64,000 nucleotides of DNA, taken from positions 3,083,793 through 3,147,792 of the forward strand of contig NZ_JBEWCD010000002.1 of assembly GCF_040530035.1 (NCBI RefSeq), in the 5' to 3' direction. Of the stretch, positions 1 through 64,000 are shown piece by piece; the first letter of the stretch is position 1, and each line of letters starts with the position of its first letter. Source of the DNA: Roseibium sp. HPY-6 (GTDB taxonomy: Bacteria > Pseudomonadota > Alphaproteobacteria > Rhizobiales > Stappiaceae). Below the pieces are notes generated by a model. That model saw only the letters and a list, made by a program, of their open reading frames with translations. It had not been told where the DNA came from and made no database searches. A program made the position numbers and the translations under genes.

Positions 1-123
1 CCCGACGGATTGCTGGTCGAGCGTGACCGTCGCGCGAGCGTCCTCGGAAATTTCGCTGTAGGACTCCAGTTCCTCCTTGAGCGCGATCAGCTTTTCTCTC
101 ACTGCGTCATCGTTGACCGGCAT
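1..123 (-). CDS. DksA/TraR-type zinc-finger protein, N-terminal fragment
   Basis: Only the first 41 codons lie in the window; the gene runs off the left edge. The visible protein starts MPVNDDAVREKLIALKEEL and continues into ISEDARATVTLDQQSVG, which matches the coiled-coil segment of short DksA/TraR-type proteins (the family segment continues as GRLSRMDALQ). Members bind the RNA polymerase secondary channel or are small C4 zinc-finger proteins of unknown role. The zinc finger is outside the window, so it cannot be checked. A GGAG-like ribosome site lies just upstream of the ATG. The family is likely; the exact role is unknown. Confidence 0.7.
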   Translation of the reverse strand, partial: MPVNDDAVREKLIALKEELESYSEISEDARATVTLDQQSVG

Positions 124-286
124 TTTTTCCTCCGGGCTCGAGCATGAAGAAATACGGGAACGCTTGCAAGCAAGCTACTTTTGAGAGCAGGTTTGAGAAA
201 GTGTCTGCGTTAATGACGCACTCGTGACTTTGCGCGCCCGTTTGCCATCTGCGAGAACTGCGCACGAGTTGATCGGAGTTGAGTTT

Positions 287-664
287 ATGAAATTTTTGAA
301 GATGCCCTTAGTCGCTTGTGCCTTGCTGATCGCAAACGGAATGGGCGCATATTCATTTGCAGGCGACGTCGAAATTGTCGAGGCAACCGCGCGCCAATCG
401 GGCGATACCTGGTCGTTTTCTGTAACGCTCAAGCATGGCGACACCGGCTGGGACCACTATGCCGACCTTTGGCGGGTTTATACGCCTGACGGCAAGCTTC
501 TTGGCGAAAGGGTGCTTCTACACCCCCACGTGGAAGAGCAACCCTTCACCCGCTCTCTTTCTGGCGTATCCGTTCCGGACGGGCTGGATGAAGTGATCAT
601 CAGGGCACGCGACAGCGTTCACGGCGTCTCGCCACAGGAGTTCAAACTCAAACTGCCGCGCTAG
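287..664 (+). CDS. conserved secreted protein, unknown function
   Basis: This is a 125-residue protein with an N-terminal signal peptide (MKFLKMPLVACALLIANGMG, probable cleavage after SFA). The mature part contains the segment TGWDHYADLWRVYTPDG followed by HPHVEEQPFTRSL, which I recognise from uncharacterised alphaproteobacterial exported proteins of this size. The open frame extends upstream to 224, but the ATG at 287 is preferred because it puts the signal peptide at the N-terminus. It ends convergently with marC with a four-base overlap of the two stop codons. The function is unknown; its two His-rich turns (GWDHY and HPH) could bind metal, which is a guess. Confidence 0.7.
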   Translation: MKFLKMPLVACALLIANGMGAYSFAGDVEIVEATARQSGDTWSFSVTLKHGDTGWDHYADLWRVYTPDGKLLGERVLLHPHVEEQPFTRSLSGVSVPDGLDEVIIRARDSVHGVSPQEFKLKLPR

Positions 665-1296
665 CCCCGCACAAAGGAAAGTACACCGTCAGCAACAAAC
701 TGCACCGATAGCGCGGCCAGAAGAACGCCGAGCAAGCGGGTGATCACAAGCTGCGCTGTCTCGCCGAGCAGCCTCTCAAGCTTGTCCGCCACAAGAAACG
801 CTCCGAGACTGCTCAGGAGGATAACGGCGATCACACCGCCAAGACCTGCGTAGGCAACCGTGTCCGGAGCCTGGCTGGACAGGAGAATAATAGCTGAAAT
901 GGTTGCTGGTCCCGAAATCAGGGGGATCGCCAGAGGGAAAATTGCCACTTCGTTGACCGTGCCGTGGTGACCCTGCGATTCAACGGCCTTCTCTGCTGTT
1001 TCCGCCTTCCGCTCTTGGCGTTTTCCAAAGACCATTTCTATGGCGATCAAAAACAGCAATATGCCGCCAGCGACACGAAATGCCGAAACGGAAATTCCCA
1101 GGACGTTCAGCACGGTTTGTCCGGACGCATAAAATATCAGAAGAATCCCGGCTGCCGTAAGCGTTGCTCGAACGGCTACTTTTCGCCGGTCCGACTGGCT
1201 CATTCCGGCGGTGACTGCAAGGAACATCGGTGCAAGACCAACAGGGTCAATGGTAACAAAAAGCGTTGCAAACGCATTGATGAAAAAGTCCAGCAT
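661..1296 (-). CDS. MarC family integral membrane protein
   Basis: The 211-residue protein has about six hydrophobic segments and begins LDFFINAFATLFVTIDPVGLAP, the family's typical opening with the conserved DPxG turn. The second half repeats the theme (FPLAIPLISGPATISAIILL), as in other MarC/NAAT proteins, which form an inverted-repeat inner-membrane fold. The substrate is not settled; members were once linked to multiple antibiotic resistance and one archaeal homologue transports amino acids. It faces gyrA back to back with a 214-base divergent gap. Confidence 0.85.
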   Translation of the reverse strand: MLDFFINAFATLFVTIDPVGLAPMFLAVTAGMSQSDRRKVAVRATLTAAGILLIFYASGQTVLNVLGISVSAFRVAGGILLFLIAIEMVFGKRQERKAETAEKAVESQGHHGTVNEVAIFPLAIPLISGPATISAIILLSSQAPDTVAYAGLGGVIAVILLSSLGAFLVADKLERLLGETAQLVITRLLGVLLAALSVQFVADGVLSFVRG

Positions 1297-1510
1297 TTGG
1301 TGTGTCCGTTGCGATCTGAGAGGCTCGGATTCGGCTTTGTTACAGGGGTTTGTAGGTTACTTCGAGTTGCTTTCCGGAAATGATTTTCAAGCCCTGTGAA
1401 TACTTTGTATAAGTCACTGTTATTGAACACATTTTACTTAGACGGAAAAGCCTCCCAAATTTGGCCGCGACCTTTGAATCGGATATAAAAGAACCAGCAA
1501 TAACAAAGAA

Positions 1511-4342
1511 ATGAGTTCTTCCTTGGCTGACCAGGACAACAGCACCCCTTCGGATGGTTTGCCGTCCGACATCAAACCGGTCTCCATTGTCGACGAAATG
1601 AAGCGCAGCTACCTCGATTACGCCATGAGCGTGATCGTGTCGCGTGCGCTTCCGGACGTCCGTGATGGCCTCAAACCTGTTCACCGGCGCATTCTCTACT
1701 CAATGCATGAAAACGGCTACGAGTGGAACAAACCGTACCGCAAATCGGCGCGTGTTGTCGGTGATGTCATCGGTAAGTATCACCCTCATGGTGACAGCGC
1801 GATCTATGAAGCCCTCGTACGCATGGCGCAGAATTTCTCCCTGCGCCTGCCATTGATTGATGGCCAGGGGAATTTCGGTTCCATAGACGGCGATCCCGCC
1901 GCGGCCATGCGTTATACCGAGTGCCGTCTGGAGAAGGTCGCCCACAAGCTGCTGGATGACATCGACAAGGACACGGTCGATTTCCAGGAAAACTACGACA
2001 ACTCGGAAACCGAGCCGGTTGTACTGCCGGCGAAGTTCCCCAACCTGCTCGTCAATGGTGCCGGCGGCATTGCTGTGGGAATGGCGACCAATATTCCGCC
2101 GCACAATCTGGGCGAAGTGATCGATGCCGCGATCGCCGTCATGGAAAATCCGGCCATGACGCTCCCGGAATTGATGGAGATCGTGCCCGGACCCGACTTC
2201 CCAACCGGTGGCATTATTCTCGGACGCGCGGGAATTCGCAACGCTTACGAAACCGGCCGCGGCTCGATCGCGATGCGCGCGAAAGTCGACATTGAAGAAG
2301 TCCGCAAGGATCGTAACGCGCTGATCGTCACGGAGATCCCGTATCAGGTCAACAAGTCGACCATGATCGAGAAAATAGCCGAACTTGTCCGTGACAAGCG
2401 GGTGGAAGGCATTTCCGACATCAGGGACGAGAGTGACCGATCCGGCATGCGGGTCGTTATCGAGCTGAAGCGTGATGCCGTCCCCGATGTGGTCCTGAAC
2501 CAGCTGTACCGCTTCAGTCAGCTGCAGACGTCGTTCGGCGCAAACATGGTTGCTCTTAACGGCGGCAAGCCGGAGCAATTGAACCTCTCGGATATGTTGC
2601 GTGCCTTCGTTGCCTTCCGGGAAGAAGTAGTCCAGCGCCGGACCCGTTACCTTCTCAAGAAGGCGCGCGATCGTGCCCATATCCTCGTTGGACTCGGAAT
2701 TGCGGTTGCCAACATCGACGAAGTCATTCATCTGATCAGGACCGCGCCGGACCCGGCCACCGCCAGGGCCCAATTAATGGAGCGCGACTGGCCGGCGCAT
2801 GACGTCGAGCCCTTGATACGTCTGATCGACGATCCGCGCCATCAGGTACAGGAAGACGGCACCTATAAGCTCTCCGAAGAGCAGGCGCGCGCTATCCTGG
2901 ATCTGCGTCTGCAACGCCTGACAGCTCTCGGGCGTGACGAGATCGACGACGAATTGAAGAAAATCGGTGCGGAAATTTCAGAGTTTCTCGAAATCCTGCG
3001 CTCGCGGGCCCGCATCCAGGAAATCGTTCGCAACGAAATGCTGGAAATCAAGGAAGAGTTCGCGACGCCGCGCCGTACCGAAATCATTGAAGGCGGCGCG
3101 GACTTCGACGACGAAGACCTTATCCAGCGCGAAGACATGGTCGTGACCGTCTCCCATGGCGGATACATCAAGCGTGTACCCCTGGCCACATACAGGGCAC
3201 AGCGCCGTGGCGGCAAAGGCCGCGCCGGCATGGCGACCAAGGACGAGGATTTCGTAACGCGCCTTTTTGTCGCCAACACGCACACGCCGGTGCTGTTCTT
3301 CTCGTCCCGCGGCATTTGCTACAAAATGAAAGTCTGGCGTCTGCCGCAGGGCGGACCGACATCGCGTGGCAAGGCACTTGTCAACATGCTGCCGCTGGAA
3401 CAGGGCGAGCAGATCACATCCATCCTGCCCTTGCCGGAAGACGAGGACAGCTGGGCAAATCTCGACGTCATGTTCGCGACGATTCGCGGCACGGTGCGCC
3501 GGAACAAACTCTCCGATTTCGTCAACATCAACCGGAACGGCAAGATTGCGATGAAACTGGAAGAGGGCGATGGCATTGTCGGCGTCGACACCTGTTCCGA
3601 ACACAACGATGTCATGCTGACCACCAATTCCGGACAATGCATCCGCTTCCCCGTGACAGACGTTCGGGTGTTTGCGGGACGAAATTCTGTGGGTGTGCGT
3701 GGTATCCGGCTTTCCGACGACGACCGCGTGATCTCCATGCAGATCCTGCACCACATCGACGTTGAGGCCGAGGAGCGGGCCGCCTATCTGAAACTTTCCC
3801 GCGCCATGCGCGGTGAAGCTGACGAAAACGGCGGCGCCGCCGACGAGGATGGCGTTGTTGCCGGCGATCTGTCCCAGGAACGATATGCCCAGATGAGCGC
3901 TGCGGAGCAGATCATTCTGACTGTGTCGGAGAACGGGTATGGAAAACGGACGTCCTCGTTCGAGTACCGCGTCACTGGCCGCGGCGGTAAAGGCATTACG
4001 GCGATGGCCGTCAATCAGCGCAATGGCGGTTTGATTGCATCTTTCCCGGTTGAGGACAGTCACCAGATCATGTTGGTCACAGATGGTGGACAGCTGATCC
4101 GGTGTCCTGTCGACGGCATTCGTATTGCCGGCCGGGCGACGCAGGGCGTCATCGTTTTCAAGACCGCCGCAGAAGAGAAGGTCGTTGCCGTCGAAGGCAT
4201 CTCTGAAGTGGATGAGGAAGAATTCGCTGAAGAAGGCGAAGCAGGTGAAGAAAACAGCGACGCCGAAGGTAGCGAAGAACAGGGCGACACGTCGGGCAAC
4301 AATGAGGATGACACGGGCTCTGGTGAAGCTCCCGAAAGCTGA
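1511..4342 (+). CDS. gyrA: DNA gyrase subunit A
   Basis: GyrA (943 residues) forms the DNA-breaking and wrapping subunit of gyrase, an A2B2 type II topoisomerase. The catalytic tyrosine is Tyr135 in AAMRYTE (E. coli Tyr122). The quinolone region [15 protein letters not shown] has Ser96 (E. coli Ser83) and Glu100 (E. coli Asp87). The GyrA box that permits wrapping is present as QRRGGKG, and several beta-pinwheel blades follow. An insertion of about 40 residues rich in Glu/Asp/Ala (around residues 750-795) and a very acidic C-terminal tail (about residues 895-943) make it longer than E. coli GyrA (875). The ATG at 1511 has no strong Shine-Dalgarno but gives the usual N-terminus. Confidence 0.97.
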
Positions 4343-4365
4343 CCCGGCTGTTTGACACAGCCTAA

Positions 4366-4411
4366 AACGACAACAGCGGCCAGGGTGGAACCTGAGCCGC
4401 TGTTTGCCGTT
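4366..4411 (-). terminator. hairpin between gyrA and the 4445 gene, terminator-like on the minus strand
   Basis: Positions 4366-4380 and 4396-4411 form an imperfect stem (AACGACAACAGCGGC against GCCGCTGTTTGCCGTT) with a loop of about 15 bases. On the minus strand it is followed by GTTTTAG, so it may terminate the minus-strand gene ending at 4445. It also lies 24 bases after the gyrA stop and could serve both. Confidence 0.5.
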
Positions 4412-4444
4412 ACGGGGGGAGGTAAGTTGGAGGTACTAGCTTGG

Positions 4445-4858
4445 TTAGTTCGTCGGGAATCTTGCGAGAATGGTTTCGTTGACGGACGGCGTCTTCTGCT
4501 CAACCGTGACGAAGGAAACGTTGCGGACCTTGTTGGCACCGGTCAGAGATGCTGCACAGTCTTCGCTCCATGCGCCCCATGCCTGAGAATCGCATTTGTC
4601 GGCAACCTTTGACGTTGAGATCCGGTCGGATTTCGTTGCGGTCAAACCCTGTGTAGCCAGGCTGGTCAGATCTTCTGCCTGCGAAGCGTTGCTCGGGTGC
4701 ATGCTCATCATGCCAGCTGCAATCATCGTCAGAAGTGCGAGTACAAATACCGCAGTCATTTTGAGATGGACCATTCTGTCCGAAGCCTTTGCCTGAAACG
4801 CAAACGGTTGCGTCGGCTTCTGGCCGGCGGTTGAACTTGAAGTAACGTAGCTCCTCAT
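4445..4858 (-). CDS. small membrane-anchored or exported protein, unknown function
   Basis: This 137-residue protein has one hydrophobic segment (about residues 34-52, MTAVFVLALLTMIAAGMMSM) preceded by a polar 30-residue N-terminus. The C-terminal part contains TKSDRISTSKVADKCDSQAWGAWSEDC, with two cysteines that could form a disulfide. This resembles short KSDR-containing envelope proteins of rhizobia-like bacteria that have no assigned role. The upstream region carries a perfect CRP-type palindrome at 4925-4940. I do not recognise a domain. Confidence 0.6.
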   Translation of the reverse strand: MRSYVTSSSTAGQKPTQPFAFQAKASDRMVHLKMTAVFVLALLTMIAAGMMSMHPSNASQAEDLTSLATQGLTATKSDRISTSKVADKCDSQAWGAWSEDCAASLTGANKVRNVSFVTVEQKTPSVNETILARFPTN

Positions 4859-4924
4859 GATTCTGGCTCCTGCTCACGCCTTGTTTCTGATGAAGACACC
4901 TTGGCCTATTGATGAAAAGACTTA

Positions 4925-4940
4925 TGTGATGGCAGTCACA
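4925..4940. promoter_or_regulatory. CRP-type operator TGTGA-N6-TCACA
   Basis: The sequence TGTGATGGCAGTCACA is an exact match to the CRP consensus half-sites with the correct six-base spacer. It lies in the divergent gap between the exported-protein gene (start 4858) and coaD (start near 5016), 67 bases from the former and 76 from the latter. Either gene could be the target; the distance to the minus-strand gene fits class I or II activation. Confidence 0.55.
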
Positions 4941-5015
4941 CATTGTCGGGTGTTTGCAAAAATACCGATTGGCCCCGTGTTTTCCTTGTGAGGCGCCTGC
5001 AGGCGGAGTATGGAA

Positions 5016-5528
5016 ATGGCCATGACACGCATTGCGCTATACCCGGGCTCCTTTGATCCCGTTACAAACGGCCATATCGACATTTTGCATCAGGCACTTG
5101 CTCTTGCGGACAAAGTCGTGGTCGCCATTGGCATACATCCCGGCAAATCTCCTCTATTTTCGTTTGAAGAGCGGGTTCAGCTCATACACGCGTCAGCTCG
5201 CGCGGAATTCAGCGCTGACGAGGCGGATCGGATTGAAGTGATTTCTTTTTCAAACCTGGTAATCGATACCGCGCGTGAACAACGAGCGGCCTATCTGGTG
5301 CGCGGTTTGAGGGATGGAACCGATCTGGATTATGAAATGCAGATGGCTGGCATGAATTCGACGCTTGAGCCCGAAATCCGGACAGTGTTTCTGCCGGCAT
5401 CACCAAACGTGCGCCACATCACCGCCACCTTGGTAAGGCAAATCGCGAAGATGGGCGGAGAGATCTCCGCATTTGTTCCGAACCCTGTTGCAGAGCCGCT
5501 GCGGAGCCGCGCGCGGCCGGACAGCTGA
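5016..5528 (+). CDS. coaD: phosphopantetheine adenylyltransferase
   Basis: CoaD transfers AMP from ATP to 4'-phosphopantetheine, giving dephospho-CoA, the fourth step of coenzyme A synthesis. The nucleotidyltransferase signature is seen at the N-terminus ([16 protein letters not shown], with the TxGH motif) and the second substrate region as [20 protein letters not shown]. Length (170) is normal. Three in-frame ATGs lie at 5010, 5016 and 5022. The GGCGGAG site at 5002-5008 is too near 5010 and is best spaced for 5016, so that start was chosen. It is followed 38 bases later by two cyclophilin genes. Confidence 0.95.
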
Positions 5529-5566
5529 AACCTCACCTTTTCTGACCTGAACTTTAGGAGTCACCA

Positions 5567-6106
5567 GTGTCACGACTAATTGCAATGTTCGCCATCATGG
5601 CGTCCTTGGTTTTCCTTCCGGCAGTTGCAAGCGCTCAAGGCAACGATCCCGACAACACGCTCTACCTCGATCTGAAGGATGGCCGAGTTGTCATTCAACT
5701 GCGCCCCGACCTTGCACCGAACCACGTTGAACGCGTCAAGAAGCTCGCCAGTGAAGGTTTTTACGACGGAATCATTTTTCACAGGGTCATTGACGGTTTC
5801 ATGGCGCAGACCGGAGACCCGACAGGCACGGGCCGCGGCGGGTCCAACGAACCCGATTTGGCGCAGGAGTTTTCGCCAGCGCCTTTCCGGCGCGGTACGC
5901 TCGGCATGGCGCGCTCATCAGACCCGAACAGCGCCAATTCGCAATTTTTCATCATGTTCGCCGATGGTGACTGGCTGAACGGTCAATACACCGTCTTTGG
6001 CGAAGTGATTGACGGGATGCAATATATCGACAATATCACGCGCGGCGAGCCGCCTGCCAATCCGGACAAGATCGTCAAGATGCGCGTTGCAAAAGACGCA
6101 CAGTAA
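5567..6106 (+). CDS. exported peptidyl-prolyl cis-trans isomerase (cyclophilin type)
   Basis: This 179-residue cyclophilin has a signal peptide (residues 1-23, ending AVASAQG), so it should act in the periplasm on prolyl peptide bonds. Family hallmarks are FHRVIDGFMAQTGDPTGTGRGGS and the core FFIMFADGDWLNGQYTVFGEV. The GTG start is supported by an AGGAG site nine bases upstream. The next gene is a cytoplasmic paralogue, and the two share long identical stretches (such as FYDGI followed by FHRVIDGFMAQTG), which points to tandem duplication with gain or loss of the signal peptide. Confidence 0.93.
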   Translation: MSRLIAMFAIMASLVFLPAVASAQGNDPDNTLYLDLKDGRVVIQLRPDLAPNHVERVKKLASEGFYDGIIFHRVIDGFMAQTGDPTGTGRGGSNEPDLAQEFSPAPFRRGTLGMARSSDPNSANSQFFIMFADGDWLNGQYTVFGEVIDGMQYIDNITRGEPPANPDKIVKMRVAKDAQ

Positions 6107-6150
6107 TCAAAAACAGACAAGCCCCGACAAAAGGACCGAAGGAGTCAGAC

Positions 6151-6624
6151 ATGGCTGAAATCAAAGATGCCGAGAACACTCTTCTCATGGAAACAAGCCA
6201 GGGATCGATCGTGATCGAATTGAAGCCGGATCTCGCGCCCGGCCACGTCGCCCGCATCAAAGAACTGGTACGCGAAGGGTTTTACGACGGCATTGTGTTC
6301 CACCGTGTCATTGACGGTTTCATGGCTCAGACCGGTTGCCCGCAGGGAACCGGCACAGGCGGATCCGGACAAAAACTGAAAGCGGAGTTCAGCGACTACA
6401 AACATGTTCGCGGGACGTGCTCGATGGCTCGGGCGATGGACCCGAATTCGGGCGACAGCCAGTTTTTCATCTGTTTCACCGACGCCCCATGGCTCGACGG
6501 ACAGTACACTGTCTGGGGCGAAGTGGTTGAAGGCATGGACAATGTCGACAAGATCAAGCGTGGCGAACCTGTTGTGGACCCGGACAATATCGTTTCGTTG
6601 AAAGTTGCAGCTGACGCTGCCTAA
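6151..6624 (+). CDS. ppiB: cytoplasmic peptidyl-prolyl cis-trans isomerase B
   Basis: This 157-residue cyclophilin lacks a signal peptide and should catalyse prolyl isomerisation in the cytoplasm. It shows FHRVIDGFMAQTGCPQGTGTGGSG, the active-site region FFICFTDAPWLDGQYTVWGEV and ends with the usual VSLKVAADA-type strand. A good AAGGAGT site precedes the ATG. It follows its exported paralogue by 44 bases, probably in one transcript, and is closed by a strong terminator. Confidence 0.94.
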   Translation: MAEIKDAENTLLMETSQGSIVIELKPDLAPGHVARIKELVREGFYDGIVFHRVIDGFMAQTGCPQGTGTGGSGQKLKAEFSDYKHVRGTCSMARAMDPNSGDSQFFICFTDAPWLDGQYTVWGEVVEGMDNVDKIKRGEPVVDPDNIVSLKVAADAA

Positions 6625-6645
6625 TTTCGAATCCTGAAGGTTTTT

Positions 6646-6680
6646 GCAGCGCGGACGCATGTGCCGCGCTGCTTTTGTTT
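6646..6680 (+). terminator. Rho-independent terminator after ppiB
   Basis: GCAGCGCGG (6646-6654) pairs perfectly with CCGCGCTGC (6664-6672) around a nine-base loop and is followed by TTTTGTTT. It ends the coaD-cyclophilin transcription unit before queA. Confidence 0.85.
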
Positions 6681-6810
6681 GACAGCGGCACAACTGCGGT
6701 TGACCGTCCTTCGCTCGCTGTTTATGAGCCGCTCAGTAAAGTTGGGCATCGACCGCGGATACGGTCTTCAACCCTGATCTCCAGATACAAAGCGGATTGA
6801 ATTTAGCGCC

Positions 6811-7896
6811 ATGCGCGTCGAAGAGTTTGATTTCCAACTGCCGAACGATCGGATAGCACTGCGCCCGGCACGGCCGCGCGATGCGGCTCGGATGCTGGTT
6901 GTCCGACCGCATGATACCCCAACGTTCCAGGACGAGGGCGTTCGTGATCTGCCTAGCCTCTTACAGCCGGGAGATGCTCTGGTCTTCAATGACACCAAGG
7001 TTATTCCGGCACAGCTGGAGGGATACCGGACACGGGAAGGTGTTCGGGCCGGTGTCGGTGTTACGCTTCACATGCGGACCGGTCATGACCGGTGGCGTGC
7101 CTTTGCGCGGCCGGCCAAAAAGCTGAAGGTCGCCGATCTGGTTGTGTTCGAAAGCGATCAGGCACGACTGAGCGCACGTGTTGCGGAAAAATCTGAAGGC
7201 GGTGAAGTTCTCCTGGTGTTTGATGAATCCGGTCCAGAACTTGATGCTGCAATCGCGTCGGTCGGCCATATTCCGTTGCCGCCCTATATCGCGCAGAAAC
7301 GAGCGGAAGATGCGCAGGACAGGCTGGACTACCAGACGATATTTGCACAAAAAGATGGGGCCGTTGCAGCCCCGACGGCCGGTTTGCACTTCACCCCGGA
7401 ACTGCTTGCTGCGCTTGCGGAAAGAGGCATTGAAACGCATCGCGTGACACTGCACGTGGGAGCGGGAACCTTCCTGCCGGTTAAAGCCGACGATACCGAC
7501 GACCACAAGATGCACGCAGAATGGGGCGAAGTGTCTGAAAAAACGGCTGAGGCACTGCTTTCGGTCAAGGCGCGGGGCAACAAAGTGGTGAGCGTTGGGA
7601 CGACCTCACTGCGCATCCTGGAGAGCTCAGCTCAAAAGAGCGGCGAAATAAGTGCTTTTTCTGGCGAAACCTCGATATTCATTACACCGGGCTACCTGTT
7701 CAGGGCGATCGATGCGCTGATGACGAACTTTCATCTTCCAAAGTCGACCCTGTTCATGCTCGTATCCGCATTTTCAGGTCTTGAAACCATGCGCGCGGCG
7801 TACGAACACGCAATAGAGAACAAATACCGGTTTTACAGCTACGGGGATTCGTCGTTGCTGTTTCCCGCCGGTTCCATACAACAAGAAACCCCATGA
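6811..7896 (+). CDS. queA: S-adenosylmethionine:tRNA ribosyltransferase-isomerase
   Basis: QueA transfers and isomerises the ribosyl part of SAM onto preQ1-modified tRNA, giving epoxyqueuosine at the wobble position. The 361-residue protein starts [20 protein letters not shown] and contains the family blocks [23 protein letters not shown] and [11 protein letters not shown]. Its last four bases overlap the start of tgt, so the two queuosine enzymes are translationally coupled. Confidence 0.96.
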
Positions 7897-9044
7897 CCGA
7901 CACGCACAACACATTCAGTTTCCGCCTGACAAAGACCGATGGGCAGGCCCGCCGGGGGGAAATCACAACACCACACGGGGTTGTTCGCACGCCCGCCTTC
8001 ATGCCGGTCGGCACACAAGCGACCGTGAAGGCTATGTATCCGGGTCAGGTCCGTGAAACAGGCGCGGATGTGGTGCTCGGCAATACCTATCATCTGATGC
8101 TCAGACCGACCGCTGAACGCGTACAGCGTCTCGGTGGCCTGCATAAATTCATGAATTGGCCCCACACGATCCTCACGGACAGTGGCGGCTTTCAGGTTAT
8201 GTCGCTGGCACAACTGCGCAAGCTCGACGAGGACGGCGTTCGGTTTCAGAGCCATATCGATGGCCAGAAATATAACCTTACCCCCGAACGTTCTGTTGAA
8301 ATTCAGGGGCTTCTCGGATCGGACATCCAGATGCAGCTGGATGAGTGCATCAAGCTCCCGAGCCCGAAGGAAGAAGTTCAACGCGCTATGGAACTGTCGT
8401 TGAGATGGGCCGTGCGTTCAAGGAAGCAGTTTGAAGACATGGGCGGCCCCAAAAAAGGGCAGGGGCTTTACGGCATTGTTCAGGGAGGCGATCAACCCGA
8501 CCTAAGGATTCGGTCCGCCGAAGAACTTGCGAAACTGCCGTTTGAAGGTTTTTCCGTCGGCGGTCTGGCTGTTGGTGAACCCCAGGACGTAATGCTGCAG
8601 ATGCTTGATATCACCACCCCGGTGATGCCGGTAGACAAACCGCGCTACCTGATGGGCGTGGGGACACCTGATGATCTGCTGGAAAGTGTCAAGCGGGGCA
8701 TCGACCAGTTCGACTGTGTTATGCCGACCCGTGCCGGACGCCACGGTTTGGCGTATACGAAATTCGGGAAAGTGAATCTCAAGAACGCCCGGCACCAAGA
8801 GGACCCGCGCCCACTGGATGCAGAAAACGTCTGTCCGGCTGCCAACACTTACAGTCGCGCCTACTTGCACCACCTGGTTCGAACGGGCGAAGGCTTGGCT
8901 GGCATGCTGTTAACGTGGAACAACATTGCCTACTACCAGCAACTCATGCAGGGCATGCGGGACGCCATTGACGAGGGGCGTTTCGAGGATTTCTACGCAG
9001 AGACAAAAGACAACTGGGCGCGGGGAGATATCCCCGCGCTCTAA
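7893..9044 (+). CDS. tgt: queuine/preQ1 tRNA-guanine transglycosylase, zinc site apparently lost
   Basis: Tgt swaps guanine-34 for preQ1 in tRNAs with GUN anticodons. The 383-residue protein keeps the catalytic aspartates: Asp96 in LTDSGGFQ and Asp274 in [12 protein letters not shown]. The structural zinc site does not fit the family pattern CxCx2C plus His. Aligning on SRAYLHHL, the four ligands of the Zymomonas enzyme (Cys318, Cys320, Cys323, His349) correspond to Asn312, Cys314, Ala317 and Asn343, so three of four are gone. I believe related alphaproteobacteria carry a similar CPAA-type sequence, so this may be a lineage form that is still active. The 3' end carries a nine-base-pair hairpin (9018-9039). 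Confidence 0.95.
9018..9039. terminator. GC-rich hairpin at the tgt end, possible terminator without U-tract
   Basis: GCGCGGGGA (9018-9026) pairs perfectly with TCCCCGCGC (9031-9039) across a GATA loop, inside the last codons of tgt. It lies between convergent genes (tgt and the DUF4864 gene, 14 bases apart). No T-run follows on either strand, so it may pause or stabilise mRNA ends rather than terminate on its own. Confidence 0.4.
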
Positions 9045-9058
9045 CGACACAGGCCGGT

Positions 9059-9490
9059 TTAGGCGGCAAAACCGTCCGATTTGGTCAGATAACAACCCGA
9101 TATCCGCCAGCTGCCGTCTTCCTGCTGTTCGAAACTGTAGAGCGCGAGCCAATTGCGGCCCTTAGGCCCGATGACGTAGACCTCCTGGGTCGGTCCGAGT
9201 TGTGTCATCTTGGATTGTCCGAAGGTCACGCTCTTTGGATTGTAGACAGGTTGATATCCTTGGCGGACCATTTCCATGAACATTTCAGGCGACTGGAACT
9301 TCTGCTGAAGAGAATTTGTTGCAAACGAGTAGGCGGCCTTGGCGTTGCCAGCCGCAAATGCACTCATCTGGTTTTTGATGATGTTCTGAAAGGCATCGCT
9401 GTCCAGGCTGCCTTCAGCGAAAGCCGAACCGGACATCAGCCCGGCAAGTCCCGCCGCAGCGAGTGTTTTCCAGAATTGAAATCGCGCCAT
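9059..9490 (-). CDS. DUF4864 family exported protein
   Basis: The 143-residue protein has a signal peptide (about residues 1-25, ending GSAFA) and then a small alpha/beta domain of the nuclear-transport-factor-2-like type: FQNIIKNQMSAFAAGNAKAAYSFATNSLQQ and a C-terminal strand set EVYVIGPKGRNWLALYSFEQQEDGSWRI. This matches the DUF4864 family of alphaproteobacteria, for which no reaction is known. It converges on tgt. Confidence 0.8.
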   Translation of the reverse strand: MARFQFWKTLAAAGLAGLMSGSAFAEGSLDSDAFQNIIKNQMSAFAAGNAKAAYSFATNSLQQKFQSPEMFMEMVRQGYQPVYNPKSVTFGQSKMTQLGPTQEVYVIGPKGRNWLALYSFEQQEDGSWRISGCYLTKSDGFAA

Positions 9491-9850
9491 TCTCGCATCC
9501 CCCGTTCCTGAAACATGTCCAAGTGTACGGTGAAGCCATCGGTTTGGATTGCCTATTTAGAGTTCTTCCACGAGTGAATAAGTGGCAAAACTGTCTGTTT
9601 TCCAGGCACTAACGGAGACTTCTGAGTATTAGCCGGGACATCATTTGGAATTAAGATCAAAATAGATGAATAAAATCAGAGGAATGCACGAGCACGCGCC
9701 TGAACAGTCGTGTACACCGCCTGCGGTCTCTTGCCATTTTGGGAAGGACTTCAAAAAGTTACTTTTTGGCGCTGGCTTGCGATATCCTTAGAACCGCACT
9801 GTAAAATCTTCCGATGAAAGAGCTTGTCCGGGTAAATGCGCCTGGCCTTC
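9491..9850. other. non-coding gap between the DUF4864 gene and galU
   Basis: About 360 bases upstream of the minus-strand DUF4864 gene hold no convincing open frame on either strand. The galU terminator lies at its right end. I see no clear operator or structured RNA. Confidence 0.4.
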
Positions 9851-9880
9851 AAAAAGGCCGGATCTGGTTGAGACCCGGCC
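9851..9880 (-). terminator. Rho-independent terminator of galU
   Basis: Read on the minus strand, GGCCGG and CCGGCC (outer plus coordinates 9856-9880) form a stem around a 13-base loop, followed directly by TTTTT (9851-9855). It lies about 45 bases after the galU stop. Confidence 0.75.
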
Positions 9881-9922
9881 ACGATTTGCGTAACCATCTG
9901 CGCAAAAGCGCAGCGCAGTTTG

Positions 9923-10816
9923 TTATTCGGCTGCCAGGGGCTGCCGGATCATGTCCTGCATGAACGACACAAGATCTTCTGCCAGTTTCGGGTCATCCAT
10001 CCCGAAGGCAATGTTTGCTGTAAGGAAGCCCGATTTGCTTCCGCAGTCATAGCTTCTGCCTTCGAATTTCAATGAAGCGAAGTTTTGGTTGGACATGAGC
10101 GAAATCATGCTGTCGGTGAGCTGGATCTCGCCTCCTGCACCCTTGCTCTGGTTGGACAGTAGCTCAAAAATCTCTGGTTGAAGAATGTATCGGCCCGTAA
10201 TCATGAGGTTGGACGGCGCTGTTCCCGGCGCTGGTTTCTCAACCATGTTTGAGATACGGCTTGAATTCGCATTGATCGTTTCAGCCAACTCGACAATGCC
10301 GTATTGGTGAGTTTGATCCTCAGGCACTTCTTCGACAGCAATGATGTTGCCGCCCGTTTGCTCATAAAGATCAACCATTTGCCTGAGGCAGCTGACCTTG
10401 GACTTGATAATGACGTCTGGAAGCAGAATGGCGAAGGGTTCGTCGCCGATAATGTCTCGCGAACACCAGATTGCGTGGCCGAGGCCAAGCGGAGCCTGCT
10501 GACGTGTGAAGCTTGTCGAGCCAGGTTGTGGACGATGATTTTCAAGCAGCTCAAGCGCTGCGGTCTTGTTGCGCGCCTTGAGAGTGTCCTCAAGTTCATA
10601 TGCCATGTCGAAGTGGTCTTCAATGACATGCTTGTTCCGGCCCGTGACAAAAACGATGTGCTCGATGCCTGCCGCACGGGCCTCATCCACCACATATTGA
10701 ATGATTGGACGATCGACGATCGTCAGCATTTCCTTGGGGACCGCTTTCGTTGCCGGTAGAAATCTGGTGCCGAGGCCGGCGACAGGTAAAACGGCTTTCC
10801 GAATGGGCTTGTTCAT
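9923..10816 (-). CDS. galU: UTP-glucose-1-phosphate uridylyltransferase
   Basis: GalU makes UDP-glucose from UTP and glucose 1-phosphate, the sugar donor for exopolysaccharide, glucans and lipopolysaccharide. The 297-residue protein starts MNKPIRKAVLPVAGLGTRFLPATK, which contains the nucleotidyltransferase motif GLGTRFLP, followed by KAVPKEMLTIVDRP and FVTGRNKHVIEDHFD, all typical of bacterial GalU. It is divergent from kdsA; the 383-base gap holds an 18-bp perfect palindrome at 11047-11064. Confidence 0.95.
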   Translation of the reverse strand: MNKPIRKAVLPVAGLGTRFLPATKAVPKEMLTIVDRPIIQYVVDEARAAGIEHIVFVTGRNKHVIEDHFDMAYELEDTLKARNKTAALELLENHRPQPGSTSFTRQQAPLGLGHAIWCSRDIIGDEPFAILLPDVIIKSKVSCLRQMVDLYEQTGGNIIAVEEVPEDQTHQYGIVELAETINANSSRISNMVEKPAPGTAPSNLMITGRYILQPEIFELLSNQSKGAGGEIQLTDSMISLMSNQNFASLKFEGRSYDCGSKSGFLTANIAFGMDDPKLAEDLVSFMQDMIRQPLAAE

Positions 10817-11199
10817 TTCAGGCCTTCCAACTCTAATTTACAAACGAGTTCACATCCATCTGCTCATGATTGGTCAAAATGGACAATAAACTCAGGGTTC
10901 TGAGCGGGTATATGCTGGATACTAGCTTCGAGGATTTGCTTTCTGGTTAAATTTCACGAGATCGACCTCGATTCGTATAGCGCGGGCACCAAAACACAAA
11001 AAGATGTAATTGATGTGCACAGATGCCAAATTGTGTGCATGTCGGCTTTTAAATCGATTTAAAAATTCGTGCAATCCGCAGAAACCAGACAGTTGCAGCT
11101 TTGCCAAAAGAAGGCTATGGAACACGCGAATTTTGCTGCAGAGCGATATCGGTCGAGAAATCACATCGGTCGGCGTCGCTCGTTGGGACAAGGTGAAGA
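10817..11199. other. divergent regulatory gap between galU and kdsA
   Basis: This 383-base stretch is AT-richer than its surroundings and holds no credible gene. A minus-strand frame (10922-11191) lacks coding character. The palindrome at 11047-11064 is its most conspicuous element. Confidence 0.5.
11047..11064. promoter_or_regulatory. 18-bp perfect palindrome, candidate operator
   Basis: TTTTAAATCGATTTAAAA is its own reverse complement over all 18 bases. It lies 136 bases before kdsA and 231 before galU. The symmetry and AT-rich arms suggest a dimeric regulator site. I cannot assign the regulator. Confidence 0.4.
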
Positions 11200-12039
11200 A
11201 TGACCGAAGCGAACCGCGAAGTTGCTGCAGGAGCTGTAAAGTTTCGCAATGATGCGGCTATTGGCCTCATCGCCGGACCCTGCGCCATGGAGAGCCGGAA
11301 CCACGCTCTTGAATGCGCAGCAGCCATCAAGGAAATCAGCGAGCGCGTCGGGATTTCAACCGTCTACAAGTCTTCATTCGACAAAGCCAACCGGACATCC
11401 CTGTCGGGCGGGCGCGGTGTCGGTATGAAGGACGCACTGCCAATCTTTGCAGAGGTCAAGGAGACCTATGGTCTGCCGGTCGTCACCGACGTGCATGCGC
11501 CTGATCAGTGTGCTCCGGTTGGCGAAGTTGTCGATATTCTTCAGATACCGGCATTCCTTTGCAGGCAGACAGATCTGCTTGTTGCGGCAGCGGAGACAGG
11601 CAAAGTTGTAAATGTCAAAAAAGGACAGTTTCTCGCGCCTTGGGACATGAAGAATGTCCTTGCAAAGGTAACGGGATCCGGAAACCCCAATGTTCTTCTG
11701 ACCGAGCGAGGCGCAAGCTTCGGCTACAATACGCTTGTCAGTGACATGCGCGCCTTGCCGATCATGGCGGAAACCGGTGCACCGGTGATCTTTGACGCGA
11801 CACACTCGGTTCAACAGCCGGGCGGGCAGGGCGCTTCGACAGGCGGAGACAGAAAAATGGTGCCTGTCCTTGCACGTGCCGCAGTTGCCGTCGGCATCGC
11901 CGGCCTTTTCATAGAAACCCATCCGGACCCGGACAAGGCGCCCTCAGACGGTCCCAATATGGTGCCGATGCACGAACTTGAAGGGCTACTTAGACAGCTC
12001 AAGATGATTGACGACGTCGTCAAGTCCAAGCCCGACTAG
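11200..12039 (+). CDS. kdsA: 2-dehydro-3-deoxyphosphooctonate aldolase (KDO-8-phosphate synthase)
   Basis: KdsA condenses phosphoenolpyruvate with arabinose 5-phosphate to make KDO-8-phosphate for lipopolysaccharide inner core. The 279-residue sequence has [31 protein letters not shown] and [17 protein letters not shown]. Cys28 in GPCAMES is at the position that is Asn26 in E. coli KdsA and Cys11 in Aquifex. Together with the His, Glu and Asp in the later motifs this marks the metal-dependent class. An AAGGTGA site precedes the ATG. eno follows after 141 bases. Confidence 0.95.
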
Positions 12040-13455
<1,416 letters not shown>

Positions 13456-13483
13456 GCCGCTCGGACCGAACCGGCACCAAACA

Positions 13484-13510
13484 AAACCCCGCCATCATGG
13501 CGGGGTTTTT
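13484..13510 (+). terminator. Rho-independent terminator after eno
   Basis: ACCCCGCC pairs with GGCGGGGT around ATCAT, flanked by A-rich bases and followed by TTTTT. It could act in both directions because the next gene converges from the minus strand. Confidence 0.9.
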
Positions 13511-13536
13511 CGTTTTAAGATGTTGGCTCTCACACC

Positions 13537-14211
13537 TCAATCGGGATCAGATGCGTCCGGGTTGCTTCGTGTTTCTTCAGCGTGGAGGAGAGCGGCTGCA
13601 ATCGTCTCCGCTCTCTCGGCTCCGGCCAGAACAAATCTGCCATCGATAATAAAACAGGGAACGCCCGTAATGCCTGACTCATGCGCCTTGGCAACCTGTG
13701 CTTCCGTCTTGTCGAGATCGGTTTCCGTCTCCAGCAGCTGCTCCACGAGATCGGATTGCATTCCGGCTTCTTCCGAAATTCGCACAAGCGTTTCCGAATT
13801 TGTCAGATCTTCGCCATCTAGGAAATAGGCCTTGAACAAGCGTTCAACGACGTCGTTTTGAACGTTGTCTGAGCGTGACCACAGGACCAGCCGATGGCAA
13901 TCAAGCGTATTGGGCGACAGCTTGATGTCCTGGAACGCAAAATCGATGCCTTCTTCCATCCCCGCATCCTTGATACGGCTGTAAAAAGCATCGGCATTCG
14001 CCTTGCCGCCGAATTTGTCGCTGAGATACTGCTGCCGATCTTTACCTTCCTTTGGTAAAGTGGCGTCCAGCTGAAACGGATGCCATCGCACATCCACGTC
14101 CAGCTGAGGCACGCTCTTCAAAGCCGCTTCCAGCCTCCTTTTGCCGATGTAACACCAAGGGCACATAACGTCTGAGACGACGTCAACCGTAATCGGAGCA
14201 GCTGTGTTCAT
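13537..14211 (-). CDS. DsbA family oxidoreductase, FrnE-like
   Basis: The 224-residue protein carries the active-site CPWC in VVSDVMCPWCYIGKRRLE and ends with the thioredoxin-fold cis-proline segment GITGVPCFIIDGRF. Those features fit the FrnE/2-hydroxychromene-2-carboxylate isomerase branch of the DsbA superfamily. There is no signal peptide, so it should act in the cytoplasm, probably in thiol redox or stress protection; the substrate is unknown. The ATG at 14211 was preferred over an upstream extension to 14268 because the family starts at ITVDVVSD. Confidence 0.9.
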   Translation of the reverse strand: MNTAAPITVDVVSDVMCPWCYIGKRRLEAALKSVPQLDVDVRWHPFQLDATLPKEGKDRQQYLSDKFGGKANADAFYSRIKDAGMEEGIDFAFQDIKLSPNTLDCHRLVLWSRSDNVQNDVVERLFKAYFLDGEDLTNSETLVRISEEAGMQSDLVEQLLETETDLDKTEAQVAKAHESGITGVPCFIIDGRFVLAGAERAETIAAALLHAEETRSNPDASDPD

Positions 14212-14308
14212 GATTGACCCAATTTTTTCGTTGTCGTTGAAAGGTAGGGATTTGGCCCCGTATGCCAACCCTAGGGGTCCACACCCTAAACCAATCGCAA
14301 AGCTCAGG

Positions 14309-15490
14309 CTAACGCACAGTATGGGTCAGGATCGAATTGATTCGCTTCTGCAATCGTACTGTTCCGGCCTCGTTTTTCAAAACCGCAACTGGGCCAAGCC
14401 CCTTGACCAGACACACCAGATCTTCGTCACGGCTGGTCGCGTCCGCAATCGACAAGAGGGTCGTATAGATTTCTTCCAATTCCTCGGGCGTCGATGCGTG
14501 GATGCCGAAATGCTCCGGCTGCAGTCGCATCTCCCACAAATCCAGACCGCGCACAGCCAGAGCGTCGCTGCACGTTTTCAGATAACTCGAGTAATATTCG
14601 CTTGCCAGGCCGCCATCGGCAATCTGCTGACGCAACCACATCTGGCTCTCAGCCAGAATACGATCTGCCAGCCGGCGCCGCTTTCCGAACCGGATCGACG
14701 ACACCATGCGGCGGGTTAGCGTTTCTTTCCTGTTTTCACCCACGATGACATCAGAGGCCCCGTTCCGGAACAGCATTGCGGTATCTTCTTCATCGTCGCA
14801 GACGGCAAGAACAGGAAGGCCCGCAAAGCGCGCATCTCGCCTAATCTGGCGTATGTAGTCGATGGCATCTTCGAATGCAGCATCGATCACGACAGCATCG
14901 AAAGCCCGCATTGACATGAATTCGACAGCCATTTTGCCATCGAATGCACCAACCACCTCGACTTTCGGGTCGCTCGCATCCTGCCACTCAAGAAAGCGGC
15001 CACTGAGGCCGACGACCATCAGGCTGCTGCTGCCCGTGTGATGGGGTGCAGTCCCAAATCCCGGAATGCGGCCGAAGACCTTTCGACGTAGTTGTGCTTC
15101 TTCAGAGCGCATCAATGCGCGTTGGTGGATGCAAATGAGCATGAGAAGAACATCGTCCGGAACCACACGGTCAATGATCGCCGTTGCCTGAAGGCCATCG
15201 GGCAATTCGTCATCGCCATCCGTCAGGACATAAAAGGGGACGTCGCAGGGCAGGTTTCCGATATGAGGCAGAAGCCAGTCAAAGAAAGGTTGTTTTTTGC
15301 CGTCTTCAATATGCGCGATATCCACGACGATGGCCGCGGGTAGGGCAGTCGGGGGCGTCGCTTGACGCTCAAACATACTCAGCAGCGAAACATCAAGATC
15401 CTCGGGGGCATCTCCGCTGCTGTTCCGTTTGGGCCGACGCCCGGCATACCAGTAAGGTCCACGCCACGACAGCGACGTTTCATAATCCAT
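14309..15490 (-). CDS. degenerate two-receiver signalling protein (PleD/PopA-like architecture)
   Basis: The 393-residue cytoplasmic protein seems to have two response-regulator-like alpha/beta domains. The first spans about residues 50-125 (AAIVVDIAHIEDG and FYVLTDGDDELP) and the second about 155-270 (SLMVVGLSGRFLEW, FDAVVIDAAF, LPVLAVCDDEEDT, GASDVIVGE). A C-terminal domain of about 110 residues without a GGDEF or GGEEF motif follows. This order resembles Caulobacter PleD and PopA, where PopA also has a non-catalytic output domain. Each receiver keeps an Asp near the phosphorylation position but lacks the usual acidic cluster. The assignment is by architecture only. Confidence 0.5.
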   Translation of the reverse strand: MDYETSLSWRGPYWYAGRRPKRNSSGDAPEDLDVSLLSMFERQATPPTALPAAIVVDIAHIEDGKKQPFFDWLLPHIGNLPCDVPFYVLTDGDDELPDGLQATAIIDRVVPDDVLLMLICIHQRALMRSEEAQLRRKVFGRIPGFGTAPHHTGSSSLMVVGLSGRFLEWQDASDPKVEVVGAFDGKMAVEFMSMRAFDAVVIDAAFEDAIDYIRQIRRDARFAGLPVLAVCDDEEDTAMLFRNGASDVIVGENRKETLTRRMVSSIRFGKRRRLADRILAESQMWLRQQIADGGLASEYYSSYLKTCSDALAVRGLDLWEMRLQPEHFGIHASTPEELEEIYTTLLSIADATSRDEDLVCLVKGLGPVAVLKNEAGTVRLQKRINSILTHTVR

Positions 15491-15631
15491 GCCCAGTCCC
15501 CACCTAGAGCAACTTTAGCTTTTCCAACAAGGACATGATGCCCTGATTATCAGTTTCCGATCAACCAGCAGATGTTCGCCGGGTTGCGCCCATTAATACT
15601 GTTGTTCAGAGCCACTTTGGAAAAATGACTT

Positions 15632-17263
15632 TCAAGCGACGGCTGCCGGCAAGCGTTGTGTCCGCAGCGTCAGTTTTTCCCGGAAGATCGTGCCGTCCGC
15701 ATTGCGCGGCAATGACTGCAAAATGAGGACGCGGTGCGGGATTTTCGCGAGATCGACACCTTCAGCATCGAGATAGGCAAAAAAGGACGCAGCGTCCGGC
15801 ACGCTGGAGGATTCCGGGACAAGTGCGGCATACATCCTCGCGCCAAGCAGATGATCCTCAACGACGAATGCGGCAGCTTCCTTTATCCCGGGATAGCTTG
15901 AGTAGATCACGTCGATGGTTTCCAGGTTTCCGGTCCCCAGGGCATATGTGCCCGGAATGCCGAAACCGGAAATTCCACCTTCGACCAGATCAACCTTGAT
16001 GTTGGTATTCAAGAAACCGGTGCCTTCCCATCGGACGCGCCGCTGGTCGCCATTGATCGTGCGCCAGCCGATCTCGGGGACCATGGGCCCTTTGACCAGC
16101 AGTTTCGGCACCTGCGCCTCAACCTCTTCTGTCACTGCTATTTCGAGGAGGGCTGGCCCGCTTTCACACCCGTTCGACCCGTCATGCTTTCCCAAGGCTG
16201 TCGCCTTGATCTTTGCGGAGGGCCCTCGCGCCTTTGCAATCAAGGCAAACTCGTCCGCGACATGCACATCGACAAGGCGCCGTCGTGCGACGAAGGTTGT
16301 CGGATGCGGTGCAGATATGTTCCAGGCCGCCAAAACCGTGGTCTTTGTGTTGGTCAGCTTTCTATCCAGCGTCTGCGCCAGCGGACCGGGTGTCATAACC
16401 ACATCGGCTTCCACGTCATTGGCGTGAGATGCAAGATTGGCAAGCGAGGTCGGATGATGCAGGTGCAAGGTGCTGCCAGTCGCGAGGAATGGCACCAACC
16501 CGCCGCCCAATCCGGTCAGCCCGCTGAGCGAATAGGGCACCAGGAGCGTACTTCCCTCCTTGATGTGCGCCTCGTTCACAATCATCTGCGCAGCGGCGAG
16601 CCAATGATTGTGACACCTGCTGACCGGAACGTTTTCTTCGCCGCTCCGGCTCCAGCAGATCGTTGCCGTATGATCGGCTGGATCGGGACGGTCTGCAGGG
16701 GTGAACGTAAGATCGTCCCCCATTTCGGCCAGCATGGGAGCAAGTTCGATAAGTCCGTCCGGGACTTCCTTGCCGAGACCGAACACAAAACGAAGCGAAA
16801 AAAGGTCTGCCGCAACATCACGCGCTGCCGTGCCGACATCTCTCGTTTCAATCCGGTCCGCCGCAATGAAACCTTTTGCACCAATGGAATTGAGCGCTTC
16901 CACAACGTTCTTCTGACGCCAATGAAGGGGCAGAGGAGAAACAATCAGATCGGCACGCAATGCCGCGAGAATGGCAATAACGGTGTCGACCGTATTCGGT
17001 GCCTGCACCCCGATGACATGATCTGAGGAGAGGCCCACCGTGCTGTAGAAAGCAGCGAGCCTGTCGATCTCGCGATCTGCTTCAGCATAGGTCAGGCGGC
17101 GTGGCTCACCGCCTGTCCACGCTGCCCGGTCCGGTGCATCCACCAGCGCCAGGCGGTCAGGGTGCTCCGCAGCTGTCTTGCGGAAGAGTTCATCCAGCGG
17201 CACATCGGACCAGGCTCCGCTTTCGTGATACTCCTTGGCAAGGTTTTCAAGGGTTGCTTTCAT
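15632..17263 (-). CDS. AMP-binding (acyl-CoA synthetase-like) protein with degenerate active-site motifs
   Basis: The 543-residue protein has the overall order of an ANL-family adenylating enzyme: an N-terminal domain with LVDAPDRAAWTGGEPRRLTYAEADREIDRLA and GVQAPNTVDTVIAILAAL, and a C-terminal domain ending PRNADGTIFREKL. The phosphate-binding loop normally TSGTTGxPK reads CWSRSGEENVPVSR (about 203-216). The YxTGD segment reads WEGTGFLNTN. The catalytic C-terminal lysine (NxxGK) is Thr in NADGTIFR. It is therefore likely a pseudoenzyme or has changed chemistry. It lies 24 bases after the peptide-binding protein gene on the same strand, probably in one operon. Confidence 0.75.
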   Translation of the reverse strand: MKATLENLAKEYHESGAWSDVPLDELFRKTAAEHPDRLALVDAPDRAAWTGGEPRRLTYAEADREIDRLAAFYSTVGLSSDHVIGVQAPNTVDTVIAILAALRADLIVSPLPLHWRQKNVVEALNSIGAKGFIAADRIETRDVGTAARDVAADLFSLRFVFGLGKEVPDGLIELAPMLAEMGDDLTFTPADRPDPADHTATICWSRSGEENVPVSRCHNHWLAAAQMIVNEAHIKEGSTLLVPYSLSGLTGLGGGLVPFLATGSTLHLHHPTSLANLASHANDVEADVVMTPGPLAQTLDRKLTNTKTTVLAAWNISAPHPTTFVARRRLVDVHVADEFALIAKARGPSAKIKATALGKHDGSNGCESGPALLEIAVTEEVEAQVPKLLVKGPMVPEIGWRTINGDQRRVRWEGTGFLNTNIKVDLVEGGISGFGIPGTYALGTGNLETIDVIYSSYPGIKEAAAFVVEDHLLGARMYAALVPESSSVPDAASFFAYLDAEGVDLAKIPHRVLILQSLPRNADGTIFREKLTLRTQRLPAAVA

Positions 17264-17287
17264 ATTGTCTTTCGTCCATTGGTCCGA

Positions 17288-19171
17288 TCATTGCGTGGCC
17301 GACGATGACCACCAGGTGTCAAATTCATGCCCATAGAGAGAATGCTGTTCAGGCGGCACGACGTCCTGCCAGTGTGCGACCCAGTCGTCTGATACGTGAT
17401 AGAGCGGAACCGCATATGAGCCGGAAATCAGAACCCTGTCGAATGCCCGAACCGCATCGACAAACTCCTCCCGGCTGCGCGCTCCCACAATCGCGTCGAT
17501 GAGCGCATCGATTGCCGGTTCTTTTGCACCCACAAAATTGAAAGAGCCCTCGGTATCCGCAGCCTTGGTGCTCCAGCGCCCGTACTGTTCAGCGCCCGGT
17601 GAAAGCGAAGCGTACCAGGTGTTGAACACCATATCGAACTCGCGCTTGGTGCGGCGGTCTTCGAATTGTGTCGGGTCAACACTCCGCACGTTTACGGCAA
17701 TGCCAAGCAGTTCAACCGTTCGGATATAGGCAAGAGCAAGTTTTTCTTCGTCCTCATTTTTGGCAAGGATCTCAAATGCAAGCTGTTGACCTGTCGCTTC
17801 ATTGACGAGCTTGCGTTCGTTCAACACGTAGCCGGCTTCCTTGAGTTGCGCCAGGGCCGCCCTCAAAACCTTGCGATCCCTGCCGGATCCGTCTGCGTCC
17901 GCTGGCCGCCAAGTACCCGCCATGACGTCCGGATCGACCGCACCGGGGAAGGGGGCGAGAAGTTCTTTTTCCCGTTCGCTCGCCGGACGACCGATCGAAG
18001 ACAGTTCGGAGTTGTCCCAGTAGCCTGCTGTCCGTTTGAAAAGGTCGTAGTAGAGATTTCTGTTCACCCAGTTGAAGTCGAACAGCATCCGCAGAGCCTT
18101 GCGCACCCTCAGGTCGGAAAACTGTTCCCGCCTTGTGTTGAAGGCAATGCCCTGCATCGGGGCTGGAACACCGCGCGGAATGCTCAATTGGACGACCTTG
18201 CCCTCCTTTGCGGCCGGAAAGTCGAAACCGGTTGCCCAACGGGCGGGATCGCGAAACTGCAGCGCTTTGACAAGACCTTTCCGGAAGGCTTCCTGAAGTG
18301 TTGTCTCATCGCGGAAATATTCGATGCGGATCTCATCGAAATTATCGAAGCCGGCTTTGACCGGGAGGTCCTTGGCCCAGTAGTCCGGGTTCTTTTCGTA
18401 AACCACCAGCCGGCCCGGCTGGACTGTCTTGAAGGTATAGGGACCTGAGCCGATTGGCGGGGTTAAAGAAGATTTGTCGAAATTTTCCGCGTCTGTGTGC
18501 TTCTCGGAAAAGATCGGAGCCAAAGCGATCAGGAGAGGCAGTTCCCGGTTGTCACCATTCTCGAAGGTCAGCTTCAGACGATTGGGAGCCGTCACCTCCT
18601 TTTCAGTGATTGCCGCGTACCAGTTCCGGTAAGGCGGCCGTCCTTTGTCGCGAACGATGTCGAGTGAGAAGATGATGTCGTCGACCGTTACCGGTGTGCC
18701 GTCGGAAAACTTGGCCTCCGGATTAAGTTCGAATTCAATCCACTCGCGGCTGTCTGGCATGCGCACGCGTTGTGCAATCAATCCGTAGAGTGAAAACGGC
18801 TCCGCGTAGGAGCGGACCATCAGACTTTCGAGGATATTGTTTCCAAACTCGCGTTCGCGCATCCCGCGCGCCGAGGTCCATCCACCCTGAACGATGAAGG
18901 AGTTCATGCTGTCGAAAGTGCCCTGAACTCCGAGCGTAATTGTGCCCCCTTTGGGCGCATCCGCATTTGCGTAAGGAAACGGTTCGTCCGGCCCGAGTGC
19001 CGGCGCGCCGTGCATGGAGATGGCGTGTGTCCACGGCACGTTCTCGTCTGCAGCCCAAACGGGTGCAGCAAAAAGAAGCGCGCCCAGGAAGGGTGCTGCG
19101 ATAACAATCCGCCGATTGTCAGCTTTACCAAAAGCAGACATCACAATCTGAAAGAGACGCATAACAACCAT
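17288..19171 (-). CDS. family-5 extracellular solute-binding protein (YejA-like)
   Basis: This periplasmic protein of 627 residues has a signal peptide (hydrophobic stretch IVIAAPFLGALLFAAPVWA) and then WTHAISMHGAPALGPDEPFPYANADAPKGGTITLGVQGTFDSMNSF, which matches the long oligopeptide/microcin-C binding proteins of the YejA type. Such proteins feed an ABC importer of permeases and ATPases, but none lies beside this one. The ATG at 19171 was chosen because AAGGGA lies seven bases upstream. The frame is open to 19270. The next gene downstream is the degenerate AMP-binding protein. Confidence 0.85.
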   Translation of the reverse strand: MVVMRLFQIVMSAFGKADNRRIVIAAPFLGALLFAAPVWAADENVPWTHAISMHGAPALGPDEPFPYANADAPKGGTITLGVQGTFDSMNSFIVQGGWTSARGMREREFGNNILESLMVRSYAEPFSLYGLIAQRVRMPDSREWIEFELNPEAKFSDGTPVTVDDIIFSLDIVRDKGRPPYRNWYAAITEKEVTAPNRLKLTFENGDNRELPLLIALAPIFSEKHTDAENFDKSSLTPPIGSGPYTFKTVQPGRLVVYEKNPDYWAKDLPVKAGFDNFDEIRIEYFRDETTLQEAFRKGLVKALQFRDPARWATGFDFPAAKEGKVVQLSIPRGVPAPMQGIAFNTRREQFSDLRVRKALRMLFDFNWVNRNLYYDLFKRTAGYWDNSELSSIGRPASEREKELLAPFPGAVDPDVMAGTWRPADADGSGRDRKVLRAALAQLKEAGYVLNERKLVNEATGQQLAFEILAKNEDEEKLALAYIRTVELLGIAVNVRSVDPTQFEDRRTKREFDMVFNTWYASLSPGAEQYGRWSTKAADTEGSFNFVGAKEPAIDALIDAIVGARSREEFVDAVRAFDRVLISGSYAVPLYHVSDDWVAHWQDVVPPEQHSLYGHEFDTWWSSSATQ

Positions 19172-19429
19172 CAGAGATTCCCTTGATTCTCGCCGATAAG
19201 GGTAGCACATGGTTCCTGTGAACGCGCCACGAACAAGACATAAAGACAAAGATATACAGATTTGAATCAAACCGAAGGATTGCGTTGCAAATCGGCCACC
19301 CTCTCGCCCTAATTCGGTGCCTTACCATGCATTTCACGGATCTAATGTTCCAACGGGCCTTGCGGATGCTTCCGGAATGCCTCAGAACAACGCGAAGAAT
19401 TCGCATATCGCACGATTGAGGACGTTTCG

Positions 19430-20041
19430 ATGACGAGTGTTTTGAAAAGAGGATTGTTTGGTTGCGCGACGGCAGCGTTCATGGCCATGTCTTCTTTCGC
19501 AGCTGCTCCCGCATTCGCCCAGGAAGAGAAAAGCCCTTGGACGAAGGCGTGCAATACCAATCCGAACACGCAGAAGGAAATCTGCTTTATCTCGATTGAA
19601 CTGCGCACCAACACAGGCCAGTTCCTGAGCAACATCGCGATACAGGAAACCGAAGGTGAAGCGCGCAAGAAATTGCTCGTTGCAGTGCCAACGGGCGTCC
19701 TGATCCAGCCGGGTCTGCGGATCCAGATCGACGACAGCAAGCCGGTGCAGGCAAAATACAGCATCTGCGCCCCGAACGCTTGCTACGCCGAACTGGCCAT
19801 CGACGATACTTTCATCAATGCGATGAAGCAGGGTGGTGAAATGCGGGTGGCTCCGTATAACCAGCAGGCCAAGGAAATCGTCTTCAAGATGACCCTTATC
19901 GGGTTCACAAAGGTCTACGACGGCGAGCCGATGGATATTTCCGAGCTGCAGAAACGCCAGGAAGAACTGCAGAGCGAATTGCAGAAAAGAGCAGATGAAG
20001 CGCGTCAGAAGCTGATCGACGCTCAAAAGGCCAGCCAATAA
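19430..20041 (+). CDS. invasion-associated locus B (IalB) family protein
   Basis: This exported protein of 203 residues has a signal peptide ending APAFAQ and an IalB domain: PWTKACNTNPNTQKEICFISIEL, VAVPTGVLIQPGLRIQIDD, CAPNACYAELAIDDTFI. The four cysteines fit two disulfides. A charged C-terminal coiled coil (about residues 165-203, SELQKRQEELQSELQKRADEAR) is added. IalB was first linked to red-cell invasion in Bartonella, but homologues are general in free-living alphaproteobacteria and the function is unclear. A strong terminator follows. Confidence 0.88.
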   Translation: MTSVLKRGLFGCATAAFMAMSSFAAAPAFAQEEKSPWTKACNTNPNTQKEICFISIELRTNTGQFLSNIAIQETEGEARKKLLVAVPTGVLIQPGLRIQIDDSKPVQAKYSICAPNACYAELAIDDTFINAMKQGGEMRVAPYNQQAKEIVFKMTLIGFTKVYDGEPMDISELQKRQEELQSELQKRADEARQKLIDAQKASQ

Positions 20042-20071
20042 CGACGAGTGTTTCGTTTAAGACGCGAACAA

Positions 20072-20108
20072 CAAAAAGGCCGGAGTTAACGCTCCGGCCT
20101 TTTTGTTT
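20072..20108. terminator. bidirectional Rho-independent terminator
   Basis: CAAAAAGGCCGGAG pairs with CTCCGGCCTTTTTG around TTAACG. It serves ialB on the plus strand and, from the other side, hspQ ending at 20138. Confidence 0.9.
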
Positions 20109-20137
20109 GTTGTCAGCTGCGTACCTGGTCCGCCAGA

Positions 20138-20461
20138 TCAGTGTATTTCCACACTCCGTGGCAGATAGGATCCGTCTGTCTGCTCTTCAAAAATCTCTTC
20201 AACCTGCGGATGGCGCACCGGTTCGCCGGTCATATCCGGTTCCAGGTTCTGCTCACTCACATAGGCAACATATTCGGTCTCCTCGTTTTCTGCGAGGAGA
20301 TGATAAAAAGGTTGGTCACGGACGGGCCGCACATCCTCAGGGATAGCGTTCCACCACTCTTCCGTGTTGCTGAATGTCGGGTCGACATCGAAAATGACAC
20401 CCCGGAAGGGGTAAATCCGGTGCCGGACGACCTGACCTATTCTAAATTTTGCCGTTCGCAT
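20138..20461 (-). CDS. hspQ: heat shock protein HspQ
   Basis: This small cytoplasmic protein of 107 residues starts MRTAKFRIGQVVRHRIYPFRGVIFDVDP and contains WWNAIPEDVRPVRDQPFYHLLAE and YVAYVSEQNL, which are family signatures. In E. coli, HspQ (YccV) binds hemimethylated DNA and enhances Lon proteolysis. An extension to 20521 is open, but the ATG at 20461 gives the standard N-terminus. Confidence 0.93.
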   Translation of the reverse strand: MRTAKFRIGQVVRHRIYPFRGVIFDVDPTFSNTEEWWNAIPEDVRPVRDQPFYHLLAENEETEYVAYVSEQNLEPDMTGEPVRHPQVEEIFEEQTDGSYLPRSVEIH

Positions 20462-20563
20462 GGTTACTCGTCCGCCTACTGCACGCAATGCCGGGATACC
20501 GTGTCGGCAACCTGCTTGCAAGCGCTGTAATATTAAACACTATACAAGAGGCCTTGCGAATTT

Positions 20564-21604
20564 CTAAAAACCATAAATTACGGCCATGTCCGCATCTTTG
20601 CTCGCAACAAGCTTAGCCAGGTCAAAAATGACTTTGGCCTGCTTCCAGGTTGCATCATCTTGCATCTTACCATCGATCATGACGGCACCGGTACCATCTG
20701 GCATGGCTTCCAGGATCTTTCGTGCGAATTCCACTTCGCCTGCATCGGGTGAAAACACCTTTTTGGCAATTCCAATCTGAGTTGGGTGCAACGACCAGGC
20801 CCCGAGACACCCCATCAAGAATGCGTTACGGAACTGGCTTTCGCATGCCGCAGGATCAGAGAAGTCTCCGAACGGGCCGTAAAACGGCTTGATGCCATAG
20901 GAAAGGCAGGCATCGACCATTTTGCCAACCGTATAGTGCCACAGATCCTGCTGATAAGCTGCACGCGCTCCACCATCATCGGCATCGGACAGGACGGCAT
21001 AGTCTGGATGCCCGCCACCGACGCGGGTTGTCTTCATGCCCCTTGAGGCTGCCAGGTCTGCGGGGCCAAGGCTCATGCCATGCATGCGAGGGCTTGCGGC
21101 CGCGATCTGCTCGACGTTCTTGACGCCCTCGGCCGTTTCCAGGATGGCATGGATCAGGATCGGTTTTGACAGGCCATCCTTTGCTTCAAGCTGCGCAAGA
21201 AGCTGATCGAGGTAGTGTATGTCCCAGGGCCCTTCGACCTTGGGCAGCATGACAACATCCAGTTTCTCGCCAACCGCCCCGACGATCTCAACTATATCGT
21301 CGAGAAACCAGGGACTGTTGAGGCAATTGACCCGTGTCCAGAGACCGGTTGATCCGAAGTCGTTGTCCCGCGCCATCTGAATGAACCCATTTCGGGCATC
21401 GGATTTGGCATCAGCAGGAATCGCGTCTTCCAGGTTGCCGAGAACAACGTCCACCTTTTCGATGAGATCAGGGACCTTTGCACGCATTTTTTCTATGTGA
21501 GGCGGCACGAAATGGATCATGCGCTCAAGCGATACCGGGATCTCCCGAAACGGCTCTGGTGCTCCGATCGCGAGCGGCTTGTAAAATGCGCTTGGGGTTT
21601 TCAT
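20564..21604 (-). CDS. CoA-ester lyase of the HpcH/HpaI aldolase-citrate lyase family
   Basis: The 346-residue protein has the TIM-barrel family marks [67 protein letters not shown] and YGPFGDFSD, followed by [17 protein letters not shown]. This pattern is shared with L-malyl-CoA/beta-methylmalyl-CoA lyases (for example Mcl1 of Rhodobacter), which cleave CoA thioesters to glyoxylate plus an acyl-CoA. The exact substrate cannot be told, and no ethylmalonyl-CoA pathway genes lie next to it. Confidence 0.85.
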
Positions 21605-21698
21605 GAAACCACAGTCCTCCTCCTGTTCGGAAAATAGCTATAGCGACAATGCTGCGCTGCAACAATCCCCCGAAAGGGTAAGATATCTGGAACAGTGA

Positions 21699-22664
21699 TC
21701 AGTTTTTCAGCGACTTGGCACCAATCGCGCGCACTTCCTGTCTTTTGATCAGGCTTTTTCCGGGAGGCGCCCACTTCTTGTGAATCCACATCCATTGCTC
21801 CGGGTGCTCGCTGATCCAGCCCTCGAAGATCTTATGCATCAGCGCTGTCGCGGACCTGATATCCTCTTGCCGGTCTTCTGTCTTGGGAACAGTAATCGCC
21901 CGGCCTTCAACGTGAAAGCTGACACCTTTCTTCCGGACGACGCGCCCGAGAACGATCGGAACGTTGCATGAGCGCGCCAGTGATGCAGGGACCGTGTTGG
22001 CATAGGCCATCTGACCGAAGAAAGGCACCTGAATGCCCCTTGCTTCGCGAAGATCACCCATCATGGCAACAACACCGCCGCTCTTCAGCGTTCCGAGTAT
22101 CTTCCGTGCTGTCTCGGGTCCTTTCGACAACAGGCCGCCGCGGTAGAGATCTTGCCGAAGAGACCTTAGAGCCTGATCGGCTTCCGGGTTTCTAAGCGCT
22201 TGATAGACACCCGTGACGTCTATGCCGCGGCTCACCACGGGCTGAACACACAATTCCCAGTTACCGCTATGGAAAGACACAAGAAGACAGGCCTGGTCAC
22301 CGGCAAGGACTTTTGCTGTCGTCTCGTCCGCAACGGCCTCAAACCGGTGGTCCTGTTTCAAAAGCCGGTCGATATGAAATGTCTCTGCCGCAACCCGGCC
22401 AAGGTTTTCCCACATGCCGCGAACGATCCGTTCCCGCTTCTCATCGTTCATCGAAGGAAACGCCTTTTGAAGATGCAGCAACGCGCGTTTGTGGCGTGGG
22501 TTGAGCGGTGCAAACAAGCGCCAGGCTTTGCCCATTAAATAAGAGGCTGCGTCAACCGGGATGAGACGAAAGAGAAAAATAGCGAGATTGAGCGCGATGC
22601 CCTCGATACGGTTTTGAAACGCGTACCGTTTCGGATGTTTCCTTTGTCTTTTCTTTCGAGACAT
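21699..22664 (-). CDS. LpxL/HtrB-type lysophospholipid acyltransferase
   Basis: This inner-membrane protein of 321 residues has a basic N-terminus (SRKKRQRKHPKR), one hydrophobic segment (about 22-40) and the catalytic motif HSGNWE (HxxxxE type) in LVSFHSGNWEL. Further marks are VYQALRNPEAD, GVVAMMGDLREARGIQVPFFG and the C-terminal HPEQWMWIHKKW. The family adds secondary acyl chains to lipid A. Which acylation step it does is unknown, and an ornithine-lipid or other acyltransferase role is also possible. Confidence 0.88.
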   Translation of the reverse strand: MSRKKRQRKHPKRYAFQNRIEGIALNLAIFLFRLIPVDAASYLMGKAWRLFAPLNPRHKRALLHLQKAFPSMNDEKRERIVRGMWENLGRVAAETFHIDRLLKQDHRFEAVADETTAKVLAGDQACLLVSFHSGNWELCVQPVVSRGIDVTGVYQALRNPEADQALRSLRQDLYRGGLLSKGPETARKILGTLKSGGVVAMMGDLREARGIQVPFFGQMAYANTVPASLARSCNVPIVLGRVVRKKGVSFHVEGRAITVPKTEDRQEDIRSATALMHKIFEGWISEHPEQWMWIHKKWAPPGKSLIKRQEVRAIGAKSLKN

Positions 22665-22888
22665 TTGGGAGTGGCTACTCTCGCTTTTGTTTGCCCAATC
22701 TGCGCGATGGGCGATTTCAGGTCATCTCGGCCAAATTGCGGCCTTGCAGTGCCGATCCAGACCTGATTGGAATGCGGGACGAACAACGATCCGCTTGTGA
22801 GGCGTCCATATCCAAGCTCTTTGCGAGATGCAAGCCTCTTTGAAAGGACGCTTCAATGCCGATTGCCGCATCAAATCTCGGAATCTGA

Positions 22889-23842
22889 ATGCTGGACGTA
22901 ATCACTCTGGCCCTGCCGTTCTTCGGGCTCATTCTTCTGGGCTATGGCGCCGGGAAAATTAAAAACATTCCCGAAGCGGGTCTTGCCTGGATGAATTTTT
23001 TCGTCATTTATCTGGCGCTTCCGGCCCTGTTTTTCCGGCTGCTTTCGGAAACACCGTTCGAGCAACTGGCAAATTTCTCTTATATCGCGGCAACGACGTT
23101 CACGACCTATATCGTATTTGCGATCTCCTTTTGCATCGGGGTGGTCGCAACGCGCGGCAACATCGGAGAATCGACGATCTTGGGGATCGCCGGCGCCTAT
23201 TCAAATGTCGGTTATATGGGTCCCGGACTGACGCTTGCCGTTCTCGGCGAACAGGCGACCGTGCCGACCGCACTGATCCTGACATTCGACAACGCGCTCA
23301 TGTTCATTCTGGCGCCGCTGCTGATGGCTTTGGCCGGAACGGAAAACGAAACAATCCTGGGAACGCTGAAGCAGATCATCATAAAGATCTTCACGCACCC
23401 GTTCATCCTCGCAACGATCGCCGGTGTTTCGGCGGCTGCTTTCGAATTCCGGCCACCGCAGGCGATCAACACACTCCTGCTTTACCTCAGCAATGCCGCA
23501 GCTCCATGCGCGCTCTTTGCCATGGGCGTGTCGATAGCGATCCGGCCAATCGGACGGATACCGGTCGAACTGCCGTTGGTGCTGTCGGTCAAACTGCTGC
23601 TGCACCCGATCCTCATCTTTCTGCTGCTGTCGTGGCTCGGAGGCTTCGACCCGAGCTGGGTCGCAACGGCCGTACTCATGTCCTGCCTGCCACCGGCCAC
23701 AAACGTCTTTGTTATTGCTCAGCAATACGGAACATACGTGCAGCGGGCATCGAGTTTCGTGCTCGTCGGTACGGCGGTGTCGATAATCACCGTGACCGCA
23801 TTCATTTGGGCGATAACCTCTGGCATATTGCCGACCGGATAA
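22889..23842 (+). CDS. AEC family auxin/malonate-type carrier
   Basis: The 317-residue protein is hydrophobic throughout with about ten membrane segments and starts MLDVITLALPFFGLILLGYGAGK. It contains FVIYLALPALFFRLLSE, GAYSNVGYMGPGL and CLPPATNVFVIAQQYG, as in the auxin efflux carrier family. Members export small organic anions by proton-driven transport; the substrate here is unknown. It stands upstream of a DUF1801 gene with a gap of 29 bases. Confidence 0.88.
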   Translation: MLDVITLALPFFGLILLGYGAGKIKNIPEAGLAWMNFFVIYLALPALFFRLLSETPFEQLANFSYIAATTFTTYIVFAISFCIGVVATRGNIGESTILGIAGAYSNVGYMGPGLTLAVLGEQATVPTALILTFDNALMFILAPLLMALAGTENETILGTLKQIIIKIFTHPFILATIAGVSAAAFEFRPPQAINTLLLYLSNAAAPCALFAMGVSIAIRPIGRIPVELPLVLSVKLLLHPILIFLLLSWLGGFDPSWVATAVLMSCLPPATNVFVIAQQYGTYVQRASSFVLVGTAVSIITVTAFIWAITSGILPTG

Positions 23843-23871
23843 GTTCACGCGCATCGCCCTGGGTATCAGCA

Positions 23872-24270
23872 ATGAATGAAAACAAGACCCTCTTGGAGAC
23901 CATTGGGCAACATCCTGAACCTATCAGAGACAAGTTGCTTCATCTGCGCCGCCTCATTTTGGACGTGGCCGAGCAAAACGAAGCCATCGGCGAAGTGGAA
24001 GAGACACTTAAGTGGGGACAGCCCAGCTTCCTGACCGTGAAACCGAAAACAGGCACGACCGTTCGGATTGACCGCGACACGTCAGGCGAGGGGGATGTGG
24101 TCCTGTTCGTGCACTGTCAGACATCATTGGTTTCGCACTGGCGCGCGCTCTTTCCCCATGTGTGTTTTGGTGGCAACAGAAGCGTTCATTTCAGGTCTGA
24201 AGATCCGCTGCCGGAAGATGAAATCCGGCAAATGATCACCATGGCCTTTACATACCACCGCTCCCGATAG
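23872..24270 (+). CDS. DUF1801 domain protein
   Basis: The 132-residue cytoplasmic protein carries IRDKLLHLRRLILDVAEQ, VEETLKWGQPSFLTVKPKTGTTVRID and ends MITMAFTYHRSR, which fits the DUF1801/YdhG-like fold. No biochemical role is known for the family. The frame is open far upstream (to 23131), in a different frame inside the AEC gene, so the ATG at 23872 is the true start. Confidence 0.82.
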   Translation: MNENKTLLETIGQHPEPIRDKLLHLRRLILDVAEQNEAIGEVEETLKWGQPSFLTVKPKTGTTVRIDRDTSGEGDVVLFVHCQTSLVSHWRALFPHVCFGGNRSVHFRSEDPLPEDEIRQMITMAFTYHRSR

Positions 24271-24303
24271 CCAGAACGCGGCAATGGAGATTTCGTGTGA
24301 TCG

Positions 24304-25503
24304 CTATGGAAGGCGAAGTCCAAGGCGCGGTGCCATGCCTTCTCGCATCAGCAGCCGCCTGAGCGGACCGATGCGTCCTGCCATGTACATGCCAGCACTG
24401 CGCACAATCTGTGCCGGCAGGAACGAGGTGAGCAGGGATCTGTTCAGCGCGTCAACCGCGTTTGTACGCGATGCGATATCGCTTCGTCGCCGATCTTCAT
24501 AAGACTGCAACACAGCCACGCCACCGATATCGCTGCCGCGAATGCGAGCGCTCTGCAGCGTGCTCGCCAGATCATCGATATCACGAAGCGACAGGTTGAG
24601 CCCCTGTGCACCAATCGGCGGGAACACATGTGCGGTCTCACCGATAAGGGCCAGCCTTTGACCGATGAGACTGCGCGCATTCAATCCGGACAGCGGAAAA
24701 TGCTGAACGTCGGACACAATTTCGAACGTTCCGACAATGGAATGAGCGCGCCGTTCAAGTTCGCGCGCAAGCTCAGCCGGTGGCATCGAAAGAAGGTGGT
24801 TCGCGCCTTCTTCCGTCTCGACACAAACGATTGAGCACATTCGCCCGGGCAGGGGGACAAGCGTAAAGGGTCCGGTCTGCGTATGGAATTCCGTCGAGAT
24901 ATCAGCGTGCGGAAGCCTGTGTTCAACATTCAGCACAACCGCCACCTGGGGATAGGACCAGGATTTCACTTCGATATCGGCCGCTTGCCGAAGCAGCGAC
25001 TGACGCCCATCGGCTGCAACCGCCAGTCTCGCTCTCACGGGCTTGTCGGATCCCGGGCACACTTCAACAAAGTCATCGGAATAGGTCACTGAACCGGCGC
25101 TGTCCGTCACGCAGGTCAAGCCCGCTTCTGCGTCGCATTTTTCTTGAAGTTTCTTATTAAGTTTACTGTTTAAAATATTGAATCCGAACTCTTCCAATCC
25201 GAGTTCACTTGAATCGAAAACGACTTCCGGTGCCCGGAAGAGCCGATCGGTGTCATCGATCATTCGCATCTTTTTCAGGCGGGCACTGTCTTCGACAAGC
25301 TCGTCCCAAACGCCAATGTCTTCCAGAAGCGAAATCGATTTTTGCCAAAGCGCCGTCGTGCGTCCATCGGAATGGCCGGATACGGGCGCAACAAGGCTAA
25401 CGCTGAAACCCAGTTGAGCGAGTTTCAGAGCGGCAATACGTCCCGAAAGACCACCTCCGACGACAACGATATCCTGAATGTCCGGTTTTTTTGATTTTGG
25501 CAT
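24304..25503 (-). CDS. UbiH/UbiF/COQ6-type FAD-dependent hydroxylase
   Basis: The 399-residue protein has the dinucleotide motif VVVGGGLSGRIAALKLAQLG, the DG motif in AVAADGRQSLLRQAA and the FAD-ribityl motif ALIGETAHVFPPIGAQGLNLSLRDIDDLA. This is the pattern of ubiquinone-ring hydroxylases (UbiH, UbiF, UbiL). It most likely hydroxylates a ubiquinone precursor; which ring carbon is unknown. A small arginine-containing change from the more usual GxGxxG to GGGLSG is within family range. Confidence 0.9.
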   Translation of the reverse strand: MPKSKKPDIQDIVVVGGGLSGRIAALKLAQLGFSVSLVAPVSGHSDGRTTALWQKSISLLEDIGVWDELVEDSARLKKMRMIDDTDRLFRAPEVVFDSSELGLEEFGFNILNSKLNKKLQEKCDAEAGLTCVTDSAGSVTYSDDFVEVCPGSDKPVRARLAVAADGRQSLLRQAADIEVKSWSYPQVAVVLNVEHRLPHADISTEFHTQTGPFTLVPLPGRMCSIVCVETEEGANHLLSMPPAELARELERRAHSIVGTFEIVSDVQHFPLSGLNARSLIGQRLALIGETAHVFPPIGAQGLNLSLRDIDDLASTLQSARIRGSDIGGVAVLQSYEDRRRSDIASRTNAVDALNRSLLTSFLPAQIVRSAGMYMAGRIGPLRRLLMREGMAPRLGLRLP

Positions 25504-25707
25504 TGTGTTGACCCGATCTGCTCGCGACCTGACTAGAACATGTCCTCCTGAAGAGATTCTTCAACGAGACGAAACCACGCAGGCGCATTTCAGTCAGAAC
25601 CTGTATGATCCAGATAGTGCGTCAGACATGAGCAAGATCAAAGCCGTCGGCGTTAGAACCGTAGTACATCCGGATGAACCGGACATCGACACAGCAAACA
25701 ACACTCA

Positions 25708-26625
25708 ATGACAGCTGCCACAACGCGCAACACAGACAACGGGAAAGAACTTGCCAAATCGACCGGTCAATCCGGTTGGCCCATCATTGTGACCGTTGTC
25801 CTTGCCCTCAGTGCTTCGGGATGGATCTACCTTGGTGCAATGGTTGCCGCCATGGTGCCGTCGATGGACATGGCAACGGCCGGGCCGGGCATGCAGGTCT
25901 TCAATCAGTTCAATCTGTTCAATGGTCTGTCTGCGGAAGCCCGGGCGGCACTTGCGGTGATTTGCCTCCCCGCAGGCGCGACTTTCGGGATGCCGACCCC
26001 AGCCCTGAACAGTCTTGACGTTGTAAAGATTTTTGCAATGTGGGCGATGATGTCGACGGCAATGATGTTGCCAGGTGCGCTCCCGATGTTCCGAGCCTAT
26101 CAGGACAGTCTTGTTCGCCTGGGGTATGGTCGACAAAGTGTGGCGCGGACGGGCGTGGCATCCGTATTCGGTTACCTCACCGTCTGGCTGGGCTACGCGG
26201 TTGTTGCCACGTTTGCTCAATGGATATTGTCCAAAGCCGGAAGCCTGAATGATATGATGGCCCCGGCCAGCATGGCTTTGACGACATCGGTCTTGTTTGC
26301 GGCGGGTGTTTACCAGTTCACACCGGCCAAGAAAGCGTGTCTTCAGCGCTGCTGGTATCCGCGCTGGGTATTTTCGACCGGTGAAAACCCGGGATTTCTT
26401 GCCGGATACCGTGAGGGACTCGTTCAGGGGTGGGCGTGTTTGGGATGTTGCTGGGCGGTGATGACTGTCATGTTCGCGGTCGGGCTCATGAATATTCTAT
26501 GGATTGCGCTTCTTGGCGGTGTGATGGCGCTGGAAAAAGCGTTCCCAAGCCGGATCGCGCCGCCCGCGATCGGCGTTTTTCTCGTCCTGTGGGCGGTTTT
26601 TCTGACGATTGCCATTTATGCCTGA
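25708..26625 (+). CDS. DUF2182 predicted metal-binding membrane protein
   Basis: The 305-residue protein has about seven hydrophobic segments. Marks are the methionine-rich MWAMMSTAMMLPGALPMF, YQFTPAKKACLQRCWYP and the cysteine pair in GWACLGCCWAVMTVMF, all typical of DUF2182 proteins, which are predicted metal-binding. The Met/Cys pattern would suit copper or another soft metal, but this is inference. DUF1326 is a frequent partner elsewhere; none is seen here. Confidence 0.8.
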   Translation: MTAATTRNTDNGKELAKSTGQSGWPIIVTVVLALSASGWIYLGAMVAAMVPSMDMATAGPGMQVFNQFNLFNGLSAEARAALAVICLPAGATFGMPTPALNSLDVVKIFAMWAMMSTAMMLPGALPMFRAYQDSLVRLGYGRQSVARTGVASVFGYLTVWLGYAVVATFAQWILSKAGSLNDMMAPASMALTTSVLFAAGVYQFTPAKKACLQRCWYPRWVFSTGENPGFLAGYREGLVQGWACLGCCWAVMTVMFAVGLMNILWIALLGGVMALEKAFPSRIAPPAIGVFLVLWAVFLTIAIYA

Positions 26626-26805
26626 AGCGCCGCTCTGATTTCTGACAGAAATACGCCGGGGACTGTTTTTTCGGTTCACACTGTCATACGATTGCAATAT
26701 TACTCCCCGGACACGGCAGATGGTGGTCAGTTGGGGAAGGCGTTAGCGCCTGAAACAGGCCGCAAATCCTGTGTGCGCCGTGTTGCTTTTGTGTGAGGAT
26801 ACCCC

Positions 26806-27522
26806 GTGACGGACATTACCCCGGGCAAGGAAGCGCCCGAACCCGCCCTATTTCTTATTCATGTCCTTACGGCGTCCGGTGCCCCGATTGCTCTTGTTGC
26901 GCTTCTGGCCGGTGCACAAGGCAAATGGGCGGAAATGTTCGCATGGCTCGGGCTGGCCTTCTTCATCGACGGCATCGACGGCCCGCTGGCACGCCGCTTC
27001 AATATTGCAGAACGCCTGCCGCGCTGGTCGGGCGCTTCGCTCGACTTTGTCATCGATTACGCAACCTATGTGTTCCTGCCGGCTTTTGCGCTCTCCTGGA
27101 GCATAATGCTGTCGCAGCCTTGGAATTGGATCTGCGGAGGCCTGATCGTCTTTACCGGCGCTCTTTATTTTGCAGACAACGGCATGAAAACGCCCGACGG
27201 ATCCTTCAAGGGGTTTCCGGCAGGATGGAACATGGTCGTTTTCGGCCTGATGGTCCTGTCACCGTCACAGACGTTTACCATTGCAACCGTCCTGCTGTGC
27301 TGTGCTTTGACCTTTGCACCGATCCGTTTCGTTCATCCTGTCCGTGTCCGCCGCTGGCGCATCGTGACCCTGCCAATCACGTTGCTTTGGATGGGACTGG
27401 CCGGGTATGCCATCATCAATGGTATGGCGCTTGAAGGGATCGGCGCTCTACTCTTTACAGTGTCGAGCATCTATCTGTTTTCCGTCTCTGCAATCCAGCA
27501 ACTCATTGACAGGGTCGACTAA
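26806..27522 (+). CDS. pcs: phosphatidylcholine synthase
   Basis: Pcs condenses CDP-diacylglycerol with choline to give phosphatidylcholine directly, a route typical of alphaproteobacteria. The CDP-alcohol phosphotransferase motif is present as DGIDGPLARRFNIAE, then GASLDFVIDY (DGxxARxnGxxxDxxxD). The 238-residue protein has about eight membrane segments. A GTG start follows GAGGATA. I did not see choline transport genes nearby. Confidence 0.92.
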   Translation: MTDITPGKEAPEPALFLIHVLTASGAPIALVALLAGAQGKWAEMFAWLGLAFFIDGIDGPLARRFNIAERLPRWSGASLDFVIDYATYVFLPAFALSWSIMLSQPWNWICGGLIVFTGALYFADNGMKTPDGSFKGFPAGWNMVVFGLMVLSPSQTFTIATVLLCCALTFAPIRFVHPVRVRRWRIVTLPITLLWMGLAGYAIINGMALEGIGALLFTVSSIYLFSVSAIQQLIDRVD

Positions 27523-27614
27523 CCTCCAAAACGGCCTTTTCGGGACGCCTTGAAATCATTAGTGTTCCGCCAGGCAAATGAAAAAATGAGGCGAAAGGCC
27601 TCCTGGAGGTTCAG

Positions 27615-28592
27615 ATGGTTCAGGCAATCCGCGTCCATGAAACGGGCGGCCCCAGCGTTATGCGTTGGGAACAGATCGAAGTCGGCGAACCCGGGCCCGG
27701 CGAAGCTCGGATCCGACACACTGCGATCGGTTTGAATTTCATCGATACGTATTTTCGCTCGGGCCTATATCCTGCGCCCGCCGGCACGCCGTTTTCTCCC
27801 GGTAATGAAGGCGCAGGGATCGTTCTGTCCGTTGGGGAAGGCGTGACGCATGTCGGGCCGGGCGATCGTGTTGCCTATGTCGGCGCCATTGGCGCTTACG
27901 CGCAGGAGCGGGTCATTTCAGCCGACAGTCTCGTCGCACTGCCGGATGGAATCGACGACAGGACCGCAGCCGGCATGATGCTCAAGGGCATGACGGCCCA
28001 GTATCTGCTTCGGCAAACCTATTCAGTCGGGCCGGACACAACCCTGCTGTTTCACGCAGCAGCTGGCGGTGTCGGTCTTATCGCCGGCCAGTGGGCCGCT
28101 CATCTAGGTGCAACCGTCATCGGAACCGCAGGATCGCAGGAAAAAATCGAGCTGGCAAAGGCTCACGGCTTCCAGCACATGATCAACTACCGGACGGAGA
28201 ATTTCGTAGATCGCGTCAAGGAGATCACCGACGGCGGCGGATGCGACGTTGTTTATGACTCCGTCGGCAAGGACACTTATCCCGGATCGCTTGATTGCCT
28301 GAAACCACGCGGCTTGTGGGTCAGCTTCGGCCAGTCTTCGGGGGTGATCAGCGACTTCAATCTGGGTCTGCTCGCGCAGAAGGGTTCGCTTTTTGCGACC
28401 AGACCGACGCTGTTCAATTACATCGCGACCCGTGACGCTCTTGAAAGTACCGCAGCGGAACTGTTTGATGTCGTTGAAAAAGGGATCGTCAAGGTAAAGG
28501 TAAACCAGGAATACAGGCTGGCAGACGCGATCCAGGCGCACGAAGATCTTGAAGGCAGAAAGACCACAGGCACCACAGTCTTGATCCCATAG
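27615..28592 (+). CDS. NADPH:quinone oxidoreductase, zinc-independent MDR family
   Basis: The 325-residue protein starts MVQAIRVHETGGPSVMRWE and contains FIDTYFRSGLYP, LFHAAAGGVGLIAGQWAAHLGATVIGTAG (the NADPH Rossmann motif) and VYDSVGKDTYPGSLDCLKPRG. Those are marks of the Qor family, which reduces quinones by one electron using NADPH. A GGAGG site is seven bases upstream. Only eight bases separate it from the LysR gene, so both are likely co-transcribed. Confidence 0.92.
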   Translation: MVQAIRVHETGGPSVMRWEQIEVGEPGPGEARIRHTAIGLNFIDTYFRSGLYPAPAGTPFSPGNEGAGIVLSVGEGVTHVGPGDRVAYVGAIGAYAQERVISADSLVALPDGIDDRTAAGMMLKGMTAQYLLRQTYSVGPDTTLLFHAAAGGVGLIAGQWAAHLGATVIGTAGSQEKIELAKAHGFQHMINYRTENFVDRVKEITDGGGCDVVYDSVGKDTYPGSLDCLKPRGLWVSFGQSSGVISDFNLGLLAQKGSLFATRPTLFNYIATRDALESTAAELFDVVEKGIVKVKVNQEYRLADAIQAHEDLEGRKTTGTTVLIP

Positions 28593-28600
28593 GCGCTGGA

Positions 28601-29566
28601 ATGGGTAGTCTATCCGGCCGGGCACAGGATTTGTCGCGTAATCTCTACAGCCCCGCGATGCGTTACTTTCTCGCGGCCGCGGAAGCCGGCTCTATCCGGG
28701 CGGCTTCGCGGGAACTCAACGTTGCCTCGTCCGCAGTCAACCGCCAGATCCTGTGGCTGGAGGAATCCCTCGGGCTGCAGCTTTTCGAACGTGTCGGGCG
28801 CCGCATCAGACTGTCACAGGCCGGTGAGCTTCTCCTCGCACATGTCCGTCGCACATTTTCAGACTTTGAGGGAACCGTCGCGGAGCTCGATGCCTTACGT
28901 GGATTGCGGCGCGGATCAGTCTCGATCGCAAGCGTTGAAAGCGTGTCTGAAAAACTGCTGCCGGCGGTGATCACCAGTTTCCGCAAGCAGTATCCGGGCA
29001 TTCACGTGAGTGTTTCCGTCTCGTCGTCGCAGGAAGCTGCGAGAAAAGTTGAAACGGCGGAAGCAGATGTCGGTTTTACATTTGATCCGCCGGAAAATTC
29101 CGCTCTTACCGTGGCTTTTCAGCACAACTTGGTCATCGGTGCGCTGATGACACCAGGACACCCGCTTGCAGGCGAAAAGAACCTCGGCCTTCAGGACTGC
29201 CTGAAATATCCGGTCGCTCTTCCCGCCGAAGGGCTTTCTCTGCGCACTCGTCTGGATCTTGTCCGAAGCAGAATACCGGGAGCCTCGAGAACCTATGTGG
29301 AAGCCAACTCTCTTCGGTTGATGCGCGCTCTGGCACGCGAGGAAGACGTGATCGGATTCCAGACGCTGATCGGTTGCGAGGATGATCTTGCCTCCGGCGG
29401 GCTCGTTTTCAAACCGCTGACCGACGCGCCACTTCAAGCGGACCGTTTGTGTGTGATAACGTCATCATTGCGCGCGCTTGCACTTGCGCCTGGAATGTTT
29501 TTTGATCACGCAGTGCTCGCCTTGAAGGACCAACTGACGACAATTGATGCCAATTCGGCATCATAA
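28601..29566 (+). CDS. LysR family transcriptional regulator
   Basis: The 321-residue protein has an N-terminal winged helix-turn-helix (about residues 17-80: RYFLAAAEAGSIRAASRELNVASSAVNRQI, then LFERVGRRIRLSQAG) and a C-terminal periplasmic-binding-like effector domain. It stands between qor and the purine genes on the same strand, so it may sense a purine intermediate such as urate or xanthine. This is inferred from position only. Confidence 0.9.
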   Translation: MGSLSGRAQDLSRNLYSPAMRYFLAAAEAGSIRAASRELNVASSAVNRQILWLEESLGLQLFERVGRRIRLSQAGELLLAHVRRTFSDFEGTVAELDALRGLRRGSVSIASVESVSEKLLPAVITSFRKQYPGIHVSVSVSSSQEAARKVETAEADVGFTFDPPENSALTVAFQHNLVIGALMTPGHPLAGEKNLGLQDCLKYPVALPAEGLSLRTRLDLVRSRIPGASRTYVEANSLRLMRALAREEDVIGFQTLIGCEDDLASGGLVFKPLTDAPLQADRLCVITSSLRALALAPGMFFDHAVLALKDQLTTIDANSAS

Positions 29567-29656
29567 AGGTCTCAAATGAGCGCTTTGGTTCCTCGTTTTT
29601 TTAAGGCACATTTTATGACAGTTTTGCGGAGGTTTGCCGCAAGAGGGAGAAAGTCA

Positions 29657-30007
29657 ATGGGGCGTTTGACAACGCACGTTTTGGATACAGCCTTGGGCAA
29701 ACCCGCCAGAGGATTGAAAATCGATCTCTGGCACAGGGGTGACGCACCAGTGCTTCTCTCATCTCACGTTACCAACGCCGATGGTCGTGTCGATGCCCCG
29801 ATCCTTGAAGGCGACCGTTTCGAAATCGGGGAATTCGAATTGCAGTTTCACGCCGGCGACTACTTGAAAGATACCGGACAAGATCTCCCGAAGCCCCTGT
29901 TTCTGGATGTAATTCCAATTCGCTTCGGTATCGCGGAGCCGGACGGGCACTACCATGTTCCGCTTTTGCTTTCGCCGTTCGGCTACTCGACCTACAGGGG
30001 AAGCTGA
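29657..30007 (+). CDS. uraH: 5-hydroxyisourate hydrolase (transthyretin-like)
   Basis: This enzyme of 116 residues hydrolyses 5-hydroxyisourate in the conversion of urate to allantoin. It has the family N-terminus [17 protein letters not shown], a central [28 protein letters not shown] and the diagnostic C-terminal YRGS. The frame extends to 29576, but the ATG at 29657 has a GAGGGAG site and gives the standard length. Three bases separate it from xdhA, which makes the xanthine-to-urate link direct. Confidence 0.95.
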
Positions 30008-30010
30008 ACA

Positions 30011-31492
30011 ATGCGGGACACCATTCGTTTCCTCAAGGGCGGCGAAATTATCGAACTTGAAAATGTCGGCCCCACCGAAACCCTACTGGATTACCTGCGT
30101 CTTCGCAGGCGAGAAACAGGAACCAAGGAAGGATGCGGTGAGGGCGACTGTGGTGCCTGCACGATAGCGCTTGGGCGCCTTGTTCACGGACAATTGGTTT
30201 ATCAGCCGGTCAACAGCTGCATCCTGCTTCTTGGAATGATCGACGGAGCGGAGATCGTCACGGTTGAGGATCTTGTGCAGGACGAACGTCTTCACCCCGT
30301 TCAAAAAGCCATGGTGGACTTGCACGGGTCGCAATGCGGCTTTTGCACACCCGGTTTCATCATGACGCTCTTTACGCTCTATCATGCTGCCGACGCTGAC
30401 AAGACACACAAGAACGTCACAGAGTGGCTTGCCGGAAATCTCTGCCGTTGCACGGGCTACCGGCCGATCGTGGACGCGGCGCTTGAGGTTTGCTTTGACG
30501 CCACGGATGATGCCTTTTCCTGGCGGGCAAACGAAACGCGCGAGACACTCCAGATGCTCGCCGACAGCCGGGACATCTTCATCGGAGACGCCACGAGCTT
30601 CTTTTCGGCACCGTCTACACTGGACGGCCTGGCCGCCCTTTATGGGCAGCATCCGGATGCAACGCTCATTGCGGGCGGCACCGACGTCGGTCTTTGGATA
30701 ACCAAACATCTGCGCGAATTGCCGAAAATGATCTGGCTTGGCCGCATCGAGGGTCTGGACAGGGTCGAGGACAGCCCGTCCGGCGTCCTTATCGGTGCGA
30801 TCGCGACCTACGCTGCGACTGAAAAAGCGGTTACCGGCATTTCGGAAGATCTGGGCGAGCTCTGGAAAAGGATCGGCTCCAAGCAGGTGCGCGCCTCGGG
30901 AACGGTTGGCGGCAACATTGCCAATGGTTCACCGATCGGCGATACGCCGCCAGCCCTGATCGCCCTGGGAGCGACGCTTGAACTGCAATCGCTTGAAGGC
31001 TCCCGTGCGCTTGCCCTTGAGGATTTTTTCATCGAATACGGCAGGCAGGACCGCAACGAAGGTGAATTCGTGACAGGCCTGTTTGTGCCGCGCTTGTCCA
31101 GCAACCAGGCATTCCGCTGCTACAAGATTTCCAAACGGTTCGATCAGGACATTTCTTCTGTCATGGGCGCGTTCCGCTTCACGATCGAAGACGGCACCAT
31201 CGTCGCCTCCCGGATCGCGTTTGGCGGCATGGCAGGAACGCCGACCCGCGCGCCCAATGCCGAGCGGGCCCTGACCGGCGCTGTTCTTGAAGACCCCTCC
31301 AGCTGGGGTGCCTCCATGCAGGCGCTGCTCAACGACTTCGAACCTCTGACGGATATGCGTGCCAGCGCTGACTACAGGATGGAGACAGCGAGAGCCTTGC
31401 TCGCAAAGGCGCTGATGGAAGTCAGCGGAACGGCTCCCGGTGACATCAGGATTTCGGCAAGACGGGGAGCGGACAATGACCGAGCCGCTTGA
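30011..31492 (+). CDS. xdhA: xanthine dehydrogenase small subunit (FeS and FAD)
   Basis: XdhA (493 residues) carries two [2Fe-2S] clusters and FAD and passes electrons from the molybdenum subunit to NAD. The first cluster ligands are Cys42, 47, 50 and 70; the second are Cys109, 112, 145 and 147 (CGFCTPGF and CRCTGYRPI). FAD-binding marks are IAGGTDVGLWITK and GTVGGNIANGSPIGD. It overlaps xdhB by 17 bases. Confidence 0.96.
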   Translation: MRDTIRFLKGGEIIELENVGPTETLLDYLRLRRRETGTKEGCGEGDCGACTIALGRLVHGQLVYQPVNSCILLLGMIDGAEIVTVEDLVQDERLHPVQKAMVDLHGSQCGFCTPGFIMTLFTLYHAADADKTHKNVTEWLAGNLCRCTGYRPIVDAALEVCFDATDDAFSWRANETRETLQMLADSRDIFIGDATSFFSAPSTLDGLAALYGQHPDATLIAGGTDVGLWITKHLRELPKMIWLGRIEGLDRVEDSPSGVLIGAIATYAATEKAVTGISEDLGELWKRIGSKQVRASGTVGGNIANGSPIGDTPPALIALGATLELQSLEGSRALALEDFFIEYGRQDRNEGEFVTGLFVPRLSSNQAFRCYKISKRFDQDISSVMGAFRFTIEDGTIVASRIAFGGMAGTPTRAPNAERALTGAVLEDPSSWGASMQALLNDFEPLTDMRASADYRMETARALLAKALMEVSGTAPGDIRISARRGADNDRAA

Positions 31493-33815
31493 TCGGGAAA
31501 ATGTTTCGGCACCGCTTAAGCACGTTCGCAAGGCGTTGCCGCATGACAGTGCGGCAAAACATGTTTCCGGCACCGCGACCTATATTGACGATATCGTAGA
31601 ACCGGTTGGAACACTCCATATTGCACCCGGTTGGACAAGACATGCGGTGCGTGGCCGGCTTTCGTCAATTGACCTCACGGATGTACGGGCAACACCCGGT
31701 GTTGTGGCAGTTCTCACCGCCGCCGATATCAGCGGAATAAACGATTGTTCCTCCGCCTTTGGCGATGACCCGGTGCTGGCAGAGGAAGAAATTCTCTTTT
31801 TCGGGCAGGTTGTTTTTGCCGTCGTCGCCGAGACCCGGGATATTGCCCGCAAGGCAACGCTCAAGGCGAGGATCGATGTTGCACCGATCACGCCCATCCT
31901 GACACCCGATGACGCGGTGGCCGCCGACACGACTGTGTTGCCTGATTACCAGTTCAGGCGAGGCTCTCCTGAAACGGGTCTCCAGGCCTCCGAAACCGTC
32001 TTGTCCGGTTCCATGACGATCGGCGGACAGGAGCATTTCTACCTCGAAGGACAGGTCGCGATGGCCGTGCCGCAGGAAGACGGCGGAATGCTGGTCTACT
32101 CCTCAACACAGCACCCGACCGAAGTGCAGCACACGGTCGCAAAAGTGCTCGGTGTCAGCGATGCCCTGGTTACCGCGGAAGTCCGCCGGATGGGCGGCGG
32201 GTTCGGCGGCAAAGAATCCCAGGCCAACCAGTGGGCGGCACTTGCCGCAATCGCATGCCAGAAAACCGGCCGGTGCTGTAAGCTGCGTCTTGATCGGGAC
32301 GACGACATGATCATGACTGGCAAACGTCATGATTTTAAGGTCAACTGGAAAGTCGGCCATGACGTATCTGGCCGCATTCGTGCGGTCGATATGGAGTTCC
32401 TGGCGCGCTGCGGATATTCGGCTGACCTGTCACTCGGCGTGAACGACCGCACAATGTTCCATGCCGATTCCAGCTACTTCTATCCGGATGCCTCCATCCG
32501 TTCTCGACGGCTCCGCACGGACACCTGCTCGAATACCGCCTTTCGTGGGTTCGGCGGACCGCAAGGCATGCTGGCCGCAGAGCGGATGATCGACGCGATC
32601 GCCATTCGTCTGGGCAAGGATCCCCTGGATATTCGCAAACTGAATTTCTATGACGGCGAGCGGAATATGACGCCCTATGGCATGCCCGTCGAAGAATTCG
32701 ACGTCATGCATGACCTGATTTCGAAACTCGAGCGGGAGAGCAACTACTGGACGCGCCGTGAGGAGATAACGGCCTTTAACGATGCCAATGCGGTCCTGAA
32801 GAAAGGACTTGCACTGACGCCGGTCAAGTTCGGCATTTCCTTTACGTTGAAGCATCTGAACCAGGCAGGCGCCCTGGTCCATCTTTACACTGACGGGTCG
32901 GTTCATCTGAACCATGGCGGAACGGAAATGGGGCAGGGGCTCTATCAGAAGGTCGCCCAAGTCGTCGCTGAGGAATTCGGCGTGACGATGGACAAAGTCA
33001 TTATTACCGCAACGAACACGTCGAAGGTTCCCAATACCGGCCCGACCGCTGCGTCTTCCGGGACGGACCTCAATGCCATGGCTGCCAAACGCGCGGCGCA
33101 GGAGATCAAAGCACGTCTTGTTGAATTCCTGTGCGAGCAGCACCAGTGCGGCGCCGACGTCATTCACTTCGGTGACAACAAGGTTCTGATCGGCGAAAAG
33201 AACTACCCGCTCTCCGAGATTGCGAAACAGGCCTATGTGGGCCGCATACAGATGTCGCACGCCGGATATTTCGCCACGCCCGGGATCACATGGGATCGCG
33301 AAACCGTGTCGGGGCGGCCGTTCTACTATTTCGCTTTTGGGGGCGCGTGCTCAGAAGTCACGATCGACACAATGACGGGAGAAATGCTGGTCGACCGTGT
33401 CGATATTCTCCACGACGTCGGGCATTCCTTGAACCCGGCAATCGATCTTGGACAGATCGAGGGTGGATTCGTCCAGGGTATGGGCTGGCTGACGACAGAA
33501 GAGCTGGTCTGGGACGACGAGGGGCGGCTGCGCACTCATGCGCCCTCGACCTACAAAATCCCGACTGCATCCGATATCCCGGCCGATTTCACCGTCCAGC
33601 TGTATGAAGGCAGAGGCAATCCTCAGGACACCATCTATCGTTCAAAGGCCGTTGGAGAGCCACCAGTCATGCTGGCCAATTCCGTCTTCTGCGCGATTGT
33701 CGATGCCGTTGCCAGTATCGCACCGGGAGAAGTACCGGACCTTGATGCTCCCGCGACACCTGAGGCGATCATGAAAGCAGTTCAGGACATGCGCCGAAGA
33801 AAGGTGCACGCATGA
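31476..33815 (+). CDS. xdhB: xanthine dehydrogenase large subunit (molybdopterin)
   Basis: XdhB (779 residues) holds the molybdenum cofactor and oxidises hypoxanthine and xanthine to urate. Motifs include GGQEHFYLEGQ, MGGGFGGKESQ, NTAFRGFGGPQGM (with the substrate-positioning Arg) and SKAVGEPPVMLANSVF with the catalytic Glu. The ATG at 31476 has a GGGGAG site. The frame is open to 31440 without a better start. Confidence 0.96.
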   Translation: MTEPLDRENVSAPLKHVRKALPHDSAAKHVSGTATYIDDIVEPVGTLHIAPGWTRHAVRGRLSSIDLTDVRATPGVVAVLTAADISGINDCSSAFGDDPVLAEEEILFFGQVVFAVVAETRDIARKATLKARIDVAPITPILTPDDAVAADTTVLPDYQFRRGSPETGLQASETVLSGSMTIGGQEHFYLEGQVAMAVPQEDGGMLVYSSTQHPTEVQHTVAKVLGVSDALVTAEVRRMGGGFGGKESQANQWAALAAIACQKTGRCCKLRLDRDDDMIMTGKRHDFKVNWKVGHDVSGRIRAVDMEFLARCGYSADLSLGVNDRTMFHADSSYFYPDASIRSRRLRTDTCSNTAFRGFGGPQGMLAAERMIDAIAIRLGKDPLDIRKLNFYDGERNMTPYGMPVEEFDVMHDLISKLERESNYWTRREEITAFNDANAVLKKGLALTPVKFGISFTLKHLNQAGALVHLYTDGSVHLNHGGTEMGQGLYQKVAQVVAEEFGVTMDKVIITATNTSKVPNTGPTAASSGTDLNAMAAKRAAQEIKARLVEFLCEQHQCGADVIHFGDNKVLIGEKNYPLSEIAKQAYVGRIQMSHAGYFATPGITWDRETVSGRPFYYFAFGGACSEVTIDTMTGEMLVDRVDILHDVGHSLNPAIDLGQIEGGFVQGMGWLTTEELVWDDEGRLRTHAPSTYKIPTASDIPADFTVQLYEGRGNPQDTIYRSKAVGEPPVMLANSVFCAIVDAVASIAPGEVPDLDAPATPEAIMKAVQDMRRRKVHA

Positions 33816-34819
33816 GGGTCTGGGGACACATCACCAACTGTTTGAAAACGGATGGTTCGTGCGCCCTCGTCACGATTTCACGGGTCGACGGCTCGACTCC
33901 TCGCGAAGCCGGCGCCCGAATGGTCGTCCGTCCGGACGCCGCGTTTTACGGCACAATCGGCGGCGGTACTCTCGAGTTTGAAGTCATCCGGATGGCCGCG
34001 GAGGCGGTGCGCGAAGAGCGGGAAAGTTTCGTTCTTAATACTGTTTCACTCGGGCCTGATCTCGGTCAGTGCTGTGGTGGCCGCGCATCGGTCTCAATCG
34101 AGGTCCTCACCCGGAATTCGCTGGAGACCGCAATGCAGCTTGCCGAGGCCGAGGTGAGCCTATCTTCGTTTGGCACATGTGCGGAGCTTTCGGGTGGGTC
34201 CTTGGGTCCACGGCGTCTCCTGGAAACCGCACCTGACAGCCCCTTCGCCATTTCGGAAGACAAGACCGGGACGGCAACTCTTTACGAGCTTTTTGGCAAC
34301 GAAACGCGCCATCTCATGCTCTTTGGTGCGGGGCATGTGGGAAAGGCCCTCGTGCTTGCGCTTGCGCCGCTGCCCTTTGAAATCACGTGGGTAGACAGCA
34401 GGCCAGTTCAGTTCCCCGGACCGGTACCTTCAAATGTCACGAAAGTCTGTGTCGACAATCCTGCCGCAATGCTGGATGAAGCACCGGAAGGAGCATTTGT
34501 CGTTGCGATGACGCACTCGCACGCGCTCGATGAAGAGATAATGGCACGCGCCTTGCTGAAACAAACCTTCGGATATTGCGGAGTGATCGGATCGAAAACC
34601 AAGAGGGCACGGTTTTTGAAACGTTTGAACGCAAGAGGAATAGACAACGCCTTGTTATCGCACATGATCTGCCCCATCGGGGCTTCAACCGTCAAATCAA
34701 AGCATCCGGCGGCGATCGCGGCAGGCATCGCGGTGGAACTGCTGGCGCATGACGAGGCACTGCATAGACAGTCGTCTGCGGATCCGGGGCTTGCACAAAA
34801 GATAACACATGGTCAATAA
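33812..34819 (+). CDS. xdhC: xanthine dehydrogenase accessory protein XdhC
   Basis: XdhC binds and protects the molybdenum cofactor and mediates its sulfuration and insertion into XdhB. The 335-residue protein has an N-terminal VTISRVDGSTPREAGARM, GTIGGGTLEFEVI and a C-terminal Rossmann-like domain with MLFGAGHVGKALVLAL and YCGVIGSKTKRARFLKRL. It overlaps xdhB by four bases. Confidence 0.94.
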   Translation: MRVWGHITNCLKTDGSCALVTISRVDGSTPREAGARMVVRPDAAFYGTIGGGTLEFEVIRMAAEAVREERESFVLNTVSLGPDLGQCCGGRASVSIEVLTRNSLETAMQLAEAEVSLSSFGTCAELSGGSLGPRRLLETAPDSPFAISEDKTGTATLYELFGNETRHLMLFGAGHVGKALVLALAPLPFEITWVDSRPVQFPGPVPSNVTKVCVDNPAAMLDEAPEGAFVVAMTHSHALDEEIMARALLKQTFGYCGVIGSKTKRARFLKRLNARGIDNALLSHMICPIGASTVKSKHPAAIAAGIAVELLAHDEALHRQSSADPGLAQKITHGQ

Positions 34820-34843
34820 GGCGGCATTCGCTTGGGGGACAGC

Positions 34844-36427
34844 GTGGCAGAGACAACTCTTCCAGAGGTAAACGAAACTGTGCAGCAGCAGGACAGATCC
34901 GGAAAGGAAACCTTGCTGGACGCAAAGGGGCTGACCAAACGGTTTGGCGACATTTTGGCCAACGATAATGTCGACCTCGTCATCAATCGGGGTGAAATTC
35001 ACGCGCTACTGGGAGAAAACGGCGCTGGAAAGTCGACTCTTGTCAAAATGTTCTACGGCTCACTGGAGCCGGATGCCGGTGAAATCTTCTGGCAGGGCCA
35101 AAAGGTTTCCATCGGAAACCCTGCGACGGCTAGAGAACTTGGCATCGGAATGGTGTTTCAGCACTTTTCCCTGTTCGAAGCGCTCAATGTTGTCGAAAAC
35201 ATCGCGCTTGCCCTGCCAAATCCTGGAAAGATGTCGGATCTTGCGAAGCGGATTGAAACGGTTTCGCGTGACTACGGATTGCCTCTGAACCCGGACGATA
35301 TCGTCGCCGACCTGCCCGTCGGGATACGTCAACGCATCGAGATTGTGCGGTGTCTCCTTCAAGAGCCGCAGCTGATCATCATGGACGAGCCGACGTCGGT
35401 TCTCACGCCGCAGGAAGCCGATCAGCTGTTTCTGACACTTCAGCGTCTCGCATCGGAAGGTTGTGCCGTTCTTTACATCAGCCACAGACTGGAAGAAGTG
35501 AAACGGATCTGTCATCACGCGACAATCCTTAGGCACGGAGAGGTGGTGCGCGAATGTGATCCAACGCTCGAAACGGCGGCCTCTCTGGCCAGCATGATGG
35601 TCGGCGCGGACGTTGCCTCGGTGAGTGCAGGAGACACAAAGCCAGACATAGGTGAAACCCGGCTCGCGCTGCAGGGACTGTCCGCCTCGGCTGCAACGCC
35701 GTTCGCCACCGCGCTGAATGGCATTACGCTGGAACTGAAGGCCGGTGAAGTGGTCGCCATCGCGGGTGTTGCCGGAAACGGACAGGGAGAGCTTTTCGAT
35801 GCGATCTCAGGCGAGATGCCTGTGGCACCGCAGATGGTGCAACTCGACGGAAAACCCTGTGGCTCGCGGAACATAACATGGCGGCGCAAGCAAAATGCCG
35901 CCTTTGTGCCCGAAGAACGGCTTGGGCACGGCGCGGTACCCGGCATGAAACTGTCCGATAACATCGTTCTGACGCGTCATGGTACCGGCGACAAGCTGGT
36001 GGGTGGCGGTTTTGTTTCGAACGCCGAGGCAGGTGCCCTTGAGAAGCGTATCAAGCAGGCCTTCGATGTTCGCATGTCTCACGACGATCCCGAAGCTAGG
36101 TCACTTTCGGGCGGAAATCTCCAGAAGTTTGTCGTTGGCCGCGAGCTCGACCGGAAACCAGGCGTCCTCGTTGTCAACCAGCCGACCTGGGGTGTGGACG
36201 CGGGCGCTGCCGCTCTGATCCGGCAGGCGCTTATCGATCTTGCGAGATCCGGCTCGGCTGTCCTGGTGATTAGCCAGGACCTCGATGAGATCTTTGAAAT
36301 CGCGGACCGGATTGCCGTTATTTCGCGTGGTTACCTCTCGGACGCCGAACCTGCAACAGAGATGACACGCGAGCGCGTTGGTCTCCTGATGGCCGGTGGT
36401 GCGGAAGCGCAAGGGGAGGTGGCCTGA
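34844..36427 (+). CDS. purine/nucleoside ABC importer, double ATPase (BMP family)
   Basis: The 527-residue protein has two ABC domains in tandem. The first has Walker A GENGAGKST, Walker B LIIMDEPTSVLTP and an altered signature near LPVGIRQRIEIVRCL. The second has a degenerate Walker A region (AIAGVAGNGQGEL) and a full signature LSGGNLQKFVVGREL, as in simple-sugar and nucleoside importers. A GTG at 34844 with GGGGGA upstream is preferred to the TTG at 34832. It follows xdhC by 24 bases, tying uptake to purine oxidation. Confidence 0.9.
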   Translation: MAETTLPEVNETVQQQDRSGKETLLDAKGLTKRFGDILANDNVDLVINRGEIHALLGENGAGKSTLVKMFYGSLEPDAGEIFWQGQKVSIGNPATARELGIGMVFQHFSLFEALNVVENIALALPNPGKMSDLAKRIETVSRDYGLPLNPDDIVADLPVGIRQRIEIVRCLLQEPQLIIMDEPTSVLTPQEADQLFLTLQRLASEGCAVLYISHRLEEVKRICHHATILRHGEVVRECDPTLETAASLASMMVGADVASVSAGDTKPDIGETRLALQGLSASAATPFATALNGITLELKAGEVVAIAGVAGNGQGELFDAISGEMPVAPQMVQLDGKPCGSRNITWRRKQNAAFVPEERLGHGAVPGMKLSDNIVLTRHGTGDKLVGGGFVSNAEAGALEKRIKQAFDVRMSHDDPEARSLSGGNLQKFVVGRELDRKPGVLVVNQPTWGVDAGAAALIRQALIDLARSGSAVLVISQDLDEIFEIADRIAVISRGYLSDAEPATEMTRERVGLLMAGGAEAQGEVA

Positions 36428-37515
36428 TGCGCGTCGAACTCGTCAAAAGGAAAGAACACAGTCAGGCAATGGCGCTGCTGTCACCCGTGATCGCCGTTGC
36501 CCTGACCGCACTGTCTGCTGCAGTCATTTTCTCAATAACAGGTCATAACCCGTTTGTTGGATTGTATAAATTCTTCATTGAGCCGTTGACACAGCAGTGG
36601 TCCCTGGAAGCAACGATCGACAAGGCCACGCCGCTTATTCTGATTGGATGCGGTCTTGCCGTTTGCTACCTGTCGAACAACTGGAACATTGGCGCAGAGG
36701 GCCAGTTTGTGGTTGGCGCGCTGTTCGGTTCCGCGTTGCCTGTGCTTTATCCGGATTTCGAAAATGTCGCCACATTGCCGCTTATGCTTTTGTTCGGTGC
36801 CCTCGGCGGCGCGCTATGGGCTCTAATTCCAGCCCTCTTGAAGACCCGGTTCAACACCAACGAAATTCTCACCAGCCTTATGCTGGTTTATGTCGCCGGT
36901 CTCCTTCTGGACTATCTGGTGCGAGGACCCTGGCGTGACCCGGACGGCTACAATTTCCCCGAAACGCGGATTTTTTCCGATGCTGCGACGCTGCCGGAAG
37001 TCTTTGGCGGGACGATGAGCCTTTCCGCTCCCATAACGATCATAGTCGCTGTCATTCTGGCCATAGTCCTGGCAAAGACGTTGAAGGGTTTTGAGATCAG
37101 GGTCATGGGCGAAAGTCCCCGAGCCGGAAGTTTTGCCGGATTTTCCTCCAAGAGGCTGACGCTGTTTTCTTTTGCTCTGGCCGGTGGGCTCGCGGGTCTG
37201 GCCGGGACAATGGAAGTCTCGGGCGCCTTGAACCAGCTTCTGCCGTCCATTTCGCCGGGCTATGGCTTCACGGCCATCATCGTTGCCTTTCTGGGCCGCC
37301 TTAACCCGATCGGCATCATCATCGCCGGTTTCGTTCTGGCGCTATCCTATATCGGCGGTGAAGGCGTGCAGTCCGCGATGGGCGTTTCGAATGAGATCGC
37401 GAGCGTCATTCAGGGTCTGCTTTTGTTTTTCGTCCTCGCATGCGACACGCTGATCCTCTACCGGATCCGCTTCACGTCGCGGCGCATTGGAGACGGGGAG
37501 GCCTCCCATGTTTGA
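36427..37515 (+). CDS. purine/nucleoside ABC importer, permease 1
   Basis: The 362-residue membrane protein has about nine segments and the features of BMP-family permeases: LILIGCGLAVCYLSNNWNIGAEGQFVVGAL, FNTNEILTSLMLVYVA and ALAGGLAGLAGTMEVSGALNQLL. It begins at the ATG overlapping the stop of the ATPase gene by one base and its stop overlaps the next permease by eight bases. Confidence 0.9.
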   Translation: MRVELVKRKEHSQAMALLSPVIAVALTALSAAVIFSITGHNPFVGLYKFFIEPLTQQWSLEATIDKATPLILIGCGLAVCYLSNNWNIGAEGQFVVGALFGSALPVLYPDFENVATLPLMLLFGALGGALWALIPALLKTRFNTNEILTSLMLVYVAGLLLDYLVRGPWRDPDGYNFPETRIFSDAATLPEVFGGTMSLSAPITIIVAVILAIVLAKTLKGFEIRVMGESPRAGSFAGFSSKRLTLFSFALAGGLAGLAGTMEVSGALNQLLPSISPGYGFTAIIVAFLGRLNPIGIIIAGFVLALSYIGGEGVQSAMGVSNEIASVIQGLLLFFVLACDTLILYRIRFTSRRIGDGEASHV

Positions 37516-38422
37516 AGCCGTTTTGCTGACCGTCATCACAGCCGCCACCCCTCTGCTTATTGCAGCCGTCGGCGAGCTTGTTGTCGAACGGTCCGGCGTC
37601 TTGAATCTTGGCGTCGAGGGTATGATGATCATGGGGGCTGTTATCGGCTTCGCCGTCGCCAACCAGACAGGTTCGGGTTCGCTCGGCGTCATCGCCGCAA
37701 TTACCGCAGGCATGGCGATGTCGGCGCTCTTTGGCGTGCTGGTTCTCTTCCTCGTCGCCAATCAGGTCGCGACCGGTCTTGCCCTGACGATCCTGGGAAT
37801 CGGTCTGTCAGGCATGATCGGGGAGGCATTTATCGGCGTTCCTGGCCTCGACCTTCCGCAGCTCTATATTCCCGTTCTGTCGGAAATACCCTTTTTCGGA
37901 CCCGTTTTCTTCCAGCAGGATGCACTGGTGTACGTGAGTTTTGCGCTCGTTGCCTTTGTTGCTTATGGCCTCTTCAGAACCCGGGTTGGCCTCGTGCTCC
38001 GGGCCGTCGGCGACAATCACGGTTCTGCGCATGCTCTTGGATATTCGGTCGTGAAAGTCCGGTTCCTGGCAATCCTCTTTGGCGGAGCCTGCGCCGGGCT
38101 CGCGGGCGCTTACCTTTCGCTTGCCTACACGCCGCAATGGGTTGAAAACATGACAGCAGGACGTGGCTGGATTGCGCTTGCGCTGGTTGTTTTCGCGTCC
38201 TGGCTGCCGCTTCGCGTTGTTATCGGAGCTTACCTTTTCGGAGCGGTCAGCGTCCTGAATCTGCATGCGCAAGCATTGGAGTTCGATATTCCATCGCAAC
38301 TCCTGTCCAGCTTGCCGTATATCGCGACAATCGCAGTGCTTGTTCTGATTTCCGCCAATCGCAGGCTGACGCTGGTCAACACACCTGCATGTCTTGGGAA
38401 ACCATTTGTGCCGGACCGATAG
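37508..38422 (+). CDS. purine/nucleoside ABC importer, permease 2
   Basis: The 304-residue protein starts MFEAVLLTVITAATPLLIAAVGELVVERSGVLNLGVEGMMIMGA, the usual opening of the shorter partner in BMP-type importers, and includes DNHGSAHALGYSV. An open extension to 37487 lies inside the preceding gene. It should pair with permease 1 to form the membrane channel. Confidence 0.9.
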   Translation: MFEAVLLTVITAATPLLIAAVGELVVERSGVLNLGVEGMMIMGAVIGFAVANQTGSGSLGVIAAITAGMAMSALFGVLVLFLVANQVATGLALTILGIGLSGMIGEAFIGVPGLDLPQLYIPVLSEIPFFGPVFFQQDALVYVSFALVAFVAYGLFRTRVGLVLRAVGDNHGSAHALGYSVVKVRFLAILFGGACAGLAGAYLSLAYTPQWVENMTAGRGWIALALVVFASWLPLRVVIGAYLFGAVSVLNLHAQALEFDIPSQLLSSLPYIATIAVLVLISANRRLTLVNTPACLGKPFVPDR

Positions 38423-38453
38423 AGGACGGCAGGGAACCCGGCTCGTGTTTGAA

Positions 38454-38487
38454 TGCGATCAAGACGCGGGCCAAATACGCGATCGCA
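38454..38487 (+). other. inverted repeat ahead of the importer's binding-protein gene
   Basis: TGCGATC (38454-38460) and GATCGCA (38481-38487) are exact inverse complements, 20 bases apart, in the 99-base gap before the binding-protein gene. Hairpins here often raise binding-protein mRNA levels, or this could be an operator. Weak evidence. Confidence 0.3.
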
Positions 38488-38521
38488 AACTAGAGAGATT
38501 AAACAAGAGGGGAATGACCAA

Positions 38522-39586
38522 ATGAAATCTCTTTTGAAAACCACCGTTGCAGCCGTGGCATTCGCTGCCCTCGGTTCCGCAGCGCAGGCAGCCGACGTCA
38601 AGGCCTGCTTCGTCTATGTCGGCCCCGTTGGGGACTTTGGCTGGACCTACCAGCATGATCAGGGCCGTCTGGCCGTTGAAGAAAAATTCGGTGACAAGGT
38701 CGAGACCGCCTATCTTGAAAGCGTACCCGAAGGCCCGGACGCGGAACGCGCTATCGAGCGTTTTGCCCGGGAAGGCTGCAACATCATTTTCACCACGTCT
38801 TTCGGCTACATGAACCCGACCATCAAGGTCGCGAAGAAATTCCCGGACGTGAAATTCGAGCACGCAACCGGCTACAAGACCGCCGACAACGTCGCCACCT
38901 ATAACTCCAAGTTCCACCAGGGCCGCTACATCATCGGCCAGATTGCCGCAAAGCAGTCCAAGACCGGAACCGCCGGCTACATTGCATCCTTCCCGATCCC
39001 CGAAGTGGTCTCCGGCATCAATGCATTCCTGCTCGGTGCCCAGAGCGTTAATCCGGACTTCAAGGTCAAGGTCGTTTGGGTCAACACCTGGTTCGATCCG
39101 GGCAAGGAAGCCGATGCTGCCAAGGCCCTGATCGACCAGGGCGCTGACATCATCACGCAGCACACCGATTCCACGGCACCGCTTCAGGTCGCCCAGGAGC
39201 GTGGTGTTCATGGCTTCGGCCAGGCGTCCGATATGATCAACTTCGCCAAGGATGCTCAGTACACTGCCATCATTGACGATTGGGCGCCGTACTACATCGA
39301 GCGTGTGCAAGAAGTCCTGGACGGCAACTGGCACACTCACAGTTCCTGGGAAGGTCTGGCAGAAGGCCACGTCGTCATGGCGCCTTACACCAACCTTCCG
39401 GCTGACGTCGTTGAAATGGCACAGGCGACAGAAGCCAAGATCAAGGATGGCTGGGAACCGTTTACGGGCCCGATCACCAAACAGGACGGCACGGTTGCTG
39501 CTGAAGATGGGGTCCGTCTCGATGACGGCGCAATTCTCGGTATGAACTGGTACGTGCAGGGTGTCGACGACAAGCTGCCGGAATAA
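38522..39586 (+). CDS. purine/nucleoside ABC importer, BMP-family binding protein
   Basis: This periplasmic lipoprotein-like or soluble protein of 354 residues has a signal peptide (MKSLLKTTVAAVAFAALGSAAQAAD) and a BMP domain: KACFVYVGPVGDFGWTYQHDQGR, PEGPDAERAIERFAREGCNIIFTTSFGYM, GADIITQHTDSTAP and VQGVDDKLPE. There is no Cys after the signal, so it is probably free in the periplasm. Position after xdhABC suggests it binds xanthine, hypoxanthine, urate or a purine nucleoside. Confidence 0.9.
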   Translation: MKSLLKTTVAAVAFAALGSAAQAADVKACFVYVGPVGDFGWTYQHDQGRLAVEEKFGDKVETAYLESVPEGPDAERAIERFAREGCNIIFTTSFGYMNPTIKVAKKFPDVKFEHATGYKTADNVATYNSKFHQGRYIIGQIAAKQSKTGTAGYIASFPIPEVVSGINAFLLGAQSVNPDFKVKVVWVNTWFDPGKEADAAKALIDQGADIITQHTDSTAPLQVAQERGVHGFGQASDMINFAKDAQYTAIIDDWAPYYIERVQEVLDGNWHTHSSWEGLAEGHVVMAPYTNLPADVVEMAQATEAKIKDGWEPFTGPITKQDGTVAAEDGVRLDDGAILGMNWYVQGVDDKLPE

Positions 39587-39600
39587 GTTTCGCGCTGCAT

Positions 39601-39680
39601 CGGACCGGGAGGATGCTTCCGGTCCGGAAGGCACAGAAAAATCGATCGCAATTGCCGCGCCGGAAAACGGTGCGGCAATT
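39601..39680. terminator. two hairpins between convergent genes, probable terminators
   Basis: CGGACCGG (39601-39608) pairs with CCGGTCCG (39619-39626), and AATTGCCGC (39650-39658) with GCGGCAATT (39672-39680). They lie between the binding-protein gene and the enolase-superfamily gene. On the minus strand the second is followed by a T-run after about ten bases. Confidence 0.5.
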
Positions 39681-39687
39681 TCCGCCG

Positions 39688-40896
39688 TCAGGTCAGCTTG
39701 CTGACTTTGTGTATTGCGTCACCGCGCTTAAAGAGATCCGGCAAGAGATCCATTCCAAGACCAGCCCTATCAGGCACGCTAATCATGCCGTTTTCGATGG
39801 GCGGGAGCTGATCGACGAGGTCCTGGTACCAGTTGTAGTAAAAGCCACGTGCGATTTCCTGTTCGCGGACATTGCGCAGGCTGAGCGCCAAATGTGTGGA
39901 GGCTGCAAGGGTTACAGGCCCCGAACAGTCATGAAAAGCAATCGGCCTTGAACTTGCTTCAGCAAGCGCCGCGACTTTCCGGGCCGCGGTGACGCCGCCC
40001 GCCCAGGTGACGTCCACGATCGGCGTTGAAATGTTTCCTTCGTCGATCAGAGCTTTGAACTGGCCCAGACTGGCGAGTGTTTCGCCGCCGGCGAGCGGTG
40101 CTGACGTTGAGCGCGCAAGCTCAGCGATCTCATGGGTCCTGTCCATCCACACGGGGTCCTCAATCCAGTCCATCTCAAGCGGTTCGAGCGCACTTGCAAT
40201 CATCTTTGCCGCGTTCAGGCTCCACAATCCGTGCAACTCGGCTTTAAGGCGCATCTTGTCGCCATGCGCCTTCCGGATCCTCTCAAATGGTTCCATCCCC
40301 TTCTTCAGATCCGCAGGGGAAATATCGACACCATCTGCGGCTCCGGAGGCCAGGTCGAGTGGCCAGATCTTCATCGAGAAGATACCCATTTCCATCAGGG
40401 AAGAGGCGAGATCTTCAGGATGGTTCAAAAAGGCATTGAGGTCGTCGTAGAGATCGACTGTTTCTTGCGCGCCGTCCGTGCCGAAATTGTCCGGACGGAC
40501 TGCGGACGTTTTTGACACGTAGTTCGGTCCTGCGCAGGTATTGTAGACCTGAATTGCGTCCCGTGTTCTCCCACCGAGCAAATCGCACAGCGGTACACCT
40601 GCGGTCTTTGCGGCCAGATCCCAAAGGGCGACGTCGACGGCAGCGAGGGCCCGCACTTCCGCACCAGTCCCCGTGAAACCGACATAGGGTTGCATTTTCA
40701 TGTTGAGCCACTCGATACGGCGCGCATCCTGCCCCAGAAGGATCGGCGCTATGCGGTCGTGAATATCTGCTTCGCTCGATCCAGTGCCGAAATAGGTTTC
40801 TCCGAGCCCGGTGATGCCCTCGGACGTGTGAATGCGCACCCAAAGAAGATTGGGATGCTCATGAAGACGCAATGTCTCAACTGCGACGATTTTCAA
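39688..40896 (-). CDS. mandelate racemase/muconate lactonizing enzyme family protein
   Basis: This enolase-superfamily protein of 402 residues has the MR-subgroup order: metal ligands in LKAELHGLWS, MDWIEDPVW and LAGGETLAS, a VDVTWAGG Asp and the general acid/base His in AFHDCSGPV. Family members racemise or dehydrate sugar acids. The substrate cannot be assigned, and no dehydrogenase or transporter sits beside it to help. It may be a galactonate-type dehydratase, which is speculative. Confidence 0.88.
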   Translation of the reverse strand: MKIVAVETLRLHEHPNLLWVRIHTSEGITGLGETYFGTGSSEADIHDRIAPILLGQDARRIEWLNMKMQPYVGFTGTGAEVRALAAVDVALWDLAAKTAGVPLCDLLGGRTRDAIQVYNTCAGPNYVSKTSAVRPDNFGTDGAQETVDLYDDLNAFLNHPEDLASSLMEMGIFSMKIWPLDLASGAADGVDISPADLKKGMEPFERIRKAHGDKMRLKAELHGLWSLNAAKMIASALEPLEMDWIEDPVWMDRTHEIAELARSTSAPLAGGETLASLGQFKALIDEGNISTPIVDVTWAGGVTAARKVAALAEASSRPIAFHDCSGPVTLAASTHLALSLRNVREQEIARGFYYNWYQDLVDQLPPIENGMISVPDRAGLGMDLLPDLFKRGDAIHKVSKLT

Positions 40897-41112
40897 TTGA
40901 AATATCCTGGTTGTCCAAGTTTCCGGATTGTGTGCAAAGCAGACGGCACCAAATAGGTTTTTAAAGGCTCACTGTCTCTGGACGCAAGCAGACGGCTCCT
41001 AAGGCGATCGAATGAGTTTCTGGTCTATGGCCGGAGACGAAGGCTTCAGAAGCGCTTGCATGTGCGAGGCCACCCAAACAAGATGTCGACACCTCCTATT
41101 GGAAGACGACTT

Positions 41113-42051
41113 ATGATTGAACGACGAGACCTGATGTTTGGCGCTATCGCAGCCGGAGGAACGCTTCAGATTATGCAGACGGCCCATGCCTCGACGGACA
41201 GTTCTGACGGTGAACGCCGCAGTGTTGCAAAAGACGGTTTTGCTCTTGCGCTTGGCGGCGGTGCGGCCAAGGCGTTTGCCCATATCCCGATCCTGGAAGC
41301 GCTCGATGAGCTTGGCATTGCTCCTGACGAGATTGCCGGGACGTCTATGGGTTCGATTCTGGGCGGACTTTATGCCAGCGGAATGAGCGGCAAGGATATC
41401 CGGTCTTTCGCCGTGGAACTATTCACGCGGAAAACGCAACTCTTTCAGAAGCTTTTCCTGAAGGACGGCAAGACATGGTCGTCGCTTCTCAACATTGTTC
41501 GTCCTGCCATCATCGATCCGATTGTGCTGTTTGAAACCGTGCTGCCACCGGATCTTTCAGAGAATTTCCACGATTTGCGCATCCCGTTAAAGGTCGTCGC
41601 AACAGACTTTTATTCGCAGTCGCAGGTGGTGCTGGAGGAGGGGCCTCTTTTGCCGGCAATTGCCGCGTCATCAGCACTCCCGATGCTTCTGACGCCGGTT
41701 GAAATCAACGGACGGGTTTTGATCGACGGCGGCTTCGTCAATCCGACACCATTTGACATTTTCGTCGACCCGCGTGTTCGGACGGTCGGAATAGACGTCA
41801 CAGGAAGTGATTTTTCCCACAAAAGCGGCCTGCCGAGCGGAATGGACACCTGGGTAGGATCTTTCTCCATTACGCTGCATTCGCTCGTAGCAGCCAAACT
41901 GCAATGTTCGCGGCCGGACCTCCTCATCGAGCCGCCCATCGGAAAATTCAAGGCGATGGATTTCTTCAAAATAGAGGAGATTCTGAGTGCCGCCGATCAG
42001 GCCAAGGATGTGTTCAAGGCAGAAATGACGACGCTATTGGAAGCCCAATAG
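41113..42051 (+). CDS. patatin-like phospholipase, twin-arginine exported
   Basis: The 312-residue protein has the patatin oxyanion region (LALGGGAAKAFAHIPILEAL), the nucleophile motif GTSMGS (Ser78) and the Asp of LIDGGFVNPTP. The N-terminus (MIERRDLMFGAIAAGGTL, then AHAS) looks like a Tat signal, suggesting a folded periplasmic esterase or phospholipase. An upstream extension to 41056 was not preferred because GGAAG precedes the ATG at 41113 and the signal then sits at the N-terminus. Confidence 0.85.
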   Translation: MIERRDLMFGAIAAGGTLQIMQTAHASTDSSDGERRSVAKDGFALALGGGAAKAFAHIPILEALDELGIAPDEIAGTSMGSILGGLYASGMSGKDIRSFAVELFTRKTQLFQKLFLKDGKTWSSLLNIVRPAIIDPIVLFETVLPPDLSENFHDLRIPLKVVATDFYSQSQVVLEEGPLLPAIAASSALPMLLTPVEINGRVLIDGGFVNPTPFDIFVDPRVRTVGIDVTGSDFSHKSGLPSGMDTWVGSFSITLHSLVAAKLQCSRPDLLIEPPIGKFKAMDFFKIEEILSAADQAKDVFKAEMTTLLEAQ

Positions 42052-42053
42052 CG

Positions 42054-43703
42054 TCAGAATGCAGGGCCCCTTCGGGAGAAAATGTCCTTCAATTCATCGG
42101 CCCGTGCTTTGGACCATCCTTCCGGCTCCACAACGGCGGCCCAGGCATCTATGTAATCCGGTGCAACGTAGTAATGTCCGAACCTGGGGACATCGAGCGC
42201 GAACATGGAATCGAGCGCCAACTGCAGCATGGTTACGACCGGAAACCACGAGAGTTCTTTTGAAACGTCCGGTGCGCGCGGCTGGTTGAGCCATGCCGGA
42301 GGGCGAACGGAACTGTCGAAGGTGAAATTGACGATCGGATCGCTGCCGTAGTTGAGGAACACCGACCGGAGCGGACCCCAGGGCGTGAAATCCCCGTCAA
42401 GCCCACCATACTGGTCCATCACGCGCACCAGAGAGCCGTTCCCGAAAGTCGGCCGCCAGGCGGGGCTGCCGGGATTTCGCTGGTCGCGCACCTCCGTCCA
42501 GTATCTTGAGAAGAACGGCGACCCGGCCCACATGGCTCCGTTGATCGGATCACCGAGCATGTCGAACAATGGCAGCGTTGCCTGGGAGTTGAAGGCACCC
42601 TGGCTGAGACCGTGAACATAGAATTCAGGTCTGCTGTCCTTGGGCAGTTCAGTCCAGTGATCATAGATCTTTTCGAAGAGTTCACGGGATTGAGCGACGC
42701 CGTAGTCCGGGTGTGCAAGCAGGGCAAGCACGCTGGTCAGGTAAGAGTATTGCACCGACACGGTTGCCACATCCCCGGAAAGCATGAAGTCGAGCGTGTC
42801 GTGGGCGCCGGGATCCATCCAACCCGTTCCAACCGGCACCATAACGATCAGAACGGAGCGTTCGAAGCCGCCGACCCGGATCAGTTCTTCAAGCGCAATT
42901 TGCGCCCTTTCTTCTGCGGTGTCCGCCGACCGCCTGCCGACATAGACCCGAACCGGCTCCATCACGGTCCCGCTCTGAAACGCGGAAATCTCTTCGACCG
43001 TTGGCGCCGAAGCAACAAAATGGCGGCCCCAGCGACCCATTTCGTGCCATTTGACCAGTGACGACGCGCTGCCGGTTTTCATCGGATCCTGCGGCTGAGC
43101 GATATCGGGCTCGATCAAGATGTCGGCAGCCTCGAAGGAAGCATCAGCCGCACGGAAGGCCGAACGCACCAGTGTTCCGTCGACAAGAGCCCAGAAAACC
43201 CAGCCGACAAGCGCTACCGACAGGACCACACCGACCTTTTGCGGCACAACCCGGTCCAACTGTCTTGCGACGAACCGGCGCACGACGCCCAATATCCTGA
43301 AGATGACCCAAAGGCTCAGGAACATGAGACCGCCGACTGCAAAGATGTAGAAAGGTGCTGCCGTATCGAGCGGAGGCAACCCCACCGCAGCACGAGTTGC
43401 GTTTTGCCAGGAAGCGGCCTTAGACAAAGAGTAGACGAGAATGCCGGTGCTCACAGCTAGGGCAACGGCCCACCAGATCCAAAGAAACCGTCCCTTGATG
43501 TCCGGGATCTCCATGTAGCGCCAGAGGCCGCGCACAAGCATTGCAATCTCGTAGCCCAGGCTTGCGGCAACCGCGGCAAGCGCAGCCTGGACCAACGGGT
43601 CGCGCGGCATGAGCGAAGGTGTCAGTGCAGCCCCGAAACAACTCACTGCCACAACAAGACTGGTTGCCGACAAACCGTTCCGGATAACCTGAACCAATGC
43701 CAT
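42054..43703 (-). CDS. alpha/beta-hydrolase with N-terminal membrane domain (PF10081 type)
   Basis: The 549-residue protein begins with a hydrophobic domain of about four segments (SLVVAVSCFGAALTPSLMPRDPLVQ, WWAVALAVSTGILVYSL, FYIFAVGGLMFLSLWVI, VGVVLSVALVGWVFWAL). A hydrolase domain follows with nucleophile GLSQGAF in YVHGLSQGAFNSQ. This fits the alpha/beta-hydrolase family with a dedicated N-terminal partner domain, often called a predicted membrane protein in mycobacteria. The substrate is unknown. The ATG at 43703 has AGGTGA and is preferred over an upstream extension to 43835. Confidence 0.85.
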   Translation of the reverse strand: MALVQVIRNGLSATSLVVAVSCFGAALTPSLMPRDPLVQAALAAVAASLGYEIAMLVRGLWRYMEIPDIKGRFLWIWWAVALAVSTGILVYSLSKAASWQNATRAAVGLPPLDTAAPFYIFAVGGLMFLSLWVIFRILGVVRRFVARQLDRVVPQKVGVVLSVALVGWVFWALVDGTLVRSAFRAADASFEAADILIEPDIAQPQDPMKTGSASSLVKWHEMGRWGRHFVASAPTVEEISAFQSGTVMEPVRVYVGRRSADTAEERAQIALEELIRVGGFERSVLIVMVPVGTGWMDPGAHDTLDFMLSGDVATVSVQYSYLTSVLALLAHPDYGVAQSRELFEKIYDHWTELPKDSRPEFYVHGLSQGAFNSQATLPLFDMLGDPINGAMWAGSPFFSRYWTEVRDQRNPGSPAWRPTFGNGSLVRVMDQYGGLDGDFTPWGPLRSVFLNYGSDPIVNFTFDSSVRPPAWLNQPRAPDVSKELSWFPVVTMLQLALDSMFALDVPRFGHYYVAPDYIDAWAAVVEPEGWSKARADELKDIFSRRGPAF

Positions 43704-44042
43704 GGCTTCACCTGCCTCAAGAATGAATTTCAGGCTGGAGATGCGACAGACCGAAGGTATTGGTGTCCGTCCGACCAGCAGCCCGCTTCTGGAACGAATT
43801 GAGCACGCACCGAAAACCCCCGCGTGCCAGATCAAATCAAATACACAAGTTCAAAGGCAGTTCAAGGACACTGGACAACCGGCTCGTCGTCAGTCAGTGC
43901 GCCTCGAAAAACAAAAAAGTCTACAGGCCTTGGCGAGCCCCATACCAAAAAAGTCAGAAGTGCATTCCAGCACGAGACAATTCCTCAGCAGGGAAAGCCG
44001 GACAGACACAATCGCCATCCGCCCGGCTGTTATGTGAGAAAT
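43704..44042. other. gap after the guanidine operon
   Basis: These 339 bases hold short frames with no coding character. A six-base stem (AGCCGG/CCGGCT) with a loop of about 20 bases lies near 44000 but has no T-run, so no clear terminator for the operon is seen. Confidence 0.4.
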
Positions 44043-44255
44043 TTACTGCGAGTTTTTGTTCCGTGCGCTTCTCACAGCTCTCACACACAAAAATCCGACC
44101 ACGGCCGCACCAAACAATAGCGCCAGATGAAACGGCGTTCCGAGAAAATGACCAACGGTCTCCGTTACGCCGCTGATCTCGTGGTGATCGCCAGGATGCG
44201 CAAAGACGGGCGTCGAAACGGCTGTTACGGCTGCAGCAAGGCTAAGGTGTTTCAT
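44043..44255 (-). CDS. small exported or membrane protein with His motif (DUF6732-like)
   Basis: The 70-residue product has a signal peptide (MKHLSLAAAVTAVSTPVFA), then HPGDHHEISGVTETVGHFLGTPFHLALLFGAAVVGFLCVRAV with one membrane helix. The HPGDHHE stretch just after the cleavage site could bind a metal, like the opening of HupE/UreJ-type nickel carriers. It resembles short DUF6732-type proteins. The start overlaps the upstream gene by four bases, so it is part of the operon. Confidence 0.7.
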   Translation of the reverse strand: MKHLSLAAAVTAVSTPVFAHPGDHHEISGVTETVGHFLGTPFHLALLFGAAVVGFLCVRAVRSARNKNSQ

Positions 44256-44728
44256 TTGGCGATATCTCCTGTGTTCAATCGGTCGGTCAGGACTGTGATC
44301 AGGTCTATGTCTGTGCGCTCAGTGAGAGACACATAGGTGAAAGTCATTGTTTCCCGTCCGGAAACCATTTCGCCCGGAAAAGGCATGTAGACGAGTTCTC
44401 GCGATGCAAATGCCGGCGACGCGGTTCCGATCTGCCAGTTGGAGACGATCTTCGCATCAACGAGATGTTGGATAAGACTGTCCGAGCCGGGCCGGTGGAA
44501 TGGCACCCCGGCAAGCCTGAGATAGCTGGTCTTGTCGTCAGCTGCCCTGAACCCATCGATGAAACTTGTTGCAAGCGCCTGCAATTCATCTGCTTTTTCC
44601 GCCGGCGATGCCCCATGAACGTGCGAATGCAGGTGATCGGGGCTGGAATGGTTGTGATCATGCGGATGGAGGTGGTCATGATCATGGTGGTGGTGGTCGT
44701 GGTGATGATGATGTTTCATGGTTGTCAC
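44252..44728 (-). CDS. histidine-rich protein, candidate metal-handling partner of the ureohydrolase
   Basis: The 158-residue protein has 19 His in the first 39 residues, arranged with Asp (for example KHHHHHDHHHHDHDHLHPHDH). The remaining 115 residues form a globular-looking domain (ADELQALATSFIDGFRAADDKTSYLRLAGVPFHRPG and YVSLTERTDIDLITVLTDRL) that I do not recognise. His-rich tails are seen in nickel chaperones such as HypB and UreE. It overlaps the ureohydrolase gene by four bases. I infer that it stores or delivers the metal, probably nickel. Confidence 0.75.
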   Translation of the reverse strand: MTTMKHHHHHDHHHHDHDHLHPHDHNHSSPDHLHSHVHGASPAEKADELQALATSFIDGFRAADDKTSYLRLAGVPFHRPGSDSLIQHLVDAKIVSNWQIGTASPAFASRELVYMPFPGEMVSGRETMTFTYVSLTERTDIDLITVLTDRLNTGDIAK

Positions 44729-45963
44729 GCCACCTCCGGACCGGCTGGGATGGAAACCGGTTTGTCGATGATTGACTTGTGGGATCCCATCTTCCCGTGG
44801 GACACCAGCGTTCCAAGAACATCGACAATCACGCGTGTGGCGAGGAGGGCGGTTATGTCGGAACAGTCGTAAGGAGGCGACACTTCGACGACTTCAAGCC
44901 CACAGATGCCTTCCTTCGCAACGAGAGACACGAGTTCCAATGCTTCACGGGGCAGGAAGCCGCCCGGTTCCGGCCAACCCGTTCCCGGAACGAAGCCGCA
45001 ATCGACACTGTCGATGTCGAACGAGATATAGACGGCGTCCGCATCTTTCCAGGCCAGTTCGAGGGCGCGCGCGGCGGTTTCCGCAAGACCGAGTTCTTCA
45101 ACGTCACGCATGGTGAAGATGTTGGTGTTGCGCTCGCGCGCGACCTCGACCCCCTCGCGCGGCACCTGCCATCCGCCAATGCCGATCTGGACCAGATTGA
45201 CGGCCGGAACATTGACCAGGTCCGTTGCATGGAACCAGGGCGTTGTGTGCATGCGCTCGTCCAGGTCTTTCTCCTGGATATCGATGTGGCGATCGAAATG
45301 GACGATGCCGATACGCTTTGACGTGCACTCCGCGATACCGCGAACGCAGGGAAACCCGATGGAATGATCGCCGCCGATCATGATCGGCAAGGCGCCTGAG
45401 GAGGCAACGTGGGACACCGCTCGGGTGATCTGGTCGAACGTCTTTTCAATGTTGGCGGGGATGGTGAAAATGTCCCCGACGTCGCATAGCGTCATCTGTT
45501 CACGCAGATCGACACCCATCTCGTAATTGTATGGTGTGTAAAGCGCTGAGATCTTGCGGACGCCCTGCGGGCCGAACCGGGTTCCCGGCCGATAGGTGGT
45601 GCCGCCGTCAAACGGTATTCCGATGATCGCCGCGTCATAAGCGCCAACCTGGGTCACATCCTCAATGTAAGGCGCTTTCAGGAACGTATTGATGCCGGCG
45701 TAGTGGGGCAATTCTCCGCGCGCAAACGTGGGAATGGACTTGTCGGTCAGGCTGTCAGACCCGGTCAGCCCCATGCGCAGCGCCCAGGCCTTTTCCTTTT
45801 CCCAGGCAGCGGTCGGCAAAGTGCCTTCTTTTTCCGCGGACTTCCAGCCGCGCAGCTGCAGCTTGTCGAAATCCGGGTGGTGATGCCGTTCTGCCGGTGA
45901 CCGTGAAACGGTTCCGGCGGCGCGGTGCCGGGTTGCGGGACCGTATTGATCAAGAATACGCAT
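44725..45963 (-). CDS. ureohydrolase-family enzyme, probable nickel-dependent guanidine hydrolase
   Basis: The 412-residue protein keeps the dinuclear metal motifs of the agmatinase/arginase family: GGDHS (His200), HFDRHID (Asp224, His226, Asp228) and SFDIDSVD (Asp316, Asp318), then GTGWPEPGGFLPREAL. A 95-residue N-terminal extension makes it longer than agmatinases of about 310 residues. Long members of this type include cyanobacterial guanidine hydrolase (GdmH, Sll1077 of Synechocystis), which needs Ni2+. The guanidine-I riboswitch in the leader strongly favours guanidine as substrate, giving urea and ammonia. Agmatine or another guanidino compound is not excluded. Confidence 0.85.
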   Translation of the reverse strand: MRILDQYGPATRHRAAGTVSRSPAERHHHPDFDKLQLRGWKSAEKEGTLPTAAWEKEKAWALRMGLTGSDSLTDKSIPTFARGELPHYAGINTFLKAPYIEDVTQVGAYDAAIIGIPFDGGTTYRPGTRFGPQGVRKISALYTPYNYEMGVDLREQMTLCDVGDIFTIPANIEKTFDQITRAVSHVASSGALPIMIGGDHSIGFPCVRGIAECTSKRIGIVHFDRHIDIQEKDLDERMHTTPWFHATDLVNVPAVNLVQIGIGGWQVPREGVEVARERNTNIFTMRDVEELGLAETAARALELAWKDADAVYISFDIDSVDCGFVPGTGWPEPGGFLPREALELVSLVAKEGICGLEVVEVSPPYDCSDITALLATRVIVDVLGTLVSHGKMGSHKSIIDKPVSIPAGPEVA

Positions 45964-45972
45964 GGGCGTTCC

Positions 45973-46809
45973 TCATGGGTGGTTGGTGTCTTGGGGTTTG
46001 TCAGATGTCTTATTGCCGCCAGTCCGGATCGCACCGGCGATCTCATCGGGGGCGGGCGTGCTGTTACCTGTCGCGGGAGCTTTGAGCGGCAGGTCATAGG
46101 TAATGGTTGCCCCATAGGCTTCCGGGGCCTGAGGGTCATGCCGGATCTTGTCGAAGACCAGTAACCGCGTTCCGAGCTTGAAGGCTTCGTGGATGTCGTG
46201 CGTAACCATGAAGATTGTCATGCCAAGATCGCGCCAGAGCCCGAGCATCAATTCATGCATATCAACCCGGATACCCGGGTCGAGGGCGCCGAAAGGCTCG
46301 TCCAGAAGAAGAATGCTTGGTTTTTTGACGAGCGCCTGCGCGATCGCAAGCCGCTGTTGCATGCCGCCAGAAAGCTGGGAAGGGTACTTTTCCGCCGCTG
46401 CCGCCAGTCCTATGCGCTCAAGCACTTCTTCAATTTCACCGAGCGCAGCCCGTTTCGCGGCTCCGAAGAGTTTCCCTGTATAGGGTGCTGCTTCAAATTC
46501 CTTTGCAAGGATCAGGTTTTCAGCAACGGTCAAATGGGTGAAAACGGAATACTTCTGGAAGACGATGCCCCGGTCCGGTGTCGGCTCCTCAGGAAGCGCA
46601 TCGCCATCAAGGAGTATCTCGCCTCTTGTAGGATGTTCTTGCGACAACAACATGCGCAAGAATGTAGATTTGCCGCAGCCGGACGCGCCAACAATCGTAC
46701 AAAACGCGCCCTTGTCGACGTCAAGCTCAATCCGTTCGAGCACGGGCGTGCCATCGTAGTATTTCGAAACACCTCTGACGCGAAGCTTAGGATCCGTGTG
46801 GGCGCTCAT
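45973..46809 (-). CDS. ABC importer ATPase (nitrate/sulfonate/taurine type), guanidine operon
   Basis: The 278-residue ATPase has Walker A VGASGCGKST, signature LSGGMQQRLAIAQAL, Walker B ILLLDEPFGALDP and switch His in MVTHD. It pairs with the upstream permease (four-base overlap) and precedes the ureohydrolase by nine bases. It should power import of the riboswitch ligand. Confidence 0.92.
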   Translation of the reverse strand: MSAHTDPKLRVRGVSKYYDGTPVLERIELDVDKGAFCTIVGASGCGKSTFLRMLLSQEHPTRGEILLDGDALPEEPTPDRGIVFQKYSVFTHLTVAENLILAKEFEAAPYTGKLFGAAKRAALGEIEEVLERIGLAAAAEKYPSQLSGGMQQRLAIAQALVKKPSILLLDEPFGALDPGIRVDMHELMLGLWRDLGMTIFMVTHDIHEAFKLGTRLLVFDKIRHDPQAPEAYGATITYDLPLKAPATGNSTPAPDEIAGAIRTGGNKTSDKPQDTNHP

Positions 46810-47627
46810 AGCGCATCACCTCCGGCGTGATGCCAGCGGAACGCCCGCCGGGACAACAGCAGAAGCAACCTGTCGAGGAGAAAGGCAAGCAACGTGATCC
46901 AAAGAACATAGGGAAGGATCACGTCCATCGCGAGGTAGCGTCTTACAAGGAAGATTCTGTAACCCAGCCCGGTGGTCGAGGCGATCGCCTCCGCGGAAAT
47001 CAGGAAAATCCAGGCGGGGACGAGGCCGAGCCGGAGCGCTGTGATCAGTTTGGGCAGCACCTGGGGCAGAACAAGCCGTGTGATCATTTGCCAGACGGTT
47101 GCGCCGAGCGTTTCCGCCTTGATGATCATCTCCCTTGGAATATCGAGAACCGCCTGTGCCGTGGAACGGATCATCACAGGTGCTGTTCCAATGACGATCA
47201 GAGCAATCTTTGCAACTTCGCCGAGGCCAAACGTAATGAAGAGGATCGGCAGAATGGTTATCGGGGGGATCAGGGAAAAGGTCGCCAGATAGGGCGCAAG
47301 AGCACTCCTGACATGGGGAATGAAGCCGATAGCTATGCCGAGCGAGAGCGCCATGACAGTGGAGACAGCCATTCCGGTCCCGAGGCGCCATAGGCTGTCA
47401 ATCGTATCCACCCATAGAAGAAGATCACCCGACCGCCTGTCCGGGATCGCCGCCATGCGCCAGAAGGCTGCCCCCATGCTTTCCAGCGACGGCAACAGCT
47501 TGTCTGCCGGATTTTCCAAACGCCGGTAATGGCTTGCCACCGAATAGACGATGATGGTTGCCACAAAAGGCAAAGCACCAAGGGCAAGAGCGGTCACCCG
47601 GGAAGGTTTCCGGTTGATGATACGCAT
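46806..47627 (-). CDS. ABC importer permease, guanidine operon
   Basis: The 273-residue protein has about six membrane segments and the EAA-type loop near VLDIPREMIIKAETLGATVWQMITRLVLPQVLPKLITALRLGLVPAW, as in the nitrate/taurine/sulfonate permease group. It lies 71 bases after the binding-protein gene and overlaps the ATPase gene by four bases. Confidence 0.92.
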   Translation of the reverse strand: MRIINRKPSRVTALALGALPFVATIIVYSVASHYRRLENPADKLLPSLESMGAAFWRMAAIPDRRSGDLLLWVDTIDSLWRLGTGMAVSTVMALSLGIAIGFIPHVRSALAPYLATFSLIPPITILPILFITFGLGEVAKIALIVIGTAPVMIRSTAQAVLDIPREMIIKAETLGATVWQMITRLVLPQVLPKLITALRLGLVPAWIFLISAEAIASTTGLGYRIFLVRRYLAMDVILPYVLWITLLAFLLDRLLLLLSRRAFRWHHAGGDAL

Positions 47628-47698
47628 GGCAGGTCCTAGCAGGGTGCGGGAAGGCGACCCGGCCGAATTTCGGCCGGATCAGTTCGTCCAGACGAAGC

Positions 47699-48769
47699 TC
47701 AGAGTGCGCCGTCTGCCGCCATTTGCATGTAGCTTGGATCAAAGCGAAGCTTCACGTTGTTCGCATCGCCATAGATCGACCCGTCAGGGAACGACACGCC
47801 CACAAACTCAGGGCTCGGAGCACCTTCACCAAGGATTCCCTTGTCATAGAGAAATTCGGCAACGAACTTCATCGTGGCCGGCAACTCGGCCGCCTTGGAA
47901 AATTCGACAGCCTCCGCAGGCGTATAGAACATCTTGGTGGTCGCCAGCTGGGCGTCATACCCGGCCAGATCCGTGCCAGACGCCTCCGCCATCGCCGTAC
48001 GGGCGGCAATCCCGGCGTCCGTATCGCTCGACATTATGGACATCAGTTCATACCACGCGCCGACAAGCGCTTTGCCGAAGTCCGGATTGTCCGCAAGCGT
48101 TTCAGTGTTGACCATCATGATGTCGATGATTTCACCCGGAATGCCGGCGCTGTCGAAGACTTTGGTTGCATTCGGCTGAGCTTCTATTTCGGAAAGAAGC
48201 GGGTTCCAGGTCACGACCGAAGTGACGTCCGCGGTCGCGTAAGCGGCGATCATGTCGGCGTCGGAGGTATTGATAACGGTGAGGTCTTTTTCAGACAAGC
48301 CGACCGTGTCGAGTGCGCGTGCCAGAAGATAGTGGGAAACGGAGAGTTCAACCAGGTTGACGGATTGGCCCTTGATCTCGGCAAGATCGGTTTTGTCTTT
48401 TAAAATGATGCCGTCGTTTCCGTTGGAATAGTCACCGACAATCAGCGCGGTCGTATCGACACCGCCACCGGCAGGGATCGACAGGGCGTCCATGTTGGTC
48501 ATTGAGCAACCATCATATTCGCCGGCTGTATACTGGTTGATGGATTCGACATAGTCGTTGATCTGCACGATCTCGACGTCAATCCCGTATTTGTCGGCCC
48601 ATTTTTTCATGATGCCGCTATCTTGCAGATACCCCCAGGGCATCCAGCCGACATAAATCGACCAGCAGACTTTGAAGTCTTTCTTTTCCTCGGCCTGTGC
48701 TGATGAAATGGAAAGCGGCAACGAAAGAGCTGCTGCTATGAGGGAAGCTTTGGCAAACGATTTCAACAT
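47699..48769 (-). CDS. ABC importer periplasmic binding protein, guanidine operon
   Basis: The 356-residue protein has a signal peptide ending SSAQAE. The mature part starts KVCWSIYVGWMPWGYLQDSGIMKKW and includes INDYVESINQYTAGEYDGCSMTNMDAL, typical of the binding protein found near urea carboxylase genes, previously annotated as a urea importer (TIGR03427 as I recall). Riboswitch control suggests guanidine or a related cation. The ATG at 48769 follows AGGAGA. It is the first gene of the operon. Confidence 0.9.
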   Translation of the reverse strand: MLKSFAKASLIAAALSLPLSISSAQAEEKKDFKVCWSIYVGWMPWGYLQDSGIMKKWADKYGIDVEIVQINDYVESINQYTAGEYDGCSMTNMDALSIPAGGGVDTTALIVGDYSNGNDGIILKDKTDLAEIKGQSVNLVELSVSHYLLARALDTVGLSEKDLTVINTSDADMIAAYATADVTSVVTWNPLLSEIEAQPNATKVFDSAGIPGEIIDIMMVNTETLADNPDFGKALVGAWYELMSIMSSDTDAGIAARTAMAEASGTDLAGYDAQLATTKMFYTPAEAVEFSKAAELPATMKFVAEFLYDKGILGEGAPSPEFVGVSFPDGSIYGDANNVKLRFDPSYMQMAADGAL

Positions 48770-48842
48770 GTGTGCGCGTCTCCTGTCTTAAGCCCGGTGG
48801 AAGGAACCGGTTGAGCTTGCGTCATGAGTTTCTTGCGCACGT

Positions 48843-48889
48843 CCGGGAGCAGGTTCGCGCGCGCGAAACCTCGTGCAGTAGTCTCCCGG
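48843..48889 (-). promoter_or_regulatory. possible expression platform of the riboswitch
   Basis: The conserved aptamer strand CCGGGAG (48883-48889) can instead pair with CTCCCGG (48843-48849) 33 bases downstream. This pairing would be mutually exclusive with the folded aptamer. Between them lies a strong hairpin, GGTTTCGCGC with GCGCGAACC (48852-48870). No U-run follows, so control could be on Rho, translation or pausing. The pairing is seen; its role is inferred. Confidence 0.4.
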
Positions 48890-49000
48890 GTTTTTGTCCC
48901 GCCGTGTCACCGGACTGTTCTGACCATGGCCATTCTTTTCCGGCTTGCGCCTCTCGGTCCTGCGTTTTTGGAAACCGGATCCCTAGGCGCGCTGCACGCC
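48871..49000 (-). ncRNA. guanidine-I riboswitch (ykkC)
   Basis: On the minus strand the leader carries, in order, CCTAGGG (48981-48987) then ATCCGG, GGACCGAGAGG (48950-48960), ACACGG (48902-48907) and GGGACAAAAA with CCCGGGAGAC (48881-48900). These are the conserved blocks of the guanidine-I aptamer. The outer stem P1 is closed by CGTGCAG (5' arm, 48992-48998) and CTGCACG (3' arm, 48872-48878), a perfect seven-base pairing. It is 102 bases before the start codon of the binding-protein gene. Nelson and co-workers showed this class binds guanidinium. Confidence 0.93.
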
Positions 49001-49008
49001 TTTATCGT

Positions 49009-49025
49009 TGCAAACCGAATGCCAA
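49009..49025 (-). promoter_or_regulatory. sigma-54 promoter ahead of the guanidine riboswitch
   Basis: On the minus strand, TTGGCATTCGGTTTGCA has GG at -25/-24 and GC at -13/-12 with the exact spacing of the sigma-54 consensus (YTGGCACGRNNNTTGCW). Counting 12 bases on from the -12 C puts the start at 48998, the first base of riboswitch stem P1, or at the neighbouring G residues. Such promoters usually need NtrC or another enhancer-binding activator. A TGCACC half-site is visible near 49095, but no full NtrC site. Confidence 0.65.
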
Positions 49026-49279
49026 AATCAAAATCAGAAGAAATATATCATTAAATGCAAACACTTGATAAATTTGACGAGCCACAAAGCTGAGTGCACC
49101 GCCGACGCTTGGCTGACCTATCTGATCAAAAAGTAGGCATCGGTGAGGAGAAATCAGTCACTTCGCTGCACGTGAACTGACGCATTATGAACCAAAATGA
49201 CGAAAGGCGGATCATGCATTATGGGGCCGAGGCGAGGGGACTACCCTTGGCGCTCCAACTTTGGACACCGCATACGCTG
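49026..49279. other. upstream region of the guanidine operon
   Basis: About 250 bases upstream of the sigma-54 promoter contain no gene. They are AT-rich near 49040-49080 (ATATATCATTAAATG) and hold a TGCACC half-site near 49095. An enhancer-binding site would be expected here; none is certain. Confidence 0.35.
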
Positions 49280-49666
49280 TCACGAAGCCTTGTAGTCCTT
49301 GACCTCGGTGACATCCGACCCGAGAACCTTGTCTATTTTGCATTTGATCTCGGCACGACGGTCCTTCAGTCGGCAGATTGAACGCGCAGTCTCGACAAAT
49401 TCGGCGCTGTAATCGCCGTTTTTCTCAAGCTCGCGGATCCTGTTTTCACCGTCCCAAAGCGTGTTGTTGATATCCTTGAGTTCGCCAACCTGATCCGAAA
49501 TCTCTGCGAGCCTGGGGACCGAGACGAAAGCGATGGCTCGAAACTCGGCCAATGCCTCATTGACGATCTCCAGCTTGTCCGGATCCTTGATCCTCTCACC
49601 CTTGATTTCCAGGATCGTCAGTCGATCAAAGAAATCACCGTAAGACACCGGTATGCTGATGGACAT
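49280..49666 (-). CDS. DUF6165 family protein
   Basis: The 128-residue cytoplasmic protein starts MSISIPVSYGDFFDRLTILEIKGERIKDPDKL and is largely helical (AEISDQVGELKDINNTLWDGENRIRELEKNG), matching DUF6165. Known members lie in polysaccharide or glycosyltransferase clusters, but the role is unknown. A TTG at 49690 with AGGG is an alternative start adding eight residues. It stands alone between the guanidine operon and the amine oxidase. Confidence 0.75.
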   Translation of the reverse strand: MSISIPVSYGDFFDRLTILEIKGERIKDPDKLEIVNEALAEFRAIAFVSVPRLAEISDQVGELKDINNTLWDGENRIRELEKNGDYSAEFVETARSICRLKDRRAEIKCKIDKVLGSDVTEVKDYKAS

Positions 49667-49802
49667 GTCGGTCGTTTCATCCAGCTGCAATTGAACCCTG
49701 TTTCAATACCGTAGCGGAAGAATCGGGCAAAACGTCAAGACCGTATTTCACCCCCGCAAAAACTACCAACAGGCAAGCGCTTACAATCAAATCAACGAGC
49801 GC

Positions 49803-51020
49803 CTATGGATATGCAAGTTCCAAAGTTTGTTGCGCCCGTTTGACTATTTCCGCATCTGGCAGTTCAGATAAGTCCAGGGCGGGTTGCGCACCGTTTAGCG
49901 CCATGATCACCGGTTGACCTGTGTACGGGACCAGGTTGAACCATTGATTGAACTGGCCCTGGGGAAGGCCGTTTTCGGGCGTCGCAATCCATGTGACATC
50001 CGCGTCCCAGAAAACCTCATCATAGCGCAAGTAGACCTTATCCAAGGTGCCCATTCCCAATTTGACAATCGCATCCACTTTTTCGCGCGGCAATGGCGGG
50101 GAGAAGGCAATTGCTCCATTTTTCAATACACCAAGGGATGTCGTTAAGATCATTGCGTCGAACGAGTGATGTTGCCCGGTCTGGTCTTGCAGCTGGACGC
50201 TGTTTTCCTCGACAACGACGTTGGTCACGACATGCCCCAATCGAATGTCGATGTTGTCTGGCACCGCATTCAACAGTTGATCATAACCGCCGGGCAAAAT
50301 CACTTCATCGCCGCCGTAATCTGAATCCCGCCAATACGCCAAACTGTTGATTTCATTCATGTCAGCGCCAGCGGTGTGTTGTACCGACACGACGTTTTCA
50401 AGCCACTCCGGAACATCGGCATCATCAATTCTCCGACCATCGCCACCACGCACGATGTAGTTCTTTGACGTTGCCTTCATTTCAAGCCCAAGTGAGCCAG
50501 CAAGATCCGTCAATGGATTGCCGTCCGCACCGTGGATCCAGCTTGCGCCTAGATCGAAAGGTGTTCCGAGACTGTTGTCCGTCCAGATCCGACCGCCAAT
50601 ACGATCACGCGCTTCAAGGACGGTGACATCATATCCTTCCCCTACAAGGGCTGTCGCAGCAGTAAGACCGCTCGCACCCGCACCGACAATGCCAACGGTG
50701 TTGGCGTCAGTTTCGAAAACAGCCTCTGCAGCGATTATCCCGGACTCGTACGCAGCATGGACGGAACTGTTGTAGTTGGGGTGCGTTGCTTCGCCCGCAA
50801 AGAACAATCGGTCCCTGAAAGGTTCACCCAGGACTGCGTGATGACGTCTTTGCGCACCTTTGGCCACATACGAATAGGAGCCAAGACTATAGGGGTCACG
50901 GCTCCAGTTTGTCCGAATGTACCCAGTGGCAACGCGCCTGCCTTGCTCCGCGTGCGCCAGTGGAACGAAACCCGAGGCCAAAACGCCCAATGTCATGTTC
51001 AAAAAGCATCTGCGCCGCAA
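49803..51020 (-). CDS. circularly permuted flavin amine oxidase
   Basis: The 405-residue protein has a twin-arginine type signal (RRRCFLNMTLGVLASGF, then LAHA). It is followed first by the segment that normally ends polyamine oxidases (about 33-101: GYIRTNWSRDPYSLGSYSYV and DRLFFAGEATHPNYNSSVHAAYESG). Only then does the usual N-terminal FAD Rossmann start (about 107-145: VGIVGAGASGLTAATALVGEGYDVTVLEARDRIGGRI), running on to ELAYP and stop. Homologues continue after AYP straight into the GYIRTNW-type segment. Both FAD-contacting halves are present, so the enzyme could fold. The start is a TTG (ATG at 50996 is the alternative). Confidence 0.85.
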   Translation of the reverse strand: MRRRCFLNMTLGVLASGFVPLAHAEQGRRVATGYIRTNWSRDPYSLGSYSYVAKGAQRRHHAVLGEPFRDRLFFAGEATHPNYNSSVHAAYESGIIAAEAVFETDANTVGIVGAGASGLTAATALVGEGYDVTVLEARDRIGGRIWTDNSLGTPFDLGASWIHGADGNPLTDLAGSLGLEMKATSKNYIVRGGDGRRIDDADVPEWLENVVSVQHTAGADMNEINSLAYWRDSDYGGDEVILPGGYDQLLNAVPDNIDIRLGHVVTNVVVEENSVQLQDQTGQHHSFDAMILTTSLGVLKNGAIAFSPPLPREKVDAIVKLGMGTLDKVYLRYDEVFWDADVTWIATPENGLPQGQFNQWFNLVPYTGQPVIMALNGAQPALDLSELPDAEIVKRAQQTLELAYP

Positions 51021-51402
51021 TGCCGGACCTCATGGTTTTGGCTGCAGTTTCAAACCGCTATTGGATAGGGTTCAACATAATCGATGATGCGCAGTTGTGT
51101 AGATGTTCAGTTGGCGCCGTACGAAGTAAATTCGCTACCATGGCAGCCCTTAAATCACGCTACTCACAGTGCCGGATAAGAACGTCAATTGAAAAAAAAA
51201 CCTGATCCGACCTTTGACTTTCCAGAGACTGAAACGGCAGCGCTCCTGCCTTTACTAAGCCCCTCCAAGATATTTTTAGGGTGCCTGATTTTCCCGCGTT
51301 TGCCACGTGTAAACATCAATTGGTTCGACCAAATGTTCTCTTTATGTTCTTTGATGTCGCACCCGTGGTGTTGAGCAAGACAAAAGGTCGGGGAGATCGG
51401 GT
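51021..51402. other. gap between the amine oxidase and the transglutaminase-like gene
   Basis: These 382 bases have no convincing open frame or repeat. A run of nine A occurs near 51192. The sequence is AT-richer than its flanks. Confidence 0.4.
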
Positions 51403-51999
51403 TCAGTTTTCAACCTTTAGCCACTTTCTTGGATTCCAGCGAGATTGAATCGACAGCCATTTAAATGCCGTCTTGTTCGCTGGATAGATAGTGTCTGTGT
51501 TCATGTCGAGAACCCGATCACCGTCATCGGTGCGGACGATCAGGACGATGCGTGGCTCGCCTTTGTTCTCTACAAACGCATATCTCATGGAAGAGGCAGG
51601 AATTCCGGCCGCGATCAGCTTGGGGCGTTTCTCGATCGCGTAATCCTCACAATCCCCTACGCCGTCTGCGGCCTTCCAGTGATCATGAAGATACCGGTCC
51701 AGAACATACCGGGTGCCTCTGTTCACCTGAGTGTTGATCTCGACGAGCGTGTCTTTCCACTCGTCCTTTGAAATCATATCCAAGCGCCCGGCTTTTCCAC
51801 AGTCCGATTTATGATTCTGACAAAACGCCGAAAAGCCGTTCGGCACGCGCCAGTTTTCGTTTCCATTTGTCCGAATACAAAAATCTGCCGCGATGGCTGG
51901 GGAGTATGATTCGATCAGAACCCAGCCGAAAAGACCATGGAACAAAGCAAGACTACTGGTGGGACTTTGGTGGGACTTTTGACTCGGTTTCCCCACCAA
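51403..51999 (-). CDS. transglutaminase-like cysteine peptidase, probably decayed
   Basis: The frame encodes a protein similar to the bacterial transglutaminase-like cysteine peptidases linked to LapG. The catalytic Cys117 is kept in GVGDCEDYAIEKR. The expected His (EGHAVLTVRTD in homologues) is Arg150 in GEPRIVLIVRTDDGD. Asp165 in RVLDM is present. The N-terminus lacks an ATG and a normal signal peptide; starts are TTG at 51999 or 51945, neither with a ribosome site, and the 11-bp tandem repeats lie inside the extension. It looks truncated at its 5' end next to tRNA-Ser. It may be a pseudogene. Confidence 0.65.
   Translation of the reverse strand: MVGKPSQKSHQSPTSSLALFHGLFGWVLIESYSPAIAADFCIRTNGNENWRVPNGFSAFCQNHKSDCGKAGRLDMISKDEWKDTLVEINTQVNRGTRYVLDRYLHDHWKAADGVGDCEDYAIEKRPKLIAAGIPASSMRYAFVENKGEPRIVLIVRTDDGDRVLDMNTDTIYPANKTAFKWLSIQSRWNPRKWLKVEN
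51958..51979. repeat. tandem 11-bp direct repeat near tRNA-Ser
   Basis: GGTGGGACTTT occurs twice in a row without a gap (51958-51968 and 51969-51979), followed by TTGACTC. It lies 110 bases beyond the 3' end of the tRNA-Ser gene. Short repeats here can be arm sites for an integrase or remnants of an attachment site. No integrase gene is near. Confidence 0.5.
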
Positions 52000-52088
52000 G
52001 CATCGGATTTAACCGAGTTTTGTCTCATGACTTCGCGTGTCAGAGCAAAGCCACAGAAGGAAATTTCATTAGAAATCCAAGGGGTTGG

Positions 52089-52178
52089 TGGCGGTGAGGG
52101 TGGGATTCGAACCCACGGTACGCTCTCACGCACGGCGGTTTTCAAGACCGCTGCCTTAAACCACTCGGCCACCTCACC
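52089..52178 (-). tRNA. tRNA-Ser (anticodon TGA)
   Basis: The minus strand reads GGTGAGGTGGCCGAGTGG at the 5' end. The anticodon loop is CTTGAAA with anticodon TGA. A long variable arm typical of serine tRNAs and the T-arm GTGGGTTCGAATCCCAC follow. The acceptor stem GGTGAGG pairs with CCTCACC, the discriminator is G and CCA is encoded in the DNA (52089-52091). Confidence 0.97.
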
Positions 52179-52921
52179 TAAGCAGCCATAAAGACGTGAA
52201 CGCTGCTGCCAGAGCACCCGTTTCCTTCGTCCTGACTGGAAAGTCAAGAGCTCTCTTTCGAACCCATTGCGAAAACGGAAAAATTCGTGTGGAAGGCAAA
52301 TTTTTGGTGAAGGCCTTTGGCATGTTCCGGGCCTGTGCGCAGCAGGGTGGGGTAGGGCAGGACGTGCGCGGCGGCGCCGGAACATAACCAAAGTGTGAGG
52401 GCCGCCGGTCCGGTGTCGTGGGCAGGGTTTTGAACCGGCGGCCAAAGCTGGAGGTGGGGTCCAGCATTGCTGTGACAGGGCGGTCATCAGCAATGAGGTC
52501 AACCTACGCGGAACTGCCAATGGCGGATGTGACCTACATCACATCATGAGCATTTGACGATTTTTCCCATACTGTCACCTGTGTGCAACAGCCAAAAACC
52601 GCAAATGATTGATCAACTTTCCTGTTTTTTTTCAACGCATTACAAAGACACGAACGATAGGCGGATAAGTTGATTACTGTCAGGGCGGCAGTGCCGGCGC
52701 TGCGTGTTGATAACTCGTGTTTCAAAAGCCTCGACGCCTCATTTACTTTGAAGTAATAAACTTGCGATTTAAACAGGCGCTATGTGTGGGACGCACCGCG
52801 GGGGCAGTGTGTCATGAGGAACCGGTCCGCAGGATCGGGCCGCAGCCTGGGAAACGGCAAAAATGCCGGGGTATCGCGTGAGCTGCGGGGCCGCCAACGC
52901 GTAGGTGAGTAGGACGGCAGA
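52179..52921. other. long gap between tRNA-Ser and rlpA
   Basis: About 740 bases with no gene I can support. It holds a CRP-type palindrome at 52528-52543. The long minus-strand frame 51915-52520 crosses the tRNA and is not real. The promoter of tRNA-Ser must lie just right of 52178. Confidence 0.5.
52528..52543. promoter_or_regulatory. CRP-type operator TGTGA-N6-TCACA
   Basis: TGTGACCTACATCACA matches both half-sites and spacing of the CRP consensus exactly. It is 379 bases before rlpA and 350 bases from tRNA-Ser. The target is unclear; an unannotated transcript here is possible. Confidence 0.5.
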
Positions 52922-54025
52922 ATGCAAGGGACAGGCGGGCAGACTTGCCGTAAGGCAGGATCGTCTTCGGGGAAATCGATTTCAAGCTGCAACAAAAACG
53001 GCTGGCGCCAAGTACGAGCCGGCCTTTTGACGATTGCAGCCGTTTCGTTCGTTGCGGCTTGCAGCTCCGCACCCGAAAAACCAAAAGCGAAGTTCAGCCC
53101 GGAAAAATATGGCGTTAAAGCCAGCCCGCGCATGGTAGCTGCAGGAAAGCCTGTTCCCAAGGGTGGTGGTCGCTACGTGGTCGGCAAGAAATACAAGATT
53201 GCCGGCAAGTGGTATTACCCGGAGCACGATCCGAACTACAAGAAAACCGGTTTGGCCTCCTGGTACGGCCCGACATTCCACGGCCGCAAGACCGCCAACG
53301 GTGAGATTTTCGATCGGAACGCGCTGACAGCTGCGCATACGACTATGCCGCTGCCGTCTTATGCAAAGGTGACAAACACGGCGAACGGGCGGTCAATGAT
53401 CGTGCGCGTCAACGATCGCGGACCTTTCCACGGCAATCGCATCATTGACCTGTCGGAGCGGGTCGCCACGATGCTCGACACAAAATCCGCTGGTGTCGGC
53501 AAGGTGAAAGTTGAATATGTCGGCCGCGCGCCGCTGCATGGTCAGGACGAAGAATACCTGATGGCGTCCTACAGCGGCCCGGGTTCCGTCGTGCCGGGCG
53601 GAACGCGTCCTGGCACTTTGCTGGCGCAAGCCACGCCACCGCAAATCATTTTCGGCAAGGTTCCCGCACCGGCTTCGCGGCCCTATCTTGCTGCGACAAC
53701 CGCATCCGCAGCGCAGCCGGGCACCACGGTCGCTGCTGCATTTGATCCGGCAATCGCGTTTGAAGCGGGTAATCCGGCGATACGTGTCGCGTCCAACAAC
53801 CGCTTCCAGCAGGGCCCGACAACGCACTCGTCCGGCTTTGCGCCGCAGGACAAAGCGCAAACCTTCCCGGCTCCGGTCACTTCGAACGGTTTTCAAGGTG
53901 GGAGCGCGATCTCGTCCTACACCGCCAATCAGCGCATTTCCGAAGCGCACGGCGTCTTGTCCACAATGACCGCATCGGGCCTTTCCATGCGGCAATTGGC
54001 TGCTAAACTCCCGGCGAGCGAATAA
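52922..54025 (+). CDS. rlpA: RlpA family septal ring lipoprotein
   Basis: This envelope lipoprotein of 367 residues has a lipobox with Cys47 (SFVAACSSA). The double-psi beta-barrel domain (about residues 108-200) includes GLASWYGPTFHGRKTANGEIFD, LTAAHTTMPLPSYAKV and VRVNDRGPFHGNRIIDLSER. A low-complexity Ala/Pro tail follows. It has no SPOR domain, which E. coli RlpA carries. In Pseudomonas, RlpA is a lytic transglycosylase acting on denuded glycan strands. The N-region before the hydrophobic core is long (34 residues), but no better start is visible. Confidence 0.9.
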   Translation: MQGTGGQTCRKAGSSSGKSISSCNKNGWRQVRAGLLTIAAVSFVAACSSAPEKPKAKFSPEKYGVKASPRMVAAGKPVPKGGGRYVVGKKYKIAGKWYYPEHDPNYKKTGLASWYGPTFHGRKTANGEIFDRNALTAAHTTMPLPSYAKVTNTANGRSMIVRVNDRGPFHGNRIIDLSERVATMLDTKSAGVGKVKVEYVGRAPLHGQDEEYLMASYSGPGSVVPGGTRPGTLLAQATPPQIIFGKVPAPASRPYLAATTASAAQPGTTVAAAFDPAIAFEAGNPAIRVASNNRFQQGPTTHSSGFAPQDKAQTFPAPVTSNGFQGGSAISSYTANQRISEAHGVLSTMTASGLSMRQLAAKLPASE

Positions 54026-54089
54026 CTTAACCGCTGCAGCAGTCCGTTTGCTCCTCACTTTCAAGCAAAGCAGCGGGGCAGGGTGACAC

Positions 54090-55292
54090 ATGGTCTGGCC
54101 ACTGGCTGAAAACATCACGTCGGCGCCTCGGGCAGCATTCGCCCAGGCAATCACGGTGGTTTTTGCGATCATGGCAGGGCTCGCGACAAGCCCTTCCCTG
54201 GCAGTTGAATCGATCGTGACAAAGGCGCCCAAAGCCTATCTGCTGGAGCCCGAATCCGGCACGGTGCTTTATTCCAAAGCTCCCGATGAGACCTTTTCAC
54301 CGGGCTCTCTCGTCAAAGTCATGACCGCCACCATGATCTTCCACCTGATCAAGGAAGGTGAGGTCCGGCTAGACCAGCTTTGCACTGTAAGCGAACATGC
54401 CTGGCGCACCGGCGGCGCACCGTCGAGAAAATCCACAATGTTCGCCGCAATCAAATCGGAAATCGCGGTTGAAGACCTGCTGAAAGGCCTGCTCGTTCAC
54501 AATGCAAATGATGCAGCCATTGTCCTGGCTGAATGCGTTGACGGGTCGGAGAGCGCCTTTGCCGACCGCATGAACGCGTTTGCCGCGACGATCGGTATGA
54601 CCAACAGCCGGTTTACCAATCCAACGGGATTTGAAGACAAACCCAGCAGTACAACGGTGAGGGACCAGGCGGTGCTTGCAGAATACGTCGTTGAAACGCA
54701 CGGCGATCTCTACGAGTTGTTCGCGCTCCCGGAATTCACCTGGAACAAGATTTACCAGAGAAACAAAAACCCGTTGCTCGGCGAGATCAGAAACCTCGAT
54801 GGGCTGGGCGGTGGCAATGATCCTGAGGATGGATATTCGGGCCTTGCATCGGTTGACCGCAACGGACGGCGGATCATAGCAGCTGTGGCCGGCCTCAACT
54901 CCGACAAACACCGTCTTCAATCGCTCAACGAGATCATTGGCGGTGCCTGGGAATTCTACGCCGTTGAAACCATATATGCCACCGGCGAGGAAATTGCCGA
55001 AGCACGTGTTTTCGGGGGCACGGAAAGCACGGTGCCTCTGGTCGCTTCCACCGATATCGATGTTCTGCTGGCCCGCGGAGGAAGCCTCGATTACCGGATC
55101 CGAGTCGTCTATGAAGGTCCGTTCAAAGCACCCGTGAAAAAAGGCACGCCGGCGGGCGAACTCCGGGTGATCGGCAAGGAAGGTGTTGTCTACCGGGCAC
55201 CTTTGGTGACTGGCGCCGATGTTCCAGCTGGAACGATGATGAACAGAGCCGTGGACGGGCTGCAGGAGCTGTTGTTTGGCTGGATTGGATAG
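54090..55292 (+). CDS. PBP5-like D-alanyl-D-alanine carboxypeptidase homologue lacking two catalytic motifs
   Basis: The 400-residue exported protein has a signal segment and the penicillin-binding domain. The SxxK motif is kept (Ser73-Leu-Val-Lys76 in FSPGSLVKVMTATM). The SxN motif is NAN (138-140) in LVHNANDAAIVLAE. The KTG motif is GGG (240-242) in NLDGLGGGNDPEDGY, where homologues read DGLKTGHTxxxGY. A C-terminal PBP5-type beta domain and a final amphipathic helix (VDGLQELLFGWIG) are present. Loss of KTG suggests no carboxypeptidase activity. It lies between rlpA and tmk, the usual place of dacA/dacC in alphaproteobacteria. Confidence 0.88.
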   Translation: MVWPLAENITSAPRAAFAQAITVVFAIMAGLATSPSLAVESIVTKAPKAYLLEPESGTVLYSKAPDETFSPGSLVKVMTATMIFHLIKEGEVRLDQLCTVSEHAWRTGGAPSRKSTMFAAIKSEIAVEDLLKGLLVHNANDAAIVLAECVDGSESAFADRMNAFAATIGMTNSRFTNPTGFEDKPSSTTVRDQAVLAEYVVETHGDLYELFALPEFTWNKIYQRNKNPLLGEIRNLDGLGGGNDPEDGYSGLASVDRNGRRIIAAVAGLNSDKHRLQSLNEIIGGAWEFYAVETIYATGEEIAEARVFGGTESTVPLVASTDIDVLLARGGSLDYRIRVVYEGPFKAPVKKGTPAGELRVIGKEGVVYRAPLVTGADVPAGTMMNRAVDGLQELLFGWIG

Positions 55293-55397
55293 AAGTTTGC
55301 TTCGACCCATCAACATCTGCCGAAAACACTGTTAAAAGCTTTTCGAACAATACCGGACCGGAATCGGTTTCAGCTTGCGAGTGGAGGCGGGGAACGC

Positions 55398-56084
55398 TTG
55401 CCTGGACATTTCATAACTTTTGAGGGCGGAGAGGGCGCAGGCAAATCTACGCAAATTGCCCGGCTGAAGACATTTCTGGAAACCAACGGCAAGTCCGTCA
55501 TTGTCACACGCGAACCCGGCGGCTCACCAGGCGCGGAGAAAATTCGCTCGCTGCTTCTTTCGGGAGAGGCCAAAGACCTCGGTCCAAGAGGCGAAGCGAT
55601 GCTGTTTGCGGCGGCCCGTGCTGATCACGTTGACGCCCTGATAAAACCGGCTCTTGAACGCGGTGACTGGGTCCTTTGCGACCGGTATGCCGATTCCACT
55701 CGCGTTTACCAGGGAGAAGCGGGGGTCGATCAGGAATATCTGAAGCTGCTGGAAACAGCAGCGGTTGCAGGCTTGAGGCCCGAATTGACGATCCTGATTG
55801 ATGTGCCGCCGGCGATCGGACTAAGCCGGGTCGCGAAGCGGTCCCAGACCGATAACAGTGGCGGACCCGACCGCTTTGAAGACGAGGCGGTTGCCGTGCA
55901 CGAACGCCGACGCAAGCTGTTCCTTCAGCTGGCTCTTGAAGAAGCCTATCGCTTCACCATCGTGGACGGCTCCCGGGATCAGGACTTTGTTGAAAAAGCA
56001 GTCCAAACCGCGGTGCGCGAAGCGTTTTCGCAAGACCTTGGCGGTACGAACGAGACGGTGCCGGCAACGCAGGTGTCACGCTAA
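55398..56084 (+). CDS. tmk: thymidylate kinase
   Basis: Tmk phosphorylates dTMP to dTDP. The 228-residue protein has the P-loop FEGGEGAGKSTQI, the DR(Y/F) motif in LCDRYADSTRVYQGE and TREPGGSPGAEKIR. The TTG at 55398 with a GAGGCGGGGA site upstream gives the standard N-terminus; no ATG fits. It overlaps holB by one base. Confidence 0.95.
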   Translation: MPGHFITFEGGEGAGKSTQIARLKTFLETNGKSVIVTREPGGSPGAEKIRSLLLSGEAKDLGPRGEAMLFAAARADHVDALIKPALERGDWVLCDRYADSTRVYQGEAGVDQEYLKLLETAAVAGLRPELTILIDVPPAIGLSRVAKRSQTDNSGGPDRFEDEAVAVHERRRKLFLQLALEEAYRFTIVDGSRDQDFVEKAVQTAVREAFSQDLGGTNETVPATQVSR

Positions 56085-57145
56085 TGGCCCGCAGGAACGA
56101 ACCGGTCGACATTCCGCAAGTCGATGAATTGCCAGGCTATCCGCTCCCGCATGAACGCGGGCGCTTGATTGGGCATAGAGCAACCGAGCAAGCACTCCTT
56201 GAGGCCTATCGCTCGGAGCGCCTGCATCATGCCTGGATCCTTGGTGGCGCAAAGGGTATAGGCAAGGCAACCCTTGCCTTTCGTTTTGCAAAGTTCGTCA
56301 TCGCCAATCCGGATCGCTTCGGCGGGATCGTCACCTCTGCGCCGGATCTCGGCGTTCCCGATGATCATGCTGTTTCGCGGCAGGTGATCTCAGGAGGGCA
56401 CCCCAACATTCTTCATCTGCGCCGTCCCTGGGACGACAAGGCAAAGCGCTTCAAATCCGATCTGCCTGTCGACGAAGTCCGGCGCACGGTGTCTTTTTTC
56501 GGAACCACGGCGTCCGCAAAAGCTTGGCGCATCTGCATTGTCGACGCCGCCGACGACATGAATGCAAGCTCGGCCAATGCACTCCTCAAAATTCTGGAAG
56601 AACCGCCGGAACGCTGTCTGTTCCTGGTGCTCAGCCATGCGCCCGGCCGTTTGCTGCCGACAATTCGCTCCAGATGCCGACGTCTCGACATGCCGTCGCT
56701 GTCCGCCGATGAGATTGCAGATGGCCTCCGGGAACTCTGCGATGATGACGTACCGTCCAATGATGACCTGATGGACCTTTCACAAACGGCAGATGGAAGC
56801 CTGAGGTCCGCGATAACGCTTTTGTCCGGCGACGGCTTGAAGATCGCAAAGGGCGTTCGGCAACTGGCCGACAATGCCGGTCAACTTGATCTGGCGGCGG
56901 TTCACGCTCTGGCTGACCTTGTCGCCGCCCGGGGCCAGGCCGACAATTGGGACAGTTTTCAGCATGTTGTGGACGTTTGGCTGCACGATCGCCTGCGAAA
57001 AGACATACATACGGGCATTCGCGCTGCCTATCGCTATGTCGAGCTTTGGGAAAGTGTAAAACGATCCATCAACGCATCCGACGCGCTCAACCTCGATCGC
57101 AAACAAGTGGTGCTCGATTTTTTCTTTGCACTGCGCGCGACCTGA
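56084..57145 (+). CDS. holB: DNA polymerase III subunit delta'
   Basis: The 353-residue protein is the delta' subunit of the clamp loader. It has HAWILGGAKGIGKATLAFRFA (a P-loop-like segment), SFFGTTASAKAWRICIVDAADDMNASSANALLKILEEPPERCLFLVLSHAPGRLLPTIRSRCRRLDM with the SRC arginine-finger motif. In many relatives metG follows; here the next gene is tatD after 93 bases without room for metG. Confidence 0.94.
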   Translation: MARRNEPVDIPQVDELPGYPLPHERGRLIGHRATEQALLEAYRSERLHHAWILGGAKGIGKATLAFRFAKFVIANPDRFGGIVTSAPDLGVPDDHAVSRQVISGGHPNILHLRRPWDDKAKRFKSDLPVDEVRRTVSFFGTTASAKAWRICIVDAADDMNASSANALLKILEEPPERCLFLVLSHAPGRLLPTIRSRCRRLDMPSLSADEIADGLRELCDDDVPSNDDLMDLSQTADGSLRSAITLLSGDGLKIAKGVRQLADNAGQLDLAAVHALADLVAARGQADNWDSFQHVVDVWLHDRLRKDIHTGIRAAYRYVELWESVKRSINASDALNLDRKQVVLDFFFALRAT

Positions 57146-57238
57146 AGCATGAACCTCTTGGGATTTTACGCAAATCCGGGTATCACATCGCGCTGAACGG
57201 CCACTAGGGTTTCAGGATATTTCAGTTCAGGATGCTTC

Positions 57239-58045
57239 ATGCTCGTTGACAGTCATTGCCACCTCGATTTCCCGGACTTTGACGGCGAACGGGACGAATT
57301 GATTTCCCGTGCGCACGAAGCAGGCGTCGACCTGATGGTGACAATCTGCACCCACATCAAAAAGTTCGACCGGATCAAGGCCATCGCCGAGGAATACCCC
57401 GAGGTCTACTGCTCGGTTGGAACGCACCCGCACAATGCCGGGATTGAGCGCGGCATTCCGGTGGACGAGATTGTCGCCCTGGCTGCGCATCCCAAAGTCG
57501 TCGCGATTGGCGAAGCCGGTCTCGATTACTTCTACGACAAGGCCCCGCGTGACGCTCAGGCGGAAGGGCTTCGCACACATATTGAAGCCGCGCGCCAAAC
57601 CGGATTGCCGCTTGTGATCCATTCGCGCGACGCGGACCAGGACATGGCCGAGATACTGCGCGACGAAATGGGGAAGGGGGAGTTCCCGGCCCTTTTGCAT
57701 TGCTTTTCCTCAGGCCGTAAGCTTGCAATGACAGGAATAGAATTGGGTCTTTACGTCTCATTCTCAGGTATCTTGACGTTCAAGAAATCGGAAGAACTCC
57801 GTGAAATCGCAAGAGAATTACCGGCTGACCGACTTCTCGTGGAAACAGACGCACCTTACCTTGCCCCACAGGCCCGGCGCGGCAAGCGAAACGAACCCGC
57901 ATATACCGCTATGACTGCGGCGGTTCTCGCGCAAACCCGCGACGTCTCGGAAGAAGAGATTGCGCAGCAGACGACAGAAAACTTTTTCCGGCTCTTCAGA
58001 AAAGTCCCCAGACCCGACAGCCTTGCCTGGGCCGGTCCGCAATGA
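57239..58045 (+). CDS. TatD family metal-dependent DNase
   Basis: The 268-residue protein starts MLVDSHCHLDFPDFD with the HxH metal ligands and has VGTHPHNAG, AIGEAGLDYF, VIHSRDADQDM, LHCFSSG and VETDAPYLAPQARRGKRNEP. This order is diagnostic of TatD/YcfH-type deoxyribonucleases. It overlaps the next gene by four bases. Confidence 0.94.
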   Translation: MLVDSHCHLDFPDFDGERDELISRAHEAGVDLMVTICTHIKKFDRIKAIAEEYPEVYCSVGTHPHNAGIERGIPVDEIVALAAHPKVVAIGEAGLDYFYDKAPRDAQAEGLRTHIEAARQTGLPLVIHSRDADQDMAEILRDEMGKGEFPALLHCFSSGRKLAMTGIELGLYVSFSGILTFKKSEELREIARELPADRLLVETDAPYLAPQARRGKRNEPAYTAMTAAVLAQTRDVSEEEIAQQTTENFFRLFRKVPRPDSLAWAGPQ

Positions 58046-58878
58046 GCGTGGAACTGACGGTTCTCGGCTGCGGATCCTCGGCAGGTGTGCCGCGCATCGG
58101 CAATGACTGGGGCGTCTGCGATCCGAACGAGCCCAAAAACCGCCGGTCGCGATGTTCACTTCTTGTTGAAAAACGTGGCGAATATGGCTGCACAACGGTT
58201 CTGATCGATACTGGGCCGGATCTCCGGCAGCAGATGCTCACGGCCAATGTCGCTCACGTTGACGCGGTCCTTTATACGCATTCTCACGCTGATCATCTTC
58301 ACGGCATCGACGATCTGAGAGCCTTCTGGTTGTTCAGCCGGAAAAGGACGCCGGTTCATATGGACGCCTATACATATGAACGCGCACATGCGGCCTTCGC
58401 GTATTGTTTTGAAACCCCGGCCGGGTCAAATTATCCGCCGATCCTGGAACACAAGTTGATCGAGCCCGATACGGCAATCGACATCGTCGGCGACGGCGGC
58501 ACGCTCACGTTTGAGCCGATCTTGGTTAGCCATGGCGAAATCGATGCCTTGGGATTTCGCATCGACAATGCGGCCTACATTCCGGACGTTTCCGACATCC
58601 CCGAAAACAGCCTCAAGAAGCTGAAAAACCTGAATATTCTGCTTCTTGATTGCCTGCGCAGAAACCCGCACCCAAGCCACTTTTGCCTCGAAGAATCGCT
58701 TGAGTGGACGCAGCGGATCGGCCCGAAAAACGCGGTCTTTACCAACCTGCATTGTGATCTCGACTATGCGACATTGCAAAGCGAATTGCCCGAAAACATC
58801 GAGACGGCGTTTGACGGCATGAAAATTGATCTGGCAGCGCTTACTGAAGTCATCAGCCGCCCAGAAGATGCCAGATAA
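58042..58878 (+). CDS. MBL-fold metallo-hydrolase (PhnP-like)
   Basis: The 278-residue protein starts MSVELTVLGCGSSAGVPRIGNDWGVCDP, with the metal motif THSHADHLHGIDDLRAFW (HxHxDH), as in the PhnP/cyclic-phosphodiesterase branch. The conserved position after tatD in alphaproteobacteria suggests a linked nucleotide-repair function, but the substrate is unknown. It overlaps recX by eleven bases. Confidence 0.9.
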   Translation: MSVELTVLGCGSSAGVPRIGNDWGVCDPNEPKNRRSRCSLLVEKRGEYGCTTVLIDTGPDLRQQMLTANVAHVDAVLYTHSHADHLHGIDDLRAFWLFSRKRTPVHMDAYTYERAHAAFAYCFETPAGSNYPPILEHKLIEPDTAIDIVGDGGTLTFEPILVSHGEIDALGFRIDNAAYIPDVSDIPENSLKKLKNLNILLLDCLRRNPHPSHFCLEESLEWTQRIGPKNAVFTNLHCDLDYATLQSELPENIETAFDGMKIDLAALTEVISRPEDAR

Positions 58879-59401
58879 ACGCACGCCGAAATTGCCGACC
58901 GTTGAACGGCTGACCAGGGCAGCTTTGCATTATCTGGAGCGTTACAGTTCGTCTCAAGAGAACCTGCGAAAGGTTCTGGAACGCCGCGTTCTGAAGGCCT
59001 GCCGGGTTCACGAACGCGACCCGCAAGACTTTGCAGATCACATTCAGGCAGTCATCGAGAAATGCCTCAGCGCCGGTCTCATAAATGACCGGATTTACGC
59101 GGAAACGAAAACCGCCAGTCTTAGACGCCGCGGCGGATCAAGACGCAAGATCGAGGCGCAGTTGTCCGCCAAGGGCGTTGACCGCACAACAATAGAGGGT
59201 GTGCTCAACGACGACCAGCATTCCGATGCCGAAGCCGCACGGGTCTATGCACGCCGGCGGCGTCTGGGACCGTTTCGAAATCGCGCCGACAGAAACGATC
59301 GGCGTGACAAAGATCTGGCAGCGATGTGCCGGGCGGGATTTTCCTTCGCGGTTTCCAAAGCGATTGTCGACGGCACGGCCGAAGACGACGGCTCGAATTG
59401 A
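58868..59401 (+). CDS. recX: RecX family regulatory protein
   Basis: This cytoplasmic protein of 177 residues is basic and helical. It contains ALHYLERYSSSQENLRKVLERRV and GLINDRIYAETKTASLRRRGGSRRKIEAQLSAKGVDRTTIEGVL with the repeated three-helix RecX pattern. RecX inhibits RecA filament extension. The ATG at 58868 lies inside the end of the preceding gene, so translation is coupled. recA is not in the window. Confidence 0.85.
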   Translation: MPDKRTPKLPTVERLTRAALHYLERYSSSQENLRKVLERRVLKACRVHERDPQDFADHIQAVIEKCLSAGLINDRIYAETKTASLRRRGGSRRKIEAQLSAKGVDRTTIEGVLNDDQHSDAEAARVYARRRRLGPFRNRADRNDRRDKDLAAMCRAGFSFAVSKAIVDGTAEDDGSN

Positions 59402-59642
59402 TCGGACATAAAAAGAGCCAGCGACGCACAACGCGGCCAAGCCATTGGAATTGCTGCTTTTGCAGATCTAAAAATATTCCATAATATTGATTATGCGAAT
59501 TAGACGTGTCAATGGAACCCGTCCCCTTTGGGCCTTTGCGTTCGGCTTTGCGTGCAGTCTGCAGCGTTCGAAAAGGTTCAAGCGAAAGTCAAATCGGCGC
59601 GTTCAGAGCCGTTGATGGTTTTTGCGGCCATGCATTTGAGCA

Positions 59643-60530
59643 TCATAGAAAGTCAACGCCCGCTCGACAGGCTGCTACGACTGCGTTCAGGTTTGATTTG
59701 TGGCAGCGCTGATAAAAGGCTCTCGCTTCCAACGGCATGTTTGAAGACACCACGACAAAGTCCTCTAGTTGAAATCGTGGCTGTTCGCTCAGCCCTTCAG
59801 TCGCTTGTGACACGTTTGGCAAAACGCGGATTGCGTCACGCAGTTTCGAAAAATATTCTATGTTCCTGTCGATGATTTCCGGGTCGGCTGTTTGCCCATG
59901 CGCGAGAATGGCGTGACGCGGATGCAATTCGCGGATTTGCTTCAGCGATAAACAAAGATTGCGAAGATCGTCTGGCGACTGGCTCCAGACTTCCGGAATT
60001 GGATCTTCGACCGCATCCACCGCCAGGCAGGTTCGCAGTTCTGGTATCCAGACTGCAACATGGTCCGGAGTATGCCCGGGCGTATGGATGAGTTCGAGTG
60101 TCAGATCACCTCCATGCAACGACATGGTTCGCCCTGAGAACGTCATCGTTGGCGGAACAATTTCAACCTCTTGAAAGCGGGCTTCTTGTGATCTTTTTTC
60201 TGCCAGTTCCTGCCCGGTGTTAGGGTCCTGCAAGCGTTTGATCGCTTCACTGTGCGCAATGATTTGCGTGTCAGCGTCAAGCGCGGCGTTGCCCCAATAA
60301 TGGTCCCAATCCATATGGGAGTTGATGACGACGAGTGGTCGATCAGTGAGCCGGTCGGCTAACAGTTCCAATGCCCGGGCGCATAAGCCAGGGGTCGCCA
60401 AAGTGTCCACCAGCACGCCAAATCGCTCGGTGAGCACAAAAACACTGTCAACCTCGTCGCCGGCCCTGACGACAACGATCCGCTCGTCGAGACCTTCATA
60501 AGTAACCAGCTCCAGATCAATGTCGGTCAC
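59643..60530 (-). CDS. MBL-fold metallo-hydrolase (beta-lactamase-like)
   Basis: The 295-residue protein has the binuclear metal motif NSHMDWDHYWGN (HxxxDH type), HTPGHTPDHVAVW and a late His in LAHGQTADP. This is the general glyoxalase II/metallo-beta-lactamase fold. No signal peptide is seen. The substrate is unknown. It stands alone, convergent with recX. Confidence 0.88.
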   Translation of the reverse strand: MTDIDLELVTYEGLDERIVVVRAGDEVDSVFVLTERFGVLVDTLATPGLCARALELLADRLTDRPLVVINSHMDWDHYWGNAALDADTQIIAHSEAIKRLQDPNTGQELAEKRSQEARFQEVEIVPPTMTFSGRTMSLHGGDLTLELIHTPGHTPDHVAVWIPELRTCLAVDAVEDPIPEVWSQSPDDLRNLCLSLKQIRELHPRHAILAHGQTADPEIIDRNIEYFSKLRDAIRVLPNVSQATEGLSEQPRFQLEDFVVVSSNMPLEARAFYQRCHKSNLNAVVAACRAGVDFL

Positions 60531-60831
60531 AGCACGTTCAGCCTTTCAAGATTAGTCCACATCAATGCCTTTAGTCGGGCGAGCTTTGAATTGCCTGTAA
60601 CGCAGGACTTGCCTTTACTCGGCAGCGCAAAACGCGCTGGCCAGACACAATAGACATAAGCAGCAAACCTGGCGTTATTTGAAACCCTTACCCTGAGGCA
60701 ACATTTAACCCTCTGTTTTGTATGAAGGTTTTCACTACACGGACACGCATTAAGCTCGCATGTGGTCGCTCGCGGCTGGATCTTTGGAGCCGATGTCCTT
60801 CGCCAACACTGCGGCAAAGGACTTCGCTCAG
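60531..60831. other. gap between the MBL gene and the acetyltransferase gene
   Basis: About 300 bases without a supported gene. A 96-residue minus-strand frame (60527-60817) has no recognisable domain and unlikely composition. Confidence 0.4.
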
Positions 60832-61296
60832 TTACAAGGCTTTGCGGAAAGTCACCTTGTCATCGCCTACGGCCCAGAAATCACGGATACGGGCTTCTTC
60901 TGCATAGCCGTTTCGGGCATAGAACGCACGCGTCGCCGCGAACTGATTAGTGCCTGACGTATCCACGATCAAAATGCGCTGGCGCTTCTCTCTAAGCCGT
61001 TCTTCGACGGCTTTCACAAGACCGGTTCCAAGCCTCCTGCCCTGCAAGTCCGGTCGGACTGCAAGCGCAAGCATGTTCCAGGTACCGTCCGCCATTTCTT
61101 CAGGCACCGTGTAGCTGAAACCAACCGCCGTTCCGTTGAAATGACAGCTCAGCCAGATTCCTTTGTTTTCATCCGCAAGAGCCGGTGCAAGCATGTCGGA
61201 TAGCATTTCGCTTGGAAACAATCCGGTCTGATCAAGGACGATTTGCAAGTCCGGAATGTCATCCGTTGTGGTTTGCTGAATGGAATGGTTTGTCAT
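60832..61296 (-). CDS. GNAT family N-acetyltransferase
   Basis: The 154-residue protein has the acetyl-CoA binding motif ALAVRPDLQGRRLGTGLVKAVEERL (Q/RxxGxG/A) and ends with TNQFAATRAFYARNGYAEEARIRDFW, typical of GNAT enzymes. The substrate is unknown. The ATG at 61296 has AAGGGC upstream and is preferred to 61350. Confidence 0.9.
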   Translation of the reverse strand: MTNHSIQQTTTDDIPDLQIVLDQTGLFPSEMLSDMLAPALADENKGIWLSCHFNGTAVGFSYTVPEEMADGTWNMLALAVRPDLQGRRLGTGLVKAVEERLREKRQRILIVDTSGTNQFAATRAFYARNGYAEEARIRDFWAVGDDKVTFRKAL

Positions 61297-62093
61297 GAGT
61301 TTTGCCCTTCGCAGGTGTCGTTTTGAAGTTCTGCGAAACCGGCTTTGCACGGGGTGGCGGGGCCTGTTCGTCCGATGTTGGAATTGATGTGTGACTGCTT
61401 CTTCAAGCAGGTGTCACCACCATACGGCATCACGCACAAGACGCGCGGATCTTGATCTAATGTTTTCAATGGATTGTGTCTTGATCTTATGTCAGCAACA
61501 AAGATCCTCCGAACCCATGTTCGGAAGTCTGTTCATACAACCAGGTTCAATCGCGTGAACCTTAGCGGCGTACCGCAGTCTCAGACATAAAATCTCCATT
61601 GCCCCGCAGTTTTCCGGGACACTATCTTTTGGATAGACCAGGCTGTCGCCAGAAGCAAGCAGCGAGCGAGCTTGCGCCTAAATCTCTTTTTTCTTGTAGA
61701 ACCATATTCAAGCTTGTTTTCGATCCAGTGAGTGCTCGTTTCGCATTGCAGGTGAAACCAACCTTCCCCTTTGCATGAACTAACTCATTGAGGAAAAGAA
61801 ATAAAACTCAAGTGTGAAACCCAGCATCGCCCCAGAAGAGCCTTTCCCGGACCACACCCGACATACGCCTCCCAATCGAAAGTTTGACGCATTTCAGCGC
61901 CCTCACCCGGCCGTGAACCGGGTCGGCTCATTCAAGACTGCCAGAGCCCCGCAATTTTTGAAATTCAGGAACAATTCTGCGTTGAATTCAGAGCTACAGA
62001 TCGTTGACCCGGCTTTGGGTGTCAGTTAGCCTTGATTGGCTCTGAAACACAGTTTAGTAGATTGTTTGGCATCCAGATCGCGGGTGTGAACTT
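61297..62093. other. long non-coding stretch with hairpins
   Basis: About 800 bases with no convincing gene. A hairpin at 61391-61417 pairs GTGACTGCTT with AAGCAG and GTCAC around CTTC. A second, GCAAGC/GCTTGC (61655-61675), is followed by a T-rich stretch (TCTCTTTTTTC) after about ten bases and could be a weak plus-strand terminator. A 71-residue plus-strand frame (61814-62029) has no domain support. A small RNA is conceivable. Confidence 0.4.
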
Positions 62094-63740
62094 TTGAATT
62101 TTCCGGACGAGCAGCAAATTTCTGACTATCTGGAGCGCGTGCGCGCTTCTGGAGCTCTGGGAAAGAGCAACCGCCGGCTGTTTCTGCTGGAACACCTCAT
62201 TCGCGCCGAGGCAGAAGGCTCTGGCGGGCAGCTGAAAGCCTATTCCATTGGGCTTGATATCTTCGGGAAAGGCCCGGATTTCGATCCCCAGTCCGACAGC
62301 GTTGTCCGTGTGGAAATAGGACGACTGAGAACGGCGATCGCCGTATTTGAAAGCAGTGAGTTCGCCGACTGCGACCTGCAGGTCGAAATCCCCAAGGGCA
62401 CCTACCGGCCGACGCTGACCAAAAGAACAATCGATGCACGGCAAACCGAGAGCATGGAGCGTGATGATGCTCCGGCGAGGCCTGCTCCCTTCAAGCCCTG
62501 GAAGCTCATTGCGGCCGCCGTTTTCATGGCCGTTTGTGTTGGCCTCGCCGTCTTCGGGCTTGGCTGGTTCGTGACACCTCAGGGCGATTCCAGAATTGCA
62601 GTGCAACTGGATGATTTTTCAGGTGCAAGCGGTCCAGAAACTGCAACGATTCTGCGCCGGGGGCTTTCGAACAACAAGGCGTTGTCAGTTCTGCTGGCAC
62701 CTCAAAACGGTGATATTCATCCGGACGCGGCGTTCGTTGTAAGAGGGTCTGTTCAAGTCGACCCCGGCGAAACCCAGGTCGATATCGAACTCATCAACGC
62801 CGAAACCGATGCAATTTCCTGGTCCAAAACGATCCACATCGATGACCGGAGGGACTTTGACACGGCGATTTCCGAGCGCATCGGGCGCGAACTGCGCGTG
62901 CGCCTGTTTGGAGCGTCCAAGGAATTGCTTGAAGGACGCGATCCGGAAACTCTGACTCCCGAGCAGCTTTTCGTTATGGGCACGTGGGTACCCGGACCGG
63001 CGATCAACGCGGTCGAATGGGAACTGGAACGGGTACAGTTGATGGAAATTGCCCTCCGCAAGGATCCTGATTTCGGTGCTGCGCATTCGGTCGTTGCTGA
63101 CAAGCTGGCATATCTGGCCAATGTTTATGGCCCGTCGAACACACCGGAGCTTCTGACAAAAGCCAGATGGCACGCACAAAGAGCCATGGAGCTCGCGCCA
63201 CTTGATGCGAATGTTGTCTTCAACGTCGCGCAATCGCAATGGCACAGCGGATCGATCGCTCAAAGTCTGGCGACCATGAAGCGGGTCACGGAGCTGGACC
63301 CCAATCACGCGCTCGCCCGGTTTTTGGCCAGGATGATCCCCTATTCCTGCGCGGCAGCTCCCGATTCCGTCGTGGAACAGGCAATCGCGTTTGATAATGC
63401 TTTGTCTGCGGACAACCCTATCAGATGGCTTACGCTTACATGGATTGCGTGGCTGCACGCTTATCGAGGTGACTTTACCCTCGCCCTGGAAGCTGAACAG
63501 CGGGCAGCACTCATTTTCGAGATCCCCTATACCTTCATGCGACATGCCATGTTGCTGAATAAACTCGGCCGGCCGGAACAGGCGGCGGCGGTCATAGAAC
63601 GGCAAAAATCGAACTGGCCCGACATCGATCCCGCGCATTTTTCAAGCGTTACGATTCCCCGCTTGTGCAGTGAACAACCAGACAGCACACGTTTCATCGA
63701 GCTGTATTCAGAGTTGGAAACAGCACTTCTAAATCAATAG
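62094..63740 (+). CDS. membrane-anchored winged-helix/TPR protein
   Basis: The 548-residue protein has an N-terminal cytoplasmic domain (LEHLIRAEAEGSGGQLKAYSIGLDIFGKGPDFDPQSDSVVRVEIGRLRTAI) like the DNA-binding-type domains that precede adenylate cyclase or TPR regions in alphaproteobacteria. One membrane helix follows (about residues 139-162). A periplasmic domain then shows two TolB-like or cyclase-linked segments and TPR repeats (about 360-530, such as ARWHAQRAMELAPLDANVVFNVAQSQWHSG). The design recalls CadC, a membrane-bound one-component regulator. The TTG start has no strong ribosome site; no nearby in-frame ATG fits. Confidence 0.75.
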   Translation: MNFPDEQQISDYLERVRASGALGKSNRRLFLLEHLIRAEAEGSGGQLKAYSIGLDIFGKGPDFDPQSDSVVRVEIGRLRTAIAVFESSEFADCDLQVEIPKGTYRPTLTKRTIDARQTESMERDDAPARPAPFKPWKLIAAAVFMAVCVGLAVFGLGWFVTPQGDSRIAVQLDDFSGASGPETATILRRGLSNNKALSVLLAPQNGDIHPDAAFVVRGSVQVDPGETQVDIELINAETDAISWSKTIHIDDRRDFDTAISERIGRELRVRLFGASKELLEGRDPETLTPEQLFVMGTWVPGPAINAVEWELERVQLMEIALRKDPDFGAAHSVVADKLAYLANVYGPSNTPELLTKARWHAQRAMELAPLDANVVFNVAQSQWHSGSIAQSLATMKRVTELDPNHALARFLARMIPYSCAAAPDSVVEQAIAFDNALSADNPIRWLTLTWIAWLHAYRGDFTLALEAEQRAALIFEIPYTFMRHAMLLNKLGRPEQAAAVIERQKSNWPDIDPAHFSSVTIPRLCSEQPDSTRFIELYSELETALLNQ

Positions 63741-63958
63741 AAGATCAATTTATTGATTTATTTTCAGACACTTACTAAAAATGTAACATGTGACATCTGT
63801 TGCGTTGCGTTCCCTATCGCTGCAAAAATACGTACAACTGCGTCTGTCAGTCACGATACTGAACGCAATCTGACGCAGCCCTTCGCACACCGATGGTTTC
63901 AACGGGGATTCCACCTCGTGTTGTGGCGCTGCGCCTTCTAAAGACACAGGATTACGGT

Positions 63959-64000
63959 ATGGAAGAGCCCTTCGCAGAAGTTGAGGCGCTTGCCAAACTT
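63959..64000 (+). CDS. start of a further gene, cut by the window edge
   Basis: An ATG at 63959, eight bases after AGGA, opens a frame MEEPFAEVEALAKL that runs off the window. Fourteen codons are too few for a family call. Confidence 0.4.
   Translation, partial: MEEPFAEVEALAKL

Follow-up and report, generated by a model that had tools for sequence, protein, structure and literature searches.

A guanidine-I riboswitch operon of Roseibium sp. HPY-6 and a histidine-rich protein as candidate nickel supplier of the guanidine hydrolase GdmH

Described guanidine operons and the Roseibium locus

GdmH, a guanidine hydrolase, was reportedly recognised as a nickel enzyme in a paper of 2022. Operons that combine a guanidine-I riboswitch, an importer and GdmH are known from Synechocystis and marine picocyanobacteria, according to the available parts of the reports (PMC8390497, PMC10119275, PMC12186494), and hypA/hypB genes are described in cyanobacterial GdmH operons (PMC10119275, PMC8390497). 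The gdmH operon of Synechocystis PCC 6803 is given as riboswitch, gdmH, ghaA, ghaB and ABC importer, and activation of its GdmH is stated to require GhaAB in the available text of PMC11271267.

In Nitrospira inopinata a guanidine-I riboswitch and a guanidinase occur with an APC permease, and the accessible part of the report names neither GhaA/GhaB nor a dedicated nickel protein in the operon (PMC11410670). Nickel loading of this guanidinase was called unclear there, no chaperones having been found in the genome, and enzyme produced in E. coli was active though incompletely nickel-loaded (PMC11410670). The chaperones of metformin hydrolase were reported in one study, available in part, to have no significant influence in cell extracts, yet the knockout was unable to grow.

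The window analysed here, a stretch of 64,000 nucleotides from Roseibium sp. HPY-6, carries a locus of the same kind, composed of the following features.

48881..48997, minus strand: guanidine-I riboswitch aptamer (RF00442, 64.4 bits, E 3.9e-9; 107.2 bits with our own model R1, the window being one of the 8 sequences in that model's build set)
47699..48769, minus strand: ABC substrate-binding protein (TIGR03427), 356 aa, 562.6 bits against a cut-off of 333.9
46806..47627, minus strand: ABC permease, 273 aa (PF00528, 1.8e-19)
45973..46809, minus strand: ABC ATPase, 278 aa (PF00005, 3.9e-33)
44725..45963, minus strand: GdmH-type guanidine hydrolase, 412 aa, with an N-terminal HHPD motif (PF00491, 3.1e-77; 7esr, 3.3e-162; 9fek, 3.8e-158)
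44252..44728, minus strand: histidine-rich protein, 158 aa, its start overlapping the gdmH stop

The sequence-only reading had proposed a ureohydrolase/ABC-importer operon behind a riboswitch, and binding protein, permease, ATPase and ureohydrolase indeed follow the leader in this order on the minus strand. With Synechocystis PCC 6803, for which the comparison draws on the available parts of published papers, the locus shares the riboswitch class, the type of importer and the GdmH specificity residues (PMC8390497, PMC12186494, PMC11410670). It differs in having the importer genes before gdmH, and in lacking ghaA and ghaB, a histidine-rich protein following gdmH instead. With N. inopinata it shares the riboswitch class, the guanidinase and the lack of GhaA/GhaB, whereas an ABC importer stands where that operon has its APC permease. 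The architecture of riboswitch, importer and GdmH is thus already published, and this locus adds a further example. What is new relative to the literature found is the His-rich gene after the ureohydrolase; no description of a guanidinase paired with a His-rich protein was found in the open-access literature, of which the matching papers were covered in part.

To compare the locus with its relatives, genome contigs were scanned with a GdmH profile, which gave at least 563 relatives. The 80 loci used below are the best of these and are therefore near kin; 79 carry names that we take to be alphaproteobacterial, the other (L036) being an Anaerolineae bin. In this metagenome bin the GdmH is 83% identical to the query and is accompanied by a short His-rich partner, which may reflect transfer or else faulty binning.

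Over 350 residues the ureohydrolase can be aligned with Synechocystis GdmH (7esr/7oi1) at 543 bits and with 9fek, the entry given for the N. inopinata guanidinase (PMC11410670), at 530 bits, while the next solved entry reaches 179 bits. Residues Thr105, His222, Trp313 and Glu344 are named as the guanidinase set in N. inopinata numbering (PMC11410670, available in part). T123, H239, W330 and E360 of the window enzyme match them if the numbering of the crystal chains runs two above that of the paper, and this single offset brings all four into agreement. The corresponding Thr, His, Trp and Glu motifs occur at all 80 loci, at 79 by pattern and at L086 with the Trp recognised by eye. The N-terminal extension of GdmH contains an HHP[DNE] motif just as generally (80 of 80 loci; residues 28-31 in the window, 45882-45871 minus). 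The same motif occurs in a Rubrobacter GdmH-like protein (L089) that has no His-rich partner, so the motif alone is no proof of docking.

It had also been warned that the enzyme would otherwise be annotated as an agmatinase. The warning was fair, since the NCBIfam agmatinase model scores 173.3 bits, just below its cut-off of 174.3. The riboswitch class, the gene order and guanidine as the probable substrate are upheld as far as sequence allows, and we regard the assignment of ligand and enzyme as almost certain. Urease genes are present elsewhere in the genome.

Two further genes lie upstream of the leader. A flavin amine oxidase (49803-51020 minus) looks circularly permuted relative to the LSD2 chain 4gu0: its residues 31-99 resemble the C-terminal 703-771 of that chain, 108-200 resemble 338-430, and 211-401 resemble 495-692. 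No relative was found in the ORFs of L001-L088 other than the window's own copy (E 1e-15). A tRNA gene with a long variable arm is located at 52178-52092 minus (RF00005, 63.4 bits).

The leader RNA

The conserved blocks of the ykkC aptamer (CUAGGG, CCGAGAG, ACACGG and CCCGGGAGA) are found in order on the minus strand, as the sequence-only reading had it. Infernal with all of Rfam 15 on the 64 kb window gave an RF00442 match over the full model (1-107), 1.4 bits above the curated gathering score of 63. Confined to 48840-49030, the search returned the same family at E 1.2e-11, besides a single chance match (E 4) on the other strand. The aptamer is present as a single copy in the 7.03 Mb genome. 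With 64.4 against 63 bits and genes for guanidine import and degradation downstream, the claim of a guanidine-I riboswitch is confirmed.

At Rfam's cut-off for RF00442, seven of eight related loci tested pass, and the close relative L010 falls below it. A covariance model, R1, was built from the window leader and the seven passing loci, and finds an equivalent at 79 of the 80 GdmH loci, including L010 at 99.5 bits. The match at L031 is weak (52.2 bits) and that at L049 is clipped by the contig end. R1 detects no aptamer at L036, where the upstream sequence comprises only 1373 bases. R1 also detects an aptamer at L093 and ahead of L089, the GdmH-like gene of Rubrobacter, and none at L090-L092.

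The aptamer is enclosed by a further helix.

48872..48998, minus strand: end-closing P0-like helix, CGTGCAG (48998-48992) pairing with CTGCACG (48878-48872)

This helix had been read as a perfect seven-base P1. The seven pairs are there; P1 itself lies inside, and the helix joins the ends of the aptamer, which makes it P0-like. In the available part of PMC6031431 a helix joining the ends of the ykkC aptamer is named P0, described for the PRPP aptamer and stated to be absent from guanidine-I. The same paper gives residue C49 as the mark that distinguishes guanidine aptamers from those of ykkC subtype 2. The window departs from this trait of the guanidine aptamer, which stands outside Rfam's definition. 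The RNA is kept in the guanidine-I class because the Rfam model is satisfied, and the helix is recorded as a difference.

To assess the helix across the family, the 82 leaders minus L031 and L049 were compared with shuffled 3' flanks. The longest flank-flank helix has at least six pairs in 57 of 80 leaders against 22.1 expected, and at least seven in 42 of 80 against 9.0. Helices of four pairs (80 of 80 against 73.6) and five pairs (71 of 80 against 48.8) are near chance, and only those longer than four to five pairs are informative. A GCAG/CTGC core is common to 69 leaders, so kinship contributes to these counts. Among the leaders, nine lack the GCAG core, and their helix does not score clearly above swapped flanks (mean score 4.7 against 4.2). 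The outer pairs covary in a few leaders, for example L029 and L066; 94.8% of cells were paired, in an alignment that had been fitted to the structure. The end helix can serve an expression platform.

A candidate for such a platform lies at the 3' side of the aptamer.

48843..48889, minus strand: candidate competing hairpin, CCGGGAG (48889-48883) with CTCCCGG (48849-48843), and an inner stem of 48871-48863 with 48858-48851

The hairpin would sequester the 3' strand of both P3 and the end helix; no T run follows it. The minimum-energy fold of the whole leader contains it, and that of the 69-nt 3' stretch alone does not. A CTCCCGG-type complement of the aptamer's CCGGGAG occurs 16-21 nt past the model end in 38 of 82 leaders, against 7.5 expected from mononucleotide shuffles. 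Leaders of Rhodobacteraceae mostly lack this complement, judged by eye, and may use other hairpins. The folding energy of the whole leader was no better than that of shuffles (z -0.05), and likewise for the 3' part. A terminator scan found no intrinsic terminator on the minus strand of the leader. The hairpin would compete with P3 and the end helix, and may in this way halt expression. A promoter-like site at 49071-49042 was rejected as chance level, with 2 such sites in the region against 2.6 expected.

The histidine-rich protein and its linkage to gdmH

The 158-residue protein consists of a 39-residue tail, in which 19 residues are His, and a domain of 119 residues that contains 2. Neither Pfam nor NCBIfam contains a family that it matches, and no PDB sequence matches its folded domain, for which Foldseek retrieved no solved structure with an E value of 0.001 or below. 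PF01155 (HypA) and PF02492 (HypB/UreG GTPase) were matched by neither the window protein nor the members scanned (48 in the case of HypA), and neither Pfam nor NCBIfam returned a UreE model. With residues 36-158 as query, at least 765 relatives were found. Among the 120 listed, none carries a Pfam domain, those with names are called 'hypothetical' or 'uncharacterized', and the nearest come from Roseibium/Labrenzia.

Alignment of 48 sequences showed D65, P105 and P118 of the domain to be invariant, and a median of 37% His in the tail against 1.7% in the domain. An N-terminal tail with at least six His is present in 46 of the 48, with tail lengths from 2 to 72; L036 is a weak case, its tail having 10 residues of which 4 are His. 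In L063 the N-terminal tail is absent and HDHAHAHGHDHHHHDHPH stands at the C-terminus instead; 18 relatives of this branch were found, and the C-terminal tail is present in all eight that were read. In L022 and L025 both ends carry a His cluster. Relocation without loss suggests selection on the tail itself.

The UreE tail, the HypB tail, CooJ and Hpn are His-rich nickel proteins or parts of such proteins, small, with a His/Asp-rich stretch, and found beside a nickel enzyme. The Roseibium protein can be likened to these, and its folded domain matches no family model. The HypB of the same genome carries a His-rich tail of its own.

The family is strictly linked to gdmH. It was found directly downstream on the same strand at 78 of the 80 loci. 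At L081 the contig stops at gdmH, and the His-rich gene is located at the very start of another contig of the same genome. The genome of L070 has a partial match that fits a position right after gdmH, presumably on the same contig, as if the tail were frameshifted. The His-rich start precedes the end of the gdmH stop at 53 of 82 loci, the relatives' genes having been called as stop-to-stop ORFs, and the commonest overlap is 4 bases (21 loci).

An unbiased sample consisted of 385 alphaproteobacterial genomes, including that of the window, in which GdmH was called at E up to 1e-90 and the His-rich family at E up to 1e-5. GdmH is present in 11 and the His-rich family in 13. All 11 GdmH genomes have the family adjacent, with at most 61 bases between the matched stretches, against 2 of 374 without GdmH (Fisher p 1.3e-19, genomes treated as independent). 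The two exceptions look like operon remnants. L119 has part of the gene for the guanidine binding protein joined, in another frame, to the His-rich domain, behind which the His tail follows; this junction may have arisen from misassembly. L120 retains a decayed fragment with a stop.

Among 72,556 plasmid records, the family was found in 7, whose accessions are identical to those of the 7 alphaproteobacterial records with GdmH. The records with GdmH-like genes number 11, and the remaining 4 are actinobacterial and lack the His-rich family. No member lies within 6 kb of the GdmH-like gene of the actinobacterial L089-L092. Two of these, L091 and L092, may not be guanidinases, since the Trp is absent from L092 and the DERMHT stretch from L091.

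Beyond the His-rich gene lies another small reading frame.

44043..44255, minus strand: 70-aa microprotein with a signal-peptide-like start, an AHPGDHH motif and one hydrophobic stretch, its start overlapping the His-rich stop

ORFs in this place with an HPG-like motif were found at 15 of 78 loci, of which L030 and L088 look spurious, leaving about 13. The microprotein is possibly a periplasmic metal-handling helper.

Nickel supply of GdmH

To establish whether known nickel chaperones accompany GdmH in these bacteria, the ORFs of the 80 loci were searched with phmmer, using the window genome's own HypA and HypB as queries. None was found in the 6.1 to 21.2 kb covered per locus (under 20 kb at 14 of 80), whereas the same search found HypA and HypB in 4 of 4 other control loci. 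At genome level, 50 of the 80 loci were selected and 49 of their genomes, of unstated completeness, were searched for HypA; none was found in 28, and 21 have at least one. The window genome holds its HypA and HypB within a hydrogenase cluster with hydrogenase subunits, HybE, HypD and HypE, and has 12 matches to PF02492, to which the UreG and HypB GTPases belong. Within 6 kb of L089 and L091 no HypA/HypB is annotated; the records of L090 and L092 are without annotation. Dedicated chaperones are not a general requirement, because the guanidinase of N. inopinata shows activity when produced in E. coli and L089-L092 lack the His-rich family within 6 kb.

We infer the ligand, the switching mode, nickel binding, delivery and docking in the following scheme. 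Without guanidine, the leader hairpin would capture the 3' side of P3 and that of the end helix, so that expression would stop; with guanidine, the aptamer would be stabilised and the operon expressed. The ABC importer would take up guanidinium, GdmH would convert it to urea and ammonium, and the urease encoded elsewhere in the genome would complete the breakdown. The His-rich protein would be produced with GdmH by translational coupling. Its flexible His tail would collect nickel, and its conserved domain would dock on GdmH, possibly near the N-terminal HHP[DNE] motif, and hand the nickel over. In this role it would stand in for GhaA/GhaB, the HypA/HypB-type pair of cyanobacteria. We hold this explanation, a guanidine-induced assimilation operon with nickel delivered to GdmH by the His-rich protein, to be probable as a whole. 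Nickel delivery by the putative partner, taken separately, we consider rather probable; the tail could bind zinc, cobalt or copper as well. The chances are about even that the protein represents a new family of enzyme-specific nickel metallochaperones that dock on GdmH, carry the tail at either end and load without a GTPase, with HHP[DNE] as a site that could receive the metal. The known nickel-insertion pairs, in contrast, use a GTPase of the HypB/UreG type.

Several other explanations were weighed against this. A nickel store or buffer, protective or kept in reserve, would hand nothing over to GdmH. The variable, repetitive and very His-rich tail would suit it, and Hpn is a storage protein with such a His-rich sequence; however, the gene is tied to one enzyme gene through overlap and strict co-occurrence, and the conserved 119-residue domain with its three invariant positions in 48 sequences would be superfluous for a mere store, which makes this reading unlikely. 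Somewhat less likely still is a role as structural or regulatory GdmH subunit, with a tail that is incidental or serves solubility or pH buffering. One-to-one pairing and overlap of the genes would agree with a subunit, and heteromeric ureohydrolases exist, as described in the available part of PMC11399263. The N. inopinata guanidinase, however, is given in the accessible text of PMC11410670 as a homohexamer, like the Synechocystis enzyme, and a tail that is N-terminal in 46 of 48 members and shifted to the other end in one branch argues for selection on the tail.

That GdmH obtains its nickel from urease or hydrogenase machinery (UreE/UreG, HypA/HypB), with the His-rich protein as adaptor or bystander, is improbable. 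The urease, the hyp cluster and the PF02492 proteins of the window genome would provide such machinery, but no HypA was found in more than half of the GdmH genomes searched (28 of 49), and a bystander would hardly be retained beside GdmH in 11 of 11 sampled genomes. As for the RNA, the P0-like pairing of its ends, with helices of six or more pairs in excess of expectation, raises PRPP or ppGpp as another ykkC ligand. Guanidine-I is the sole family with a significant match, and R1 aptamers lie upstream of GdmH at nearly all loci, so that a ligand other than guanidine is very improbable.

Nickel delivery to GdmH by the His-rich protein stays the preferred reading. The family occurs with GdmH in relatives from Roseibium, Mesorhizobium, Bradyrhizobium, the Rhodobacteraceae and Thalassospira, where the known chaperones are not beside it, and is a concrete candidate for the nickel supply of guanidinases for which no chaperones were found. 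If the reading is true, it would assign a function to the 765 or more proteins of this family, and would mark enzymes annotated as 'agmatinase family' as likely guanidinases.
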